In this document: in pieces, positions 1 through 64,000 of the stretch
How the letters are laid out: each line of letters starts with the position of its first letter
How positions within the stretch are numbered: the first letter of the stretch is position 1
NCBI RefSeq assembly: GCF_024734665.1
Contig: NZ_CP102931.1
Location: 6,831,501-6,895,500, forward strand
From: Variovorax paradoxus
GTDB lineage: Bacteria > Pseudomonadota > Gammaproteobacteria > Burkholderiales > Burkholderiaceae_C
Direction of reading: 5' to 3'
DNA length: 64,000 nt
Notes under the pieces: generated by a model
Seen by the model: the letters and a program-made list of their open reading frames with translations, nothing else
The model's database searches: none
What the model was told of the DNA's origin: nothing
Translations under genes and position numbers: made by a program

Positions 1-413
1 AGCGCAACCACCGCACGTTCCGCGCGCCTCGCCACCGTACGGCACACATGCGCGAGCGAGGCCGCGCGCGTGCCAGCCGGCAAGATGAATTCGGCCAGGC
101 GCGGCAGAGCAGCGTTGTGCTCAGCCAGCGCGTTGTCGAGCTGCAGCAGCGCATCGGCCTTCAGCAACGTGAAACCGGGCATCGACAACTCGCCGCCAAG
201 GTTGAAGAGCTGGTGCTGCACATCGACCAGCAGCTCGCGAACGGGCTCTGGCATGGGCTCGCACAGCAGCACGCCGATCTGCGAGTTGAGTTCGTCCACA
301 TCGCCCATCGCGTGCACGCGCAGGTGGTCTTTGGGCACGCGCGTGTTGTCGCCGAGGCCGGTAGTGCCGTCGTCGCCGGTGCGGGTGGCGATCTGGGAAA
401 GTCGGTTGCCCAT
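1..413 (-). CDS. PduO-type ATP:cob(I)alamin adenosyltransferase, 3' end beyond window
   Basis: This gene transfers the adenosyl group of ATP to cob(I)alamin to make coenzyme B12 in the cytoplasm. About 137 N-terminal residues are visible and the frame stays open to the left edge. The N-terminus carries the family's nucleotide-binding signature (TRTGDDGTTGL near residues 9-19) followed by a DELNSQIG segment around residue 38, both hallmarks of the PduO rather than the BtuR/CobA family. The start is the ATG at 413, preceded on the coding strand by a GGAGCC stretch. The gene is read leftward, 14 bases after the stop of the DinB-like gene, so the two may be cotranscribed. Confidence 0.9.
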   Translation of the reverse strand, partial: MGNRLSQIATRTGDDGTTGLGDNTRVPKDHLRVHAMGDVDELNSQIGVLLCEPMPEPVRELLVDVQHQLFNLGGELSMPGFTLLKADALLQLDNALAEHNAALPRLAEFILPAGTRAASLAHVCRTVARRAERAVVA

Positions 414-427
414 GGAGGCTCCTGTTT

Positions 428-928
428 TTACTGATCGACGGTCGATGCGTCGATCTTGCCCGCGAGCCATTGCAGGCCTGCAAGATGCTGCTGGTCGTGG
501 CTGCAGAGGTAGTGGATGAGACTGCGCATCGTGAGCGGGCCGTAGCCTTCGAACACTGCGGTGCGCGCGAGCTGCGCGTCGCTCAGGCTGGAGATGATTT
601 CCATCGTCTGCACGCGCGCCATGCGGAATTCGGCCAGCACTTTCGCCGCATCGGCGGTGCCGTATGCGCGCTCGATGGCCAGCGGTTCGCTGTCGATGGA
701 GGCGAGCGTCGGGTGCGTCTCCTGCAGCGTGCGGCGAAAGCGCACGTGGTAGCCCTCGATCTCGATATCGCGCACATGGCAAAGCTGCTCGATGGCGGTG
801 AAGGCCTCGCTGGGCACGCCCTCCCACGAGGGCGGCGCCCAATGCCTGAAAGCCGTGGGAATGGCCGCGTAGTGGGCCTCCAGTTGCGACGGGAAGGCCG
901 CGAGAGCGCTGAGGGTCGTGGGGTTCAT
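428..928 (-). CDS. DinB-like four-helix protein
   Basis: This is a protein of about 166 residues resembling the DinB/YfiT-like putative metalloenzyme fold (DUF664/DinB_2). The pattern fits: an N-terminal helix with HWAPP, a HVRDIEIEGYHVRF helix, and a C-terminal HDQQHLAGLQW helix, whose spaced histidines are the usual metal ligands. The biochemical function is unknown; relatives include mycothiol- or bacillithiol-dependent transferases and damage-induced proteins. I chose the ATG at 928 because a GGA lies six bases upstream; an ATG at 946 would add six residues without a visible ribosome-binding site. It lies just upstream of the cobalamin adenosyltransferase on the same strand. Confidence 0.7.
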   Translation of the reverse strand: MNPTTLSALAAFPSQLEAHYAAIPTAFRHWAPPSWEGVPSEAFTAIEQLCHVRDIEIEGYHVRFRRTLQETHPTLASIDSEPLAIERAYGTADAAKVLAEFRMARVQTMEIISSLSDAQLARTAVFEGYGPLTMRSLIHYLCSHDQQHLAGLQWLAGKIDASTVDQ

Positions 929-1001
929 GTTTTTTCCGAAGCGCATTATGGTGCTCGCTCCGTAAAATGGACGACCACCCTCACCCGCCAGGAGACTCCC
1001 G

Positions 1002-2426
1002 ATGAACGCCCCGACCCAAACCTCGCACCTGATGCCGGAGCTTCATCTGCGCGACGTCCCGGCCAGCCTGATCGATGGGCTGAAGGCCCGCTTCGGCGCC
1101 AACTGCTCCACCGCCATGGCGGTGCGCACGCAGCACGGGCGCGACGAGTCTTCCTTCGACGCGCCGCCCCCCTCCGCCGTGGTGTTCGCCGAGAGCACAC
1201 AGGACGTGGCCGATGCGGTGAAGCTCGCGAGCGAGCACAGCGTGCCGGTCATTCCCTTCGGCGTGGGCTCATCGCTCGAAGGCCACCTGCTGGCGGTGCA
1301 GGGCGGCATCAGCATCGACGTGTCACGCATGAACAAGGTGCTGTCGATCAATGCCGACGACCTCACGGTGACGGTGCAGCCCGGCGTCACGCGCAAGCAG
1401 CTCAACGAAGAGATCAAGAGCACGGGCCTGTTCTTCCCCATCGACCCGGGTGCCGACGCCTCCATCGGCGGCATGACGGCCACGCGCGCCAGTGGCACGA
1501 ACGCGGTGCGCTACGGCACGATGCGCGAGAACGTTCTGGCGCTCGAGGTGGTCACAGCTGCCGGCGAAGTCATCCGCACCGGCACACGTGCGAAGAAGTC
1601 TTCGGCCGGCTATGACCTCACGCGCCTCATGGTGGGCAGCGAAGGCACGCTGGGCGTGGTCACCGAGGTCACGCTGCGCATCTATCCGCTGCCAGAAGCG
1701 GTGTCGGCGGCGATCTGCTCGTTCCCGAGCATCGAGGCCGCGGTGCGCACGACCATCGAGACCATCCAGCTCGGCGTGCCGATCGCGCGCGTGGAACTGA
1801 TCGACGTGAACACGGTGCGCATGGTGAACGCATACGCCAAGCTCAACCTGCGCGAAGAGCCGATGCTGCTGATGGAATTCCACGGCTCGCCCGCCGGCGT
1901 GAAGGAACAGGCCGAGACGGTGCAGGAGCTTGCGAGCGGCCACGGCGGCAACGCATTCGAATGGGCCAGCACGCCGGAGGAACGCACGCGCCTGTGGACC
2001 GCGCGGCACAACAGCTACTTCGCGGCGGTGCAGTCGCGCCCCGGCTGCCGCGTGATCTCTACCGATACCTGCGTGCCGATCTCGCGGCTGGCCGATTGCC
2101 TGCTCGACTCGGTGGCCGAAGCCGATGCGAGCGGCATTCCGTACTTTCTCGTCGGCCACGTTGGCGACGGCAACTTCCACTTCGGCTATCTGCTCGACCC
2201 GAACATTCCCGAAGAGCGCGTGAAGGCCGAAGAGTTGAACCACGCGCTGGTGAGCCGTGCGCTGGCGCTCGAAGGCACCTGCACCGGCGAGCACGGCGTG
2301 GGGCTGCACAAGATGGACTTCCTGCTCACCGAGGCGGGTGTGGGCGCGATCGACATGATGCGCACGATCAAGCGCGCGCTCGACCCGAAGAACATCATGA
2401 ACCCGGGCAAGATCTTCAGCCTCTGA
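1002..2426 (+). CDS. FAD-binding D-lactate dehydrogenase / GlcD-type oxidase
   Basis: This 474-residue protein belongs to the FAD_binding_4 / FAD-oxidase C family (D-lactate dehydrogenase cytochrome type, GlcD, D-2-hydroxyglutarate dehydrogenase). It would oxidise a D-2-hydroxy acid and pass electrons to the respiratory chain. The N-terminal PP-loop shows PFGVGSSLEGH near residues 86-96 and PIDPGADASIGGM around 145. The C-terminal half shows HVGDGNFH (metal-binding histidines), GEHGVG and the terminal MNPGKI motif. Length is normal for the family. It stands alone between divergent DinB and a convergent lipoprotein gene and ends before a strong terminator. The exact substrate cannot be set from sequence; D-lactate is most likely. 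Confidence 0.85.
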   Translation: MNAPTQTSHLMPELHLRDVPASLIDGLKARFGANCSTAMAVRTQHGRDESSFDAPPPSAVVFAESTQDVADAVKLASEHSVPVIPFGVGSSLEGHLLAVQGGISIDVSRMNKVLSINADDLTVTVQPGVTRKQLNEEIKSTGLFFPIDPGADASIGGMTATRASGTNAVRYGTMRENVLALEVVTAAGEVIRTGTRAKKSSAGYDLTRLMVGSEGTLGVVTEVTLRIYPLPEAVSAAICSFPSIEAAVRTTIETIQLGVPIARVELIDVNTVRMVNAYAKLNLREEPMLLMEFHGSPAGVKEQAETVQELASGHGGNAFEWASTPEERTRLWTARHNSYFAAVQSRPGCRVISTDTCVPISRLADCLLDSVAEADASGIPYFLVGHVGDGNFHFGYLLDPNIPEERVKAEELNHALVSRALALEGTCTGEHGVGLHKMDFLLTEAGVGAIDMMRTIKRALDPKNIMNPGKIFSL

Positions 2427-2449
2427 TCCGTTCGTTCAGGCGTTCAATG

Positions 2450-2486
2450 AAAAAGCCCGGCGGCTCGCGAGAGCCCCGGGCTTTTT
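2450..2486. terminator. Bidirectional rho-independent terminator
   Basis: A hairpin built from AAAAAGCCCGG and its complement CCGGGCTTTTT, with the loop region rich in CGGCTCGCGAGAG, sits between the stop of the rightward dehydrogenase (2426) and the stop of the leftward lipoprotein gene (2520). Runs of A before and T after the stem allow termination in both directions. Confidence 0.85.
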
Positions 2487-2519
2487 CGATTTGCTTGCGG
2501 CGGCTGCCGTGCCGTGCAA

Positions 2520-3425
2520 TCAGTTGGTGGTGTTGCTGCGGCGGCGTGCCGGTGCCTTCTCCGCAGGCACATAGGTCTGCGACGGTGCAGCGCCGCCATC
2601 CACACCCAGACGACCGCCACCACCAAGGCCCTGGCCGCGCACCGTCTGCGCCTTGTAGTTGCGCAGCGAACGGACCATCTGGTTGAAGGCATCCATGAAG
2701 GCCGCGGCAATCACCTTGCCCTGCGCCGTGTTGGTGTAGCCACCCACGCCGCCGCCGCCGCTGCGACCAGCCAGCGCACCGAAGGCGCCGAAGTCGGTCT
2801 TGGAGGCGCTGCCTTCAGCGGCCGCGACCTGCACGCCCGAGCGGTTGTCGATCAGGGTCAGCAGTGCGCTGGCTTCCTTGGTCTGCATGCTGCCGCCCAG
2901 GGCAGCGAGGGCTCGGCCACGGCCGCCACCCACCAGGCCGCCGAGCGCGCCGCCGACGCCACCGGCATCGCTGTTGCTGAACACGATCTCGGGTGACAGG
3001 CCGTAGTCGGACGCCACCATCTGGCCACGGCCGAAGTTGCTGCCGCCTCGCATTTCACCCGACTGCTGCAGCGCGCGTTCGCGCGTCATGGCGTTCATGC
3101 CGGCCGCGCCGCGCTCGACCACGATGAAGCAGTTCGATTGCTGCACCAGCAGGCGCAGCAGGTTGGCCGTGGGCGGCAGGCGGTATTCGCCGGTGAGGAT
3201 GGTGTACCAGCCAGCACTCTGGTTCTCGATCAGCGAGACCGTGCCGAGCGGCGATTCGCAGCGCTCGAGCTGGCTGCTCGCGTTGTCGGTGGCGCCGCCT
3301 GCGGCGCTGCCGGTGGCCATGGTCTTGGCCGACTGGCTGCCCATTTGCATGTCGGTCGTGGCGCAACCGGTGAGGAGAACTGCGCCGACGGCAATGGCCG
3401 CGAGCGGGAACTTGGTGAGCTGCAT
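2520..3425 (-). CDS. CsgG/HfaB-like outer-membrane lipoprotein
   Basis: This 301-residue protein has a lipoprotein signal peptide: KFPLAAIAVGAVLLTGC with the lipobox LLTGC and the modified cysteine at residue 21. The body resembles the CsgG/HfaB family, whose members form outer-membrane secretion pores or help anchor them: NCFIVVERGAAGMNAM, then a glycine-rich GGVGGALGGLVGG stretch, then LTLIDNRSGVQV. The C-terminus is basic and low-complexity (EKAPARRRSN). The start at 3425 is preceded by GGAGGGAG. No curli or holdfast genes are next to it, so the partner is unknown. Convergent with the dehydrogenase; 115 bases separate it from parB upstream. Confidence 0.75.
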   Translation of the reverse strand: MQLTKFPLAAIAVGAVLLTGCATTDMQMGSQSAKTMATGSAAGGATDNASSQLERCESPLGTVSLIENQSAGWYTILTGEYRLPPTANLLRLLVQQSNCFIVVERGAAGMNAMTRERALQQSGEMRGGSNFGRGQMVASDYGLSPEIVFSNSDAGGVGGALGGLVGGGRGRALAALGGSMQTKEASALLTLIDNRSGVQVAAAEGSASKTDFGAFGALAGRSGGGGVGGYTNTAQGKVIAAAFMDAFNQMVRSLRNYKAQTVRGQGLGGGGRLGVDGGAAPSQTYVPAEKAPARRRSNTTN

Positions 3426-3540
3426 GGTGGACTCCCTCCGTTTGTTCAGAGATCTGGGATTGAAAAAACCAGCGGTCGAGGATACGCGCAAAGGATTGCA
3501 GGAATCAATCAAACGAACGCCAGCCCCCGAGTTCACAACA

Positions 3541-4506
3541 CTAGGCCGTTCGGCGGATGCGCTCGATCAATCCGTTGAGTGCTTCGATGGAGCCGAAGTG
3601 GATGGCGAGCTCGCCGCTTTCCTCGATGCGGCCGCCGCGCTTGCTGCGCTTCTTGATGCGCACCTCGACCTCGGCGGTGAGCAGGTCGGCGAGTTCTTCT
3701 TCCACGCGCTGCAGGTCGCGCGACTTCTCTCCGTCGTTGCCGCGGCGCGAGGGCGTGAGCGTGAACTCGGCCGCGAGCTTCTTTACCAGCGCCTCGGCTT
3801 CGCGCACCGACATCTTCTTGGCCGCGATCTGGTTGGCCGCCGTGATCTGCGTGCCACGGTCGAGCGACAGCAGCGCGCGGGCGTGACCCATGTCGATGTC
3901 GCCGGCCATCAGCATCTGCTGTGCGGGCTCGGCCAGGTTCAGCAGGCGCAGCAGGTTGCTTGCCGCGCTGCGCGAACGGCCCACGGCCTGGGCCGCTTGT
4001 TCGTGAGTGAGCCCAAACTCGTTCACCAGGCGTTGCAGGCCTTGGGCCTCTTCCAGCGGGTTGAGGTCTTCGCGCTGGATGTTCTCGATGAGCGACATCG
4101 CCGCGGCGGCCTCGTTGGGCACGTCGCGCACCAGCACCGGCACGCTGTCGAGGCCCGCGAGCCTGGCGGCGCGAAAGCGGCGTTCGCCCGCGATGATTTC
4201 GTATTCGGCGTTCTTGGCGGCTGCCGATTCGGCGTCGAGCCGGCGCACCAGGATCGGCTGCATGATGCCCTGCGCCTTGATGCTCTCGGCCAGCTCGTAG
4301 AGCGCGCCTTCGTCCATGCGCGTGCGCGGCTGGTAGACGCCGGCCACCATCTGGTCGAGCATCAGCGTCGTCGGGTTCCTCTGTGCGCCGCCCTCTTCCG
4401 AGCCCGAATTGCCGCCACTGCCGTTGTTGTCGGCGGAAGGCGCGGCCGTCGGGCCGAGCAGCGCTTCGAGGCCGCGGCCCAGGCCCTTGGGTTTCTTGGT
4501 CGCCAT
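3541..4506 (-). CDS. parB: Chromosome-partitioning protein ParB
   Basis: ParB is the CTP-dependent clamp that loads at parS and spreads, recruiting ParA and SMC for origin segregation. The 321-residue protein begins with KKPKGLGRGLEALLG, the ParA-interacting N-terminus. It carries the CTPase box GERRFRAARLAG near residues 103-114, the ENIQREDLNPLEEAQ box, and the helix-turn-helix LTHEQAAQAVGRSRSAASNL, followed by a C-terminal dimerisation region. Its ATG overlaps the TGA of the upstream hydrolase gene by one base, implying translational coupling. Two matching parS sites lie 2.3 and 3.4 kb away in rsmG and mnmG. Confidence 0.97.
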   Translation of the reverse strand: MATKKPKGLGRGLEALLGPTAAPSADNNGSGGNSGSEEGGAQRNPTTLMLDQMVAGVYQPRTRMDEGALYELAESIKAQGIMQPILVRRLDAESAAAKNAEYEIIAGERRFRAARLAGLDSVPVLVRDVPNEAAAAMSLIENIQREDLNPLEEAQGLQRLVNEFGLTHEQAAQAVGRSRSAASNLLRLLNLAEPAQQMLMAGDIDMGHARALLSLDRGTQITAANQIAAKKMSVREAEALVKKLAAEFTLTPSRRGNDGEKSRDLQRVEEELADLLTAEVEVRIKKRSKRGGRIEESGELAIHFGSIEALNGLIERIRRTA

Positions 4507-5051
4507 CAGTTCTTTTCTTTCGAGATTTCGTTCAGGAGTTTCCGGCCCTCGGGCCAGTCGCCCAGGCCGGATTCGGCATTCAGGTGGCTGCCCGGACCGG
4601 CATCGATGAAGCGTGCACCCCAGTCATTGGCGAGCTGCTGCGAGCGCGAGGCTTCGCAGTACGGGTCGTCGTTGGCGGCGATCAGCACCGCCGGGAACGG
4701 CAGCGGCTTGCGCACGATCGGCGTCCAGCCGGGAATCAGCTGGCGCAGGTTGTCGCTCTCGACGTCGCCGGGCGCGACCAGCAACGCGCCGCGCACCTTG
4801 TGCGTGTTGCGCGAATGCGCGGCCCACGCGGCGACGAGGATGCAGCCAAGACTGTGCGCCGCAAAAGCCACCGGGCCGGGCGAGGCCAGCACTTCTTCTT
4901 CGAGCCGGGCGGACCAGTCACCGCGCAGTGGGCGCATCCACTCGTGCTGCTCGACGCGGTGATCGCCGTACACCGACTCCCAGCGGGTTTGCCAATGGCC
5001 GGGGCCGCTGTTCTGCCAACCGGGCAGCAGCAAGATGCGCGGAGCTGTCAT
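4506..5051 (-). CDS. RBBP9/YdeN-family alpha/beta hydrolase
   Basis: This 181-residue serine hydrolase belongs to the RBBP9/YdeN family. The nucleophile serine sits in AAHSLGC around residue 85-91, the acid in AANDDPYC, and the histidine in GSHLNAESGLGDWPEG, the family's C-terminal signature. Its substrate is unknown. It is placed between parA and parB, overlaps the parB start by one base, and follows parA by 42 bases containing a GCTAC-N7-ATAGC palindrome. Its position means its translation may set ParB levels; whether it takes part in segregation is unknown. Confidence 0.9.
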   Translation of the reverse strand: MTAPRILLLPGWQNSGPGHWQTRWESVYGDHRVEQHEWMRPLRGDWSARLEEEVLASPGPVAFAAHSLGCILVAAWAAHSRNTHKVRGALLVAPGDVESDNLRQLIPGWTPIVRKPLPFPAVLIAANDDPYCEASRSQQLANDWGARFIDAGPGSHLNAESGLGDWPEGRKLLNEISKEKN

Positions 5052-5053
5052 TT

Positions 5054-5070
5054 GCTACGAACTTGATAGC
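5054..5070. repeat. Dispersed palindrome GCTAY-N7-ATAGC, copy 1
   Basis: GCTAC-GAACTTG-ATAGC lies between the parA stop and the hydrolase start. It matches the other four copies in the window in arm sequence (one mismatch) and in the seven-base spacer. The function is unknown. Confidence 0.55.
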
Positions 5071-5093
5071 GCCTTGCCGAGCAGCGGCAAGCG

Positions 5094-6008
5094 TCAGGCA
5101 TTGTTTTCACTGGTGGAGTCGGATGCGGGCGCGGGGGCCATCACGTCATCGGGAATGGGCAGGTCCGGCGCGATGCGCGTGACCGGCGCAATCGGCGGCG
5201 CCACCGCGCCCGAAGCAAAGGCGCTCGCGGGCGGCATCTTGTCGACCAGCTCCTGTGCGAAGGCAATGAAAGCCTGGCTGCCGCGGGCGGCCGGGTCGAA
5301 CACCACGCCCGGCAGTCCGTAGCTCGGCGCCTCGGCCAGCCGCACATTGCGCGGGATCACCGTGTCGAACACCTTGTCGCCGAAGTGGGACTTGAGCTGC
5401 TCGCTCACCTGCTGCTGCAGCGTGATGCGCGGATCGAACATCACGCGCAGCAGGCCGATGATCTGCAGGTTCTTGTTGAGGTTGGCGTGCACCTGCTTGA
5501 TGGTGTTGACCAGATCGGTCAGCCCTTCGAGCGCGAAGTACTCGCACTGCATCGGCACGATCACGCCATGGGCGGCGCACAGGCCGTTGAGTGTCAGCAG
5601 GCTCAGGCTCGGCGGGCAGTCGATCAGCACGAAGTCGTACTCGGCGCCGACCGCGGCCAGCGCGGTGCGCAGGCGCTTTTCTCGGCGGTCGAGCGCGACC
5701 ATTTCGACTTCAGCACCCGCCAGTTCGCGGTTGGCACCCAGCACGTCGTAGCCGCAACCGCCCTCCACCAGCTTGTCGGCCTTGACCCGGGCTTCGGCCA
5801 CCGAGGCCGATTCGAGCAGCACGTCGTACACCGTCAGCTCCAGCTGGCGCTTGTCGATGCCCGAGCCCATGGTGGCATTGCCCTGCGGGTCGAGGTCGAT
5901 CATCAGCACGCGCTGGCCGACCTTGGCCAGGCCAGCCGCGAGGTTGACGGTGGTGGTGGTCTTGCCGACGCCGCCCTTTTGGTTGGCAATGCAGAAAATC
6001 TTGGCCAT
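5094..6008 (-). CDS. parA: Chromosome-partitioning ATPase ParA (Soj)
   Basis: ParA binds DNA non-specifically as an ATP dimer and is released by ParB, moving origins apart. The 304-residue protein starts MAKIFCIANQKGGVGKTTT, with the deviant Walker A (KGGVGKTT) at residues 11-18. Walker A' follows in LMIDLDPQGNATMGSG and Walker B in DFVLIDCPPSLSLLT. After the core, about 45 proline- and alanine-rich residues extend the C-terminus, longer than Soj. It is read leftward 19 bases after the LysE-type gene and begins the parA-hydrolase-parB unit. Confidence 0.96.
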   Translation of the reverse strand: MAKIFCIANQKGGVGKTTTTVNLAAGLAKVGQRVLMIDLDPQGNATMGSGIDKRQLELTVYDVLLESASVAEARVKADKLVEGGCGYDVLGANRELAGAEVEMVALDRREKRLRTALAAVGAEYDFVLIDCPPSLSLLTLNGLCAAHGVIVPMQCEYFALEGLTDLVNTIKQVHANLNKNLQIIGLLRVMFDPRITLQQQVSEQLKSHFGDKVFDTVIPRNVRLAEAPSYGLPGVVFDPAARGSQAFIAFAQELVDKMPPASAFASGAVAPPIAPVTRIAPDLPIPDDVMAPAPASDSTSENNA

Positions 6009-6027
6009 GTCAGTACCGGAGGATCGA

Positions 6028-6642
6028 TCAGCGCGAGATTGCGAGCTTGACGCCGAAGGCGATCAAAAAGGTGCCGGCAAGCTTCTCGAGCGTGGCGGAA
6101 ATACGAGGATTAGCGCGGATGCGCTCGGCCAGGAAGTGCGTGAGCAGCGTCGAGGTCAGGCCGTACAGGAAGGTCAGCGCGGCAATCGTCACAGCCATCG
6201 CGCCGAAAGTGACCAGGCCTTGGTGGCGGGCCGGGTCGACGAACAGTGGGAAGAAGGCCATGTAGAACACGATCGCCTTCGGGTTCAGCAGGGTGATGGT
6301 GAATGCCTGGCGCAGGAAATGGCTGGGCTTGATGTTGAGGATGGGCGCCGAGCCGGGCTTGGCCAGCAGCATCTTGAGGCCCAGCCACGCCAGGTAGGCG
6401 GCGCCCAGCCATTGCACCGCCTTGAAAGCAGCCGGGTATGCGGCCAGCACGGCCGACACGCCAGCCACCGCCGCCCACATCAGGCACTGGTCGCCAATGA
6501 TCACGCCGGTCGTCGCGGCCAGCCCACCACGGATGCCACCTTTGCTCGTCGAGGTAATCAGCGCCAGATTGCCCGGACCGGGAATCAGAAGGAACAGGAC
6601 GATGGCGGCGACGAATGCGCCGTAGTCAGCGATGCCGAACAT
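6028..6642 (-). CDS. LysE/RhtB-family amino-acid exporter
   Basis: This 204-residue inner-membrane protein is a LysE/RhtB translocator that would export amino acids or related metabolites. The family signature is near the start: LLIPGPGNLALITSTSKGG at residues 18-36. It is followed by five further hydrophobic segments, including FTITLLNPKAIVFYMAFFP, the typical second signature. The substrate cannot be predicted. It precedes parA by 19 bases on the same strand and is probably cotranscribed, although unrelated in function. Confidence 0.9.
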   Translation of the reverse strand: MFGIADYGAFVAAIVLFLLIPGPGNLALITSTSKGGIRGGLAATTGVIIGDQCLMWAAVAGVSAVLAAYPAAFKAVQWLGAAYLAWLGLKMLLAKPGSAPILNIKPSHFLRQAFTITLLNPKAIVFYMAFFPLFVDPARHQGLVTFGAMAVTIAALTFLYGLTSTLLTHFLAERIRANPRISATLEKLAGTFLIAFGVKLAISR

Positions 6643-6727
6643 GGGATTTGCCTCGAAAAAGCGAGCCGGGAAAGGGACCAGAGGGAGGCATCGAGTCTAA
6701 GCGAGCACACCGCCGCGAAGATCGTTC

Positions 6728-6751
6728 AGACACCGGCTTTTACCGGTGTCT
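6728..6751. terminator. Hairpin after rsmG, possible terminator
   Basis: A perfect nine-base stem (AGACACCGG with CCGGTGTCT, loop CTTTTA) lies between the rsmG stop and the lysE start. On the leftward strand no strong T-run follows, so it may slow or process the mnmG-rsmG transcript rather than end it; on the rightward strand the tail CCGCTTCTTTTGC is modestly T-rich. Confidence 0.45.
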
Positions 6752-6768
6752 CCGCTTCTTTTGCAGAT

Positions 6769-7422
6769 TCAGGCGCCGATTTCGGCGGCTTCTTTGCGTG
6801 CCCAGACGATGCAACGCTCGGCGTCCAGGCCGGGAACCGTAAGTTGTTCCACGTGAAACACTGCCACGGCCTTCGGCAAGGCGGCGAGTTCGTCGGCCGG
6901 CACTTTGCCCTTCATGGCGAGCCAAACGCCACCGGGTGCGAGCAGATTCATCGAGCCGTTGAAGAAATCCGGCAGCGATGCGAAGGCGCGTGAGCTGATG
7001 ACTTCGTAGCTGCCGACCAGCGATTCGACCCGGGCGTGCAGCCCGCGAAGGTTGGGCAGCTCCAGTTCGGCTGCCACTTGCTGGACGAAAGCCGCCTTCT
7101 TGGCGACCGCGTCGAGGCAGCTCACATCGAGATCCGGCCGCATGATGGCGATCACCACACCGGGCAAGCCGCCGCCGGAACCCACGTCCAGCAGCTTGCC
7201 CTTCCCTGCCCACTCGCGCTGCAGCGGCGCGACGGCCGCCAGACTGTCGAGCAGGTGATGCGTCAGCACGCTGGCCGGATCACGCAGCGCCGTGAGGTTG
7301 TAGACCTTGTTCCACTTGAGCATCAGCGTGCCGTAGGCCAGCAGCTGCTCACCTTGAAGATCGGACAGCGCCACGCCCATGGCGGCTGCGCCCACACGCA
7401 GCGTATCGATCGGCGCCGTCAT
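6769..7422 (-). CDS. rsmG: 16S rRNA (guanine-N7) methyltransferase RsmG (GidB)
   Basis: RsmG methylates N7 of G527 in 16S rRNA using S-adenosylmethionine. The 217-residue protein has the SAM-binding [17 protein letters not shown] around residues 77-93, preceded by [14 protein letters not shown] and HHLLDSLA, all signature segments. The C-terminal [11 protein letters not shown] is encoded over a parS site. Its ATG overlaps the mnmG stop by four bases (ATGA), the classic gidA-gidB arrangement. Length is normal. Confidence 0.96.
6845..6860. other. parS centromere site 1 (inside rsmG)
   Basis: TGTTCCACGTGAAACA matches the bacterial parS consensus TGTTNCACGTGAAACA at every defined base. It lies within the rsmG coding region and encodes part of the segment VFHVEQ. 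ParB encoded at 3541-4506 is the expected ligand. Confidence 0.9.
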
Positions 7423-9380
7423 TCCGCAGACTGCGGCTCGGTGGCTGCTTCCGTGGTGGCGGCATCGCGGGCGAAGGCCTTATGGCCGCCCTTGCGCAGA
7501 TGGATCATCAGTAGGGAGATGGCGGCAGGCGTCACACCGGAGATGCGCGAGGCCAAGCCCAGTGTTTCCGGCCGATGCCTGTCCAGCTTCTGCCGCACCT
7601 CGAAGCTCAGCGCCTTGACCTGGCCGTAGTCGAAATCAGCCGGCAGCTTCAGGTTCTCGAAGTGTGCGGCCCGCTCCACCTCGTCGTGCTGGCGCTCGAT
7701 GTAGCCGGAGTACTTGGCCGAAATCTCGATCTGCTCGATCTCGGTTTCGCTCAGCGCCGTCTGGGCGCCGTACTTGCCGCCGTCCAGCGACATCAGCGTT
7801 TCGTAGTTCACGTCGGGCCGGCGCAGCAGGTCGGCCAGGTTGTATTCGTGGTCGATGGCCTTGCCCAACACCCGCTCTGACTCGGCAGCCGGCAGGTTGC
7901 GGGGGTTCACCCAGATCGACCTGAGCCGCTCTGTTTCACGTGAAACAGCGTCGCGCTTGCGGCTGAAAGCATCCCAGCGCGCATCGTCTACCAAGCCCAG
8001 CTTCCGCCCTGCTTCGGTCAGGCGCATGTCGGCGTTGTCCTCGCGCAGCTGCAGGCGGAACTCCGCGCGGCTGGTGAACATGCGGTACGGCTCGGTCACG
8101 CCCTTTGTGATCAGGTCGTCGACCAGCACGCCCAGGTAGGCTTCGTCGCGGCGCGGCAGCCAGGCATCCTCACCACGGCATTGCAGTGCAGCGTTGATGC
8201 CGGCGAACAAACCTTGGGCCGCGGCTTCTTCATAGCCGGTCGTGCCGTTGATCTGCCCAGCAAAAAACAGGCCCTTGACCGAGCGGGTCTCGAAGCTGCT
8301 CTTGAGCTCGCGCGGATCGAAGTAGTCGTACTCGATGGCGTAGCCTGGCCGCAGGATGTGCGCGTTCTCCAGCCCCGGCATCGATCGCACCAGCTGGTAC
8401 TGGATGTCGAACGGCAGGCTGGTCGAGATCCCGTTCGGGTAGTACTCGTTGGTCGTCAGACCTTCAGGCTCGAGAAAGATCTGGTGGCTTTCCTTGTCGG
8501 CAAAGCGGTTGATCTTGTCTTCCACGCTCGGGCAGTAGCGCGGACCCACGCCGTCGATCTTGCCGGTGAACATCGGGCTGCGGTCGAAACCCGAACGGAT
8601 GATCTCGTGCGTGCGCGCATTGGTGTGGGTGATCCAGCAAGGCATCTGCTGCGGATGCATGTCCGCACGGCCCATGAAGCTGAACACCGGCATCGGCCCT
8701 GCCCCACCGGGCATGCCGTCGCCGGGTTGTTCGGTGCACTTCGAAAAATCGATGCTGCGGCCGTCGAGCCGTGGCGGCGTGCCGGTCTTGAGCCGGCCTT
8801 GCGGCAGCTTCAGTTCCTTGAGCCGTGCCGACAGGCTGATTGCCGGCGGATCACCCGCGCGTCCAGCCTGGTAGTTGTCGAGGCCGACGTGGATACGGCC
8901 ATCGAGAAAAGTACCCGCCGTCAACACCACGGTGCGCGCACGAAATGCGATGCCAACCTGTGTGACGGCACCGACCACGCGATCGCCCTCCACCATCAGG
9001 TCGTCGACGGCTTGCTGGAACAGGCTCAGATTCGGCTGGTTCTCCAGCCGATGACGAATGGCGGCCTTGTACAGAATCCGATCGGCCTGCGCGCGGGTGG
9101 CGCGCACGGCCGGGCCCTTGCTCGAATTGAGAATACGGAACTGGATGCCGGCCTCATCGGTGGCAATCGCCATCGCACCGCCGAGCGCATCGACCTCCTT
9201 CACCAGATGGCCCTTGCCGATACCGCCGATCGACGGGTTGCAGCTCATCTGCCCCAGCGTCTCGATGTTGTGGGAGAGCAGCAGCGTCTTGGCGCCCATG
9301 CGCGCAGCGGCGAGCGCGGCTTCGGTGCCGGCATGGCCACCGCCGACGACGATCACGTCGAATTCTTCGGGGTACAGCAT
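7419..9380 (-). CDS. mnmG: tRNA uridine-5-carboxymethylaminomethyl modification enzyme MnmG (GidA)
   Basis: With MnmE, MnmG installs the 5-(carboxymethyl)aminomethyl group on the wobble uridine of several tRNAs using FAD and methylene-tetrahydrofolate. The 653-residue protein begins [20 protein letters not shown], the FAD dinucleotide-binding fold, followed by [22 protein letters not shown]. The later segments [21 protein letters not shown] and [16 protein letters not shown] are family signatures. I chose the ATG at 9380 because homologues start MLYP; a GTG at 9398 would add six residues. A perfect parS lies within it. It overlaps rsmG by four bases. Confidence 0.96.
7932..7947. other. parS centromere site 2 (inside mnmG)
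   Basis: TGTTTCACGTGAAACA is the perfectly palindromic form of the parS consensus. It lies in the mnmG coding region and encodes VSRETE. It is about 1.09 kb from the site in rsmG. Confidence 0.95.
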
Positions 9381-9518
9381 TTGAAATGGGGAGCGCACAA
9401 CTGACGCGTGCGCGGCGCAAAAGGGGCACTGATTTTAATCGTCCAGGCCGATCTGCGCCCTTTTTGTGGACAAGCTAGAGGGTCATGCCAAATTACCCGC
9501 CAAAGCCTGCGGAATCTC

Positions 9519-9551
9519 GATAGTTTGCTATATATTTTATAGCAAACTATC
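9519..9551. repeat. Dispersed palindrome GCTAT-N7-ATAGC, extended copy 2
   Basis: This is the longest copy: a perfect 14-base inverted repeat (GATAGTTTGCTATA with TATAGCAAACTATC) around a five-base loop. It contains the core GCTAT-ATATTTT-ATAGC. It starts four bases beyond the stop of the transglutaminase-like gene on that gene's transcript, so it could fold as a 3' hairpin, but no T-run follows it. Confidence 0.7.
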
Positions 9552-9554
9552 CGC

Positions 9555-10442
9555 TCAGCCCGTCGCTTCGGCCACTTGCACCACCGGCACGGGCTTCTCG
9601 ATGCCGACCAGCGCGCCAGTCGGTGGCGGCGCCTTCGACGGTGTCAGGCTTTCATCCTGCACTTCGCGAACAACGAGCTTCTTGTCCGTCATGCGCACGT
9701 TGCCGAAGATTGTGCAGAAGGCCACGTCCTTCGCGTCGCGCCCCGTGCCCACGCGCACCACCCGGTCGACCGGCGCCATGCGCGTCGGATCGAACAGCAC
9801 CCACTGCCCACCGAGCCAGGCTTCGAACACGGCGTGGAAATCCTGCGGCGGTTCGTCGAACCACACATAGCCCACCACCAGCCGCGCCGGAATGTTGAGC
9901 GCGCGGCAGAAGGTGATGCCGAGGTGCGCGAAGTCACGGCACACGCCCGCGCGTTCCACGAAAACTTCGCGCGCCGTCGTGGTCGAGTTGCTGCTGCCTG
10001 GCTCGTAGGCGATGCTGTCGTGGATCCAGTCGACGATGGCCTGCACACGGCCAATGCCGGGCGGCAAGTCGCCGAAGAGCTGCTGCGCGCAGCGCGACAT
10101 CAGGTCCGACTCGCAGTAGCGCGTCGGCATCATGTAGTGCAGCACCTCGTCGGGCACTTCGCTGACCGGCACCTCTCGCAGGTCGGTCGGCACCACCACA
10201 TGCGCGCGCTGCACGCTGGCCTTGTAGCGAATCTTCAATGGCCCGGGCTTCGCGTCGAAACGGATGAAGCGGTTGCCGCTCCCCTCGTCGCAGAACACTT
10301 GCATCTCGGTCGGCGGCTCGATCGTCAACTCCTCGCTGACGACGGCTTGCGCACCCGAGCGCGCCGCCTCGATGTTGAGCAGCATGTGGGCCGGCGCGAC
10401 GACCTCGTAGTCGAGCTGCGCATCGACGTGGGAGATGTGCAT
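9555..10442 (-). CDS. Transglutaminase-like cysteine protease-fold protein
   Basis: This 295-residue protein has a beta-rich N-terminal domain and a transglutaminase-like core. The catalytic triad is visible: Cys in ERAGVCRDFAHLG near residue 168, His in PQDFHAVFEAW, and Asp in VLFDPTRMAP. There is no signal peptide, so a cytoplasmic peptidase or amidase role is likely, but the substrate is unknown. Its ATG overlaps the stop of the upstream small membrane-protein gene by one base, implying coupling. Confidence 0.85.
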   Translation of the reverse strand: MHISHVDAQLDYEVVAPAHMLLNIEAARSGAQAVVSEELTIEPPTEMQVFCDEGSGNRFIRFDAKPGPLKIRYKASVQRAHVVVPTDLREVPVSEVPDEVLHYMMPTRYCESDLMSRCAQQLFGDLPPGIGRVQAIVDWIHDSIAYEPGSSNSTTTAREVFVERAGVCRDFAHLGITFCRALNIPARLVVGYVWFDEPPQDFHAVFEAWLGGQWVLFDPTRMAPVDRVVRVGTGRDAKDVAFCTIFGNVRMTDKKLVVREVQDESLTPSKAPPPTGALVGIEKPVPVVQVAEATG

Positions 10443-10627
10443 CAGTCGAGCGCCTTCTTCACCGCGCCCACGCCAAGCGCGGCCAGCACCACGAACAGCA
10501 CAGCCAGCACCAGGAACAGGCCGAACAGCAGCTTGGCAATACCGGCAGCACCGGCCGCCACGCCGCCAAAGCCGAGCAGGCCGGCCACGAGAGAAATGAC
10601 CGCAAAAATGATCGCGTACTTCAACAT
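10442..10627 (-). CDS. DUF1328/YtjA-type small membrane protein
   Basis: This 61-residue protein matches the DUF1328 (YtjA) pattern. It starts [22 protein letters not shown], continues with [12 protein letters not shown], and ends with a second hydrophobic segment and a short basic tail (VKKALD). Two membrane helices fill almost the entire sequence. The start at 10627 has AAGGAG nine bases upstream. The function is unknown; family members often respond to envelope or osmotic stress. It is coupled to the transglutaminase-like gene. Confidence 0.85.
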
Positions 10628-10812
10628 CGGATACTCCTTGCAGCAGGCCCTGCCCACCGTGCGACGCAGCTTAGGAAGCGACCGCCCCGCGCCCGATAGT
10701 CGCCTCGCGCGTGCGACCGTAGGACAAAAACGCGAGGCAGCCAAACCCGCTAGCATCCGCTGCGGTCTCCCACAACAATCAATCAACCTCGTCATCCATT
10801 GGAGTTTTTCGA

Positions 10813-11421
10813 ATGAAGCTGTATTACTCGCCCGGCGCCTGTTCGCTCTCGCCCCACATCGCGCTGCACGAAGCAGGCATTGCCGTCGAACCCGTGCTGG
10901 CCAGTACCAAGAGCCACAAGCTGCAGGACGGCACCGACTACTACGGCATCAACCCGCTGGGCTACGTGCCGATGCTCGAGCTCGACGACGGCACCCGCCT
11001 GCGCGAAGGCCCGGCCATCCTGCAGTACATCGCCGACCTCGCCCCCACCAAGAACCTCGCGCCCGCAGCCGGCACCCTGCAGCGCTACCGCCTGCAGGAG
11101 TGGCTGACCTTCATCGGCACCGAAGTGCACAAGGGCTTCAGCCCGCTGTTCAACCCGAACATGCCCGAAGAAGCCAAGACCATCTTCAAGGACAAGCTCA
11201 AGTCGCGCTTCCAGTGGCTCGACGGCGAGCTGGCCAACAAGCAATACCTGATGGGCGACCACTTCAGCGTGGCCGACGGCTACCTGTTCACCGTCACCAA
11301 CTGGACCAAGCCCACGGGCGTGGACATTTCCGACTTCCCCAACCTGCAGGCCTGGCACGCACGCGTTGGCGCCCGCCCCGCCGTGCAGGACGCAATGAAG
11401 GCTGAAGGCCTGCTGAAGTAA
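10813..11421 (+). CDS. Beta-class glutathione S-transferase
   Basis: This 202-residue protein conjugates glutathione to electrophiles in the cytoplasm. It starts [20 protein letters not shown]; the cysteine at residue 10 is the catalytic residue typical of bacterial beta-class enzymes. The glutathione-binding loop shows [14 protein letters not shown] and [14 protein letters not shown] (SNAIL/TRAIL-like). The C-terminal helix domain carries the conserved [11 protein letters not shown] box. The ribosome-binding site is weak (TTGGAG). It is a single-gene unit ending at a clear terminator. Confidence 0.93.
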
Positions 11422-11500
11422 GCCGAAGCACGCGAAAGCGTGCAGAAGCATTGAAGCGGCCGGATGCCCTCTAGGGGAAAACCCGGACCGCTTCAGCCAC

Positions 11501-11525
11501 AAGCCGCACGATGCGGCTTTTTTTT
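11501..11525 (+). terminator. Rho-independent terminator after the GST gene
   Basis: AAGCCGCA-CGA-TGCGGCTT followed by eight or more T residues forms a compact hairpin with a T-tail. Just upstream, at about 11451-11496, a second, larger imperfect stem (TGAAGCGGCCGG with CGGACCGCTTCA) adds structure. Confidence 0.88.
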
Positions 11526-11576
11526 CGGGTCACGCTACGGGCAGAACTTCAGACGACCGAAGAAGGAACCCGCGCC

Positions 11577-12359
11577 ATGCCCGAAACCCCTCCCCCCGTC
11601 GAACTGCGCGAAGAGATGCGCGGGCCCGTCATGTGGCTCACCATCGACCGCGAAGAGCGCCGCAACGCCATCAACGGCGCAGTGCTCGCGGGCCTGAGCG
11701 ACGCACTGGCCCGTGCCAACAGCGACACCGCCGTGCGCGCCGTGGTCATCACCGGCGCCGGCACGCGCGCCTTCTGCGCCGGCGCCGACCTGCAAAGCGG
11801 CACCTCCTTCAAGTTCGACTACGCCGCGCCCTACCAGGGCTTCGCCAACCTGTTCCGCCAGGCCCGGCAATCGACCGTGCCGCTCATCGCGCGCGTCAAC
11901 GGCGCATGCATGGCCGGCGGCATGGGGATCATGGCGATGTGCGACATGGCCGTGGCCAGCAGCCAGGCCGTGTTCGGCCTGCCCGAGGTAAAGGTCGGCC
12001 TCTTTCCCGCACAGGTGCTCAGCGTGCTCGGCGGCCTGCTGCCACGCCGCGTGCTGGCCGAGATGTGCATCACCGGTGAACCCATCACCGCCGCGCAGGC
12101 GCTCGAACTGAATCTCGTCAACCGCGTGAGCGACGACGTCGACGAAAGCGTCGCCTGGCTGCTCGGCCGCATGCTCGACAAGTCGCCCGCCGCCATCCGC
12201 CGCGGCCTCTACACAATGAAGAAGATCGAGGCGATGGCCTTCGAGGAATCGATGGCGTTCACCGAAAGCCAGATCGGCCTGTTCGCACTCACCGAAGACG
12301 CCGCCGAAGGACAACTCGCCTTCCGCGAGAAGCGCAAGCCGCAATGGAGTGGCCGATGA
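11577..12359 (+). CDS. Enoyl-CoA hydratase/isomerase family protein
   Basis: This 260-residue crotonase-fold protein would hydrate or isomerise an enoyl-CoA thioester. The oxyanion-hole segments are present: RAFCAGADLQSG around residue 66-76 and NGACMAGGMGIMAMCD around 110-125. The typical catalytic acid position reads LPEVKVGLFP. The start at 11577 has GAAGGAAC upstream. It overlaps the AtuA-like gene by four bases (ATGA), so the two proteins are made together and probably act in one acyl-CoA degradation route. Confidence 0.88.
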   Translation: MPETPPPVELREEMRGPVMWLTIDREERRNAINGAVLAGLSDALARANSDTAVRAVVITGAGTRAFCAGADLQSGTSFKFDYAAPYQGFANLFRQARQSTVPLIARVNGACMAGGMGIMAMCDMAVASSQAVFGLPEVKVGLFPAQVLSVLGGLLPRRVLAEMCITGEPITAAQALELNLVNRVSDDVDESVAWLLGRMLDKSPAAIRRGLYTMKKIEAMAFEESMAFTESQIGLFALTEDAAEGQLAFREKRKPQWSGR

Positions 12360-14173
12360 GCAGCAGCAGCAACAACAACGAACGCATCGTCCGCATCGGC
12401 GGCGCATCGGGCTTCTGGGGCGACAGCAGCGTGGGCGCACCGCAGCTCGTGGGCAGCGGGCAGATCGACTACCTCGTGTTCGACTACCTCGCCGAGCTCA
12501 CCATGTCGATCCTCGCCGGCGCACGGCTCAAGAAGCCCGAGCTGGGCTACGCGACCGATTTCGTGTCGGTGGCGATGAAAGCCGTGCTGACGGACGTCGT
12601 GAAACAAGGCATCCGCGTGGTGAGCAACGCAGGCGGCGTCAACCCGCAAGGCTGCGCCGACGCACTCGCCGCGCTGGCCGCCGAGCAGGGCGTTGCATTG
12701 AAGATCGCCGTGGTGAGCGGCGACGACGTGTCCCCGCTGCTGCCGCAACTACGCCAGGCGCAACCACCCGTGCGCGAACTGCAAAGCGGCGCCCCGCTGC
12801 CCGAACGCGTGCTCACCGCCAATGCGTATCTCGGCGCACGGCCGATACAGGCCGCGCTCGATGCGGGTGCGCAGGTCGTCATCACCGGCCGCTGTGTCGA
12901 CTCCGCCGTCACGCTCGGCGTGCTCATGCACGAATTCAAGTGGCAGCCGGGCGACTACGACCTGCTGGCCGCCGGCAGCCTCGCGGGCCACATCATCGAA
13001 TGCGGCTGCCAGGCCACCGGCGGCCTGCACACCGACTGGGACACCGTGCCCGACTGGCCGAACATCGGCTACCCCATCGTCGAGTGCAGCGCCGATGGCA
13101 GCTTCGTCGTCACCAAGCCCGCGGGCACCGGCGGCAAGCTCACGCCTGCCGTGGTGGGCGAGCAGATGCTCTACGAGATCGGCGACCCCGCGGCCTACCT
13201 GCTGCCCGACGTGGTGGCCGACTTCACGCAAGTGCGCATCGAACAGGCCGGCGAGCACCGCGTGCGGGTGCATGGCGCACGCGGCCATGGGCCAACGGCG
13301 AGCTACAAGGTCAGCGCCACGTATGTCGACGGCTTCAAGACGGCGGCGCAGCTCACCATCGTGGGCTTCGATGCGGTGGCCAAGGCTAAGCGCACGGGCG
13401 AGGCGATCCTCGCGCGCACGGGAGCGCTGTTCTCGCAATACGGCTTCGGGCCGTACAGCGGCACGCAGCTCGAAGTGCTGGGCGCGGAGTCTTGCTACGG
13501 CCCGCACGCACAGGCATTGCAGACGCGCGAAGCGGTGCTGCGGCTCGCGGTGACGCATCCGCGCAAGGAAGCGCTGGAGCTGTTCGCACGCGAGGTCGCA
13601 CCGGCAGGCACATCGTGGGCGCCAGGCACCACGGGTGCGGGTGGTGGGCGCGCCTCGGTGTCGCCGTCGATCCGGCAGTACGCGTTCCTGCTCGACAAGT
13701 CGAAGGTCGAGGCCACGGTGGCCATCGATGGAGAACGCGTCGATGTTCCGCGCAGCGAGGTTTCCGCATCAGCTCCCATTCCATCGCCTGCCAGAGCCCC
13801 GGAAACGCATGAAGCACCCGTCGCCCTCGACGTCATCGAGGTGCCTCTCATACGCCTTGCCTGGGCTCGCAGCGGCGACAAGGGCGACACCTCGAACATC
13901 GGCATCATCGCGCGCCACCCTGCCCTGCTGCCGCTGCTGCGCGAACAGCTCACCGAAGCGCGCGTGGCCGAATGGCTCGCGCATCTGGTCAAGGGCCGCG
14001 TCACGCGCTATGAGGTGCCGGGCATCGACGCCTTCAATTTCGTCTGCGAGCAGGCGCTGGGCGGCGGCGGCATGGCCTCGCTGCGCAACGACCCCCTTGG
14101 CAAGGGCATGGGGCAGATCCTGCTGGCCATGCCCCTGCGCGTGAGCCCGGCGCTGCTGGCGTTGCTTGCCTAG
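12356..14173 (+). CDS. AtuA-family protein with fused C-terminal AtuA-like domain
   Basis: This 605-residue protein resembles AtuA (DUF1446), linked in Pseudomonas to acyclic terpene utilisation. The N-terminal domain shows RIGGASGFWGDS, YLAELTMSIL and VVSNAGGVNPQGCA; TGRCVDSAVTLGVL lies near residue 180. After a linker of about 40 residues the C-terminal segment (from about 500: LAWARSGDKGDTSNIGI to LPFN-like NFVCEQALGGGG) forms the small ferredoxin-fold AtuA-like domain, often a separate gene. The catalytic role is not established. Its pairing with an enoyl-CoA hydratase argues for branched acyl-CoA or terpenoid breakdown. Confidence 0.85.
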   Translation: MSSSSNNNERIVRIGGASGFWGDSSVGAPQLVGSGQIDYLVFDYLAELTMSILAGARLKKPELGYATDFVSVAMKAVLTDVVKQGIRVVSNAGGVNPQGCADALAALAAEQGVALKIAVVSGDDVSPLLPQLRQAQPPVRELQSGAPLPERVLTANAYLGARPIQAALDAGAQVVITGRCVDSAVTLGVLMHEFKWQPGDYDLLAAGSLAGHIIECGCQATGGLHTDWDTVPDWPNIGYPIVECSADGSFVVTKPAGTGGKLTPAVVGEQMLYEIGDPAAYLLPDVVADFTQVRIEQAGEHRVRVHGARGHGPTASYKVSATYVDGFKTAAQLTIVGFDAVAKAKRTGEAILARTGALFSQYGFGPYSGTQLEVLGAESCYGPHAQALQTREAVLRLAVTHPRKEALELFAREVAPAGTSWAPGTTGAGGGRASVSPSIRQYAFLLDKSKVEATVAIDGERVDVPRSEVSASAPIPSPARAPETHEAPVALDVIEVPLIRLAWARSGDKGDTSNIGIIARHPALLPLLREQLTEARVAEWLAHLVKGRVTRYEVPGIDAFNFVCEQALGGGGMASLRNDPLGKGMGQILLAMPLRVSPALLALLA

Positions 14174-14258
14174 CACCAATCGGGACAACCGTGCGACAGC
14201 AGGGTTGAGGCCGGGCGCTTAGCCTTGCGCCTCTTTCAACTCTGCTTTCGATCGCACG

Positions 14259-15362
14259 ATGTCCACCCTTTTCGACCCCGTACAGGCCGGCGACCTGAAG
14301 CTCGCCAACCGCATCGTGATGGCGCCGCTCACGCGCAACCGTTCGCCGAACGCGATCCCGCCCGACATCGCCGCCACCTACTACGCCCAGCGCGCCAGTG
14401 CCGGCCTGCTGATCACCGAGGCCACCGCCATCAGCCACCAGGGCCAGGGCTATGCCGACGTGCCCGGCCTCTACGGCACCGAGCAGCTCGACGCCTGGAA
14501 GCGCGTGACCGACGCCGTGCATGCCAAGGGCGGCAAGATCGTCGTGCAGCTGTGGCACGTGGGCCGCGTCTCGCACACCGAACTGCAACCCGGTGGCGGC
14601 AAGCCCGTCGCCCCCTCGGCCATCACCGCCAAGACCAAGACCGTGCTCATCAAGGACGGCGTGCCGACCTTCGTCGAAACCTCCGAGCCGCGCGCGCTCG
14701 ACGCTGGTGAACTGCCCGGCATCGTGCACGCCTACGCGGTGGCCGCCCGCAGCGCTGTCGAAACTGCAGGCTTCGACGGCGTGGAACTGCACGGCGCCAA
14801 CGGCTACCTGCTCGACCAGTTCCTGAAGGATGGCAGCAACAAGCGCACCGACGACTACGGCGGCAGCATCGAGAACCGCGCCCGCCTGCTGCTCGAATCC
14901 GCGCGCGCCGTGGTCGATGCCGTCGGCGGCGGCAAGACCGGCATCCGCCTGTCACCCGTGACGCCGGCCAACGACGTGCACGACAGCAACCCGCAGCCGC
15001 TGTTCACCTACGTGGTGAAGCAGCTCGCCACGCTCAACCTCGCCTACATCCACATCATCGAAGGCGCCACCGGTGGCCCGCGCGAGATCGAAGACCGGCC
15101 CTTCGACTACGAAGCGCTGAAGGCCGCCTACCGCGAAGCCGGCGGCAAGGGTGCATGGATGGTCAACAATGGCTACGACCGCCCGCTGGCCGAAGAAGCG
15201 CTGAAGGAAGGCGACGACCTCGTGGCCTTCGGCAAGCCCTTCATCTCGAACCCCGACCTCGTGCGCCGCCTGCGCGAGAACGCACCGCTCAACGAGCTCG
15301 ACAAGGCCACCATGTACGGCGGCGGCGCGAAGGGCTACACCGACTACCCCGCACTGGCGTAA
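14259..15362 (+). CDS. Old Yellow Enzyme family alkene reductase (NemA-like)
   Basis: This 367-residue FMN enzyme reduces activated C=C bonds and nitro compounds with NADPH. It shows VMAPLTRNRS near residues 23-32, VQLWHVGRVSH around 98, and the substrate-binding His/Asn pair in ELHGANGYLLDQFL. The signature NKRTDDYGGSIENRARLLLE follows, and the C-terminal VAFGKPFISNPDLV binds the FMN phosphate. Length fits xenobiotic reductases. It is a stand-alone gene 85 bases after the AtuA-like gene. Confidence 0.92.
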   Translation: MSTLFDPVQAGDLKLANRIVMAPLTRNRSPNAIPPDIAATYYAQRASAGLLITEATAISHQGQGYADVPGLYGTEQLDAWKRVTDAVHAKGGKIVVQLWHVGRVSHTELQPGGGKPVAPSAITAKTKTVLIKDGVPTFVETSEPRALDAGELPGIVHAYAVAARSAVETAGFDGVELHGANGYLLDQFLKDGSNKRTDDYGGSIENRARLLLESARAVVDAVGGGKTGIRLSPVTPANDVHDSNPQPLFTYVVKQLATLNLAYIHIIEGATGGPREIEDRPFDYEALKAAYREAGGKGAWMVNNGYDRPLAEEALKEGDDLVAFGKPFISNPDLVRRLRENAPLNELDKATMYGGGAKGYTDYPALA

Positions 15363-15424
15363 TCCGGAGAAGGCCATGGCAAGATGCGGCGGACGCTTTG
15401 TGTCCGCCCCAGGAGAGAAATGCC

Positions 15425-15910
15425 ATGGCCCGCATCGAGCAACGACTGGCCGCGCTCGGCCTCGTTCTTCCACCGACAGTGACGCCGCCGCCGGGCGTCG
15501 TGCTGCCCTTCCAGTTCGTGCGCATCGTCGGCCGCCGCGCATTGATCTCGGGTCATGGCCCGCTCAATGCCGATGGCACCATCGCCGCACCACTCGGCAA
15601 GCTGGGCCGCGAGGTGACCGTCGAGCAAGGCTATGCAGCGGCCCGCCTCACGGCACTGGCGATGCTCGGCAGCCTGCAGCGCGCGCTCGGCGATCTCGAC
15701 CGCATCACGGCCTGGACGCGCGTGTTCGGCATGGTCGCTTCGGCGCCCGGCTTCGACAAACAGCCGGCCGTCATCAACGGCTTCTCGGACCTGATCCTCG
15801 AACTCTTCGGACCCGACATCGGCGCGCATTCGCGCAGCGCCGTGGGCATGGCAGAGTTGCCGTTCAACATCCCGGTCGAAATCGAAGGCGAAGTGGAATT
15901 CGACGCATGA
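15425..15910 (+). CDS. RidA-family protein (YjgF-like)
   Basis: This 161-residue protein belongs to the RidA/Rid2-like superfamily, whose best-known members hydrolyse reactive enamine/imine intermediates. It shows ISGHGPLNADG near residue 41, the central EQGYAAARLTALAMLGSL helix, and the C-terminal SRSAVGMAELPFNIPVEIEGEVE. The canonical RidA arginine sits at S-R-S-A-V-G. AGGAGAG precedes the ATG at 15425. It overlaps the next gene (ATGA), beginning a coupled three-gene set with GNAT and VOC proteins. Confidence 0.88.
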   Translation: MARIEQRLAALGLVLPPTVTPPPGVVLPFQFVRIVGRRALISGHGPLNADGTIAAPLGKLGREVTVEQGYAAARLTALAMLGSLQRALGDLDRITAWTRVFGMVASAPGFDKQPAVINGFSDLILELFGPDIGAHSRSAVGMAELPFNIPVEIEGEVEFDA

Positions 15911-16362
15911 CGACGTGGACCATCAGGCGCGCCACCGAGAGTGACGCAACATCCGTCGCCACCTGCGCCGTCGAGGCCTTCCGCCACTACATTCCGCGCC
16001 TGGGCCTCACGCCGATTCCGATGACCAAAGACTACAGCGCGGCCATCGCCAATGCGCAGGTCTGGGTCGCCGCGCAGCATGGCGAGACCATCGCCGCACT
16101 GGTGCTCGACGTCACCGACGAAGGCTTCCTGATCGATGTGATCGCAGTGCTGCCGCAGCACCAGGGCACCGGCGTGGGTCGCGCACTGCTCGAACTCGCC
16201 GAGCAGGAAGCACTGCGACACGGCCACGACTCGATCTACCTCTTCACCAACGAGAAGATGACCGAGAACCGCGCTCTCTACGAACGCATCGGCTATGTCG
16301 AATACAAGCGCCTCGCCTTCGCGGAACGCACTCGCATCTTCCTGCGCAAGCCATTGAAGTGA
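15907..16362 (+). CDS. GNAT-family N-acetyltransferase
   Basis: This 151-residue protein has the GNAT acetyl-CoA fold: FLIDVIAVLPQHQGTGVGRALLE around residues 76-98 holds motif A (Q-x-x-G-x-G). The C-terminal NRALYERIGYVEYKR is motif B. The acceptor substrate is unknown. Its start overlaps the RidA stop by four bases and its stop abuts the VOC-domain gene. Confidence 0.88.
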   Translation: MTTWTIRRATESDATSVATCAVEAFRHYIPRLGLTPIPMTKDYSAAIANAQVWVAAQHGETIAALVLDVTDEGFLIDVIAVLPQHQGTGVGRALLELAEQEALRHGHDSIYLFTNEKMTENRALYERIGYVEYKRLAFAERTRIFLRKPLK

Positions 16363-16370
16363 GCACCGCC

Positions 16371-17120
16371 ATGCAGCTGGCCCGCATCCATCACGTCGCG
16401 ATCATCTGCGCCGACTACACAGTGTCCAAGCGCTTCTACACCGAGGTGCTGGGCCTGCGCGTGATCGCCGAAAACTACCGTGCCGCGCGTGATTCGTACA
16501 AGCTCGACCTGGCACTGCCAGACGGCTCGCAGATCGAACTCTTCTCCTTTCCCGACGCACCCCCACGTCTCACGCGGCCCGAGGCCCAAGGGCTGCGGCA
16601 CCTGTCTTTCGAGGTGCCCGACGTGCAGGCCGCGGCCGACGAGCTCGCAGCACAGGGCATTGCCGTCGAGCCGCTGCGCACCGACGAATTCACGGGCCGG
16701 CGCTTCACCTTCTTCGCCGATCCCGACGGCCTTCCGCTCGAACTCTACGAGGCCGTGCCCGACGACGATCTCGATGCGCTGCTGCTCAAGCTCGAAGGCG
16801 CATTGCATCTTCGCGAGGTGCGCACAAACGCCGCACGACTCGAGGAACTGCTCGACGACGACTTCCATGAACTGGGCGTCTCGGGCACGGTGTGGACGCG
16901 GGCCGCCATCATCGAAGCGCTGCGCGATGAGGCGTTTTCGCAGCGGACGATGTCGGACTTTCGCGTGCTGCGCATGGCACCCGATGTAGCGCTGGTCACC
17001 TACCGCGCACACCGCGAAGCCATTGCGCAGCGCCCCGCCGCGGACTCGCTGCGCAGCTCGCTGTGGCAACGCCGCGCCGGCCGCTGGCGCATGGCCTTTC
17101 ACCAGGGCACGCCACTCTAG
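16371..17120 (+). CDS. VOC (glyoxalase-like) domain fused to SnoaL/DUF4440-like domain
   Basis: This protein of about 249 residues joins two domains. Residues 1-125 form a vicinal-oxygen-chelate domain close to YaeR/SMU family proteins: QLARIHHVAIICADYTVSKRF, LRHLSFEVPDV and FADPDGLPLELYE supply the metal-binding His and Glu. Residues 135-249 look like an NTF2-like DUF4440 domain (EELLDDDFHELGVSG, ending LWQRRAGRWRMAFHQGTPL). I prefer the ATG at 16371; a GTG at 16359 overlapping the previous stop would add four residues. Its stop overlaps that of the convergent kinase gene by four bases. Confidence 0.82.
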   Translation: MQLARIHHVAIICADYTVSKRFYTEVLGLRVIAENYRAARDSYKLDLALPDGSQIELFSFPDAPPRLTRPEAQGLRHLSFEVPDVQAAADELAAQGIAVEPLRTDEFTGRRFTFFADPDGLPLELYEAVPDDDLDALLLKLEGALHLREVRTNAARLEELLDDDFHELGVSGTVWTRAAIIEALRDEAFSQRTMSDFRVLRMAPDVALVTYRAHREAIAQRPAADSLRSSLWQRRAGRWRMAFHQGTPL

Positions 17121-18523
17121 ATTGCCTCGCCGAACGCCACGCTGACGCGCAGGCCGGTGGGCTCGGCCGCTTCGAGCCGCAGTTCGGCACCCAGCAACTC
17201 CGCATAGCGCGACACGATCGACAGCCCCAGCCCCGAGCCCTGACCGAGCTTCTCCCCCGCGGGCCCTTGCGCCCAGCGCTGCATCAGGGCGCGTTGCGCT
17301 TCGAGCGGAATGCCGGGCCCGTCGTCGATCACGCTCAGCGTGCGGCCCGCGAGCTCGACGGTGATGGTGCGCCCGCCATAGCGCAGCGCGTTGTCGATCA
17401 GGTTGTCAAGGATGCCTTCTACCAGCGCCTCGTTGGCATGCACGACCACGCCGTCATCGAGGCCACGCGCGCCCAGGTCGACGCCGCGCGCATCGGCACG
17501 CGCGAGGTGCCGCAGCACCGTCTGCTCGGCCAGCACGTCGAGCCGCACCGGCACGCGCTTGAGCTCGGTGCGCGCTTCCTCGGCCAGTGCCAATGCCAGC
17601 AGCTGGTCGATCAGGTGGCTTGCGCGCGCCTGTCGCTCCGACACGCGCTCGAGCTGCTCGCGCCACACCGTCGTGTCCTGCTGTGCAAGGCCGTATTCGG
17701 CCAGCGCACGAATGCCCGCCAGCGGCGTGCGCAGCTCGTGCGCCACGTTGCCCACGAACTCGCGCTGCGCCTGCACGCTGTTGCCCAGCCGCTCGAACAG
17801 TGAATTGACCGCATTGCCCAGGCGCTGAAGCTCGCGCGAAGTCTGCGCCACCGCCACCGGCGAGAGGTCGCGCACGTCGCGCCTATCGAGTGCGCGCTGA
17901 AGGTCGGCGAGCGGGCGCAGGTCGCTGCGAATGCCGTACCAGAGCCAGACTGCAAGCAGGATCAGCAGCACGATCTGCGGCGCCAGCGCATAGCCCAGCA
18001 GCTGCCGCACCAGTGCGGTCCGGCTCAGCGTGGTCTGCGCAATGATCACGCGGTAGGGCATGCTGATGTCGGGCTCGGCGTCGTGTTCGAGCACCACCGC
18101 GCGCAGCGTGCCGCCTTCGTAGCGGATGTCGGAAAAGCGGTAGCGCGAGCCGTCCACCGGCAGCGGCGCCTGCAGGCCTGATTGCCCCGAAATCAGCGAG
18201 CCGTCGAGCCGCTGCACCGCGAAGTACACCTTGTCGACCTGGTCGAAGAGCACGGTGGCCACTTCGCGCGGCGTCAGCAGCAGCTCGATGCCGCGCTCAC
18301 CTGCCTGTACGTTGGCCGACAGCGCATAGGCATCGTCGAGCATGCCGCGGTCGAAGGCCTGCTCGGAGAAGTAGTTGGCAATGACCAGTGCAATGACTGC
18401 GCCGACCATCCACGTGAGCGCCAGCGGCACCAGCACGTTGCGCAGCACGCGCCGTGTGAGCGACGGCGCGCGCACGACGGCCGCGGGTTGCGTTTCAGTC
18501 GGCTGTTGCTGCGGCTCGGTCAC
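17117..18523 (-). CDS. TctE-like sensor histidine kinase
   Basis: This membrane kinase of about 468 residues has two transmembrane segments (about 35-57 and 190-210) flanking a periplasmic 2CSK_N-type sensor domain. A HAMP-like linker follows, then the H-box FVGNVAHELRTPLAGI, the N-box NLIDNALRYGG, and the ATP-lid boxes DDGPGIP and GQGSGLGLSI. The GTG start at 18523 has GAGGTG upstream; no other start is near the end of the regulator gene, seven bases upstream. The organisation resembles TctD/TctE, although no tricarboxylate transporter genes are adjacent. Confidence 0.88.
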   Translation of the reverse strand: MTEPQQQPTETQPAAVVRAPSLTRRVLRNVLVPLALTWMVGAVIALVIANYFSEQAFDRGMLDDAYALSANVQAGERGIELLLTPREVATVLFDQVDKVYFAVQRLDGSLISGQSGLQAPLPVDGSRYRFSDIRYEGGTLRAVVLEHDAEPDISMPYRVIIAQTTLSRTALVRQLLGYALAPQIVLLILLAVWLWYGIRSDLRPLADLQRALDRRDVRDLSPVAVAQTSRELQRLGNAVNSLFERLGNSVQAQREFVGNVAHELRTPLAGIRALAEYGLAQQDTTVWREQLERVSERQARASHLIDQLLALALAEEARTELKRVPVRLDVLAEQTVLRHLARADARGVDLGARGLDDGVVVHANEALVEGILDNLIDNALRYGGRTITVELAGRTLSVIDDGPGIPLEAQRALMQRWAQGPAGEKLGQGSGLGLSIVSRYAELLGAELRLEAAEPTGLRVSVAFGEAI

Positions 18524-18530
18524 GCGCTGA

Positions 18531-19220
18531 TCACACCTCGGCTTCGAGCAGGTAGCCGATGCCGCGCAGCGTGCGGATGCTCGCGCCCGTGCCCTGCAGC
18601 TTCTTGCGCAGGCGGGAGATGAAGGCCTCGAGCGCGTTGTCGCCGAGCGATTCGTCGAAGCTCGACAGCTTGTCGGACAGCGCACGCTTGCTCACGGTGC
18701 GGCCCGGCGGACTCATGAGCTCCCACAGCACTTCGAACTCGCGCGCCGGCAGGTCGAGCGGACCGCCCGCGGTCGAGAAGCGGCGTGCCTTGCGGTCGAG
18801 CTTCAGCTGGCCCAGCAGCACGATATCTTCGGTGCCCTTGGCGCGGCGAACCAGTGCACGCAGGCGCGCTTCGACTTCGGCCAGGTCGAAGGGCTTGCCG
18901 AGGTAGTCGTCGGCGCCCGCATCGAGGCCGGCAATGCGCTCTTCGGTGCGACCGCGTGCTGTGAGCACCAGCACAGGAGTGCGGTCGCCGCGCGCACGCG
19001 CCTGCCGCAGCGCGGTGAGGCCACTCGCGAGGCCACTGGTGGGGCTCGCGGTGGCTGGCAGGTTGAGGTCGAGCAGCACGGCATCGAAGGGCTGCACGCG
19101 CCACAGGTGATCGGCATCTTCGACGTTGGTCGACACGTCGACGCGATGGCCGGCATCCGCAAGGCTGCGCACCATCACATCGCGCAGAACGGCGTCATCT
19201 TCGACAAGCAGAATTCGCAT
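18531..19220 (-). CDS. OmpR/TctD-like response regulator
   Basis: This 229-residue regulator has a receiver domain (MRILLVEDDAVLRDVMV; phospho-acceptor Asp in FDAVLLDLNLPA near residue 51; Lys in YLGKPFDLAEVEAR). It is followed by a winged-helix output domain (LPAREFEVLWELMSPPG, ISRLRKKLQGTGASIRTLRGIGYLLE). It is read just before the kinase. Compared with typical members it carries a short insertion (TASPTSGLASG) after the phospho-acceptor loop. Confidence 0.93.
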   Translation of the reverse strand: MRILLVEDDAVLRDVMVRSLADAGHRVDVSTNVEDADHLWRVQPFDAVLLDLNLPATASPTSGLASGLTALRQARARGDRTPVLVLTARGRTEERIAGLDAGADDYLGKPFDLAEVEARLRALVRRAKGTEDIVLLGQLKLDRKARRFSTAGGPLDLPAREFEVLWELMSPPGRTVSKRALSDKLSSFDESLGDNALEAFISRLRKKLQGTGASIRTLRGIGYLLEAEV

Positions 19221-19357
19221 GGTTATTGAGTGGTTGGGGGTGATCTGCCTTGCGAACGACGGGTCAGCGGCCGGTCAGTCGCTCCAAGCGATAAACGCAA
19301 CATGAGCATACGACAGCAAGATGAAATACGGGCCATTTTCATGGCCGACGCCACACG

Positions 19358-20218
19358 ATGAGCGCGCGTGAACCCTCCGATCTTTTGAGCCTGGTGCCTC
19401 CGGAGGTGCAACGCACCGCCGTGGTCCTGCTGCATGGTTTATGCAGCACGCCTGACGAGTTGCTGACCGTGCAGTCCGCCCTGCGCAGCCGCGGCTACTC
19501 GGTGCACCCGCTGTCGATCGAGGGTTATTCGTTCGATGCCAATGCGCCGCTGCAACGCGCGGCGCCGTACGAACGCTGGCTCGACGAGATCCAGGCGCAG
19601 GTGAAGGCGCTGCGCCAGCAGCACGACCGCGTGATGCTGGTCGGCATTTCCGCCGGTTCTTCGCTGGCCCTTGGCGCGGCCATCCGCTGCGGCAGCGAAG
19701 TCGATGCGCTGGTGCTCATGTCGACCACGCTGCGCTTCGACGGCTGGGCCATTCCGCGCACGCAGTTCCTGCTGCCGCTGGCCTTCTACACGCCGCTCGG
19801 CCGGCTCTGGCAATACCGCGAACGCCCACCCTACGGCGTGAAGAACGAACGCGTACGCGCCTGGATCGAGCGCGAGCTGCGCCACCGCAAGGTCTCGCGC
19901 GCCGGCAGCTCCGTCATCGGCGTGGGCCATCTGCGCGAGCACGACCGGCTCATCCGCCACGTGCGCCGCAACCTCAACAGTGTGCGATGCGACAACGTGC
20001 TCGCACTGCACGCCCAGCAGGACGAAGTGGCCAGCGTAGCCAACCTCGGCATCCTCGCGCGCGGCCTGCGCTGCCGCGCCTTCCGCACTGTGGTGGTCGC
20101 CAACAGCTACCACATGATCACAATCGACAACGATCGTCAACAGGTTGTGCGCGAAACAGTGTCGTTCGTCGATGCCGTGGCGCATGGCACGATGCCCGAG
20201 CATCCGCTGTACGCCTGA
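19358..20218 (+). CDS. Alpha/beta hydrolase (esterase/thioesterase-like)
   Basis: This 286-residue protein has the lipase-type oxyanion motif VLLHGLCSTPDELL near residue 23 and the nucleophile elbow VGISAGSSLALGAA near 92-105. The acid is probably in LHAQQDEVASV and the histidine in NSYHMITIDNDR. No signal peptide is seen. It stands 44 bases before an acyl carrier protein gene and probably acts in the same pathway, possibly as a thioesterase or acyltransferase that releases the acyl chain from the carrier protein. Confidence 0.85.
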   Translation: MSAREPSDLLSLVPPEVQRTAVVLLHGLCSTPDELLTVQSALRSRGYSVHPLSIEGYSFDANAPLQRAAPYERWLDEIQAQVKALRQQHDRVMLVGISAGSSLALGAAIRCGSEVDALVLMSTTLRFDGWAIPRTQFLLPLAFYTPLGRLWQYRERPPYGVKNERVRAWIERELRHRKVSRAGSSVIGVGHLREHDRLIRHVRRNLNSVRCDNVLALHAQQDEVASVANLGILARGLRCRAFRTVVVANSYHMITIDNDRQQVVRETVSFVDAVAHGTMPEHPLYA

Positions 20219-20262
20219 CACCTTCGACAACGTTCGATCACGCCCGAAAGGAAAGCATTTCC

Positions 20263-20562
20263 ATGTCTTCTTCCAACGCTTCTTCGCCCACCTTCAACAG
20301 CATCGCCGCGATCCTGGAGACCGACTTCCGCGTCGAGCGCTCGGCCATCTCGCCGGACACCGCGCTGTCCGACCTCGGCCTCGACTCGCTCGCGCTGATG
20401 GAGTTCGTCTTCGCCGTCGAAGACGCCTTCCATCTGCGCATTCCCGAAGACCGCCTCGACCCGCGCGAAGCCGGCATCACGCTGCAGCGCCTGTGCGAAG
20501 TGATCGACACGGAAAGTGCCGGCAGCGCAGCCGCCGCCCAGCCCGCCGAAGCCACCGCATGA
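20263..20562 (+). CDS. Acyl carrier protein
   Basis: This 99-residue protein is a dedicated acyl carrier protein. The phosphopantetheine site is the serine in SDLGLDSLALMEFVFAVED near residue 45, preceded by the expected acidic helix. The N-terminus has a short Ser/Ala-rich extension and the C-terminus a low-complexity Ala tail. Its sequence differs from housekeeping AcpP (FHLRIPEDRLDPREAG). GAAAGGAAAG precedes the ATG. It overlaps the ketoacyl synthase gene by four bases. Confidence 0.93.
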   Translation: MSSSNASSPTFNSIAAILETDFRVERSAISPDTALSDLGLDSLALMEFVFAVEDAFHLRIPEDRLDPREAGITLQRLCEVIDTESAGSAAAAQPAEATA

Positions 20563-21836
20563 GCAGCGGTGCAGCCCACGCCGCGCTCGCCGCTTCGGCC
20601 GCACGCGCCGCCTCCGCGCCGGTGCGCGTGAGCGGCATCGGTTTCGTCACGCCCATCGGCCGCACTGTCGAGGCCTTCGACGAAGCGCTGTTCGCGGGCC
20701 GTTCGGCCGTGCGCGCGCAGACGCTGGAGATCAAGGGCATGGACCCGATGCTGCTCGCCGTTGCCGCCTGTGACTTCGATTCGAACGGCGTGCGCAGCAC
20801 CTCGCGCCTGCCGCTGGACCGCGGCACCGCCATGGCGCTGGCTGCCGCACAGGACGCGGCCGGCGAAGCCAGGCTCGACCTCGACACCATCGACCGCGAC
20901 CGCCTCGGCATCTTCTGGGGCAGCGGCCTCGCGGGCGCCGGCACCTTCGACAACACCACCAGTGCGCTCTATGGCGAACAGCGCCGCATGCGCCCGACGA
21001 CCGTGCTTACCGTGATGCCCAACGCCGCCGTGGCCGAGCTCGCACTGCATTTCGGCGCGCGCGGTTCGGCCATTGCATACGCCTGTGCCTGCGCCTCCTC
21101 GGCCGTGGCCATCGGCGAAGCGATGCGCGCCATTCGCGGCGGCTGGATCGACGTTGCCATCGTCGGCGGCCACGACGCCATGCTCACGCCCGGCGTGATG
21201 GCCAGCTGGCACGCGATGCGCGTGATGGCTCCGCCGCCAGCCGATGCGCCCTCTTCCGCCTGCCGCCCGTTCTCGGGTGACCGCGCGGGCTTTGCCATTG
21301 GCGAAGGCGCGGCCGCGCTGGTGCTCGAATCGGAAGCGCATGCGGCCGCACGCGGCGCCGAAGCCGCGCCCTTCGTGCTCGCGGGCTACGCCACCAACTG
21401 CGACGGCACGCACATCACCAACCCCGACGCCCCGGGCCAGGTGCGCGCGATGCGCGCCGCACTGCGCGACGCGGGCATCGAAGCCTCCGACGTCGGCCAC
21501 ATCAACGCGCACGGCACGGCCACCTCCGCCGGTGATGCAGCCGAAGCCGCGTCGATCCGTGAGGTGTTCGGCAACAGCACGCCGGTCAGCGCGACCAAGG
21601 CCATCCACGGCCACGTACTCGGCGGCGGCGGTGCGATCGAGCTCATCGCGGCGCTGCGCGCACTGGCGCGCGAGACGCTGCCGCCCATCGCCAACCTGCA
21701 GACGCCTGATGCCGCATTCGATCTCGACTTCGTGCAAGGCGAGGCACGCGAGGCCAAGGGCATCCGCTACGCGCTGTCCAATTCCTTCGCCTTTGGCGGC
21801 ACCAACGCGGTCATCGTGGCCGGTCGAGCGTCCTGA
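20559..21836 (+). CDS. Beta-ketoacyl-ACP synthase (FabF-like)
   Basis: This 425-residue thiolase-fold enzyme condenses malonyl-ACP with an acyl chain. The active Cys lies in YACACASSAVAIGEA, the two His residues in INAHGTATSAGD and AIHGHVLGGGGAIE, and the C-terminal NSFAFGGTNA is the FabF signature. The N-terminus carries an Ala-rich extension of about 20 residues. With the ACP and neighbours it forms a mini fatty-acid or polyketide assembly that lacks its own reductases and malonyl transferase, so it must borrow those from central metabolism. Confidence 0.92.
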   Translation: MSSGAAHAALAASAARAASAPVRVSGIGFVTPIGRTVEAFDEALFAGRSAVRAQTLEIKGMDPMLLAVAACDFDSNGVRSTSRLPLDRGTAMALAAAQDAAGEARLDLDTIDRDRLGIFWGSGLAGAGTFDNTTSALYGEQRRMRPTTVLTVMPNAAVAELALHFGARGSAIAYACACASSAVAIGEAMRAIRGGWIDVAIVGGHDAMLTPGVMASWHAMRVMAPPPADAPSSACRPFSGDRAGFAIGEGAAALVLESEAHAAARGAEAAPFVLAGYATNCDGTHITNPDAPGQVRAMRAALRDAGIEASDVGHINAHGTATSAGDAAEAASIREVFGNSTPVSATKAIHGHVLGGGGAIELIAALRALARETLPPIANLQTPDAAFDLDFVQGEAREAKGIRYALSNSFAFGGTNAVIVAGRAS

Positions 21837-21877
21837 CGCTGAAGATTCGCTGAACCCTTCCTGAAAAAACGAACGCG

Positions 21878-23005
21878 GTGCATCGGCTGGTTGTTTTCGT
21901 CGTGCCCGTGTTCGCGCTGCTCATGGCGTGCGAATTCGCGTGGGGCTGGCTCAAGCGCCGCAACACCTACCGCTTCAGCGACACGCTCGGCAGCCTGAGC
22001 CAGGGGCTGCTGAGCCAGGCGCTTTCGGTGTGCACGCAACTGTTCCAGATCGGCCTCTACGCAATGGTCTATCCACTGGTCGCGATCTGGACACGGCCGA
22101 GCTTCTGGGACAGCGTTGTGGGCTGGATCGTTGCCGTGCTGCTGTTCGACTTCTTCGACTACTGGCTGCATCGCGCGGGTCATGAGTCGGCCGTGTTCTG
22201 GGCCGCGCACTCGGTACATCACCAGAGCCAGCACTTCAATTTTTCCACCGCGCTGCGGCAGGAAAGCACCGTGGCCTTTCTGGGCTGGGCCTTCTACCTG
22301 CCGATGGCGGTGGTGGGCGTTCCTCCCGAACAGTTCGGCCTTGCAGGGCTGATCGTGCTGGTCTACCAGTTCTGGATCCACACCGAACACATCGGCAAGC
22401 TCGGCTGGTTCGACCGCGTGTTCTCGTCACCCTCGAACCATCGCGTGCATCACGCAGTGAACGACGGCTACGTGGACCGCAACTACGGCGGCATGCTCGT
22501 GGTGTGGGACCGGATGTTCGGCACATTTGCCGAAGAGAAAGAACGCTGTGTCTACGGCACGCGCAAGGCGCTCGCGAGCTTCGACCCGATGCGCGCGATC
22601 CTCGGTCCCTATGTGCCACTGCTGCGAGACGCCTGGCACACGCGACGCTGGCAAGACAAGATCGCCGTGTGGTTCAAGCCGCCCGGCTGGCGGCCGGCCG
22701 ACGTGGCACAGCGATTTCCCGACGCACCCTTTTCGCTGGAAGAAGCGATGCACATTCACGATCCGGTGCTGACGCACCCGCAGGTGGCTTCGGCCTCGAT
22801 TCACTTCGCGTGCTGGGTCGGCGTGACGCTGGCCTTTCTGTGGCGCGCCGACGATCTCGCGTTCCAGACGGGTCTGGGTTTGCTTGCACTTGCCGTCGGC
22901 GGCTTCTGGTCCATTGGCGCCGTGCTCGACTCGCAGCTTCGACTGCGATGGGCCTGGTGCGCACAGCTAGCCTTGCTGGGAGTTTCGGCGGTACTGCTCG
23001 CCTGA
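21878..23005 (+). CDS. Sterol desaturase / fatty-acid hydroxylase family membrane protein
   Basis: This 375-residue integral membrane di-iron enzyme shows the three histidine clusters of the fatty-acid hydroxylase superfamily: YWLHRAGHE, HSVHHQSQHFN and SNHRVHHAVN, with a further HTEH. Membrane segments lie at about 1-20, 55-75, 80-100, 140-165 and near the C-terminus. The GTG at 21878 is the likely start, 41 bases after the ketoacyl synthase stop. It may hydroxylate or desaturate the acyl chain made by the upstream genes. Confidence 0.85.
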   Translation: MHRLVVFVVPVFALLMACEFAWGWLKRRNTYRFSDTLGSLSQGLLSQALSVCTQLFQIGLYAMVYPLVAIWTRPSFWDSVVGWIVAVLLFDFFDYWLHRAGHESAVFWAAHSVHHQSQHFNFSTALRQESTVAFLGWAFYLPMAVVGVPPEQFGLAGLIVLVYQFWIHTEHIGKLGWFDRVFSSPSNHRVHHAVNDGYVDRNYGGMLVVWDRMFGTFAEEKERCVYGTRKALASFDPMRAILGPYVPLLRDAWHTRRWQDKIAVWFKPPGWRPADVAQRFPDAPFSLEEAMHIHDPVLTHPQVASASIHFACWVGVTLAFLWRADDLAFQTGLGLLALAVGGFWSIGAVLDSQLRLRWAWCAQLALLGVSAVLLA

Positions 23006-23056
23006 CGGCCTCGCTATGTATGCTCGGCGCTCTCTTCGCACCGGGAACATTCGATC

Positions 23057-23539
23057 ATGCACAGGCTGGCCACACCTGAAGACATCGACACCGTCTTCGC
23101 CCTCTACATGCACGAGAAGGTCGTGCGCTTCCTCGGCTACGACCCGATGCCGATCGAAGACTTCCGCGCCGTCTACCAGGCACTGCTCGACACCCGGTGC
23201 TTCTACGTCTACGAACGCGAAGGACGCATCGCAGGCTTCTACCGCGCCACGCGCTATCCGGGCCGCATTCATCATGTGGCCGGCCTCGGTACGCTCGCTG
23301 TCGATCCTGCATTCCATGGCCAGGGCATTGCGCTCGCCATGGTCAGCGAGGCCATCGACACACTGAAGACTGCTGGTGTCAAGCGCATCGAGCTCTTCGC
23401 CGAAAGCGACAACGCGCCCGCGCTGCGCTTCTACGAGAAGCTGGGCTTCGAGCGCGAAGGCACGCTGCGCAAGTACTACAAGCGGGCCGGCGAAGAGAAC
23501 TACGTCGACGAATACGTGATGGCGCTGCTGTTCGACTGA
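23057..23539 (+). CDS. GNAT-family N-acetyltransferase
   Basis: This 160-residue protein is a typical GNAT enzyme: VAGLGTLAVDPAFHGQGIALAMV (motif A, near residues 76-98) and NAPALRFYEKLGFEREGTLRK (motif B). The C-terminal YVDEYVMALLFD resembles RimI/spermidine-type members. The substrate is unknown. It is 51 bases downstream of the hydroxylase gene; its stop is seven bases from that of the convergent copA. Confidence 0.85.
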   Translation: MHRLATPEDIDTVFALYMHEKVVRFLGYDPMPIEDFRAVYQALLDTRCFYVYEREGRIAGFYRATRYPGRIHHVAGLGTLAVDPAFHGQGIALAMVSEAIDTLKTAGVKRIELFAESDNAPALRFYEKLGFEREGTLRKYYKRAGEENYVDEYVMALLFD

Positions 23540-23546
23540 GAAGGCA

Positions 23547-25793
23547 TCAGGGCTTCCAGCGCCGCAGCAGCAGCGCATTCGCCATCACGCTCACGCTAGA
23601 CAGCGCCATGGCGGCACCAGCCACCACGGGGCTCAACAGACCGAAGGCCGCGAGCGGAATGCCGGCCACGTTGTAGGCAAAGGCCCAGAACAGGTTCTGC
23701 CGGATCTTCGCGACCGTGCGCGCAGAGAGCTCGAAGGCCTGCGCCACCAGCGCGAGATCGCCGCGCATCAGCGTGATGCCGGCCGCTTCCATCGCCACGT
23801 CGGTGCCGCCACCCGAAGGCGCCATCGCGATGCCCACGTCGGCCGCGGCCAGCGCGGGTGCATCGTTTGCGCCGTCGCCGACCATCGCCACGACGTGCCC
23901 GTTCTTCCTCAATGCAGCGACCTGCGCCGCCTTGTCGGCCGGCAGCACATCGGCGCGCACGTCTTCGGCGGCGATGCCCAGCCGCGCCGCCATGGCTTGC
24001 GCTGCACGCAGGTTGTCGCCCGAGATCATCACCACGCGCAGGCCACGTGCACGCAGTGTGCGGATGGCTTCTGCGGCTTGCGGCTTGGGCTCGTCGGCGA
24101 AAGCGAACAATGCATGCACGTGCGCGGCGCCGGCTTCGTCGAAGCGCAACAACGCGGACACCGTGGCACCTTGAGACTGCAAACGCTCGACTTCCGCAGC
24201 GTCGTCGGGCATCGCGTCGAGTTCACGGCACCAGCGCAGGCTGGCGATGGCCCAGTGCACGCCGCTGACCTCACCACGCACACCGCGACCTGGCCACGCC
24301 TGCATCACACCCAGCGCAGGCACCTGCACGTTGCGCTGCACCGCAGCGGCCAGCACTGCCTTGGCCAGCGGATGCTCGCTGCCGCTCTGCAGGCTGGCGG
24401 CCGTCGCCAGCAATTGATCTTCACTGGCATCGGTGCCCGCGACGGGCACCAGTGCAGTGAGCACCGGTCGGCCGACCGTCAGAGTGCCTGTCTTGTCGAA
24501 TGCAACGGTGTCGACGCGGTGCGCGATTTCCAACGCGCGCGCATCCTTGATAAGAATGCCGTGACGCGCCGCCACGCCCGTGCCAGCCATCACCGCGACC
24601 GGCGTTGCGAGGCCCAGCGCACACGGGCAGGCAATGACGAGCACTGCCACAGCGTGGATCAGCGAAGTCTCGATGCCCGCGCCCACAACCAGCCATCCGG
24701 CCAGTGTGACAAGCGCGATCACCAGCACCACCGGCACGAACACGGCCGCAACCTTGTCCACCAGCCGCTGGATCGGCGCCTTCGCTGCTTGTGCATCTTC
24801 GACCAGCCGGATGATGCGCGCGAGCACGCTCTCGGCACCGACCGCGCTCACCTCGATGACCATGCGGCCGTCGCCGTTCACTGCTCCGCCGGTCAATGCA
24901 TCGTCCGGTCCCTTGGCCACGGGCAGCGGCTCGCCAGTGAGCATCGATTCATCGACTTCGGATTGCCCTTCGATCACGCGTGCATCGGCTGGCACGCGTT
25001 CGCCAGGGCGCACCGCGAGGCGGTCGCCCACCATTACCTCGGCCAGCGGCACATCGCTTTCCTTGCCGCGTGCGCCGACCAGGTGAGCCACTTCAGGCCG
25101 CAACTGCTGCAACGCACGGATCGCCGACGTGGCCTGGCGCTTGGCGCGCGCCTCCAGCCACTTGCCGAGCAGCACCAGCGTGATCACCACCGCCGAAGCC
25201 TCGAAGTACAGGTGCGGCATCGCACCGTGGCCCGCATGCTCGCCGGTGGCCGCACGCCACCAGAGCCAGAGCGACAGGCCGAAGGCTGCGCTGGTTCCGA
25301 GCGCCACCAGCAAATCCATGTTGCCGGTGCGCGCCTTTGCCGCATGCCAGCCCGCGCGATAGAAGCGCGCGCCCAGCCAGAACTGCACCGGCGTCGCGAG
25401 CAGCAGTTGCAGCCATGGCGGCAGCATCCAGTCTTGTCCGAAAGGATCGCCGAGCATCGGTGCCAGCAAGGGGATCGACAGCGCCAGGCCGACAGCGACC
25501 GGGCCAAAGCCGTGCCACGGCGACAGCGCTGCTTCGTCGGCCGCGGTGCTCGCTGCGCGCGGCTCGTACCCCGCCGCACGCACGGCTCGGCGCAGCAGGG
25601 CGTCCATGTCTTCGCTGCCGCCTGTCACCACACGGGCCGATTCGGTCGCGAGATTCACACTCACGTCTTGCACGCCCGGCACGTTTTTAAGCGCACGCTC
25701 GACACGCATCACGCATGAGGCGCAAGTCATGCCGCCGACCGAGAGGTCGAGCGTGGTGGTGCCGGGAGTTTGGTGCTGCAGAACTTTTTCCAT
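23547..25793 (-). CDS. copA: Copper-translocating P1B-type ATPase
   Basis: This 748-residue inner-membrane pump exports Cu(I). It has one N-terminal heavy-metal-binding domain (GGMTCASC near residue 22), then membrane helices, the actuator TGE in [10 protein letters not shown], and the transmembrane metal site CPC in [11 protein letters not shown]. The phosphorylation motif DKTGTLT, the nucleotide-binding [10 protein letters not shown] and the hinge [10 protein letters not shown] follow. It diverges from copZ-cueR, and a MerR-type promoter with a 19-base spacer lies directly at its start. No Shine-Dalgarno precedes the ATG. Confidence 0.95.
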
Positions 25794-25799
25794 GTGCCA

Positions 25800-25830
25800 A
25801 GGCTAAAGCCTCACACGATGGCAAGGTCAA
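25800..25830 (-). promoter_or_regulatory. CueR-type copA promoter
   Basis: On the leftward strand, TTGACC (25830-25825) and TAGCCT (25805-25800) are separated by 19 bases, the stretched spacing of MerR-family promoters. The spacer starts with a typical CueR half-site, ACCTTGCCAT, though the other half is degenerate. The predicted start of transcription falls at or within one or two bases of the copA ATG. Confidence 0.6.
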
Positions 25831-25933
25831 GCGGAGAAATTCAGTGCCCCTGCGCTGGACATTGACATCGTGAGAGGGTTCAAACTTGTGCCCTCTGTTC
25901 AGTTACTTCAATCACTTTCAAGGAGCTACCACG

Positions 25934-26128
25934 ATGAGCCAGAAATTCCAGGTCACGGGCATGAGCTGCGGCCACTGCGTGAGCGCAGTACAGAACGCGG
26001 TGCAAACGGTGGATCCCGAAGCGCAGGTCACGGTCGATCTGGAAACGGGCCATGTCGACGTGCTGAGCGAACAGCCGCGCAAGGACATCGTGGCCGCGAT
26101 CGAGAACGCGGGCTACGCGGTTCAATGA
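25934..26128 (+). CDS. copZ: CopZ-like copper chaperone (HMA domain)
   Basis: This 64-residue protein is a single heavy-metal-associated domain with the metal site GMSCGHC at residues 9-15 (Cys12 and Cys15) and the C-terminal AIENAGYAVQ typical of Atx1/CopZ. It shuttles Cu(I) in the cytoplasm, presumably to CopA or CueR. AAGGAG precedes the ATG. It overlaps cueR by four bases. Confidence 0.93.
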   Translation: MSQKFQVTGMSCGHCVSAVQNAVQTVDPEAQVTVDLETGHVDVLSEQPRKDIVAAIENAGYAVQ

Positions 26129-26529
26129 CGACGGGCCCTGTCGCCATCGGCGAAGCGGCGCAGCGCTCCGGCGTGTCGGCCCGCATGGTCCGCCACTACG
26201 AAGGACTGGGGCTGCTGCCGGCGGTGGCGCGCACCGAAAGCGGCTACCGCCAATATGGTGAGGCCGATATCCACACGCTGCGCTTCATCAAGCGCTCGCG
26301 CGACCTGGGTTTCTCGATGGAAGAAATCGCGGAACTGGTCGGGCTGTGGAACAACCGTCGGCGCGCGAGCTCGAGCGTGAAGCGCATCGCCGAAAAGCAT
26401 CTTGGTGAACTGGAGCAGCGCATTGCCGACATGCAATCCATGCGCAATACGCTGGCCCACCTGGTTCATTGCTGCCACGGCGATTCGAGGCCGGACTGCC
26501 CCATCCTCGACGACCTGAGCAAGGTCTAG
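26125..26529 (+). CDS. cueR: MerR-family copper-responsive regulator CueR
   Basis: This 134-residue activator has the MerR helix-turn-helix (IGEAAQRSGVSARMVRHYE, residues 8-26), GYRQYGEADIHTLRFI, a long dimerisation helix, and the C-terminal metal-binding loop CCHGDSRPDCPI. In this loop two cysteines eight residues apart hold a single Cu(I), as in CueR. It should control copA and its own operon. It is translationally coupled to copZ and convergent with the TerB-like gene one base away. Confidence 0.92.
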   Translation: MTTGPVAIGEAAQRSGVSARMVRHYEGLGLLPAVARTESGYRQYGEADIHTLRFIKRSRDLGFSMEEIAELVGLWNNRRRASSSVKRIAEKHLGELEQRIADMQSMRNTLAHLVHCCHGDSRPDCPILDDLSKV

Positions 26530-26530
26530 A

Positions 26531-27475
26531 TCAGGCGCCCCGCACCAGCGACAGCACCTTGCCTGCATCCAGCGTGCGGGCCTTCTCCTGAATGGCCGGC
26601 AGATACTGCGTCTGCAGGCTCTGCCCTTCCTTCACCACGCCCGAGAACGCGTCCTTCAGCATCTGCGTCGAGAGCGTGCGGCCGCCGGCGTAGTAGCGCT
26701 TGGCCACATGGCCCAGCGCGTAGGTCGAAGCAAAGCTCATCCCCGAGCTCACGGCCTGGTTGCCCAACCCACGCAACAGGCCACCGCCAACCTTGCCCAG
26801 CAGGCCGCCGAGCAGCTTGCGCCCCGCCTGCTCCAGGTACTGCGAAGTCAGGCCCACGCCGACCGTGGCCAGGAAATCCTTGATGTGGCCGCTGTCGAGC
26901 TGGTAGCCGTACGACTGGCCGATGCGGTAGACCAGCTTCATCTGCAGCGGAATGATCGCCATGGTCGAAAGCGTCTCGGGCAGCAGCTCCAGCGCGCCGT
27001 TGAGGATGGCGGCGTTGAGGATCGACTTGTCGAGCTCCGCAGTGTCAGGAGTGTTCGGTGCCGAGGGAGCCGCGACCGCGGTGCCAGCAGTGGCAGCAAC
27101 AGGCACCGCCGCAATTTCCTCGGCCTGCTGCGAAAACGCGGCAGCCGAAGCATCCAGCCTCAGCGACGTGCGCACATCCGCCAGGAACATGCGCTCCGCC
27201 TCCGACTGCGTGCCGTCCGCATCGCACACGCACACCGCCATCTCGTAGGCAAGCTGCCTGGCTTCGCTGCCTTTGAGCTCCCCGGCCACCGAGGCCAGCG
27301 ACACGCGCTTCATCAGCACGTCCTGGTAGAGCGTCGGCAGGTTCAGGCCGTCGGCCTGCGACAGGCCCTCGGCAATCCGCTTGATCTCGGCGCGTTCGCG
27401 CTCGTGTTTTTCGCCATCTACAAAGGCAGCCAGCAGGCTCAGGGTCACGATCGACTTTGTTTCTGAAGGTGTCAT
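26531..27475 (-). CDS. TerB-like protein with C-terminal hydrophobic domain
   Basis: This 314-residue protein has an N-terminal tellurite-resistance TerB-like helical domain (LSLLAAFVDGEKHERERAEI, then VCVCDADGTQSEAERMFLADV; the acidic AxxDG..E motifs are typical). An Ala/Pro linker follows around residues 120-145. The C-terminal half resembles DUF697 (IPLQMKLVYRIGQSYGYQLDSGHIKDFLATVG). The start is the ATG at 27475 or at 27484; neither has a strong ribosome-binding site. The function is unknown. Confidence 0.75.
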   Translation of the reverse strand: MTPSETKSIVTLSLLAAFVDGEKHERERAEIKRIAEGLSQADGLNLPTLYQDVLMKRVSLASVAGELKGSEARQLAYEMAVCVCDADGTQSEAERMFLADVRTSLRLDASAAAFSQQAEEIAAVPVAATAGTAVAAPSAPNTPDTAELDKSILNAAILNGALELLPETLSTMAIIPLQMKLVYRIGQSYGYQLDSGHIKDFLATVGVGLTSQYLEQAGRKLLGGLLGKVGGGLLRGLGNQAVSSGMSFASTYALGHVAKRYYAGGRTLSTQMLKDAFSGVVKEGQSLQTQYLPAIQEKARTLDAGKVLSLVRGA

Positions 27476-27484
27476 GTTCAACAT

Positions 27485-28039
27485 TTCGCAATATGAATGA
27501 TCTGGTTCGGTCGCTGAACGGGCCGGAAGGTTCCGGCGAGCTTCTCCCCACAAACCTTGAGTAACTCTGTGGATAACGTTGGCACTTCTGTGTAGTGGCG
27601 TTGCAAGTCATTGATCTGAAAGGAAAATCTACAGATCGCCCAAATTTTCAGCAATGAATTTCTCCGGGGAAAAACCCCCTTTCGCAGATTTTCCGGAAGG
27701 AGTCAAAGCACAACTCTGGGGACAGTTTTTGAACAAGCCATGGCTTATCCACAGGCCGGATCGGTTACCCAATGTTGTTCATGTGGCGGATACAAACCGG
27801 AAGCGCAGCTGCGCACAGTGACAGAGCCATGACAAGTGCTTGTCACATAACGAAAAAAGCGGCATGTCCACAGAAGAGGGCAACCCTTATCTACTACTAC
27901 TAATTTGAATAAGAAGAATAAGAAGACAGGGAAAGGGAAAGCTGCGCGCGAAAAAAAAGCCGCGAACGGCCGCGCCGGTCGACGGCGCCTTTGAACAAAA
28001 CCGGTCCTCCCGGTCCACTCCCCTCGGTAACATTCGTGG
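27485..28039. other. AT-richer gap with two perfect DnaA boxes
   Basis: No gene fits this 555-base gap. It holds perfect DnaA boxes TGTGGATAA (27568-27576) and TTATCCACA (27745-27753) in opposite orientation, several weaker ones (for example ATGTCCACA near 27865), and an AT-rich run at about 27890-27935. It also contains the upstream region of creB; I found no clear Cre tag there. Confidence 0.6.
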
Positions 28040-28834
28040 ATGAGCTTCAAACCCCGGATCCTGATTGCCGAAGACGAATCGGGCATCGCAGACACGCTGC
28101 AGTACGTCCTCAAGAGCGACGGATTCATCCCGGTCTGGTGCGCCACGGCCGAAGAAGCCATCGCCCAGTTCGCGCAGGAACCGCCGGCGCTGGCCATCCT
28201 GGACATCGGATTGCCCGATCTCAACGGTTTCGAGCTCTTCAAGCGCCTACAGGCGCTGAACCAGTCGATGGGCGGCCCGGAGGTGCCCATGGTGTTCCTG
28301 ACGGCCCGCAGCGACGAAATAGACCGCGTGGTGGGCCTCGAACTGGGCGCGGACGACTACATCGCCAAGCCGTTTTCGCCGCGTGAACTCGTCGCTCGCG
28401 TACGGACCATCCTGCGGCGCAGCGCCCGAAACGGCTCAGGAGCCCCCACGACGGGTGCAGCTCCAAACCATGGGATACCCCATCAAATCCCGGCCCAGAC
28501 GCCTCCAGCGAGCCCACAGGCACCTGCAATGCCCTTTTCGCTCGATAACGAGCGCATGCAAATCCGTTATTACGGACGCCTGCTGGAACTCTCCCGTTAC
28601 GAATACGGCCTGCTGAGACTGCTGGTGCAACGGCCCGGCCGCGTCTTCACGCGCGACGAATTGCTCGAACTGGTCTGGGACGATTCCAGCGACAGCTTCG
28701 ACCGGACGGTCGACGCGCACATCAAGACCCTGCGCGCCAAGCTCAAGGCGATCGCGCCCGAGGTCGAGCCGATCCGCACGCTGCGCGGCACCGGCTACGC
28801 ACTGAACGAAGAACTGCCCGCCAAGGCGTCGTGA
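28040..28834 (+). CDS. creB: Two-component response regulator CreB
   Basis: This 264-residue OmpR-family regulator has a receiver (RILIAEDESGIADTLQYVL; phospho-Asp55 in LAILDIGLPD; Lys in IAKPFSPRELVAR). A wing-helix output domain starts at about residue 170 (LDNERMQIRYYGRLLELSRYEY, ending RTLRGTGYALNEE). Unusually, about 40 Pro/Gln/Ala-rich residues separate the two domains. It is coupled to creC by a GTGA overlap. CreB family regulators recognise TTCAC-N6-TTCAC; that tag occurs at 36202-36217. Confidence 0.9.
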   Translation: MSFKPRILIAEDESGIADTLQYVLKSDGFIPVWCATAEEAIAQFAQEPPALAILDIGLPDLNGFELFKRLQALNQSMGGPEVPMVFLTARSDEIDRVVGLELGADDYIAKPFSPRELVARVRTILRRSARNGSGAPTTGAAPNHGIPHQIPAQTPPASPQAPAMPFSLDNERMQIRYYGRLLELSRYEYGLLRLLVQRPGRVFTRDELLELVWDDSSDSFDRTVDAHIKTLRAKLKAIAPEVEPIRTLRGTGYALNEELPAKAS

Positions 28835-30270
28835 CCCGGCGCACGCGGATCTTCATCGGCATCCTGCTGATCTACACGGCGGGCATCGCCTTCCTGCTGT
28901 ACCGCGTCGTTTCCGACATCGACCCGCGCTACCGCGAGTCGGCCGAAGAATCGCTGGTCGAAACTTCTCAGCTCGTGGCCAGCCTGGTCGAGCAGGACGT
29001 GATCGCCGGTGCCATCAACACGGCGCGGCTCGAGCCTCTCTTTCGCACCGTCTACGCACGCGAGTTCTCGGCGCAGATCTACAACCTGCACAAGAGCCGC
29101 GTCGAACTGCGCGTGTACGTCACCGACCGCAATGGCCGCGTGATGTTCGACTCGCTCGGCAGGCACCTGGGCGCCGACTATTCGCAGTGGGCCGACGTGA
29201 GCCGCACGCTGGCTGGCTTGTACGGCGCGCGCACCTCGCGCGATGTCGACGGCGATCCGCGCACTTCGGTCATGTATGTGGGCGCGCCGATCCGCTGGAA
29301 CAACGAGATCGTCGGCATGGTCAGCGTGGGCAAGCCGGTGCAGAGCTTCGGCCAGTTCGTGGAAGACGCCCGCGTGCGCACCATCTGGGTGGGCGTCGGC
29401 TCGGCACTCGCGCTGCTGCTGCTCACGCTCATCGTCTCGATCTGGCTGGTGCGGCCCTTCGGCCTGATCCGCGACTACTGGACCTGGGTACGCGCGCAGC
29501 ACAGCCTGAGCCTGGTGCGCATGGCACGCCGCGCGGTCGACGGTGTGCGCACCGGCTTCAGCGAAATGCGCGATGCCCTCACCGGCCGCAATTACGTGGC
29601 CGACTATGTGCAGACCTTCACGCACGAAGTGAAAAGCCCGCTCTCCGCCATTCGCGGCGCGGCCGAGCTGCTGCAGGAGCCGTCGATGCCGCATGCCGAG
29701 CGCGAGCGTTTCCTGAAGAACATCGAACGCGAGACACAGCGCATCCAGGAAATCGTCGACCGCATGATGGAGCTCACCGCGCTCGAGACGCGGCGCACGC
29801 TGGACCGCACAGAACCGGTGGCGCTGGCTTTGCTGATCGAGGACATCGCTGCCAGCGCACAACCTGCGGCAGCCAAGCGCAACATCAAGCTGCTCGTGAA
29901 CATTCGCGACGATGCCCGCACCGAAGGCGACCCGTTCCTGCTGCGCCGCGCCATCAGCAACCTGCTCGACAACGCCATCGATTTTTCACCGCGCGACAGC
30001 GAAGTTCTGCTCACGCTGGAAACGACCTCGAAGCTGGCCCGCGTGAGCGTGCGCGACCACGGCCCGGGCATTCCGGAGTACGCGCAGGAAAAAGTCTTCG
30101 AGAAGTTCTATTCGCTCGCCAGGCCCCACAGCCAGAAGAAGAGCACGGGGCTGGGGCTGGCGTTCGTGAAGGAGATCGCGGCATTGCACCGCGGCCGGAT
30201 CGATCTGGGCAACGCGTCGCGCGGTGGCGCCGTGGCGACGCTTACGCTGCCGTTGCTGTCACATCACTGA
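28831..30270 (+). CDS. creC: Sensor histidine kinase CreC
   Basis: This 479-residue inner-membrane kinase has an N-terminal transmembrane segment (IFIGILLIYTAGIAFLLY) and a periplasmic domain with the CreC-type features PRYRESAEESLVETSQLVASL and GDPRTSVMYVGAPI. A second membrane helix near residues 185-205 (LALLLLTLIVSIWLV) is followed by HEVKSPLSAIRGAAELL, NLLDNAIDFSP, DHGPGIPEYAQEK and GLGLAFVKEI. Start GTG at 28831 overlaps the creB stop. The end overlaps the stop of the convergent hypothetical gene by seven bases. Confidence 0.9.
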   Translation: MTRRTRIFIGILLIYTAGIAFLLYRVVSDIDPRYRESAEESLVETSQLVASLVEQDVIAGAINTARLEPLFRTVYAREFSAQIYNLHKSRVELRVYVTDRNGRVMFDSLGRHLGADYSQWADVSRTLAGLYGARTSRDVDGDPRTSVMYVGAPIRWNNEIVGMVSVGKPVQSFGQFVEDARVRTIWVGVGSALALLLLTLIVSIWLVRPFGLIRDYWTWVRAQHSLSLVRMARRAVDGVRTGFSEMRDALTGRNYVADYVQTFTHEVKSPLSAIRGAAELLQEPSMPHAERERFLKNIERETQRIQEIVDRMMELTALETRRTLDRTEPVALALLIEDIAASAQPAAAKRNIKLLVNIRDDARTEGDPFLLRRAISNLLDNAIDFSPRDSEVLLTLETTSKLARVSVRDHGPGIPEYAQEKVFEKFYSLARPHSQKKSTGLGLAFVKEIAALHRGRIDLGNASRGGAVATLTLPLLSHH

Positions 30271-30875
30271 GGGCGGCCGATCAGCGCGCAATAGGCGCTG
30301 CGAGTTTCCGGACTCACAGCCCCGAGCGCCTGCAAATACTGCGTCTGGTGCTGCCCGATCATGCGAGCCGACGCCACCGTCTTCGAGCGGCAATACCAGT
30401 GGCAGGTGTGCTGCATCAGGAACAGCTCGGCCGACATGGTGAAGGCTTTCGATTTAGGCGTGCGTCCGGCTTCGTTGCGCATCACGCCGGCAACGCCGCG
30501 TGCATGGATGAGCAGGGCCTGGCGCACGTCGAAGGTCGAGGCCGGAAAAAACTGCGTGAACAGCGGAATGGCCACCGGCAGCTTGCTCACGCGCGTGGCG
30601 GGTTCGGGCATGCGCGAGAACTCGGCGGCGAAGCTGTCGAACTGGGCAGAGAGCTTTTCTTCGGTGGCGTCGAGCAGGTGCCAGATCTGCTGGCGGCGCT
30701 CGGCGTCGTCTTCGCCGAGGCAGCGCATGTAGCCGGAGGTGAGGCTCTCCATCAGCCTCTCGATCTGGTAGCGCCCGAGGTGGCTGGCCAGCAGCGCGAT
30801 GCGCATGCGCTGTTCCCTGGACTTGAGGATGTAGAAGCCGGCGGCAAAGAGAGCCACCAGAGTAAGAATTTCCAT
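30264..30875 (-). CDS. Conserved hypothetical protein with N-terminal membrane anchor
   Basis: This 203-residue protein has an N-terminal hydrophobic helix (ILTLVALFAAGFYIL) and then a mostly helical soluble body with many basic and acidic residues. Two Cys near the C-terminus (HTCHWYCRSK) and a further one in YCALIGRP may bind metal or form disulfides. I do not recognise the family. It overlaps the 3' end of creC on the opposite strand. Confidence 0.7.
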   Translation of the reverse strand: MEILTLVALFAAGFYILKSREQRMRIALLASHLGRYQIERLMESLTSGYMRCLGEDDAERRQQIWHLLDATEEKLSAQFDSFAAEFSRMPEPATRVSKLPVAIPLFTQFFPASTFDVRQALLIHARGVAGVMRNEAGRTPKSKAFTMSAELFLMQHTCHWYCRSKTVASARMIGQHQTQYLQALGAVSPETRSAYCALIGRPQ

Positions 30876-30888
30876 GGATGCGTGGAGA

Positions 30889-30941
30889 AGAAAAAGAGAA
30901 GGCGGGAAGCAGCACCGAGTGTAGGCACCGCGACCCGCCTT
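30889..30941 (-). terminator. Terminator downstream of the class A PBP gene
   Basis: On the leftward strand, AAGGCGGG pairs with CCCGCCTT around a loop of about 27 bases, followed by a T-rich TCTTTTTC tail. It sits just after the stop of the class A PBP gene, inside the upstream region of the hypothetical gene. Confidence 0.6.
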
Positions 30942-30960
30942 CGCTTTTCAGCTCTGCGAC

Positions 30961-33363
30961 TTACCGGAAGAAATCGAGAATCCTGTTGCGTTCTTCCGGC
31001 ACCGGCGGCGCTCCGATGGGCGCACCCGTGAGTTCTTCGGCCGGCGGCGGCGGCGCTTCGCTTTCCAGACCCAGGCTCGCCACGTTGTGGCCCGGCGTGA
31101 AGTCGTCGAAGTACCACTCGCCGTCGACGTTCACCACGCCAGGCGGTTCCGCCGGTTGCGTCACGGGCACGCCCTGCAGCGCGGTCTGCATGTAGCCAAT
31201 CCAGATCGGCAGGCTCAGGCTGCCGCCGGTTTCACCGCGTACGCCGAGCTGGCGCGGCGTGTCGTAGCCGATCCACGCGATGCCGACCATGGTCGGCTGG
31301 AAGCCCGCGAACCATGTGTCGAAGGAATCGTTGGTGGTGCCGGTCTTGCCGTAGAGGTCGTCGCGCTTCAGAGCCTGATGTGCCTTGAAGCCGGTGCCGT
31401 TCTTCACCACGCTCTGCAGCAGCGAATCCATGATGAAGGCGTTGCGCTGCGGAATGGCGCGGCGCGCTTCGTCGAGCACCGGCGGCTCGGTTTCCATGAT
31501 GACCTTGTCCCTCATGTCGGTGACACGCGTGACCAGGTACGGATTGACGCGGTAGCCGCCGTTGGCGAACACCGAATAGCCCACCGCCATCTGCATCGGC
31601 GTGACCGAGCCGGCGCCCAGGCCCATGGGCAGATTCGCTGGGTGCTTGTCCTTGTCGAAGCCGAACTTGGTGATCCAGTCTTGCGCATAGGGCGCGCCGA
31701 TCGACTCCAGCACGCGCAGCGTGACGAGGTTCTTCGACTTCATCAGCGCGGTGCGCAGCGGCATCGGGCCTTCGTAGGTGCCTTCGAAGTTCTTCGGCTC
31801 CCAAGGCTGGCCGCCGTTGGCGCTGGCATCGAAGTACAGCGGCGCGTCGTTCACCACGGTTGCGGGCGTGAAACCTTTTTCGAGTGCTGCCGAGTAAATG
31901 AAGGGCTTGAAGCTCGATCCCGGCTGGCGCCAGGCCTGCGTCACGTGATTGAACTTGTTCTTGCCGAAATCGAAACCGCCGACCAGTGCCTTGATGGCGC
32001 CGCTGCGCGGGTCCATGCCGATGAAAGCGCCTTCCACCTCAGGCAGCTGCGTGATTTCCCAGGTGTTCTTCGGCGTCTTGGCCACGCGGATGACCGCGCC
32101 GCGGCGGATCTTGATGTTCGGCGGTGCCTTCGCAGCGAGGCCCGACTGCGCGGGTTTCAGGCCGTCGCCCGTGATCTGGATGGTTTCACCGTTCGCGCGC
32201 ACGGCGCTGATTTCCTTCGCGTTCGCGTCGAGCACCACGGCCGCGACCACGTCGCCGTTGTCAGGGTGTTCGGCCAGTGCGTCGTCCACGGCTTCGTCGA
32301 TTTCCTTCTGCTCGGTCGGCAGGTCGACGAACCTCTCGGGGCCGCGGTAGGGCTGGCGCCGCTCGTAGTCCATGATGCCCTTGCGCAGCGACCTGTAGGC
32401 CGCTGCCTGGTCGGCCGCCACGAGCGAGGTGTAGACCTTCATGCCGCTGGTGTAGATGCTGTCGCCGTACTGCGCGTACATCATCTGGCGCACCGTCTCG
32501 GCCACGTACTCGGCATGCAGCCGGTTCGGATCGGCGGCGTCGCGCAGGTGCAGTTCTTCCTTCTTGGCTTCTGCAGCCTGGTCGGCGGTGATGAAGCCGG
32601 TTTCCTGCATGCGGTCGATCACGTAGAGCTGGCGCGCCCGCGCGCGGCGCGGGTTGGCCACGGGGTTGTTGGCGCCGGGCGCCTTCGGCAGGCCGGCCAG
32701 CATTGCGGCTTCGGCGATGGTGACGTTCTGCAGCGGCTTGCCGAAATAGGTTTCGGCGGCGGCCGCAAAGCCGTAGGCGCGATTGCCCAGGTAGATCTGG
32801 TTCAGGTAGATCTCGAGGATCTGGTCCTTGGTGAGTTGCCGTTCGAGCCGCAGCGCCAGCAGGATCTCGTAGGTCTTGCGACTCATCGTCCGCTCCGAAC
32901 TCAGGTACACGTTGCGTGCAACCTGCATCGTGATGGTCGACGCGCCCTGCTTGCGGCCGCCCTTCAGGCTGGCCACCGCGGCACGCAGGAAGCCCTTGTA
33001 GTCCACGCCGCCGTGGTCGTAGAAGCGCGCGTCTTCCACAGCCAGTACCGCGTCTTTCATGACCTTCGGAATGTTGGCGAAAGGCGTAAGGTTGCGGCGC
33101 TCTTCACCGAACTCGCCGATCAGCTGGCCTTCTGTCGAGTACACGCGCAGCGGCAGCTTGGGGCGGTAGTCGGAGAGCTCCGACACATCGGGCAGCTTCG
33201 GATAGATGGCGACCACCGCGACGATGGCTGCGACCAGCACCACGAGCGCGCCGGAGCCGACCGCGATGGCGCCCCAGCCGGCAATGCGCTTCCACGGCGC
33301 GCGGGGTTCGTTGGACGCCGCGTTGCCGTCGTCGGAAGGTTTGGAGCTTGAGCGTTTGAACAT
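30961..33363 (-). CDS. mrcA: Class A penicillin-binding protein (PBP1a-type)
   Basis: This 800-residue bifunctional enzyme polymerises and cross-links peptidoglycan at the inner membrane. After a transmembrane helix at about 30-52, the GT51 domain shows AVEDARFYDHGGVD and GASTITMQVARNVY. The transpeptidase domain shows SSFKPFIYSAAL (catalytic Ser), SKNLVTLRVLE (SxN) and GKTGTTNDSFDTWF (KTG). An OB-like insert lies between the domains, as in PBP1a. It ends the leftward operon creD - GH3 - mrcA, 24 bases after the GH3 stop. Confidence 0.95.
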   Translation of the reverse strand: MFKRSSSKPSDDGNAASNEPRAPWKRIAGWGAIAVGSGALVVLVAAIVAVVAIYPKLPDVSELSDYRPKLPLRVYSTEGQLIGEFGEERRNLTPFANIPKVMKDAVLAVEDARFYDHGGVDYKGFLRAAVASLKGGRKQGASTITMQVARNVYLSSERTMSRKTYEILLALRLERQLTKDQILEIYLNQIYLGNRAYGFAAAAETYFGKPLQNVTIAEAAMLAGLPKAPGANNPVANPRRARARQLYVIDRMQETGFITADQAAEAKKEELHLRDAADPNRLHAEYVAETVRQMMYAQYGDSIYTSGMKVYTSLVAADQAAAYRSLRKGIMDYERRQPYRGPERFVDLPTEQKEIDEAVDDALAEHPDNGDVVAAVVLDANAKEISAVRANGETIQITGDGLKPAQSGLAAKAPPNIKIRRGAVIRVAKTPKNTWEITQLPEVEGAFIGMDPRSGAIKALVGGFDFGKNKFNHVTQAWRQPGSSFKPFIYSAALEKGFTPATVVNDAPLYFDASANGGQPWEPKNFEGTYEGPMPLRTALMKSKNLVTLRVLESIGAPYAQDWITKFGFDKDKHPANLPMGLGAGSVTPMQMAVGYSVFANGGYRVNPYLVTRVTDMRDKVIMETEPPVLDEARRAIPQRNAFIMDSLLQSVVKNGTGFKAHQALKRDDLYGKTGTTNDSFDTWFAGFQPTMVGIAWIGYDTPRQLGVRGETGGSLSLPIWIGYMQTALQGVPVTQPAEPPGVVNVDGEWYFDDFTPGHNVASLGLESEAPPPPAEELTGAPIGAPPVPEERNRILDFFR

Positions 33364-33387
33364 AAGAGTTGGCTGCTTGCTTGTCTG

Positions 33388-34680
33388 CTAGCGAAAGGAT
33401 TGGAGCCGCGGCGCGCCACTGCGTTCCAGCATCGGCAGGTCGAGCGTGCCCTGCCGCGCTGCCTGCTGCGCGCAATGCATGGCATCGAAATACTTGTCGT
33501 GGTCGAAGGCGATCAGCAACAGGTCCACGCCGGCGCCAAGGGCGCGAACGGTGGCATCGCAAAGACCGCGGTTGTAGGCTGCGCCCATCGTGAGATCGTC
33601 GGTGACGAGCAGGCCCTGGTAGCCCCATTCGCCTCGAATTACCCGCTGCACGATTTTGCGCGAGAAAGAGACCGGATATTCGGCGTCGAACTCTACAAGG
33701 ATGACATGGCCCAGCATGATCGCGGCATCCGAATGTTTCGACACGTCTTGAAACGGCTTCCAGTCGTGCGCCGCGAGCTGGGCGACCGGCGTGCGCAGTT
33801 CGGCGGCGAAATGATGGGTGTCCTCGGCTACACCGCCCAGGCCGGGAAAATGCTTCAGCGTGCCGCGAACGCCTGCGGATTCAAGGCCCAGCTCGTAAGC
33901 GAGCGCCACCTGCGCAGTGATGGCGGGGTCGGCCGAGATCGCGCGTTCGTCGATGCGGGTGTGAAAGTCCCAGCGGCCCGGTGCGCGGCCGGGGCGCAGG
34001 TCGACCACCGGGCTGAAATTGAGCGTGATGCCTAAAGCGGCGAGCGCCCTGCCCTGTTGCGCACCGTAGGCACGGGCGCGTTGCGCGAGTTCGTTGTCGA
34101 GCACGTCGGCGTCGAGCAGCGAGGCGAGTGAGGGCTGGCGTTCGACCAGCGGCGAGAGGCGCGAGACCGAGCCGCCTTCCTGGTCGGTTGCGACGATCAG
34201 CGATGGCAGGCCAGCTTCGCGGCGCAATGCTTGCAGGCCTTCGATCTCATTGCGCAGTTCAGCGGCCGTGCGGCCCTTTACATTGCGGCCGGTTACGAAG
34301 ATTCCGCCGATCAGGCCCTTTCGGGCCAGCTCGCGCAGGTTTTTTGCATCGTCATACCCGACGATGAAATGCGCGCCCAGTGTCTGGGCAAGCGGGCCCT
34401 CCGATGCATTCACTTCGGCCCGGTGCTGGTGCGAGGCCGCCTCATTGCACAGGGCAGTCAGCAAGGCCGCGAATGCCAGGCCCAGAGCGACCGGGCGCAA
34501 GTTGCCCCGTGCAAACCTCCAGGCGATGGTGATGCTGGCCACCAGTATCGCCAACAGCAAGGGCAGTTCCCACGCCCGCATGAAGCGCAAGTGCGGGTCC
34601 TTCAGGTGCCAGGCCCAGAACCACAGCGTGGCCAGGGTCAGCCAGCCCGATGCACTCGCGATGACCCGCAGCAGTCTCAT
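33388..34680 (-). CDS. Membrane-anchored GH3 (NagZ-like) beta-N-acetylglucosaminidase
   Basis: This 430-residue protein has about 90 N-terminal residues with three probable membrane helices (GWLTLATLWFWAW, LPLLLAILVASITIAW, VALGLAFAALLTALC), then a GH3 N-terminal-type TIM barrel. The active-site motifs KHFPGLGG and DDLTMGAAYNRG (catalytic Asp) and a DTHH segment resemble NagZ, which removes GlcNAc from anhydromuropeptides. NagZ is usually soluble and cytoplasmic, so membrane anchoring is unusual. Its ATG overlaps the creD stop by four bases. Confidence 0.85.
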   Translation of the reverse strand: MRLLRVIASASGWLTLATLWFWAWHLKDPHLRFMRAWELPLLLAILVASITIAWRFARGNLRPVALGLAFAALLTALCNEAASHQHRAEVNASEGPLAQTLGAHFIVGYDDAKNLRELARKGLIGGIFVTGRNVKGRTAAELRNEIEGLQALRREAGLPSLIVATDQEGGSVSRLSPLVERQPSLASLLDADVLDNELAQRARAYGAQQGRALAALGITLNFSPVVDLRPGRAPGRWDFHTRIDERAISADPAITAQVALAYELGLESAGVRGTLKHFPGLGGVAEDTHHFAAELRTPVAQLAAHDWKPFQDVSKHSDAAIMLGHVILVEFDAEYPVSFSRKIVQRVIRGEWGYQGLLVTDDLTMGAAYNRGLCDATVRALGAGVDLLLIAFDHDKYFDAMHCAQQAARQGTLDLPMLERSGAPRLQSFR

Positions 34681-36119
34681 GCCGCCTGCGCTTCCGGTGC
34701 CGGTTCCACGCGTCGTGAGAGCGCATACCAGTCGACCTTGCGCGTCACCAGCATCAGCGTGGCCAGCATGCCGAAGATCAGCAGCGCGCCGAGCAGCAGT
34801 GCGTTGCTCTCGGAAGCCAGCAGGCCGTAGAGCGCGCCATAGAGCAGCGCCGCGAAGGCGCCGAAGGACAGGCCGCGCCGCCAGCCTCCCAGCACCGCGC
34901 TGAAGTACACGGCCAGCAGCGCAACGCTCGCCGTGGCAGCGCCCGCATACGCCATCCAGAACGCGAACTTCTCCGACAGCGCAAGCAGCAGCAGGAAGAA
35001 CAGCGCGATCGACAGGCCGACCAGGCCGTACTGGATCGGATGCAGGCGCAGCTTGCGGAACAGTTCGAACATGAAGGCGGCCATCAGCACCAGCCCGATG
35101 AACAGCGCGCCGTACTTGCCGGCGCGCGTGCTCATCGAATAGACGTTGATGGGCTGCGCGAGCGACACGTCGAAGGTCTGCAGCGAGCCCGTGTTCTGAC
35201 GTGCCTGGGTGGTAGCTGCTTCAGCGGCGTTGCTGCGACCTGAGAGACCCGCGCGAACCTGCTCGCGCGCCGAAGTCACGAGCGAAGACACGCGCCAGTG
35301 CGCGTCGAAGCCCTGCGGCGTCACGCTGCGCTCGGCCGCGAGAAAGCGGCCGCCGAAGCTGGGGTGTGCCCAGGGCGAGGTCAGGTGCGCGGTCGTTTCC
35401 TCGGCGATGGGCGCGACGGAGAGCGTGTCCTGCCCGACCAGGCCGAGCTTCATTTCGAACGCGACCGGCGTGTTGGCCTGCCATGCATTGAGCGCTGCGC
35501 CGGTGAGCGGCGCGTGGATGCCGTCTGCAAACCATGCACCGTCGGCCAGGCCCGGCACGCGCTGCTTGAAGCGCAGTGCCTCGCCGCTCATCGTCATCGC
35601 GGGCGAGCCGTCGAGGCCGCGCAGGTCGCTCACGTTGAAGGCGATGAAGGGCGCCTTGAATTCGATGCTCGAGTCGGACTCGCTGTGCGGCACGGCCTTC
35701 GGGTCGAAGGCCGTGAAGCCGCCAGTGAGCGTGGCGTTGAGCGTGTAGAACGGAATCTTGAAGATGCCGCGGTAGCGCTCCTGCGGCGCCATCGTGCCTT
35801 CGATGTGCAGCTTCTCAGGAAACACCACGTGGGCCATTTCCTTGCTGCGCGGCTCCTGGCCGATCACTTTGCCCTGCGCGTCGCGCAGCGGCTCCATCCA
35901 GCGCTCCACATACGGCACCAACAGCAGCGGCCCGACCATCGTCTGGCGGCCCGCGTAGGTGGCGGCGAGCTCGTCGGCCGCTTCGCGCTGGCTCTCGCCG
36001 CGGGCGCGGTTGATCGAGTCGATCTCGCCCAGCGGAATGCACAGGAGCAACAGCAGGAAGAACAGGCCGGCGACCTTGGCCAGCACCGAACTCTGAAGGG
36101 CCTTCAACAACTGAAGCAT
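34677..36119 (-). CDS. creD: Inner-membrane protein CreD
   Basis: CreD is a membrane protein of the CreBC regulon whose expression accompanies changes in cell-envelope integrity and beta-lactam response. The 480-residue protein starts MLQLLKALQSSVLAKVAGLF with a first helix. A large periplasmic domain follows (NRARGESQREAADELAATYAGRQTM, FKIPFYTLNATLTGGFT), and the C-terminal multi-helix region includes KYGALFIGLVLMAAFMFELF and the CreD-typical LHPIQYGLVGLSIALFFLLLLALSE. GAGGAGAG precedes the ATG. It heads an operon with the GH3 and class A PBP genes. Confidence 0.93.
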   Translation of the reverse strand: MLQLLKALQSSVLAKVAGLFFLLLLLCIPLGEIDSINRARGESQREAADELAATYAGRQTMVGPLLLVPYVERWMEPLRDAQGKVIGQEPRSKEMAHVVFPEKLHIEGTMAPQERYRGIFKIPFYTLNATLTGGFTAFDPKAVPHSESDSSIEFKAPFIAFNVSDLRGLDGSPAMTMSGEALRFKQRVPGLADGAWFADGIHAPLTGAALNAWQANTPVAFEMKLGLVGQDTLSVAPIAEETTAHLTSPWAHPSFGGRFLAAERSVTPQGFDAHWRVSSLVTSAREQVRAGLSGRSNAAEAATTQARQNTGSLQTFDVSLAQPINVYSMSTRAGKYGALFIGLVLMAAFMFELFRKLRLHPIQYGLVGLSIALFFLLLLALSEKFAFWMAYAGAATASVALLAVYFSAVLGGWRRGLSFGAFAALLYGALYGLLASESNALLLGALLIFGMLATLMLVTRKVDWYALSRRVEPAPEAQAA

Positions 36120-36167
36120 GGTTTTCTCTCCTCGTCTGTAGCGAAGCCGCGATGCTCGCCGCGCGAT

Positions 36168-36183
36168 CCGAAGGCCGTGTGAA
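36168..36183 (-). promoter_or_regulatory. Degenerate Cre tag facing creD
   Basis: On the leftward strand the sequence reads TTCAC (36183-36179), six bases, then TTCGG (36172-36168). This matches the CreB tag at 8 of 10 defined positions with the exact six-base spacing, about 50 bases before the creD start. Confidence 0.5.
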
Positions 36184-36201
36184 GCGTGCGCGCCGCTTCG
36201 C

Positions 36202-36217
36202 TTCACACAGACTTCAC
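36202..36217 (+). promoter_or_regulatory. Cre tag facing the VIT/exosortase operon
   Basis: TTCAC-ACAGAC-TTCAC is an exact match to the CreB recognition tag TTCAC-N6-TTCAC known from E. coli. It lies 106 bases before the start of the VIT/VWA gene and on that gene's coding strand. Confidence 0.75.
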
Positions 36218-36323
36218 AGAGCCAGGCACGGGTGTTTCCGACTTCAAGAAGCCTTCCAACTGCCTTCTCGTGTGGTGCCGACAGTTGCGGCTGTGCAAGT
36301 TCGCACGGACAAGGACCCCCGCC

Positions 36324-38387
36324 ATGGATGCCCACATCACCACCCCACGTCCCGGCCGCTGGCTCTGGCTCGCCACCGTGAGCCTGGCGACTGCGGGCTT
36401 CATTGCCATGGGCGTGCGCCCGGCGCATGCGCAGGAAGCGCCCGCCGGCCCGCGCCTGAAGACCGAGAGCCCGTATTTCTTCGTGAAGAGCGACGATCCA
36501 TCGGTCGACCGCCTGCCGCTGAAGGGCACCGAGGTCTCGGTGAAGATCTCGGGCGTGATCGCCGACGTGACGGTCACGCAGACCTACCGCAACGAAGGCC
36601 AGCGCGCCATCGAAGCGAAGTACGTTTTCCCCGGCTCGACCAAGGCCGCCGTGAGCGGCCTCAACGTGCGCCTGGCCGACCGGCTCATCACCGCGCAGAT
36701 CCGCGAGAAGCAGCAGGCGCAGATCGAATACGACGCCGCCAAGAAGGAAGGCAAGACCGCCGCGCTGCTCGAGCAGCACCTGCCCAATGTGTTCCAGATG
36801 AATGTCGCCAACATCATGCCGGGCGACGACGTGAAGGTGGAGCTGCGCTACACCGAGCTGCTGGTGCCGCAGTCGGGCAACTACCAGTTCGTGTTCCCGA
36901 CCGTGGTCGGGCCGCGCTACAACTCGCCGCAATCGGAGAACGCGCAAGCCAAATGGGTCGCTCAGCCCACGTTGCCCGCGGGCGTGGCGCCGAGCACCAG
37001 CTTCAGGCTCAAGGCCAGCATCGACACGCCGATGGGCATCAAGGAAATCCGCTCGGCCACGCACACCATCGACGTGAAGAAGAGCGACGAAGACCAGCAC
37101 GCCGACATCGCGCTCAAGGCCGACGGCCGCTCCGCCGACAACCGCGACTTCGTGCTCGACTACCGTCTGGCTGGCGAGAAGATCGAGTCGGGCCTGATGC
37201 TCTACAAGGGCCAGGGCGAGAACGCGGAGAACTTCTTCCTCGCGATGGTCGAGCCGCCCAAGGCCGTGGCCGCCAGCGCCATCTCGCCGCGCGACTACAT
37301 CTTCGTGGTCGACATCTCTGGTTCGATGCACGGCTTTCCGCTCGACACCGCGAAGACGGTGCTCGAACGCCTGATCGGTGGCCTGCGCCCCAGCGACACC
37401 TTCAACGTGCTGCTGTTCTCCGGCAGCAACAAGATGCTCTCGCCCAAGTCGGTGCCGGCCACGCGCGCCAACATCGAGCAGGCGCTTGCCACCATCCAGA
37501 ACTACAGCGGCAGCGGCAGCACCGAACTCATTCCCGCGCTGAAGCGCGCGTACGCCGAGCCCAAGGAAGAGAACGTGTCGCGCTCGGTGGTGGTGGTGAC
37601 CGACGGCTACGTGACGGTCGAGCGCGAAGCCTTCGAGCTTGTGCGCAACAACCTCTCGAAGGCCAATGTGTTCGCCTTCGGCATCGGTTCGTCGGTCAAT
37701 CGCAGCCTGATGGAAGGCATTGCACGCGCCGGCATGGGCGAGCCCTTCATCATCACCGACCCGGTGCAGGCCCCCGAGCAGGCCGCGCGCTTTCGCCGCA
37801 TGGTCGAGTCGCCGGTGCTCACCAGCGTGAAGGCCACCTTTGGCGGGCTCGATGTGTACGACGTGGAACCGCAGGCCCTGCCCGACGTGCTCGGCGAACG
37901 CCCGGTGATCGTGTTCGGCAAATGGCGTGGCGAAGCGAAAGGCCGCGTGATCATCGAAGGCCAGAGCGCCAGCGGCCCGTACCGCCAGGAAGTGCGCATC
38001 GACGATCGCACCCGCCAGGACACCGCCGCGCTGCGCACGCTGTGGGCCCGCCACCGCATCCAGAGCCTGAGCGACCAGGAAACGCTGGAAGGCGGCACGG
38101 CTTTCAAGGAACGCATTACCGAGCTCGGCCTGAAGTACAGCCTGCTCACGCAGTACACGAGCTTCATTGCCGTCGACAAGGTGGTGCGCAACGTGGCACC
38201 GCAAGACAGCGTGGGCGTGAACCAGCCGCTGCCGATGCCGCAGGGCGTGAGCAATCTCGCGCTAGGCGCCGAAGTGCCGAGCACGCCCGAACCCGAATCG
38301 CTCGGCGCCATCGCCGTCGTGCTGTCGATGCTCGCGATGCTGCGCCGCCGCGCGCGCCGCAACGACGCACGTCGTTTCACTGCCTGA
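36324..38387 (+). CDS. VIT/VWA-domain protein with PEP-CTERM-like sorting tail
   Basis: This 687-residue exported protein begins with a signal peptide (LATVSLATAGFIAMGVRPAHAQ). The VIT domain (about 40-170) shows EVSVKISGVIADVTVTQTYRN and ITAQIREKQQAQIEYDAAK. The von Willebrand A domain (about 325-500) has the metal site DISGSMHGFP. The last 40 residues form a sorting signal: TPEPESLG, a hydrophobic stretch (AIAVVLSMLAML), then RRRARR. The next gene encodes an exosortase, presumably its dedicated processing enzyme. I chose the ATG at 36324 because the signal peptide follows it. Confidence 0.88.
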   Translation: MDAHITTPRPGRWLWLATVSLATAGFIAMGVRPAHAQEAPAGPRLKTESPYFFVKSDDPSVDRLPLKGTEVSVKISGVIADVTVTQTYRNEGQRAIEAKYVFPGSTKAAVSGLNVRLADRLITAQIREKQQAQIEYDAAKKEGKTAALLEQHLPNVFQMNVANIMPGDDVKVELRYTELLVPQSGNYQFVFPTVVGPRYNSPQSENAQAKWVAQPTLPAGVAPSTSFRLKASIDTPMGIKEIRSATHTIDVKKSDEDQHADIALKADGRSADNRDFVLDYRLAGEKIESGLMLYKGQGENAENFFLAMVEPPKAVAASAISPRDYIFVVDISGSMHGFPLDTAKTVLERLIGGLRPSDTFNVLLFSGSNKMLSPKSVPATRANIEQALATIQNYSGSGSTELIPALKRAYAEPKEENVSRSVVVVTDGYVTVEREAFELVRNNLSKANVFAFGIGSSVNRSLMEGIARAGMGEPFIITDPVQAPEQAARFRRMVESPVLTSVKATFGGLDVYDVEPQALPDVLGERPVIVFGKWRGEAKGRVIIEGQSASGPYRQEVRIDDRTRQDTAALRTLWARHRIQSLSDQETLEGGTAFKERITELGLKYSLLTQYTSFIAVDKVVRNVAPQDSVGVNQPLPMPQGVSNLALGAEVPSTPEPESLGAIAVVLSMLAMLRRRARRNDARRFTA

Positions 38388-38411
38388 ACAAAACAAAAAG
38401 AGAGAAGAAAA

Positions 38412-39341
38412 ATGTCTTTGGCAACGCTCGCCCACCGCCACCCGCGCATCGTGGACTGGGGCATCCACATCGACCGCACGCCGGCCGCCGGCTGGCTCGG
38501 GTTGCAGTTTCTTGCGCTGATGCCGACCTGGGTCTGGATGGTGCAGCGCATGCGCGACGGCTCCGACGATCCAATGGGCCTGCTGGCATTGGTCGCGCTC
38601 GCGGCACTGACCTGGAACCGCCGGCGCGAACTGCGTGCCTCGCCGCGACTGGGCTGGCTCGCGCTGGCTGGCGCGGGCACCGTGCTCGCGACGCTGCTGC
38701 GCACGGGGCTCGGCTTCGTGCCCGCGCTGCCGCCGCTTGCGGCCGGGCTGGTGGCCGTGCTGGCGCTGGCTTGCGGGCTGCTGGCTTTCCTGCCGCGCCG
38801 CGTGGCGGCGTTTCCGGTGGCCGGCCTTGCGGTGCTGGCGCTGCCGCTGCTGTCGTCGCTGCAGTTCTATGCCGGCTATCCGCTGCGCGTGCTGACGGCC
38901 GAAGTCAGCCGTTGGCTGCTGGCACCGGGTTTCGACGTGGCGCGCGAAGGCACGAGCCTGATGATCGACGGCCGGCTGGTGATCGTCGATGCGCCCTGCT
39001 CGGGCGTGCAGATGGTGTGGCTCGGCTACTTCACGGCCTGTGCCGTCGCGCTGTGGGCGCGCCGCAGCGACCGCGCCTTCATGCGCCGCCTGCCGATGGT
39101 CGGTCTCTTCGTGCTGGCCGGGAACATCGTGCGCAACAGCGTGCTGATTGCCTTCGAAGGCGCTGGCCATCCGCTTGCGCCGTGGGCGCACAACGCGTTG
39201 GGCCTGCTGGTGCTGGCCGTGGTGTGCGGTGCCATCGCCCGCCTCATGGTGCCGGCCCGGTCCGAACCCCAAGCTGCCGAACACCCCATTCCAGGCCTGA
39301 TCACCACCCAAGGAAGCCGCCATGTCGACACCGTTCTTTGA
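38412..39341 (+). CDS. Exosortase family membrane protease
   Basis: This 309-residue protein has eight or more predicted membrane helices and the exosortase active-site triad: Cys in IVDAPCSGVQMVW near residue 197, Arg in AGNIVRNSVLIAFE, and His in APWAHNALGLLVL. It probably cleaves the PEP-CTERM-like tail of the preceding VIT/VWA protein. The subtype cannot be named with confidence. Start ATG follows an A-rich, GAAG-containing leader; its stop lies inside the next gene by 20 bases. Confidence 0.9.
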   Translation: MSLATLAHRHPRIVDWGIHIDRTPAAGWLGLQFLALMPTWVWMVQRMRDGSDDPMGLLALVALAALTWNRRRELRASPRLGWLALAGAGTVLATLLRTGLGFVPALPPLAAGLVAVLALACGLLAFLPRRVAAFPVAGLAVLALPLLSSLQFYAGYPLRVLTAEVSRWLLAPGFDVAREGTSLMIDGRLVIVDAPCSGVQMVWLGYFTACAVALWARRSDRAFMRRLPMVGLFVLAGNIVRNSVLIAFEGAGHPLAPWAHNALGLLVLAVVCGAIARLMVPARSEPQAAEHPIPGLITTQGSRHVDTVL

Positions 39342-39891
39342 GCGCTGGTTTGCAAACCATTTCATCAACCGCATCGGCCACAAGACAGCCTTTGCGCTGG
39401 CGATGGTGCTGTGCGTGCTGTGGTCGGCAACCGCGGCTGTGCGCGCACCGGCCGAACCGGTCGCTGCAGTGATGTCGCACGAATGGCCTGGCGAGTGGGA
39501 TGGAGTTCCGTTGCGCCCGCTGGCCCTGAGCGACGTGGAGCAGCGCTTTGCCGACCGCTTCCCCGGCGCCATCGGCCGCATGACCGACGGCACTCAGACC
39601 CTGGTGATGCGCGAGGTGGCGCAACCCACGCGCATGCTGCACCCGGCGACGGACTGCTACCGCGCGCTGGGCTACCGCATCGAACAGGCGCGCCTGGAAC
39701 GCGACGCGCAGGAGCGCATGTGGCGCTGTTTTGTTGCGCAACGGCACGGTGCACAAAAAATCCGCGTTTGCGAGCGCATCGTCGATGCCCGGGGCACGGC
39801 TTTCACAGACACTTCAAGCTGGTACTGGGCAGCGGCCAGCGGCCAATCCCATGGGCCGTGGCAAGCTGTCGCGGTAGCAAAACCGATCTGA
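39322..39891 (+). CDS. EpsI-like exosortase-associated protein
   Basis: This 189-residue protein has one N-terminal helix (TAFALAMVLCVLWSATAAV) and a periplasmic body. The segment MLHPATDCYRALGYRIEQ resembles the conserved HSPxxCxPxxGW region of EpsI-type partners of exosortases. AAGGAAG precedes the ATG at 39322, which lies within the exosortase coding end. It probably assists the exosortase, but the sequence match is partial. Confidence 0.7.
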   Translation: MSTPFFERWFANHFINRIGHKTAFALAMVLCVLWSATAAVRAPAEPVAAVMSHEWPGEWDGVPLRPLALSDVEQRFADRFPGAIGRMTDGTQTLVMREVAQPTRMLHPATDCYRALGYRIEQARLERDAQERMWRCFVAQRHGAQKIRVCERIVDARGTAFTDTSSWYWAAASGQSHGPWQAVAVAKPI

Positions 39892-39908
39892 CGATCCGAG
39901 AACGTGCC

Positions 39909-41174
39909 TTGAAGAAGATCCTGCGATTCGTGCTCTACGGCCTGCTGGCCTTGGTCATTACGGCGTGTGTAGCTATCTTTTTGATAGTCAAGCTGGCGCT
40001 CGCGCCGGCTGCGGGTGAGTGGAGCACCACGGTGAAGACGGGGCCGCTGAATTTCGAGATCGGCATTCCGACCGCAGTGCGCGTGGCCACCTCGTCGTGG
40101 TTCGCGCCCTACCTCGACGGTCGTTCGCTCGACACCAGCTTCGGCACCGTGCGCTTCGCCTGGAAGCCGGCCGGCGATCTGCTCGAAATGCAGTGCGCCC
40201 CCTGCAGCGCCGAGGTTCCGGCGCTCGGCACCCAGCCGATCCGGGTCGAGCGCCTGATCGCCACCGTGAAGCGCGACGGCAACACGCTCAACGGCACCTT
40301 CGAAGCCACGCCCCAGGGCACTGACACCACCCGGCTGCAAGGCAACTGGGACGGCAGGCTCACGCCGAAGAACATCCATCTGAATGCCAGCGTGCAGGAC
40401 GCGCCCATCGCGCGCTGGTACGCGGTGCTGGTGCCCACCCTGCCCGAGCTGCAGCGCGCACGCATCGGCGGCACGCTGGCGCTGCGCGGCCAGCTCGTGC
40501 TGCCCGAGGCCACTTTTGCGGTGCAGCCCGTCATCAGCCAGTTCACCGTCGAGGGGCTGGGCACCGAGGCCATGCTCAACGCGCGCACCAGCTGCGGCCC
40601 CTCGGCCAAGCTGGCCAACGACAGCTGGCTGGCGCGCGCCGTCATCGCCGCCGAAGACCAGCGCTTCTTCACCCACAGCGGCTACGACCTGACCGAGATC
40701 CTCGCGTCGATCGACAACAACCAGAAGCCAGGCCAGATCCGGCGCGGCGGCAGCACGCTCACGCAGCAGCTGGCCAAGCTGCTGGTGACTGGCAGCGACC
40801 GCACGGCCGAGCGCAAGCTGCGCGAGCTGCTCTACGCGGTCGAGATGGAGCAGACGCTGGGCAAGGCCCGCATCCTGCAGCTGTACCTGGACAACGCGCC
40901 CTGGGGCGGCAACATCTGCGGCGCCGAAGCCGCGGCGCGGCGCTACTTCAAGCGCAGCGCACGCACGCTCGAACCGGCGCAGGCCGTGTGGCTTGCCGCC
41001 ATGCTGCACAAGCCGCAGGCCGTGCTCGAGCAATGGCGGCGCGACGGCCACATCGACGCCGACCGCATCAAGTGGGTTGCCGAGGGCATCCGCGGTATCA
41101 GCCGGAACCAGCGCGAAGCGCTGCTCAAGGGCGTGGCCGCGGCGAAGTTCACGGCGCCGGAGGCCACGCCATGA
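39909..41174 (+). CDS. GT51 peptidoglycan glycosyltransferase with long N-terminal domain
   Basis: This protein of about 421 residues ends in a monofunctional GT51 domain (residues 235-390): AVIAAEDQRFFTHSGYD holds the catalytic Glu, followed by RRGGSTLTQQLAKLL and ILQLYLDNAPWGGNICGAEAAARRYF. No transpeptidase domain follows. Before it come a membrane helix (FVLYGLLALVITACVAIFLI) and about 190 residues of beta-rich sequence I cannot assign. The best start is TTG at 39909; no ATG is near. The next gene overlaps it by four bases. It adds a second glycan polymerase to a locus that already encodes a class A PBP. Confidence 0.85.
   Translation: MKKILRFVLYGLLALVITACVAIFLIVKLALAPAAGEWSTTVKTGPLNFEIGIPTAVRVATSSWFAPYLDGRSLDTSFGTVRFAWKPAGDLLEMQCAPCSAEVPALGTQPIRVERLIATVKRDGNTLNGTFEATPQGTDTTRLQGNWDGRLTPKNIHLNASVQDAPIARWYAVLVPTLPELQRARIGGTLALRGQLVLPEATFAVQPVISQFTVEGLGTEAMLNARTSCGPSAKLANDSWLARAVIAAEDQRFFTHSGYDLTEILASIDNNQKPGQIRRGGSTLTQQLAKLLVTGSDRTAERKLRELLYAVEMEQTLGKARILQLYLDNAPWGGNICGAEAAARRYFKRSARTLEPAQAVWLAAMLHKPQAVLEQWRRDGHIDADRIKWVAEGIRGISRNQREALLKGVAAAKFTAPEATP
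39972..39988. repeat. Dispersed palindrome GCTAT-N7-ATAGY, copy 3 (in coding sequence)
   Basis: GCTAT-CTTTTTG-ATAGT lies inside the GT51 gene, encoding part of its membrane helix. One arm base differs from the consensus; the seven-base spacer is kept. Confidence 0.5.
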
Positions 41175-41941
41175 ACACCATGACACTGAACGTCACCGAC
41201 ATCGAAGCCATCGAGCGCGCCACCATCGCGGCCGTGTCGCCCGACCTGACCGAGGAGCTCGACGGCTGGCTGCTGCCCTTTGCCGGCGGCACCGTGAAGC
41301 GCGCCAGATCAGCCGTGCCGCTGCACCGCAGCGCGGTCGATCACGCAACGCTCGACCGCATCGAAGACCGCTACGACAGCCGCCAGGTCGTGCCCGCGCT
41401 GCGGCTGGCCGACGCACCCTGCTTCGACGGGCTGCGCGCCGAGCTGGAGCGGCGGCACTACATCGGCGACAGCCCGACCTGCGTGCAGATCGGGTCGGTG
41501 CAGCGCATGCGGCAGGTGGTCGCGCCAGGCGGTGCATTGGCCGATGTCGACCGCGCGCCCGACGACGCGTGGTCGGCGCTGTTCCTCGGCGAGGGCTTCG
41601 ATCCGGTGGACGGCGCCCATCGCGTGCGGATGCTGTCGCGGGCCAAGGGCACGCTCTATGCCAGCGTGCGCGAAGGCGGCCGCACGCTGGCGGCCGGCGC
41701 GATGGCGTTCGGGCATGGCTGGGCCAGCGTGCACGGCATGCGCACCGATCAGGCGCAGCGCGGGCGCGGCCTTGCGGGGCGCGTGCTCGCCGGGCTGGCG
41801 CAGGCCGCGTCTGCGCGCGGCTTCGAGCGGGTGTTCCTGCAGGTCGATGCGCACAACCACCCGGCGCTGTCGCTCTACCGCCGGGCGGGCTTCGAGACGC
41901 ATTGGAAGTACAACTACTGGCAGCGCCAGCAGTGGCCTTGA
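41171..41941 (+). CDS. GNAT-family N-acetyltransferase
   Basis: This 256-residue protein resembles two-part GNAT enzymes: an N-terminal acetyl-CoA-like half (EELDGWLLPFAGGTVKRARSAVPL) and a C-terminal catalytic half (WASVHGMRTDQAQRGRGLAGRVLAGL; then HNHPALSLYRRAGFETHWKYNYW). The substrate is unknown. It is coupled to the GT51 gene by an ATGA overlap and is the last gene of the putative exosortase operon, so an envelope substrate is possible. Confidence 0.85.
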   Translation: MNTMTLNVTDIEAIERATIAAVSPDLTEELDGWLLPFAGGTVKRARSAVPLHRSAVDHATLDRIEDRYDSRQVVPALRLADAPCFDGLRAELERRHYIGDSPTCVQIGSVQRMRQVVAPGGALADVDRAPDDAWSALFLGEGFDPVDGAHRVRMLSRAKGTLYASVREGGRTLAAGAMAFGHGWASVHGMRTDQAQRGRGLAGRVLAGLAQAASARGFERVFLQVDAHNHPALSLYRRAGFETHWKYNYWQRQQWP

Positions 41942-41985
41942 CGGGGCGGGTGGCGCGGCAGGCGCGTTAGTGCCACCATGGACGC

Positions 41986-42882
41986 ATGATGAATGCCAAC
42001 CACCACGCCAACCACCCTACCGATCCCGTCGCCACACCGCGCGGCATCGACCACATCGTGGCCGGTGTTTCCACCAGCGACGGCGACGGCGTGAAACTCA
42101 CCCGCGTGCTGCAGCAGCCCCTGCAGAAGCGGCTCGACCCCTACCTGATGCTCGACGCCTTCGGCAGCGACAACCCGGGCGACTACATCGGCGGCTTTCC
42201 CAACCATCCGCACCGCGGCTTCGAGACAGTCACGTACATGATCGCGGGCCGTATGCGCCATCGCGACAGCGAGGGCCACGAAGGACTGCTGGAGAACGGC
42301 GGCGTGCAGTGGATGACCGCCGGCCGCGGCCTCGTGCACAGCGAGCTGCCCGAGCAGGAGGAAGGCCTGATGGAAGGCTTTCAGCTGTGGCTCAACCTGC
42401 CGGCCAAAGACAAGATGCGCGAGCCCTGGTATCGCGACGTCCAGAGCGAAGAAATTCCCGAGTTCACTACCGCTGGCGGCGCACACGTGCGCGTGATCGC
42501 TGGCGCGAGTCACGGCATCGAGGGCGCGGTGCGGCGCGAGCACACCGAGCCGCTGTACCTCGACATCACGCTGCCGCCGGGCGCCGAGTTCGCGCAGCCG
42601 CTGCCGGACGATCACAACGCGCTGGTCTACGTGTTCCGCGAATCGCTGTGGATCGCGGGCAGCGAAATCCCGACGCGGCGCATGGCGATCCTGGCCAACG
42701 ACGCGGGCAGCGACGGCGTGGTGCTGCGCGCCGGCGCAACCAACCACAGCCCGGCGCGCGCGCTGCTCATCGCCGGCAAGCCGCTGCACGAGCCCATCGT
42801 GCAATACGGGCCCTTCGTGATGAACACGCAGGAGCAGGTCAAGCAAGCCGTGCACGATTTCCAGAACGGCAAGCTGGGCTGA
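41986..42882 (+). CDS. Pirin-family protein (cupin)
   Basis: This 298-residue bicupin shows the pirin signature: GGFPNHPHRGFETVTYMIAGRMRHRDSEGHEG with the iron-binding histidines, then GGVQWMTAGRGLVHSE. The C-terminal cupin lacks obvious metal ligands. Pirins can have quercetinase activity or regulatory roles; which applies is unknown. ATG codons at 41986 and 41989 are both possible starts. Confidence 0.9.
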   Translation: MMNANHHANHPTDPVATPRGIDHIVAGVSTSDGDGVKLTRVLQQPLQKRLDPYLMLDAFGSDNPGDYIGGFPNHPHRGFETVTYMIAGRMRHRDSEGHEGLLENGGVQWMTAGRGLVHSELPEQEEGLMEGFQLWLNLPAKDKMREPWYRDVQSEEIPEFTTAGGAHVRVIAGASHGIEGAVRREHTEPLYLDITLPPGAEFAQPLPDDHNALVYVFRESLWIAGSEIPTRRMAILANDAGSDGVVLRAGATNHSPARALLIAGKPLHEPIVQYGPFVMNTQEQVKQAVHDFQNGKLG

Positions 42883-42963
42883 TCGGGCCTGTAGTCGCCC
42901 ACCTACCGAAAGTCGGCATCGGGCACGGGTCCGGCCGCAGCAGGAGCCGCCTAGATTGCGGAC

Positions 42964-44037
42964 ATGCCCTCCACGATCCGGAAAGGACAGGCGCCCGACA
43001 CGCTGCAGCGCGCCCAGTTCCACGAACGCTTCATGCAGCCCTTCCAGGACCCGGCTTTCCAGGCCGAGACAGATTCGCTGCGGCGCATCGAGCTGATCGC
43101 ATGGGAGGCCTATCAGCAAGGCCGCAAGGCGCCCGTCACCCGCAAGGCCGGGCCCGGCTACGCGGACCCCGAATACGAACTTTCTGTCGACTGGCTCGAA
43201 GCGAAGGCGCGCATCGACGCAGCGCAGGCTGCGTGGAGCCAGCCGCAGACGCCTTCGCGCGTGCTGCTGGTGAACGGCTCGCCGCGCAATGACGGCACCT
43301 GCCCCGGCGAAGTCTCCAAGACCTGGCGCCTGGCCGAACTCGCGCGCGAAGTGCTGGACGGCAACGGCATCGAAACCGACCTGCTCGACTTGAGCCTGGT
43401 CACCTCCGAATACGGCCTGCAGATCCACCCCTGCAAGGGCTGCGCCTCCACCGCCATGCCGCTGTGCCACTGGCCCTGCAGCTGCTACCCGAACCATTCG
43501 CTGCGCCAGACCGGCGACTGGATGAACGAGATCTACGAACGCTGGGTGTCCGCTCACGGCGTGATCCTGCTCACGCCCACGCACTGGTACCAGGCCACGA
43601 GCCCGCTGAAGCTCATGATCGACCGCCTGGTCTGTGCCGACGGCGGCAACCCCGACCCCACCAGCACGCACGGCAAGAAACCCGACGAAGCCAAGGCGCT
43701 GGAACTGGAAGGCTGGGGCTACCCCAAGCATCTCGACGGCCGCGTCTACGGCGTGGTGGTGCACGGCGACGTGGCCGGCGTCGAGGGCCTGCGGCGCAAC
43801 CTCTGCGACTGGCTCGACTGGATGGGCCTGGTCGACGCCGGCACGCAGGCGCGGCTCGATCGTTACATCGGCTACTACGAGCCCTACGCCACCAGCCACG
43901 ACGCGCTCGATGCCGACGCCGACGTGCAGGAAGAAGTGCGCAACGTGGCGCGCGCCGTCGTGCGGGCCGTCGGCGACCTGCGCGCCGGCAAGCTGCAGGT
44001 GCCCGATCGCGGGCTGAAGCGGCCGCGGCCCAAGTAG
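42964..44037 (+). CDS. Flavodoxin-like NAD(P)H-dependent FMN reductase
   Basis: This 357-residue protein has an N-terminal extension of about 95 residues and a flavodoxin-fold reductase core: RVLLVNGSPRNDGTCPGEVSK near residue 100 (FMN phosphate loop), IHPCKGCASTAMPLCHWPCSCYP with several cysteines, and GVILLTPTHWYQATSPLKLMIDRLV. It probably reduces FMN or a quinone-type substrate. The cysteine cluster is characteristic of iron-sulfur flavoproteins, although a cluster is not certain here. Confidence 0.85.
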   Translation: MPSTIRKGQAPDTLQRAQFHERFMQPFQDPAFQAETDSLRRIELIAWEAYQQGRKAPVTRKAGPGYADPEYELSVDWLEAKARIDAAQAAWSQPQTPSRVLLVNGSPRNDGTCPGEVSKTWRLAELAREVLDGNGIETDLLDLSLVTSEYGLQIHPCKGCASTAMPLCHWPCSCYPNHSLRQTGDWMNEIYERWVSAHGVILLTPTHWYQATSPLKLMIDRLVCADGGNPDPTSTHGKKPDEAKALELEGWGYPKHLDGRVYGVVVHGDVAGVEGLRRNLCDWLDWMGLVDAGTQARLDRYIGYYEPYATSHDALDADADVQEEVRNVARAVVRAVGDLRAGKLQVPDRGLKRPRPK

Positions 44038-44216
44038 GGCGAGTAGGCTGAGTGATCCAGGAAAAAAGTCACGCTGCGCGGCTGCTCCAGCGGTCGCGGT
44101 TCATCATTCTTTACGCAAGCTCACGCAGGGCTAACTGGCGCGACACAGAGCTCTTCCACACTTCGTCTCACCTGCTGCCCATCGGTGGCGGGCTTCTTCG
44201 AAAGGAAGCAACTCTC

Positions 44217-44783
44217 ATGATTTCTCTTCGCCAACGCATCGTCTGGGCCAGCCTGCTGGGTTCGGCCGCCCTCGCCTCTTCGGGCGCCTTCGCTCAAGCG
44301 CCGGCAGCCGCTCCAGCCGCACCCGCCGCCGCGGTGGCCCAGGCCGACAGCGCCGCCGCGCCCAAGGCGCAGCACAAGCGCATGGACCCCGCCAAGCGCA
44401 TGGAGCGCATGCAGGAGCACCGCGCCAAGCGTCTTGCCGCCCTGAAGGAAAAGCTCAAGCTCACCTCGGCACAGGAAGGCGCATGGAGCTCCTTCACCAC
44501 CGCGACGCAGCCGCCCGCCGGCCCGCGCCCGCACATGGATCGCGCCGAGTTCGCCAAGCTGACCACGCCGGAGCGCCTGGAACGCATGCAGACTCGCCAG
44601 GCCGAGCGCAGCGCGATGTTCGCCAAGCGTGCCGACGCCACGAAGACCTTCTATGCCGCGCTGACGCCCGAGCAGCAGAAGACCTTCGACACCGAAACCG
44701 CGCATTTCGGCGGCCCCCGTGGCCACGATGGCCATCGTGGTCATGACGGCCACCGCGGTGCGCCGGCGCCCGCCAAGGGCTGA
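44217..44783 (+). CDS. Spy/CpxP-like LTXXQ periplasmic protein with His-rich tail
   Basis: This 188-residue exported protein has a signal peptide (IVWASLLGSAALASSGAFAQ), an Ala/Pro linker, and an all-helical core with two LTxxQ-type motifs (LKEKLKLTSAQEGAW near residue 82 and YAALTPEQQKTF near 150). These are typical of the periplasmic chaperone Spy and the Cpx inhibitor CpxP. The C-terminus carries two GHDGHR repeats that may bind metal. AAAGGAAG precedes the ATG. A terminator follows. Confidence 0.85.
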   Translation: MISLRQRIVWASLLGSAALASSGAFAQAPAAAPAAPAAAVAQADSAAAPKAQHKRMDPAKRMERMQEHRAKRLAALKEKLKLTSAQEGAWSSFTTATQPPAGPRPHMDRAEFAKLTTPERLERMQTRQAERSAMFAKRADATKTFYAALTPEQQKTFDTETAHFGGPRGHDGHRGHDGHRGAPAPAKG

Positions 44784-44820
44784 CCCCCGCTGCGACGCGC
44801 CGGTGACGGCGCTGTCGAAG

Positions 44821-44856
44821 AAAAAGCCCGCAACGCTTTCGCGCTGCGGGCTTTTT
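44821..44856. terminator. Rho-independent terminator after the Spy-like gene
   Basis: AAAAAGCCCGCA pairs with TGCGGGCTTTTT around a short loop. Both A and T runs are present, so it can serve the Spy-like gene and the convergent secreted protein gene. Confidence 0.88.
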
Positions 44857-44878
44857 CATTGACGGGCGGCCTTGTCAA

Positions 44879-45313
44879 TTAATCCGGCGTGCCGGTGCCG
44901 GCCTTGTCCGTCGGGTTGGTCACCACGTTCGGGCGTTCGCCCTTCTGGCCGAACTGCGGCTTGACCTTGCGCCCGGTCTGGCTGACCTCTGCGCGCGACA
45001 TCTCGCCGGTCGGCTGCGGCATGGCGTTGGGTTGGTGGTTGATCATGGTGGTTGCCTCACCCTTGGGCACCATCGTGGTGGCGTTGCTGCGGTTCTGCGC
45101 GCGGGCCTCGGCCTTCACCGCCTCGCGCGATGCGGGCATCGAGTTGTCGGGGCGCTGCGGCGGGTTGGCGACGCCGGCCGGCGTCATGGTGCTGGCCTCG
45201 CCGCCCACCGATGCATCGGGCTGGGCGGGAATGGACGTGGTCTGGGCCAGGGCGATGCCTGCCGTGCCCAGCAGCGCGGCGAGAACCGTGGCGCGAAAAG
45301 TGACTTGCTTCAT
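44879..45313 (-). CDS. Small secreted low-complexity protein
   Basis: This 144-residue protein begins with a signal peptide (VLAALLGTAGIALAQ) and is otherwise Pro-, Gln-, Asn- and Thr-rich with no predictable fold. A repeated element is seen: GEASTMTPAGVANPPQRPDN and GEATTMINHQPNAMPQPTGE. It is convergent with the Spy-like gene. I do not recognise it and give no function. Confidence 0.6.
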   Translation of the reverse strand: MKQVTFRATVLAALLGTAGIALAQTTSIPAQPDASVGGEASTMTPAGVANPPQRPDNSMPASREAVKAEARAQNRSNATTMVPKGEATTMINHQPNAMPQPTGEMSRAEVSQTGRKVKPQFGQKGERPNVVTNPTDKAGTGTPD

Positions 45314-45388
45314 GACTTGCTCCTTGTGGCTTGTGTCGGTGTCGATGGATGAAAACGCGGGCTGCTTTTCTCAAGCCCTGAATTCACC

Positions 45389-45517
45389 GTAGGAGCGGTG
45401 AAATCCCCGTCGTGTGGGGGTGCGGCAGGCCTGCCTGTAGGAGCCGGCCGCCATGGGGAGCCCGCCGCCGCGCAGCGAATGGGGCGAATGGGGCCGAAGA
45501 AGGTGGCGCGTTCCTAC
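45389..45517. repeat. GTAGGAG REP-like motifs (three partial copies)
   Basis: GTAGGAGCGG at 45389-45398, GTAGGAGCCGG at 45437-45447 and, inverted, CCTAC at 45513-45517 occur within 130 bases between the secreted protein and the nuclease-like gene. GTAG-headed motifs of this type are typical of REP sequences in gammaproteobacteria; here they may be REP fragments or chance. Confidence 0.35.
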
Positions 45518-45555
45518 AGTCAGCGCGCGCGGGGCCACGTACAACCCGCACAACG

Positions 45556-46350
45556 ATGTCTTCTTCGCCTATTCCCGACGCCGCGGCGGCCGCGCCAGTC
45601 TTGCCGACCTCGCTCAAGGTCATGACGGTGAACACCCACAAGGGCTTCACCGCGCTCAATCGCAAATTCATCCTGCCCGAGTTGCGCGATGCCGTGCGCA
45701 CCGTGGGGGCCGACGTCGTGTTCCTGCAGGAAGTGCTGGGCACCCACTCGCGCCATTCGCGCAGGGTGAACAACTGGCCCGAGGCGCCGCACTACGAATT
45801 TCTGGCCGACACCATGTGGCCGCAGTTCGCCTATGGGCGCAACGCGGTGTACCCGAAAGGCCACCACGGCAACGCGGTGCTCTCGAAATTCCCGATCGTG
45901 CATTTCCGCAACCACGACGTGTCGGTGAGCGGCCCCGAGAAGCGCGGCCTGCTGCACTGCGTGCTGCGGCTGCCGGGACGTGTCGTCGACGTGCACGTGA
46001 TCTGTGCGCACCTCGGGTTGGCCGAGGGGCACCGAGAGCAGCAACTGGAGCTGCTGTGCCACATCGTGCGCGACGAGGTGCCGTCCGATGCGCCGTTGAT
46101 CGTGGCGGGCGACTTCAACGACTGGCGCGGCCGCGCGCACGACATCCTGGAAAAAGGCGCCGCGCTGCGCGAGGTGTTCGTGCATGCCAACGGCCGCGCG
46201 GCCAGGACCTTTCCGGCGCGCTTTCCGGTGCTGCAGCTGGACCGCATCTACGTGCGCAATGCCGGCGTGCACGCGCCCGTGGTGCTGCCGCGCCGGCCGT
46301 GGTCGCACCTGTCGGACCACGCCCCGCTGGTGGCGGACATCGACCTGTGA
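45556..46350 (+). CDS. Endonuclease/exonuclease/phosphatase family protein (YbhP-like)
   Basis: This protein of about 264 residues has the EEP fold: [24 protein letters not shown] near residue 17, VVFLQEVLG (catalytic Glu), [12 protein letters not shown], and the C-terminal [14 protein letters not shown]. The [11 protein letters not shown] motif gives the Asp/Asn pair. It is the first gene of a set in the same order as the E. coli ybhP-clsB-ybhN operon, so it probably acts on lipid or phosphodiester substrates. The start is the ATG at 45556. Confidence 0.88.
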
Positions 46351-46361
46351 GCGGGCAAGCC

Positions 46362-47633
46362 ATGAGCAACAACAACAACCACTGGATTGGCGGCAACCGC
46401 ATCGAGCTGCTGGAGAACGGCGAGGAGTTCTTTCCGCGCGTGTTCGACGCCATCAGGCAGGCGCGGCGCGAGGTGATCGTCGAGACCTTCATCCTGTTCG
46501 AGGACAAGGTCGGCCTGCAGCTTCATGCCGCCATGCGCGAAGCGGCGCAGCGCGGCGTGAAGATCGATGTGCTGATCGACGGCTTCGGCTCGCCCGATCT
46601 CTCGCGCGAGTTCATCGAGGGCCTGACATCGGCCGGCGTGAAGGTGCGGGTGTTCGACCCGGGGCAGCGCTTCATGGGCCAGCGGCTCAATGTGTTTCGC
46701 CGCATGCACCGCAAGATCGTGGTGATCGACGGCGAGCGCGCCTTCGTCGGCGGCATCAACTACTCGGCGGACCACATGCTCGACTTCGGTCCCAAGGCCA
46801 AGCAGGACTACGCGGTCGAGCTCGCGGGGCCGATCGTGGCGGATATCCACCAGTTCGTACTGCGCGCCATCGCGCTCGGCGGCAAGGGCGCGGGCTGGTT
46901 CCGCCGCCGGCTGAAGCAGGCGCCGCGCGCCGGGCAAGTGCACGCCGGCGAGGCCGAAGCCATGTTCGTCACGCGCGACAACCGGCGCCACACCAACGAC
47001 ATCGAGCGCCATTACCGCGCCGCGATCCGGACTGCGCGCGAGCGCATCGTGATCGCCAATGCGTACTTCTTTCCGGGTTACCGCTTCATCAAGGAGCTGC
47101 GGCGCGCGGCGCGGCGCGGCGTGGACGTGCGGCTCATCCTGCAGGGCGAGCCCGACATGCCGATCGTGAAGACCGCCGCGAGCATGCTGTACCACCACCT
47201 GCTGCACGCCGGCGTGCGCATCTACGAGTACTGCGACCGCCCGCTGCATGGCAAGGTCGCGCTCATGGATGACAAGTGGAGCACCGTGGGTTCGAGCAAC
47301 CTCGATCCGCTGAGCCTGTCGCTCAACCTCGAGGCCAACGTGATCGTGCGCGACGAAGCCTTCAACAAGGTGCTGTGGGAGCGCATGGACCAGCTGATGC
47401 AGCACAGCTGCAAGCAGGTGGAGGCGACCGACCTCGCCAGCGAATGGAGCGGCTGGCGGCTGGTGCGCAGCTTCTTCGTCTTCCACATCCTGCGCTGGTA
47501 TCCGGCCCTCCTGGGCCGCCTGCCGCGCCACGTGCCGCGCCTGACGCCGGCCGAGGCCACCGACCTTGCGAGCCGGCGCGACACCGGCCGCAGCAATCCG
47601 GCCGGCGGTGCTACGCAGACGGAAACCGCCTGA
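46362..47633 (+). CDS. clsB: Cardiolipin synthase ClsB (phospholipase D-type)
   Basis: ClsB makes cardiolipin from phosphatidylglycerol and phosphatidylethanolamine-type donors at the inner membrane. The 423-residue protein has the two HKD motifs: HRKIVVIDGERAFVGGIN near residue 120 and HGKVALMDDKWSTVGSSNLD near residue 298. No N-terminal transmembrane helices are present, as in E. coli ClsB, in contrast to ClsA. It starts 12 bases after the stop of the EEP gene, and its stop lies 20 bases before the ybhN-like gene. Confidence 0.93.
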   Translation: MSNNNNHWIGGNRIELLENGEEFFPRVFDAIRQARREVIVETFILFEDKVGLQLHAAMREAAQRGVKIDVLIDGFGSPDLSREFIEGLTSAGVKVRVFDPGQRFMGQRLNVFRRMHRKIVVIDGERAFVGGINYSADHMLDFGPKAKQDYAVELAGPIVADIHQFVLRAIALGGKGAGWFRRRLKQAPRAGQVHAGEAEAMFVTRDNRRHTNDIERHYRAAIRTARERIVIANAYFFPGYRFIKELRRAARRGVDVRLILQGEPDMPIVKTAASMLYHHLLHAGVRIYEYCDRPLHGKVALMDDKWSTVGSSNLDPLSLSLNLEANVIVRDEAFNKVLWERMDQLMQHSCKQVEATDLASEWSGWRLVRSFFVFHILRWYPALLGRLPRHVPRLTPAEATDLASRRDTGRSNPAGGATQTETA

Positions 47634-47652
47634 GCGGAAAGGCCGCATCGCA

Positions 47653-48624
47653 ATGAGCACGATGGCTCTCTCCCGCCACAGCTGGTGGCCCTGGGCCCGC
47701 CGCGCGGCGATGTGGGGTTTCTTCGCGCTGATCGCGTGGCTGCTCGTGCGGCAGGCGCGCACCATCGACTGGGAAGAGGTGCTCGACGCCATTCGCGCGC
47801 TGCCTCTGATCTTCCTGCTCGCGGCCGGCGCGCTGGCTGCCTGCAGCTTCGCGCTCTACAGCACGTACGACCTGCTGGGCCGGTACCTGACGCGGCATCG
47901 GCTCGGCACCGGCACGGTGATGGGCGTGACCTTCATCAGCTACGCCTTCAACCTCAACCTCGGTTCGCTGGTGGGCGGCGTGGCGTTCCGCTACCGGCTC
48001 TATTCGCGCCTGGGTCTTGCGAACGACACCATCACGCGCGTGCTCGGCTTCAGCATGCTGACCAACTGGCTCGGCTACCTCGTGGTGGCCGGCACGGCCT
48101 TCTGCTTCTGGCCGATGACGCTGCCGCCCAACTGGAAGATCGACGGCGGGGGCCTGCGCATCCTCGGCGCGGTGCTGCTGATGGCGGCGCTTGCCTACCT
48201 GGTGCTGTGCGCCACGGCACAGGGGCGCACTTGGAGCGTGCGCGGCCATGCGTTCAAGGTGCCGGGGCTGCCGATGGCGCTGCTGCAGCTGGCCATGTCG
48301 TGCACCAACTGGTCGTTGATGGGCGGCGTGATCTGGTTCCTGCTGCAGGGACAGGTCGGCTACGCGCATGTGCTCGCGGTGCTGCTGGTGGCGGCCGTGG
48401 CAGGCGTCATCACCCATGTGCCGGCGGGGCTTGGCGTGCTCGAGGCGGTGTTCGTGGCGCTGCTCGCGCACGAGGTGCCACAAGCGAAGCTGCTCGGCGC
48501 GCTGCTGGCCTATCGCGGTCTTTACTACCTGCTGCCTCTGGTGGTGGCCACGCTGGGCTACCTGGTCACAGAAGCGAGGGCCAAGCGGCTGCGCGTGCCG
48601 GCCAGGCCAAGGCACCAGAAGTGA
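47653..48624 (+). CDS. YbhN-like lysylphosphatidylglycerol synthase-TM family protein
   Basis: This 323-residue membrane protein (UPF0104 family) has seven or eight helices; INHVPAGLGVLEA-like VITHVPAGLGVLEAVFVALL near residue 255 is the signature, and FNLNLGSLVGGVAFRYRLYS is the second. It completes the ybhP-clsB-ybhN order. Its exact function is unknown, perhaps lipid flipping or support of cardiolipin synthesis. Confidence 0.9.
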   Translation: MSTMALSRHSWWPWARRAAMWGFFALIAWLLVRQARTIDWEEVLDAIRALPLIFLLAAGALAACSFALYSTYDLLGRYLTRHRLGTGTVMGVTFISYAFNLNLGSLVGGVAFRYRLYSRLGLANDTITRVLGFSMLTNWLGYLVVAGTAFCFWPMTLPPNWKIDGGGLRILGAVLLMAALAYLVLCATAQGRTWSVRGHAFKVPGLPMALLQLAMSCTNWSLMGGVIWFLLQGQVGYAHVLAVLLVAAVAGVITHVPAGLGVLEAVFVALLAHEVPQAKLLGALLAYRGLYYLLPLVVATLGYLVTEARAKRLRVPARPRHQK

Positions 48625-48783
48625 CAGGCGTAGCGCAGCTGGTGCATCTCACGATGTGACTTCTGAATGCATGAAGTGGGAATAAGTCGGCATCATTGGT
48701 TTCCGCCGCGTTCGATATTCGATCAGCACGTAATTTCCACATCGGAAAGCGGGACTTGATCAACAAAAATGCGGAGTCAGGTT

Positions 48784-48798
48784 TGCTGCACTGCAACA
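48784..48798. promoter_or_regulatory. Candidate PhaR operator
   Basis: TGCTGCA-C-TGCAACA is a near-palindromic, TGC-rich site 62 bases before the phasin-like gene. TGC-rich palindromes are the known type of target of the PHB-responsive repressor PhaR, which controls phasin genes in other bacteria. Confidence 0.4.
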
Positions 48799-48859
48799 TC
48801 TGCAGCCTGCGAAGCCTATAGTGGTCCGACCTCCTCCAAGCGAAATCGCACTGCCCCAC

Positions 48860-49357
48860 ATGTCATCTCTTACATCCGCGGCCCGTCTGGCCAATCCGCT
48901 CATGCAGTGGCTCGACCTGGCGCTCAAGACCAACGAGATGCTGCTGTCCTCCGGCTCGGTGATCCGCATCCGGACCGAACGCATCGCCAAGGCCGGGCTT
49001 GCGCCCAGCGCGGCCGACCTGGCGGAATTCCAGCTCATGGGCGACGAGAAGCTCGCGGCCGCGAGCGAATCGGGCATTGCGATGGTGAAGCAATGGCACC
49101 GCAGCCATTTCTCGCTCGCCAACCGCGTGCTGCAGCAATGGGTTCAGAGCACGACGGCTTTCTTCTCGCTGGCGGGCAGCGTCACGCCAGCCCAGGCGGC
49201 TGCGCATGGCGACGCATTCGTGCAGTCGGCGGCCGACACGGTCAACGCCGCGAGCCAGTTTCCGGGCATTGCGGTACGCATAGCGCGCGAAGGCCTCAAG
49301 CCGATTCACGCGGCGGCCACCTCCAACGCCCGCCGGCTGGCCGAACTGGAATCGTGA
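48860..49357 (+). CDS. Phasin-like granule-associated protein
   Basis: This 165-residue protein is nearly all helical with little charge clustering, like phasins. Several amphipathic stretches occur: LMQWLDLALKTNEMLLSS, LANRVLQQWVQSTTAFFSLAG and HGDAFVQSAADTVNAASQF. The family match is weak, but the TGC-rich site upstream supports a phasin role in coating polyhydroxyalkanoate granules. An ATG at 48821 would add 13 poorly conserved residues. Confidence 0.55.
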   Translation: MSSLTSAARLANPLMQWLDLALKTNEMLLSSGSVIRIRTERIAKAGLAPSAADLAEFQLMGDEKLAAASESGIAMVKQWHRSHFSLANRVLQQWVQSTTAFFSLAGSVTPAQAAAHGDAFVQSAADTVNAASQFPGIAVRIAREGLKPIHAAATSNARRLAELES

Positions 49358-49370
49358 TCGAGCAGGCCGC

Positions 49371-50558
49371 TCAGGCCTTCGCCGGCACCAGCGTCAGCAA
49401 AGTGATTTCAGAAGGGGCGCCAAAGCGCTTCGGCGGGCCCCAGTAGCCGGTGCCCCGGCTCACGTACACCCACATGTCGTGCAGTCGGTGCAAGCCCGCC
49501 GTAAAGGGCTGCTGCATTGGCACGAACAGGTTCCACGGAAAGAACTGGCCACCGTGCGTGTGGCCCGACAGCTGCAGCTGGTAGCCGGCCGCTGCAGCCA
49601 GCACGGCGCTGCGCGGCTGGTGCGCGAGCAGCACGCGCGTGTGCACCAGCGGCGGCGCGTCGTGCAGCGCCAGGTGCGGATCGCTGGCATGCGCAGCATC
49701 GAAGTGCCCGGCGGTGAAGTCGGTCACGCCGGCCAGCACCAGCGCGCTTTCGAACAGCTCTTCGTCGGTTTGCGCGCCACGCACGTTGCGCGTCTGCAGC
49801 ACCACGTGTTCATTGAGCAGCACCTTCAGGCCCAGCCGGCGCAGCTCGTCGATCCAGGCATGCGCGCCTGCGTAGTACTCGTGATTGCCCGTGACCACGA
49901 AGGTGCCGTGGCGCGCGCGGAGCCCGGCCAGCGGCGCGATGTGCTCGCGCAGTTCAGGCACCGTGCCGTCGACCAGGTCGCCGGTGATCGCGATGGCGTC
50001 GGCACCGAGGCGGTTCACCGCATCGACGATGCGCTGGATATAGGCGCTGCGGATCGTCGGCCCCACGTGGATGTCGCTGAGCTGCGCGATGGTGAAGCCT
50101 TCGAGCGCCTGCGGCAGGCCCTGGATGGGCACATCCACCCGCTTCACGCTGGCCGTTCGGCGCGCATTGAGAAAACCGACTACCGACGTGGCCGTGGCCA
50201 TCGCCAGCACCGCCAGCGCGCTCCATGGCTGCAGGGCGTTCCATTGCACCTGCACGCCGCCCAGCGCACTCGCGAGCCAGGTCAGCAGCAGGCCCGCATC
50301 GCGCACCAGCGTCAGTACGAACATCGACGAGAACCAGCCCATGCTGATCAGGCCGACCCACTTGAGTACCTCGCCCGTGGAGACATCGCGCCCGATGCGG
50401 CGCGATGCGAAAGGCAGCGGAATCGTCACCGCCGACACCACCAGCGCGAGCAGCGCCAACGGCCATGCGGGCGTGAGCATGGCCAGCGCGGGCAGCAGGC
50501 GCAGCGCTATATAGACATGCAACAGCGCGGTCAGGGCGCTCAGGGGACGGATCGGCAT
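49371..50558 (-). CDS. Membrane-anchored metallophosphoesterase (YkuE-like)
   Basis: This protein of about 395 residues has four N-terminal membrane helices (roughly residues 1-130) and a calcineurin-like phosphoesterase domain. Metal-binding motifs appear in order: SDIHVG, GDLVDG, GNHEYY and the C-terminal GHTHGGQFF. The substrate could be a lipid pyrophosphate, as in UDP-diacylglucosamine hydrolase-like relatives, but this is not certain. The ATG at 50558 gives the shortest N-terminus with the full first helix; an ATG at 50618 would add 20 residues. Confidence 0.88.
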   Translation of the reverse strand: MPIRPLSALTALLHVYIALRLLPALAMLTPAWPLALLALVVSAVTIPLPFASRRIGRDVSTGEVLKWVGLISMGWFSSMFVLTLVRDAGLLLTWLASALGGVQVQWNALQPWSALAVLAMATATSVVGFLNARRTASVKRVDVPIQGLPQALEGFTIAQLSDIHVGPTIRSAYIQRIVDAVNRLGADAIAITGDLVDGTVPELREHIAPLAGLRARHGTFVVTGNHEYYAGAHAWIDELRRLGLKVLLNEHVVLQTRNVRGAQTDEELFESALVLAGVTDFTAGHFDAAHASDPHLALHDAPPLVHTRVLLAHQPRSAVLAAAAGYQLQLSGHTHGGQFFPWNLFVPMQQPFTAGLHRLHDMWVYVSRGTGYWGPPKRFGAPSEITLLTLVPAKA

Positions 50559-50644
50559 CGGGGCAATGGGTTCGGGCACTGCCCGGGATACACCACCTGC
50601 AAGGCGCATGCCGCGCATTCAAGATACCGGGAGGCGCCGCAATC

Positions 50645-50661
50645 GCTATTTTTTCTATAGC
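50645..50661. repeat. Dispersed palindrome GCTAT-N7-ATAGC, copy 4
   Basis: GCTAT-TTTTTCT-ATAGC has perfect arms, extended by a flanking C/G pair, upstream of the metallophosphoesterase gene. Confidence 0.55.
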
Positions 50662-50752
50662 GCAAGGCGCCCGGATAGCAGGCATTGTGGCCCGGTGGCG
50701 TTAACAAAGCGGGTGCCGGCCGGATGCGGTGCCGGCGCCCACTTTCGTCGCG

Positions 50753-51244
50753 CTACTGCACCGTGCGCGTGCTGGCCGAAGCCATGTCGGTGCCCGCCGG
50801 CCAGACGAAGGTCGCCTTGGTCGGCGCGCCCTGCAGCACGTGCAGCGGCTGCTTCAGCACCTGGCTGCCGAGTCGCGCCTCGACCTCGTAGTTGCCCGGG
50901 TCCAGCCGCGCCACCATGAACGGGCCGCCCGACACCACGTTGTCGAGCAGCGCGACACCACTGCTGTCGCGCACCGTCACGTGCACATTGGCCGCGAAGT
51001 CGGCGCCTTTGCTTTCCTTGACAGCGAACTCGAAGGTGGCGGGCCAGCGCGGCGACACCGTCTCCATCAACTGGGCCTCGTCACTGCCGATGCCGCCGCT
51101 CATGTACTCGACGCCGTGCGCCATGTAGATCGGCGGGTTCACAGCCGCCTGGGCCGACGAAAGCGCGCCGAGCAGAACGGCGCCGCAGAACACCGCAGCC
51201 GCCAGCGGCCGCATCGTGCGCGATGATGGAAAACGGGGAGTCAT
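50753..51244 (-). CDS. Secreted carboxypeptidase-regulatory-like protein, paralogue 1
   Basis: This 163-residue protein has a signal peptide (PLAAAVFCGAVLLGALSSAQA) and a small beta-sandwich body. It shows NPPIYMAHGVEYMSGG, DEAQLMETVSPRW, VTVRDSSGVALLDNVVSGGPFMVARLDPGNYEV, and ends with FVWPAGTDM. The pattern resembles carboxypeptidase regulatory-like periplasmic proteins, with unknown function. The next upstream gene is a clear paralogue. Confidence 0.7.
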   Translation of the reverse strand: MTPRFPSSRTMRPLAAAVFCGAVLLGALSSAQAAVNPPIYMAHGVEYMSGGIGSDEAQLMETVSPRWPATFEFAVKESKGADFAANVHVTVRDSSGVALLDNVVSGGPFMVARLDPGNYEVEARLGSQVLKQPLHVLQGAPTKATFVWPAGTDMASASTRTVQ

Positions 51245-51357
51245 GGTCTGGATCCTTTCCTGGTCGTCGTGGCGAGAAGCCACGGTGCCACTGTGCGGCG
51301 CGTGGCTTAGGAAAGGCTGACCGGCCCGCCAGGCCGGGTAGCGGAGCGGCCGACCGC

Positions 51358-51882
51358 TCAGCGGGCGGCGGAAGTTTGCGCGAGAGCCTGCGTCTGGGGC
51401 AGCGCCGGCGTCACCGAAGCCATGTCAAAATTCGACGGCCAGACGAACGACGTGCGCGCCGGCATGCCGGCAATCACCACCAGCGACTGCGTCAGCGTGA
51501 GACCGCCGAGCGTCACGTTCACGTCATAGGCGCCCGGATTGAGGCGCGCCAGCATGTAGGGGCCTTGCGACTGCACGTCCATCACGACCTGGCCCGTGTA
51601 TTTCTGGCGCACTTCGATCAAGGCCTTGGCCGGAAAGCCGGCCACCTGCGCGCCCTTGCCGTCGCTCACGCCGAATTCGATGGTCGCGGCCCAGCGCGGC
51701 GACACCATTTCCATGAATGCGGCTTCATCCCTGGCGGCGCCACCGCACATGTATTCGATGCCCTGCGCCACCTGGATGGGCGGGTTCGAGAACGCATGAG
51801 CCGAAGTCACGGCCCCGAGGAATGCTGCTGTACCGCCCAATACCAGCGCGGCCAGGGGCCGGCGGAGACGCGTAGGGTTCAT
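51358..51882 (-). CDS. Secreted carboxypeptidase-regulatory-like protein, paralogue 2
   Basis: This 174-residue protein shares the layout of its neighbour: signal peptide (RPLAALVLGGTAAFLGAVTSAHA), NPPIQVAQGIEYMCGG, DEAAFMEMVSPRW, QGPYMLARLNPGAYDV and FVWPSNFDM. It differs in having a Cys in the EYMCGG box and a longer C-terminal tail. Tandem duplication of a periplasmic gene is the simplest origin. The function is unknown. Confidence 0.7.
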   Translation of the reverse strand: MNPTRLRRPLAALVLGGTAAFLGAVTSAHAFSNPPIQVAQGIEYMCGGAARDEAAFMEMVSPRWAATIEFGVSDGKGAQVAGFPAKALIEVRQKYTGQVVMDVQSQGPYMLARLNPGAYDVNVTLGGLTLTQSLVVIAGMPARTSFVWPSNFDMASVTPALPQTQALAQTSAAR

Positions 51883-52203
51883 TGCTGTGTGGTCCTCGAT
51901 CTTGCGTGACGTGAAATCCGTCGAGGATTTTGCTTAGCAAGAGTCGGGCTAGATATAGCGTTTACGAGGAACGATCTTCGGATTGGAACTGAATGCTATT
52001 GTTTTCATAGCTGATGACGGCCGTGTGACGTGCGTGTGGGCTACTTTTATTAACAGACCTCACGGAAACCCTGATCCGTGCCTTTTCGCTGCGTTATGCG
52101 GCGTTTTGGCGTCTGAATCCGCAAGCGTGCAGGGGTGCGCGCCTACAGCGGTGCATCGCGGCGCGCGATATGAACTGCTGAACGGACACACGGAGCTTCA
52201 GCC
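51883..52203. other. Gap without a gene; holds one palindrome
   Basis: This 321-base gap lies between the leftward paralogue gene and the rightward small gene. Its first part is AT-richer than its surroundings. It contains copy 5 of the GCTAT-N7-ATAGC palindrome and probably the promoters of both flanking genes. I see no conserved open frame. Confidence 0.5.
51995..52011. repeat. Dispersed palindrome GCTAT-N7-ATAGC, copy 5
   Basis: GCTAT-TGTTTTC-ATAGC has perfect arms and a seven-base spacer in the AT-richer gap. Confidence 0.55.
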
Positions 52204-52461
52204 ATGACCCTCGAATCGACGATCCAAGAGTTCAAGAAAGTGGACGCCCAGCGGGCGGATTACCCGGGCGAGCACTTCGTGGTGCTGGGTGCGGGCGTAT
52301 TGCTGCTGCTGGCGGCGGGCCGCAGCCGGTCGTTCCTGACGCGCATCGTGGCGGGCGCAGCGGGCGGTGCGTTGATCGGGCGCGCGGCCAGCGGTACTGG
52401 CGGAATCGCAAAGCTGGCGGGGACGTTGCAGAGCGGGGGCCTGGCATGGCCGCGGCGCTGA
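52204..52461 (+). CDS. Small membrane protein of unknown function
   Basis: This 85-residue protein has one or two hydrophobic segments (HFVVLGAGVLLLLAAG and IVAGAAGGALIGRAASG) and a short cytoplasmic tail. I do not recognise the family. It overlaps the next gene by 16 bases and is probably cotranscribed. Confidence 0.6.
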   Translation: MTLESTIQEFKKVDAQRADYPGEHFVVLGAGVLLLLAAGRSRSFLTRIVAGAAGGALIGRAASGTGGIAKLAGTLQSGGLAWPRR

Positions 52462-52859
52462 GCGGGCGGCCGGGAACCGGCCTCGGGTCGCAACGCTATT
52501 GGGCGCCGTGCCTGGCGCTGGCGTTGCTGGCGGTGTTTCTCTTCTACGTGGCACTGACGGACTTGCTGAGGGAGCGCGCTGCACGAGCGCCTGTCCAGGC
52601 GACCGTGGTCCCCGCGGTTGTTCAGTCGCCGCTGGCAACCGCTCGCTCCAGCGATGCGCTACCGGCGAGCACGGCCGCACTGCCCGTTCGGGCATCCACC
52701 TTGCCGGCCGCGCCATCCGCCGCCTCCGATGTGTTGCCCGTAGCGGCAACGCCTGCCCGCCTTGCGGTGATCAAGTGCGTCACGCCTTCCGGCACGGCCG
52801 AATATTCAGACGGCCCCTGCACCGAAGGCTCGCAGGTCTCGACTCTGCACCTCCAATGA
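52446..52859 (+). CDS. Membrane-anchored DUF4124-like protein
   Basis: This 137-residue protein has one N-terminal helix (CLALALLAVFLFYVAL), a long Ala/Pro/Ser linker, and a short C-terminal domain (VIKCVTPSGTAEYSDGPC) that resembles DUF4124, with a disulfide-type Cys pair. Members are periplasmic. Function unknown. It overlaps the previous gene. Confidence 0.65.
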   Translation: MAAALSGRPGTGLGSQRYWAPCLALALLAVFLFYVALTDLLRERAARAPVQATVVPAVVQSPLATARSSDALPASTAALPVRASTLPAAPSAASDVLPVAATPARLAVIKCVTPSGTAEYSDGPCTEGSQVSTLHLQ

Positions 52860-52895
52860 CAAGCGCCCGGCAGGACGTGTCCGCGGCGCCCGAAG

Positions 52896-53486
52896 CTAAG
52901 GCGAAATCGCTTCGCAAAACTCCGCCGTACTGACCACGGTCGCCTGTCTTGGAAAGATCTCGCACAACAGGAACTCGTTCACCTTGGCATCCGGATCGGC
53001 GCACGCGTCCGACAGGACGATGACCCGGTAGTCGAGGTCGTGCGCCTCGCGAACCGTGGAAAGCACAACGCCACTGGTGTGTACGCCGGCGAGCACCAGG
53101 GTTTCGATGCCCGCGCGCTGCAGTTGGGCATGCAGGTCGGTCGTCGAGAAGGCGCCTACCCGCGTCTTGCGAACAATGATGTCGCCCGGCGCGACGCCCA
53201 AATCCGGATGGACGGCGGTCGATGGGGAGTCGAGATGCATATGGGCGCCCGCCGCTTTGACGCGCGCGCCCATGGCGCTGTGCCCGGGAAAGCGCTCGAG
53301 GTCGGCCGCATCGAAAGCCACGCGCACGAAGCCCACCTTCGCGCCTCGCGAGCGCATTAGCTGCTGTACCGGCATGACCTTCGCGAACAGCTGTGCCGGA
53401 TCAGGAAGGAAGCCGAGGATGCCGGGCTGGTAGTCCATGATCAGCAGCGCCGATCGCTGGATCTCTGCGGTTGAAAGCCTGTTCAT
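52896..53486 (-). CDS. Isochorismatase-fold protein lacking the catalytic cysteine
   Basis: This 196-residue protein has the cysteine-hydrolase fold: Asp in LLIMDYQPG near residue 18, Lys in IIVRKTRVGAF, and the region LAGVHTSGVVLSTVREAHD where active members have a nucleophilic Cys. Here that position is Val, so hydrolase activity is doubtful. It is the last gene of the leftward operon headed by the Bug-type receptor. Its role may be regulatory or a different chemistry. Confidence 0.8.
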   Translation of the reverse strand: MNRLSTAEIQRSALLIMDYQPGILGFLPDPAQLFAKVMPVQQLMRSRGAKVGFVRVAFDAADLERFPGHSAMGARVKAAGAHMHLDSPSTAVHPDLGVAPGDIIVRKTRVGAFSTTDLHAQLQRAGIETLVLAGVHTSGVVLSTVREAHDLDYRVIVLSDACADPDAKVNEFLLCEIFPRQATVVSTAEFCEAISP

Positions 53487-53500
53487 GGCATTGCCTTGAC

Positions 53501-54376
53501 CTAGATGTAGAGACGCTCGAGCGCGTCCCATTGGGGTTTGCCGACGAGACGCTGGCGCTCGGCGAAAGGGGTTACCAGCGCGGGATCTTCCTCCAGGCGC
53601 TTGTCGTCGCGCAGGGCGGTGAGCGCTTTCTGCATGCCGGCCACCGCGCCCTGCAATGCGGCGTTGGCGTACAGCACGAAGCCGTAGCCCAGCGCGCCCA
53701 GCTCCTGCGCACCGAAGGTCGGCGTCTTGCCGCCGATCACCATGTTCATGAGCTGCGGCTTGTTCAGCCGCTGGGGCATCGCGCGCACTTCGTCGGCCAG
53801 TGTCACGGCTTCGACGAACAGGATGTCGGCGCCGGCCTCGCTGAACTTCTGCGCACGCTCGATGGCGGCCTCGAAGCCGTGCACGGCGGCCGCATCGGTG
53901 CGGGCCATGACGAGCAGGTCGCTGTCCTGCCGGGCGTCGACAGCCGCCTTGATCTTGCCGAGCATCTCGTCGGTGTCGATCACCGCCTTGCCCGAGAAGT
54001 GGCCGCAGCGCTTGGGGCTGACCTGGTCTTCGAGCTGGATGCAATCGGCCCCTGCCCGCTCGAGCACGCGCACCGTGTGACGCACGTTGAGCGCATTGCC
54101 GAAGCCGGTGTCGGCGTCGACCAGCAGCGGCAGGTTCACTGCATCGCGGATGCGCGCCGTGTGCTCGGCGATCTCGTGCAGGCCCATGAAGGCCTGGTCG
54201 GGCAGGCCGAGGTACATGTTGGTGACGCCCGCGCCGGTGATGTAGATCGCCTCGAAGCCGAGGTCTTCGATCACGCGCGCCGACATCGCGTTGAACGCGC
54301 CCGGCACCAGCACGCCACGGCGTGCATCGGCCAGCCGGCGCAGGGTTTTCTTCGGAGATTCGTTGGTCGTGCTCAT
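53501..54376 (-). CDS. PEP mutase/isocitrate lyase superfamily enzyme (PrpB-like)
   Basis: This 291-residue TIM-barrel enzyme belongs to the isocitrate lyase/PEP mutase superfamily. Mg-binding and active-site segments are visible: FNAMSARVIEDLGF, DADTGFGN, the catalytic loop VSPKRCGHFSGK, and ARTDAAAVHGFE. The KRCGH loop is that of the methylisocitrate lyase/dimethylmalate lyase group rather than PEP mutase. The product is uncertain; 2,3-dimethylmalate or an oxaloacetate-type acid are options. It is seven bases downstream of the receptor gene. Confidence 0.85.
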   Translation of the reverse strand: MSTTNESPKKTLRRLADARRGVLVPGAFNAMSARVIEDLGFEAIYITGAGVTNMYLGLPDQAFMGLHEIAEHTARIRDAVNLPLLVDADTGFGNALNVRHTVRVLERAGADCIQLEDQVSPKRCGHFSGKAVIDTDEMLGKIKAAVDARQDSDLLVMARTDAAAVHGFEAAIERAQKFSEAGADILFVEAVTLADEVRAMPQRLNKPQLMNMVIGGKTPTFGAQELGALGYGFVLYANAALQGAVAGMQKALTALRDDKRLEEDPALVTPFAERQRLVGKPQWDALERLYI

Positions 54377-54383
54377 TGGGTTC

Positions 54384-55361
54384 TCAGTCTTCCTTCATGC
54401 CGGTGGCCTTCACGACGCCACCGAGCCTTGCGCGCTCTTCGTCGACGAACTTGGTGAAGCTCGCACGCGTGCCGCCGATGGGCTCGATGCCCATGTCTTT
54501 CAGGCGCTTGGCCGTCTCCGGCGATTTCATGGCCGCGTCGATCGCGGCGGCCATCTTGTCGAGGATGGCATCGGGCGTGCCGCGCGGCGCATGCACGCCG
54601 GCCCAGTGCGCGATGCGGATCTCGGGGAAGCCCTCTTCAGTCGCTGTCGGCAGTTCGGGGTAGGCCGAGATGCGTTGCGTCCACGTGCCCGCCAGCGCCT
54701 TCAGCTTGCCGCTCTTGATGTACGGCAGCACCACGATACTGGCCTCCGACGTCGCCTCGACCTGGTTGCCCAGCACCGCGGTGATCGACTCCGAGCCGCT
54801 CTTGTAGGGCACCACGTCGAGCTTGCTGCCGTACTTCGTTTCGAGAATGCCTTCGACGAAATGCGGCGTGCTGCCGGTGCCCGCCGTGGCCCAGTGGAAG
54901 CCGTTGCCGGCCTTCTTCGACGCGGCGACGAACTCTTTCAGGTCCTTGTAGGGTGCATTGGCCGGCACCACCACCACCGAGGGCGCCAGCGCGATCATGG
55001 CCACCGGCACCAGTGCGTCGTCTTTGTAGGGCATGTTCTTCTTGATCATGCTGTTCGACACCACGCCGGCCGCGCTCACCAGGAAGGTGTAGCCGTCGGG
55101 CGCGCTCTTGGCGACCACGTCGGCACCGAGGATCGCGCCCGCGCCGGGCTTGTTGTCGATGATCACCGGCTGGCCGAGCTGCTTCGAGGCACCTTCGGCC
55201 GCGGCGCGCGCCATCAGGTCGTTGGCACCGCCCGCCGAGAAAGGCACGACGAGCCGGATCGGCTTGGTGGGCCATGTCTGTGCCTGGACGCTCGGAGATA
55301 GCGTGCAAGCCAGGGCGGCGGCGGTTGCGCATGTCACTGCGGAAAGGCGACGGAAGTTCAC
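54384..55361 (-). CDS. Bug-type tripartite tricarboxylate transporter receptor
   Basis: This 325-residue periplasmic binding protein has a signal peptide (TCATAAALACTLSPSVQAQ) and the Bug signature WPTKPIRLVVPFSAGGANDLMAR. IDNKPGAGAILGADVVAKSAPDGYTFL follows, then AGTGSTPHFVEGILE. Bug receptors bind organic acids; many in this group lack a neighbouring permease, as here. The GTG at 55361 has AGGAG upstream. It heads the operon behind a sigma-54 promoter. Confidence 0.93.
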   Translation of the reverse strand: MNFRRLSAVTCATAAALACTLSPSVQAQTWPTKPIRLVVPFSAGGANDLMARAAAEGASKQLGQPVIIDNKPGAGAILGADVVAKSAPDGYTFLVSAAGVVSNSMIKKNMPYKDDALVPVAMIALAPSVVVVPANAPYKDLKEFVAASKKAGNGFHWATAGTGSTPHFVEGILETKYGSKLDVVPYKSGSESITAVLGNQVEATSEASIVVLPYIKSGKLKALAGTWTQRISAYPELPTATEEGFPEIRIAHWAGVHAPRGTPDAILDKMAAAIDAAMKSPETAKRLKDMGIEPIGGTRASFTKFVDEERARLGGVVKATGMKED

Positions 55362-55416
55362 GGTTGGCTCCTGGTTATTTGGGAAAACAAGACCACGGGA
55401 GGTCTTATCCAAGGTG

Positions 55417-55432
55417 CGCAAGCGCTATGCCA
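55417..55432 (-). promoter_or_regulatory. Sigma-54 promoter for the Bug/PrpB-like operon
   Basis: TGGCATA-GCGC-TTGCG on the leftward strand matches the -24/-12 consensus TGGCACG-N4-TTGCW at the invariant GG and GC and most other bases. It lies about 56 bases before the GTG start. The neighbouring activator at 55560 has the sigma-54 interaction motif, which supports the assignment. Confidence 0.75.
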
Positions 55433-55559
55433 CAGACCGGATTCGCAAGTCGTTAGATATAAGTCATTGATCCAAAACGAATTTATGACTTTCCTCGGCA
55501 GTCTTTCCATGCGTGATGTTTCAGATTCATTTCACTTTTGAAACCATAGAATTTGCCGA

Positions 55560-57548
55560 ATGAATGCACTCGTCCTGCCACCTGCCCATTCGTCCGCCGT
55601 GCCTCGCCGGCCTCGCATCGTGGCCGTAGCTCGCCACCGATTGGGCCGCGTGCTGATGCGACTGGTACCCGAGGTGGCGGCGCAGGCGCAAATCGAACTG
55701 GTTGGTCTTGCCTTCGACGAGGCTGTCGAAGCGGTGCGCGAACTGCATGCGCGCGCACCGGTCGACGCGGTGGTGGCGGCAGGTGCCAGCGGCGAATGGC
55801 TGCGCCAGCATCTGGACATCCCGGTGGCCATGGTGGAGGTACGCGGCTTCGACCTGATGCGCGCACTGGCGGCCGCGCGCGCCCTCTCGCCCCGGGTGGG
55901 GCTCGTGTCGTTCGACGGTCCCTCGGAGCATCTGGCGCAGCTCGACGCGCTGTTCGGCATGGGCATCGCCCAGTTCAGCTATCGGGGCGCCGACGATGCC
56001 CCCGCCTGCGTGGAGGCGCTTCGCGCGGCTGGCGTCCAGGCAGTGGTTGCGCCCGGCCTGGTCGCCGACCTGGCCGAGCAAGCCGGCATCGCCAGCGTGC
56101 TGATGTACTCGGACGATGCCGTGCGCCAGGCGCTTCAGGACGCCATCCATCTTGCGCGCCACAGTCTTGCCGAGCGGGCGCGCCACGAACGGCTGAACAC
56201 CGTCCTAGGCCAGCTGCAGGACGGCGTGGTCGCGGTGGACTTGCAGCAGCGCATCGAGGCGCTGAACCCGGTCATGGCGGAACTGCTGGGAGCCTCCGTC
56301 CAGGAATTGGCGGGCCGCGTGCTGGGCGAGGTGGAGCCCGTGCTGGACCTTGGCGCCACGCTGCGCCTGCGCGAGGCCCCGGCCGAGGAGGTGCTGCAGA
56401 TCGGCATGCGTACGCTGGTGGTTCGGCGCGCGCCCGTCATGGAAGGCGGCGAGGTCACCGGCGCGCTGCTCGTGTGCCGCGACCCGGCAGTGATCCAGCG
56501 CGCGGACCGCCACCTGCGTGCCAACCAGCGGCAGCGGGGCGCACCCACGCGATACCGGCTTGAGGCATTCACAGGCAACAGCCCCCTGGCGCAGCGCGTG
56601 CGCGAGCTTGCCGCGCAATGTGCCTCAAGCGAGGCCACGGTCCTCATCGTCGGGGAGAGCGGCACCGGCAAGGAGCTCGTGGCGCAGGGCATTCATACCG
56701 CCAGCCGGCGAGCGACGCAGCCGTTCCTGGCCGTGAACTGCGCCGCCCTGGGCGAGAGCCTGCTGGAGAGCGAGCTGTTCGGCTACGAGGAAGGCGCCTT
56801 CACTGGCGCGCGGCGCGGCGGCAAGACAGGTCTGGTCGAGGCCGCTCACACGGGCACCCTGTTCCTCGACGAGATCGGCGACATGCCCCTGGCGCTGCAG
56901 ACCCGGCTGCTGCGCGTGCTGCAGGAGCGGGAGGTGCTTCGCCTCGGGGCGACCGCTGCCGTGCCGGTGGACCTGCGCGTGATCGCGGCCACCCATGCCG
57001 ACCTCGCATCCCAGGTGGAGCGCGGCCTCTTCCGGCGCGACCTGTACTACCGGCTCGCGGTGCTGCGCATCGAGATGCCTCCCCTGCGCGATCGCGAAGC
57101 CGACATCGCGCTCCTGGCGGGCGAACTGATGGCCCGTCGCGCCGGCAAGGCTGGTGTACCTGCAGCGCAAGCATCGGCCTGGCTCGCTGCTTTGCTGGAA
57201 CTGGCCGCGGGCTACGCTTGGCCTGGCAACGTGCGCGAACTGGAAAACCTGGTCGAGCGCCTGCTGGCGTGCCACAGCTACCTGGCGCCCGCCGGCAACC
57301 TGGACCGGGCCCGCCTGCTGGAGGTATTTCCCGAATGCACCCAAGCTCGCCCGGCGCCCGTGCGCGAACGCCTGCTGAAGGGCGCACGACGCGCTGCCGA
57401 ACTGCGTCGCGTGCGCGAGGTGCTTCAATCGGTGCAGGGCGACCAGGCCAAGGCCTGCGCCGTCCTCGGCATCAGCCGAGCCACGCTGTGGCGGCGGCTG
57501 CGCGATGAAGAGAACCCTGGCCCCACGCCAAAGAACACGCGCGCCTAG
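55560..57548 (+). CDS. PrpR-type sigma-54-dependent activator
   Basis: This 662-residue bacterial enhancer-binding protein has an N-terminal PrpR-type sensory domain (about 1-190), a PAS-like segment (NTVLGQLQDGVVAVDLQQRIEAL), an AAA+ domain, and a C-terminal Fis-type helix-turn-helix (ACAVLGISRATLWRRLRDE). The AAA+ domain has Walker A GESGTGKELV, the GAFTGA loop and Walker B TLFLDEIGDM. It should sense an acyl-CoA or carboxylic-acid signal and activate the divergent operon at its sigma-54 promoter. The start has no strong ribosome-binding site. Confidence 0.93.
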   Translation: MNALVLPPAHSSAVPRRPRIVAVARHRLGRVLMRLVPEVAAQAQIELVGLAFDEAVEAVRELHARAPVDAVVAAGASGEWLRQHLDIPVAMVEVRGFDLMRALAAARALSPRVGLVSFDGPSEHLAQLDALFGMGIAQFSYRGADDAPACVEALRAAGVQAVVAPGLVADLAEQAGIASVLMYSDDAVRQALQDAIHLARHSLAERARHERLNTVLGQLQDGVVAVDLQQRIEALNPVMAELLGASVQELAGRVLGEVEPVLDLGATLRLREAPAEEVLQIGMRTLVVRRAPVMEGGEVTGALLVCRDPAVIQRADRHLRANQRQRGAPTRYRLEAFTGNSPLAQRVRELAAQCASSEATVLIVGESGTGKELVAQGIHTASRRATQPFLAVNCAALGESLLESELFGYEEGAFTGARRGGKTGLVEAAHTGTLFLDEIGDMPLALQTRLLRVLQEREVLRLGATAAVPVDLRVIAATHADLASQVERGLFRRDLYYRLAVLRIEMPPLRDREADIALLAGELMARRAGKAGVPAAQASAWLAALLELAAGYAWPGNVRELENLVERLLACHSYLAPAGNLDRARLLEVFPECTQARPAPVRERLLKGARRAAELRRVREVLQSVQGDQAKACAVLGISRATLWRRLRDEENPGPTPKNTRA

Positions 57549-57640
57549 CGTCACGAGCGATCGCCGGGGGCGACTCCGCGCGTGGCTCGCTCAGGTGGCT
57601 GTGCCACGCTGCTGCACCAGGGCCATGGCGGCGAGGCTTT

Positions 57641-58543
57641 TCAAGCGTCGAGGCTCTTCTGTCCGATCGCCTGAACGACCAGGTCGATGAAGCTTCGCAG
57701 CTTCGTGGTCTGCCGCCGATCGGCCTGGAACAGCAGGTGCATCGGCCGGGACAGCGTGTCGTAGTCCGGCAGCACCTGTACCAGCTGTCCAGCGGCCAGC
57801 GCGGATCGTGCGAGATCCTCTGCGATGAAGGCGATGCCGAAGCCTTCAAGCGCGGCGGCGAGCAGGGCGTTGGCGTTGTTCGCCTGCAGTCTGCCGCTCG
57901 CTGGGATGGCGATTTCACGGCCATCGCGCAGGAACCGCCAATCGGTCGACGGCGAGCGCGTGCCCACGAATGCCAGGCATTCGTGGCCCTCAAGGTCTTT
58001 CGGGTGACGTGGCGTTCCCCGTTCCTTCAGGTACGCGGGCGAAGCGCAGGCGAGCAAACGGAAGGGACGCAACGCGCGTGCGGCCAGCAACGAGTCCGCC
58101 AGCGGCCCGGTGCGAAAGACGGCTTCGAAGCCTTCTTCCACCAGGTCGACGAAGCGGTCGCTCAGGATGAGTTCGACTTCGACGCCCGGGTTCTGGCGCA
58201 GATACATCGAGACCAACGGCATCAGGGTGTGCGTGCCGAATGACACTGGGGCGTTGACACGCAACCGTCCTCGCGGCGTGCCCGTGGCGTCGCTGCCCGC
58301 CGCATCGGCCCAATCGGCTTCCGCCAGCACCAACTTGCAGCGCTCGTAGTAGACCTTGCCGACCTCGCTGAGGCTCTGGCGCCGCGTCGTCCGGTTCAGC
58401 AGGCGTGCTCCCAGCCGCGCTTCGAGGTAGCCAACGTGCTTGGCGACCATCTGTGGCGACATCGCCAGTGCCGAGGCCGCCGCGGCGAACGAGCCCAGAT
58501 CCGCTGCCCGGACGAACGTGGCCATGCTGGCGAGACGATCCAT
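57641..58543 (-). CDS. LysR-family transcriptional regulator
   Basis: This 300-residue regulator begins with the LysR helix-turn-helix (FVRAADLGSFAAAASALAMSPQMVAKHVGYLE, residues 10-42), followed by LGARLLNRTTRRQSLSEVG. The C-terminal effector domain starts near residue 92 (GRLRVNAPVSFG) and resembles the CrgA/DhcR subgroup. It is divergent from the F420-type oxidoreductase gene, which it probably controls. Confidence 0.92.
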   Translation of the reverse strand: MDRLASMATFVRAADLGSFAAAASALAMSPQMVAKHVGYLEARLGARLLNRTTRRQSLSEVGKVYYERCKLVLAEADWADAAGSDATGTPRGRLRVNAPVSFGTHTLMPLVSMYLRQNPGVEVELILSDRFVDLVEEGFEAVFRTGPLADSLLAARALRPFRLLACASPAYLKERGTPRHPKDLEGHECLAFVGTRSPSTDWRFLRDGREIAIPASGRLQANNANALLAAALEGFGIAFIAEDLARSALAAGQLVQVLPDYDTLSRPMHLLFQADRRQTTKLRSFIDLVVQAIGQKSLDA

Positions 58544-58652
58544 TCACTACTCCTGATTGTGAGATTAATGCTCTGATGGCTCATTATTGTCGATACAGAT
58601 GTTAATACACTGGACTTCATCGACAGTTCGTCGAAGCCACGAAGGAACAGAA

Positions 58653-59348
58653 ATGAAGATCGGAATCATCGGTACAGGCAACATCGGCGGCGCCCTGGCG
58701 CGCCGCTTCCGTGCAACCGGCCATGACGTGGCCATTGCCAACTCGCGAGGGCCGGTGTCCTTGCAGGAGCTCGCGCGCGAGACCGGAGCGCGTCCGGTCA
58801 CGATCAACGAGGTAGTGCAAGGTGCCGAGCTCGTGATGGTGGCCATTCCTATGATGAAGGTCGCGTCCCTGCCCGCGCACTTGTTCGCCGATGCGTCGCC
58901 CGGCCTGATCGTCGTGGACACGAGCAACTACTACCCGCGCGAGCGCGACGGTCGCATCGCCGAGATCGAAGCCGGCCTGACTGAAAGCGGTTGGGTGCAG
59001 CAACGGCTCGGACACCGCGTGGTGAAGGCGTTCAACTCGATCGTCGCGCAGCATCTGCTCGAGAACGGCCGGCCTGCGGGCTCGCCAGACCGGATTGCGC
59101 TCGCGGTCTCAGGCGACGACGTTGGCCAGAAATCTGTCGTCGCGAGGTTGCTGGACGACATTGGATTCGACGCCGTGGATGCGGGCACGATCGCGCAGTC
59201 CTGGCGCCAACAACCGGGCACGCCCGGCTACCTGCAGGATTTAGGCGTCGAGGGCGTCCGGGCGGCGCTGCAACAGGCCCGACCGGAGCGCGCCGCGCAA
59301 TGGACTGCGACGGACGCCAGCCCCGGAACCTACGACGCGCCACGGTGA
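58653..59348 (+). CDS. F420-type NADP oxidoreductase family protein
   Basis: This 231-residue Rossmann protein starts MKIGIIGTGNIGGALARRF and has the NADP-binding Arg in ANSRGP near residue 32. AFNSIVAQHL near residue 130 is typical of F420-dependent NADP reductase homologues. Proteobacteria without F420 use these proteins with other, unknown substrates. The start at 58653 has GAAGGAAC upstream. The divergent LysR gene probably regulates it. Confidence 0.88.
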   Translation: MKIGIIGTGNIGGALARRFRATGHDVAIANSRGPVSLQELARETGARPVTINEVVQGAELVMVAIPMMKVASLPAHLFADASPGLIVVDTSNYYPRERDGRIAEIEAGLTESGWVQQRLGHRVVKAFNSIVAQHLLENGRPAGSPDRIALAVSGDDVGQKSVVARLLDDIGFDAVDAGTIAQSWRQQPGTPGYLQDLGVEGVRAALQQARPERAAQWTATDASPGTYDAPR

Positions 59349-59389
59349 CCTGGCATGAAGATTAACCTCATCAAGCCCATGGAGGCACC

Positions 59390-60373
59390 ATGAACCTCAC
59401 TCGCCTTCGAGCTGCTGTCGCAATTGCCGCGGCGATGTCTTCTGTCCTCGCCGGAGCGCAGGGTACTTCCACCCAGCCTTCAGACCCCGACCGAACGCCT
59501 GAATCGTCGGCTCAAACAGTGTTGCAATCCAAGACCGGTGTGTGGACTTATCCTGGGACCGGAACCGTCAACACCTATTGGATCGAGACACCTGGCGGCG
59601 GCCTCGTCGTCATCGACGTTCAACGCGATCTGGTCCACGCCGCGCAGGCACTGGCGGCGGTAAAGGCAGTGGGCAAGCCGGTGCGTGCGATCTTCGTCAC
59701 CCACGCCCATCCGGATCACTACACCGGGCTCGGCCTGTTCCGGCAGGCCTTTCCGGGCGTCCCCGCTTATTCGTCCAAGGCGACGGCCGATGCGATCCGC
59801 AACGACACCTATGGTGCGAACGTGGGAACGCAGGCCGATGCGCCCGATATCACGCCGCGCGACTTTGTGGCCCCTGGCATAACTTTCGACGGCGACACGA
59901 CCTTGCAGATCGACGGGCTGACGATCATCGCGCGCGAATTGGGCGCGGGGGAGGCGCCTGCCACAACGGCGTACTACCTGCCTTCGACGCGAGAACTGTT
60001 CACCGGTGACGCGATCTTCAATCGGCTTCACGGTCCGCTTAGAGAAGCACATACCGGACAGTGGCTTGGGATCATCGACCGACTCGACGCGATGTACCCC
60101 AACGTCACCATCGTGCATCCCGGGCACGGCGCCTCGGGTCCGAAGCAGCCTATGTTCGATGACGAGCGACTCTATTTAAGGACTTGCCGCGCGATCGCTG
60201 CAGAGGAGATTGTTCGCGGGGGCTTCACTGACTCGGCAAAGGCGGCGACTGTCCAGCGGATCAACGCACGCTTTCCCTACACCAACCCGACGGGCATAAA
60301 GGACATCGTCAGCGACAGCGTCGACGGCCTCTTCCGGGAGTTCTCCCAGCCCTCGTCAGCGCCGCTCCCGTGA
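59390..60373 (+). CDS. Metallo-beta-lactamase-fold hydrolase, exported
   Basis: This 327-residue protein has a signal peptide (RAAVAIAAAMSSVLAGAQ) and the MBL metal motif THAHPDHYTG near residue 104. A further Asp is in LFTGDAIFNRL and His in IVHPGHGASG. It resembles periplasmic MBL-fold hydrolases of unknown substrate rather than true beta-lactamases. It starts 41 bases after the F420-type gene. Several AT-richer codons suggest a different history from the surrounding housekeeping genes. Confidence 0.88.
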   Translation: MNLTRLRAAVAIAAAMSSVLAGAQGTSTQPSDPDRTPESSAQTVLQSKTGVWTYPGTGTVNTYWIETPGGGLVVIDVQRDLVHAAQALAAVKAVGKPVRAIFVTHAHPDHYTGLGLFRQAFPGVPAYSSKATADAIRNDTYGANVGTQADAPDITPRDFVAPGITFDGDTTLQIDGLTIIARELGAGEAPATTAYYLPSTRELFTGDAIFNRLHGPLREAHTGQWLGIIDRLDAMYPNVTIVHPGHGASGPKQPMFDDERLYLRTCRAIAAEEIVRGGFTDSAKAATVQRINARFPYTNPTGIKDIVSDSVDGLFREFSQPSSAPLP

Positions 60374-60423
60374 TGCGCGCGTGTCAAGCTAGTTTTCAGT
60401 GCGAGTGTCCCTCCTGAACAGGC

Positions 60424-63042
<2,619 letters not shown>

Positions 63043-63114
63043 CTAACTCTCACGGCATTCACGTGATATTTCGGGCTCTCAAAAGCTCAATTCGCAGCCT
63101 CTTGAAAGCGCAAA

Positions 63115-63132
63115 CCCGCGGAGGGCCGCGGG
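63115..63132. other. GC hairpin between dnaN and gyrB
   Basis: CCCGCGG-AGGG-CCGCGGG forms a perfect seven-base stem. On the leftward strand it is followed by a weak TTTGCGCTTT tail, so partial termination or attenuation between dnaN and gyrB is possible. Confidence 0.45.
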
Positions 63133-63164
63133 CTGTATGCGCAAGGCGCTGTGTGGTGTGTTTT

Positions 63165-64000
63165 CTAGATACGCATCGGCATCACGACGTACTTGAAAGA
63201 TGCGTTCTCGGGGATGGTTAACAAGGCCGAGCTGTTGGAGTCGGCAAGGTCCAGCTTGACCATGTCCTGGTCCATGTTCGACAGCGCGTCGATCAGGTAG
63301 GTCACGTTGAAGCCGATTTCGATGGCGTCGCCGCCGTAGTCGATGTCGAGCTCGTCCTGGGCTTCTTCCTGCTCGGCGTTGTTCGACGCGATGCGCAGCG
63401 TGCCCGGCTCGATGTTCAGGCGCACGCCCTTGAACTTCTCGCTGGTCAGGATGGCGGTGCGCTGCAGGCTGGCCAGGAGCGGCGCGCGGCCCAGCGTGAC
63501 GGTGTTCTTGTGGTTCTTCGGGATGACGCGGTTGTAGTCGGGGAACTTGCCCTCGACCAGCTTGGTGACGAACTCCATGCCGCCGAAGCTGAACTTGGCC
63601 TGGTTGTTCGCGAACTGCATCTCGATGGCGCCTTCGGCGTCGGACAGCAGGCGCTGCATTTCGAGCACGGTCTTGCGCGGCAGGATGACTTCCTGGCGCG
63701 GCACTTCGACGTCGAGCGTGGCCGACGAGAACGCCAGGCGGTGACCGTCGGTGGCCACCAGGCTCAGCTGCTTGCCTTCGGCAACGAACAGGATGCCGTT
63801 CAGGTAGTAGCGGATGTCGTGCACGGCCATGGCGAACGACACCTGCGAGAGCAGGTCTTTCAGCGTTTTTTGCGGCACGCTGAACACGGGGCCGAAATTG
63901 GCGGCTTCCTGCACCAGCGGAAAGTCTTCGGCGGGCAGCGACTGCAGCGTGAAACGGCTCTTGCCGCCCTTGAGCACCAGCTTGCTCGCACTCGATTCGA
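63165..64000 (-). CDS. dnaN: DNA polymerase III beta sliding clamp, 5' end beyond window
   Basis: DnaN is the ring clamp that holds DNA polymerase III on DNA. About 277 C-terminal residues are visible and the frame stays open to the right edge. Signature segments include SRFTLQSLPAEDFP, DIRYYLNGILFVAEGKQLSLVATDGHRLA, the KFPDYNRVIPKN loop, and the C-terminal YVVMPMRI that fits the clamp-loader site. The order dnaN-gyrB read leftward places dnaA and the origin beyond the right edge. Confidence 0.97.
   Translation of the reverse strand, partial: ESSASKLVLKGGKSRFTLQSLPAEDFPLVQEAANFGPVFSVPQKTLKDLLSQVSFAMAVHDIRYYLNGILFVAEGKQLSLVATDGHRLAFSSATLDVEVPRQEVILPRKTVLEMQRLLSDAEGAIEMQFANNQAKFSFGGMEFVTKLVEGKFPDYNRVIPKNHKNTVTLGRAPLLASLQRTAILTSEKFKGVRLNIEPGTLRIASNNAEQEEAQDELDIDYGGDAIEIGFNVTYLIDALSNMDQDMVKLDLADSNSSALLTIPENASFKYVVMPMRI

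Follow-up and report, generated by a model that had tools for sequence, protein, structure and literature searches.

Gene content of the locus

The window analysed here is a 64,000-nucleotide stretch of the Variovorax paradoxus genome, and the features of the locus under study are listed in Table 1. All of the genes named in a sequence-only reading of this DNA were recovered with curated profile models and Pfam domains. Its two Cre tags, an exact one facing the exosortase operon and a degenerate one facing creD, are present as well. For the gene described as NagZ-like the GH3 domain is found, but the score against the NagZ model NF003740 (159 bits) lies under the cut-off of 207, and the gene is therefore called NagZ-like only.

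Table 1. Predicted genes and Cre tags of the locus (positions within the window)
Feature	Position	Strand	Basis
creB, response regulator	28040..28834	+	NF008296 303 bits, cut-off 273
creC, sensor kinase, XrtQ-type branch	28831..30270	+	NF008312 590 bits, cut-off 356; tree
Class A PBP, lineage-limited neighbour	30961..33363	-	TIGR02074 596 bits, cut-off 509
GH3, NagZ-like, lineage-limited neighbour	33388..34680	-	PF00933
creD, inner membrane protein, divergent from VIT gene, lineage-limited neighbour	34677..36119	-	NF008712 470 bits, cut-off 275
Degenerate Cre tag facing creD	36168..36183	-	TTCACACGGCCTTCGG; 8/10 fixed letters
Exact Cre tag TTCAC-N6-TTCAC facing VIT gene	36202..36217	+	TTCACACAGACTTCAC; starts 122 bases before VIT ATG
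VIT/VWA protein, PEP-CTERM-type tail, likely XrtQ substrate	36324..38387	+	PF08487, PF13768; tail model E 9.5e-19
Exosortase Q (XrtQ)	38412..39341	+	NF012182 403 bits, cut-off 270
EpsI-like protein	39322..39891	+	C-terminal part of NF033770
GT51 transglycosylase	39909..41174	+	PF00912; TTG start chosen in this analysis
GNAT, lineage-limited neighbour	41171..41941	+	PF00583

The exosortase passes the curated cut-off of the exosortase Q model (NF012182). The known system consists of this named model only, and the term 'exosortase Q' was not found in the literature searched. Residues Cys196, Arg241 and His260, which we take to be the exosortase active-site triad, are invariant in 17/17 aligned sequences. 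The VIT/VWA protein scores 429 bits against TIGR03788, under the cut-off of 552, and ends in a PEP-CTERM-type tail composed of TPEP, a hydrophobic stretch and an arginine-rich end. Such tails were extracted from 43 sequences, and TPEP is present in all 15 tails hand-picked for alignment. A genome-wide search returned a single exosortase and a single XrtQ-type tail in the window's genome, and the VIT/VWA protein is likely to be the substrate of XrtQ.

The EpsI-like protein aligns with no part of NF033770, the fused XrtT model, other than positions 285-446, and its gene is found in all 45 of the XrtQ loci fetched. The GT51 gene is kept in 44 of these, the exception being L033, and both motif glutamates are present in 43/43. 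The GT51 protein scores 142 bits against the monofunctional transglycosylase model TIGR02070 (under the cut-off of 183), and its N-terminal ~240 residues matched no Pfam family, the best hit being DUF748 with E 0.21. Two XrtQ-like enzymes under the cut-off come from two other families (L330 and L331); each is adjoined by an EpsI-like gene and a differing PEP-CTERM-type tail, with neither a VIT match nor a tag within these short loci.

Conservation of the Cre tag

The exact tag corresponds to the CreB/BlrA tag, TTCACN6TTCAC, as given in excerpts of an earlier report (PMC4689548). Within the window, five matches with no more than one mismatch were observed versus 1.98 expected; chance is possible for the tag in the window alone when one mismatch is allowed, and the case therefore rests on comparison. 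A one-mismatch tag inside the EpsI-like gene (39802-39817) was taken as a chance occurrence. Exact tags number 6 in 7.29 Mb genome-wide, from which simple arithmetic gives odds of ~2 in 10,000 for an exact tag in a 200-base gap. The remaining exact tags in G000 and its relatives were viewed at 21 loci, and a convincing target was absent in most. The degenerate tag is kept across Variovorax, and is also present where a divergent creD was not found.

In 41 of the 44 testable loci of the family, an exact tag points toward the VIT gene from within 250 bp of its start, against a chance expectation of 0.03 tagged loci, and the remaining three carry the tag with one mismatch. This count leaves out L040, where the contig ends, and L034, whose VIT gene contains a run of N. 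On the opposite strand the tag occurs in 0/43 loci. The 41 loci with the exact tag span 21 of 24 genera by our own count, and the tag starts 90 to 186 bases before the VIT ATG. In a set of named loci, mostly from Variovorax, the exact tag is present in 76 of 77 that were testable (L138, L189 and L198 left out). As controls, 40 VIT genes of the class were taken from 69 places outside the window's genome, and the tag was found before one only. This gene proved to be XrtQ-linked: it comes from another family, where creB, creC, VIT and xrtQ follow one another. The 39 remaining controls, which have no XrtQ over the cut-off, are all untagged, the stretch searched being mostly coding for L105 and L112, in which the match begins inside the gene. 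Since the loci are related and mostly belong to one family, the tag and linkage counts are not independent. At the level of sequence comparison, the survey settles that the VIT-facing tag is not due to chance. Tag and gene order proved to be conserved in other genomes; the sequence-only reading had named a lack of such conservation as one refutation of its proposal.

That reading had also drawn a recycling enzyme and a PBP into the system, and here it is weaker. Among the 45 fetched loci, 2 have the GH3 gene and 6 have a class A PBP encoded on the opposite strand, which places both outside the conserved core; a divergent creD (9 of 45) and the GNAT (3 of 45) were likewise rejected as core members. 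In CreC genomes without XrtQ, by comparison, creD is mostly present, and it usually occupies the corresponding position after creC and has the same tag: among 40 genomes with CreC and CreD but no XrtQ, the exact tag precedes creD in 29, and a tag with one mismatch in 8 more.

Candidate control by CreBC and its alternatives

A survey of the family identified 46 XrtQ genomes among 299 searched, and CreC is present in 45 of them, the lone exception being an incomplete genome. In 34 of the 46 the distance between CreC and xrtQ is no more than 12 kb; in 11 of the 45 genomes bearing CreC it is more than 12 kb away or on a separate contig. By the CreC tree, XrtQ genomes carry their own CreC branch, in which 48 of 49 sequences from such genomes are placed with support 100. 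For this tree L048, L049 and L074 were substituted by L260, L259 and L258, and L257 was left out without a substitute. In G188, XrtQ is paired with a creD-type CreC, and an XrtQ-type CreC with no XrtQ over the cut-off occurs in G129 and in the two rows of genus g63.

Because of the conservation of the tag, the controls, the co-occurrence and the separate CreC branch, CreBC is very probably the dedicated regulator of the XrtQ module, an arrangement that the comparison shows to be conserved in many genera. The initial suggestion of a CreBC-controlled dedicated exosortase system that includes a transglycosylase agrees with the retention of tag and gene order and with the counts for CreC and GT51 given above. 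In the proposed mechanism CreC would sense an envelope signal, and phosphorylated CreB would bind the TTCAC-N6-TTCAC tag that precedes the VIT/VWA gene, altering transcription of VIT-xrtQ-epsI-GT51, most likely upward. The VIT/VWA precursor would be exported, and XrtQ would recognise its PEP-CTERM-type tail, cut, and anchor the protein at the cell surface, with GT51 contributing glycan-strand synthesis. Also in this regulon would be creD, joined in some Variovorax by an operon of alpha-2-macroglobulin and pbpC. We have good confidence in the proposal as a whole. The sequences themselves show the gene identities, the conserved tag, the linkage, the co-occurrence and the single tail and exosortase of the genome; binding, the direction of control, the signal, processing and anchoring are inferred. 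The suggestion in the sequence-only reading that the surface protein is produced under wall stress is among its weaker parts and draws on CreBC studies in other species; according to one such report, the activating conditions vary among species, and in Stenotrophomonas the creD promoter is unaffected by beta-lactams (PMC4689548).

It is conceivable that CreB binds the tag and represses the module, so that display would rise when CreBC is off. CreBC is reported to lower creD expression in Stenotrophomonas maltophilia (PMC4689548), but raises it in Pseudomonas (PMC2654508) and in E. coli and Aeromonas (PMC4689548). The distance between tag and ATG also leaves room for a downstream promoter, as at an activator site, and repression appears unlikely. 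In a search for a -10 element, 16 of 44 best matches fell in one 7-base stretch (shuffle mean 8.6, maximum 15), a weak suggestion of a promoter 3' of the tag given low scores and related loci.

Other regulators of the OmpR/PhoB type likewise bind direct repeats, and the tag could belong to one of these, with CreBC a mere neighbour; the exact tag does occur in some XrtQ genomes in which CreBC is distant. This we judge very improbable, since the same word precedes creD in CreC genomes without XrtQ, CreC accompanies XrtQ in every genome except the incomplete one, and the word is the CreB/BlrA tag in the published excerpts (PMC4689548). It is scarcely credible that the tag serves creD and that the VIT operon merely shares the gap: although creD is divergent from VIT in 55 of the 77 named loci, it adjoins the VIT gene in only the nine fetched loci noted above, the exact tag is always oriented toward the VIT gene, and CreD is absent from 27 of the 46 XrtQ genomes, of which 25 are testable and have the tag either exactly (22) or with one mismatch (3). 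Ordinary synteny without regulatory meaning would accord with the origin of most loci in one family and with a CreC split that may mirror the tree of the organisms. Almost no weight can be given to it, as the tag stays where creBC has moved off (for example L031, L036 to L039, L041 and L042) or where flanking genes differ, XrtQ occurs without CreC in only one of 46 genomes, and family f84 also has the complete module, GT51 excepted.

Related systems and possible roles

The nearest known system is CreBC/BlrAB with CreD: CreB, CreC and CreD of the window pass the curated cut-offs and the tag is the published one, but the conserved output here is the exosortase module, CreD is frequently missing and CreC falls in its own branch. 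A further parallel is the proteobacterial dedicated sortase system, made up of the TIGR03785 kinase, the TIGR03787 regulator and the TIGR03788 VIT/VWA target. In both, a sorting enzyme and a two-component system are found next to a VIT/VWA target from one and the same family; here, however, the enzyme is an exosortase rather than a sortase and the target bears a PEP-CTERM-type tail. CreC (104 bits against TIGR03785, cut-off 612) and CreB (128 bits against TIGR03787, cut-off 336) both score under, and no sortase gene was found among the ten locus proteins scanned with profile models. PrsK/PrsR with the PEP-CTERM/exosortase system is alike in that genes for PEP-CTERM proteins are linked to a two-component system (PMC9850573); it is RpoN-dependent with a Fis-type regulator, in contrast to the OmpR-type CreB.

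A second tagged operon in Variovorax encodes alpha-2-macroglobulin and pbpC. It shares the thioester motif CTEQ, and pbpC behind, with type I alpha-2-macroglobulin with PBP1c; its control by CreB is a proposal of this analysis. The operon points to envelope defence. Alpha-2-macroglobulin is not supported as a family-wide target: a bMG3 match is present in 33 of 45 genomes, and among the tags listed, some occur in G000, G215 and G197 of these 33. It is possible, although we offer the idea tentatively and think it rather doubtful, that one CreBC sensor couples wall repair to the blocking of hostile proteases as a defence against envelope breach. XrtQ would display a protein of the inter-alpha-trypsin-inhibitor heavy-chain type, GT51 and CreD would help to restore the wall, and some Variovorax would add an alpha-2-macroglobulin trap and PBP1c.

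To our knowledge, the role of exosortases for the cell is poorly known. Through the probable link to a studied envelope regulator, exosortase Q would acquire a trigger that can be tested, together with a promoter and one substrate, and a wall synthase sits in the same operon. CreBC, in turn, would gain a conserved output besides creD, with XrtQ-VIT and creD occupying the same place behind creC and bearing the same tag.

Gene layout and tags at the locus

The gene set claimed in the sequence-only reading, comprising creB-creC, creD, a class A PBP and a divergent VIT-exosortase-EpsI-GT51-GNAT operon, was found in full in the window, which derives from a genome of 7.29 Mb in one contig (see table). 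In the NCBIfam model scan both creD and exosortase Q (XrtQ, model NF012182) score over their curated cut-offs. The gene described as NagZ-like is a GH3 gene that falls below the NagZ model cut-off. The VIT protein likewise scores under the cut-off of the sortase-target model TIGR03788, and no NCBIfam family was matched by the 203-aa gene on the minus strand.

An exact tag (all ten fixed letters of TTCAC-N6-TTCAC, the CreB-type direct repeat) faces the exosortase operon, as had been proposed; the whole genome holds six exact tags. There is one match to PF09721 in this genome, and the XrtQ-type tail model returns one good match (E 9.5e-19; next 0.2). Residues Cys196, Arg241 and His260 of XrtQ, which we take to be the exosortase triad, are invariant among 17 aligned sequences.

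Features of the window locus and of a second tagged operon in the same genome
Feature	Position	Strand	Remarks
creB	28040-28834	+	over curated CreB cut-off
creC	28831-30270	+	over curated CreC cut-off
203-aa gene, class A PBP, GH3 gene, creD		-	
Degenerate tag TTCACACGGCCTTCGG	36168-36183	-	faces creD
Exact tag TTCACACAGACTTCAC	36202-36217	+	faces VIT gene; begins 122 bases 5' of VIT ATG
VIT/VWA, exosortase Q, EpsI-like, GT51 and GNAT genes	from 36324	+	tight operon
Exact tag TTCACCAAGACTTCAC	~75 kb from window tag (G000:C1; tag and operon in L080:9449-17972)		38 bases before first ATG of alpha-2-macroglobulin

Conservation of the tagged exosortase Q operon

Of the family's 299 genomes, 46 exceed the NF012182 cut-off, and the 46 XrtQ loci examined comprise the window and 45 fetched loci. 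The VIT gene, xrtQ and the EpsI-like gene share one strand in all 45 fetched loci, and inside the fetched stretch creC lies on that strand in 33 and creB in 29. In 44 of the 45 loci a GT51 relative, with a match that starts in the N-terminal part, is encoded on that strand no more than 5 kb downstream, and GT51 is therefore part of the conserved core. Both glutamates of the GT51 motifs, which form the active site, are kept in 43 of 43 sequences covering them. The ~240 residues N-terminal to the GT51 domain (window 39909-41174) are conserved in family loci and match no Pfam family, the best being DUF748 at E 0.21.

With L040 left out because of a contig end and L034 because of a run of N, an exact plus-strand tag lies within 250 bp of the VIT start in 40 of 43 loci with a usable start, and none of the 43 has an exact minus-strand tag in the same 250 bp. 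A further locus, L044, has an exact tag 100 bases before its corrected VIT start, giving 41 of 44; the frequency outside that stretch, four tags in 826 kb, predicts 0.03 loci by chance. By our own count the 44 testable loci span 24 genera, with the exact tag in 21. The three misses (L043, L045, L065), each the sole XrtQ genome sampled in its genus, carry a tag with one mismatch at -107 to -118. The proposal had been made to depend on conservation of tag and gene order in relatives: the tag and the VIT-xrtQ-EpsI row are conserved, and divergent creD is not, lying on the opposite strand in 9 of the 45 fetched loci. A flank, ACA, and an inner C-n-G-purine-C are recurrent around the pair of TTCAC words, and in seven loci TTCAC occurs three times with a period of 11 bases.

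Searching named genomes with an XrtQ alignment yielded 209 relatives, of which the best 80 were retained as a second set; it consists largely of Variovorax and neighbouring genera and overlaps the family set (for example L127 with G215). The exact tag lies within ~330 bases in 76 of its 77 testable loci, and L162 has a single mismatch. In 50 of these 77 loci, which are close relatives, the minus strand matches at least 8/10 letters at a distance of 33 or 34 bases on the upstream side of the exact tag; the background rate per position is 2.4 in 10,000. The degenerate tag read as facing creD is thus conserved, but as the match also occurs in 17 of the 22 loci that lack a divergent creD, it can be tied to creD only tentatively.

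Control VIT genes were drawn from 369 genomes of the class. At E 1e-60 or better, TIGR03788 finds matches in 60 of them; the window's genome apart, there are 69 such matches, and 40 of these were fetched. An exact tag occurs within 800 bases upstream in one of the 40, L100, from a genome of another family (G607, family f84) with the row creB, creC, VIT, xrtQ and EpsI-like gene and no GT51 match within the locus stretch. The XrtQ cut-off is exceeded in two of the 369 class genomes, G607 and the window's. As this sole tagged control proved XrtQ-linked, the count for other VIT genes is 0 of 39, the tests of L105 and L112 being weak since the match begins inside the gene. At L098 (G366) the VIT gene, which encodes a TPEP tail, has no tag, and the exosortase nearby does not reach the XrtQ cut-off. 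Exosortases at L330 and L331 (G597, G456) are XrtQ-like and below cut-off; next to them lie an EpsI-like gene and a PEP-CTERM-type tail of another kind, and no tag was seen in these short loci.

CreC and its two proposed outputs

CreC is present in 123 of the 299 family genomes (122 over cut-off) and CreD in 94. It occurs in 45 of 46 XrtQ genomes, the exception (G104) being 76% complete, versus 78 of 253 genomes without XrtQ (Fisher p 4e-19, a value that overstates independence because the genomes are related). The two genes lie within 12 kb in 34 of the 46, at 26 to 46 kb in three, at 1.9 Mb in one and on different contigs in seven, with CreC absent in one. CreD is absent from 27 of the 46, where the tag is exact in 22, has one mismatch in three and is untestable in two. 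Among the 78 CreC genomes without XrtQ over cut-off, 74 carry CreD as well; the remaining four are G118 and G148, which have split XrtQ pieces, and G129 and G266, which have none.

A tree was calculated for 90 CreC proteins, 49 of them labelled as from XrtQ genomes, including one from the other family and three (G118, G148, G027) from genomes with split or partial XrtQ. One branch (SH-aLRT 100, length 1.16) contains 48 of the 49, together with two sequences of genus g63 (CreD, no XrtQ) and that of G129. The exception, G188, has a CreC of the creD type and a VIT tag with a mismatch. This split may follow the organisms' own tree in part. In G129, whose genome has neither XrtQ nor CreD, a PBP/GT-type match lies ~1.1 kb behind the XrtQ-type creB-creC (L256).

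Of the 74 genomes that combine CreC with CreD and lack XrtQ over cut-off, 40 had their CreC region fetched. In 26 of these regions an exact tag falls in the interval from 150 bases upstream to 500 bases downstream of the creC end; in L210, L218 and L224 it is located beyond this interval, judged from its position ahead of creD. Eight more have a best match with one mismatch, and L201, L216 and L219 have neither an exact nor a one-mismatch tag. The arrangement creB-creC-tag-creD in this group thus corresponds to creB-creC-tag-VIT-xrtQ in the XrtQ genomes. Where a genome has both creD and xrtQ, an unlinked creD can carry its own tag, beginning 84 bases 5' of creD in G035 and 100 bases ahead of the creD match in G091.

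A second tagged operon and a possible link to the wall

The alpha-2-macroglobulin behind the second exact tag has 2019 aa and the motif CTEQ, and is followed in its operon by pbpC, which is over the PBP1C cut-off. Among 61 genomes of the genus, 19 carry this paralogue; its tag is exact in 17 of them, has a mismatch in one and is absent from one; in another genus (G197) a tag lies 69 bases ahead of an alpha-2-macroglobulin gene. PMC5764988 relays the idea that alpha-2-macroglobulin and PBP1c cooperate after a wall breach. In a single case (L298:2120-3500, G096) an exact tag with the extended flank lies 40 bases 5' of a MurA-family gene.

The open-licence PubMed Central literature returned nothing on 'exosortase Q' or 'proteobacterial dedicated sortase', nothing joining CreD or CreB with exosortase and nothing combining exosortase, two-component and VIT domain; Variovorax with exosortase gave a floc-formation paper only. 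Coupling of two-component systems to protein sorting is itself already known, from PrsK/PrsR (PMC9850573) and likewise from a sortase system named in NCBIfam models.

Mutation of PBP4 in Pseudomonas activates CreBC and raises creD (PMC2654508), and in Stenotrophomonas CreBC lowers creD, the promoter of which is unaffected by beta-lactams (PMC4689548). Envelope signalling by CreBC is thus likely here, and control could be of either sign. With a transglycosylase in the operon, the putative wall link of the module is more than a guess.
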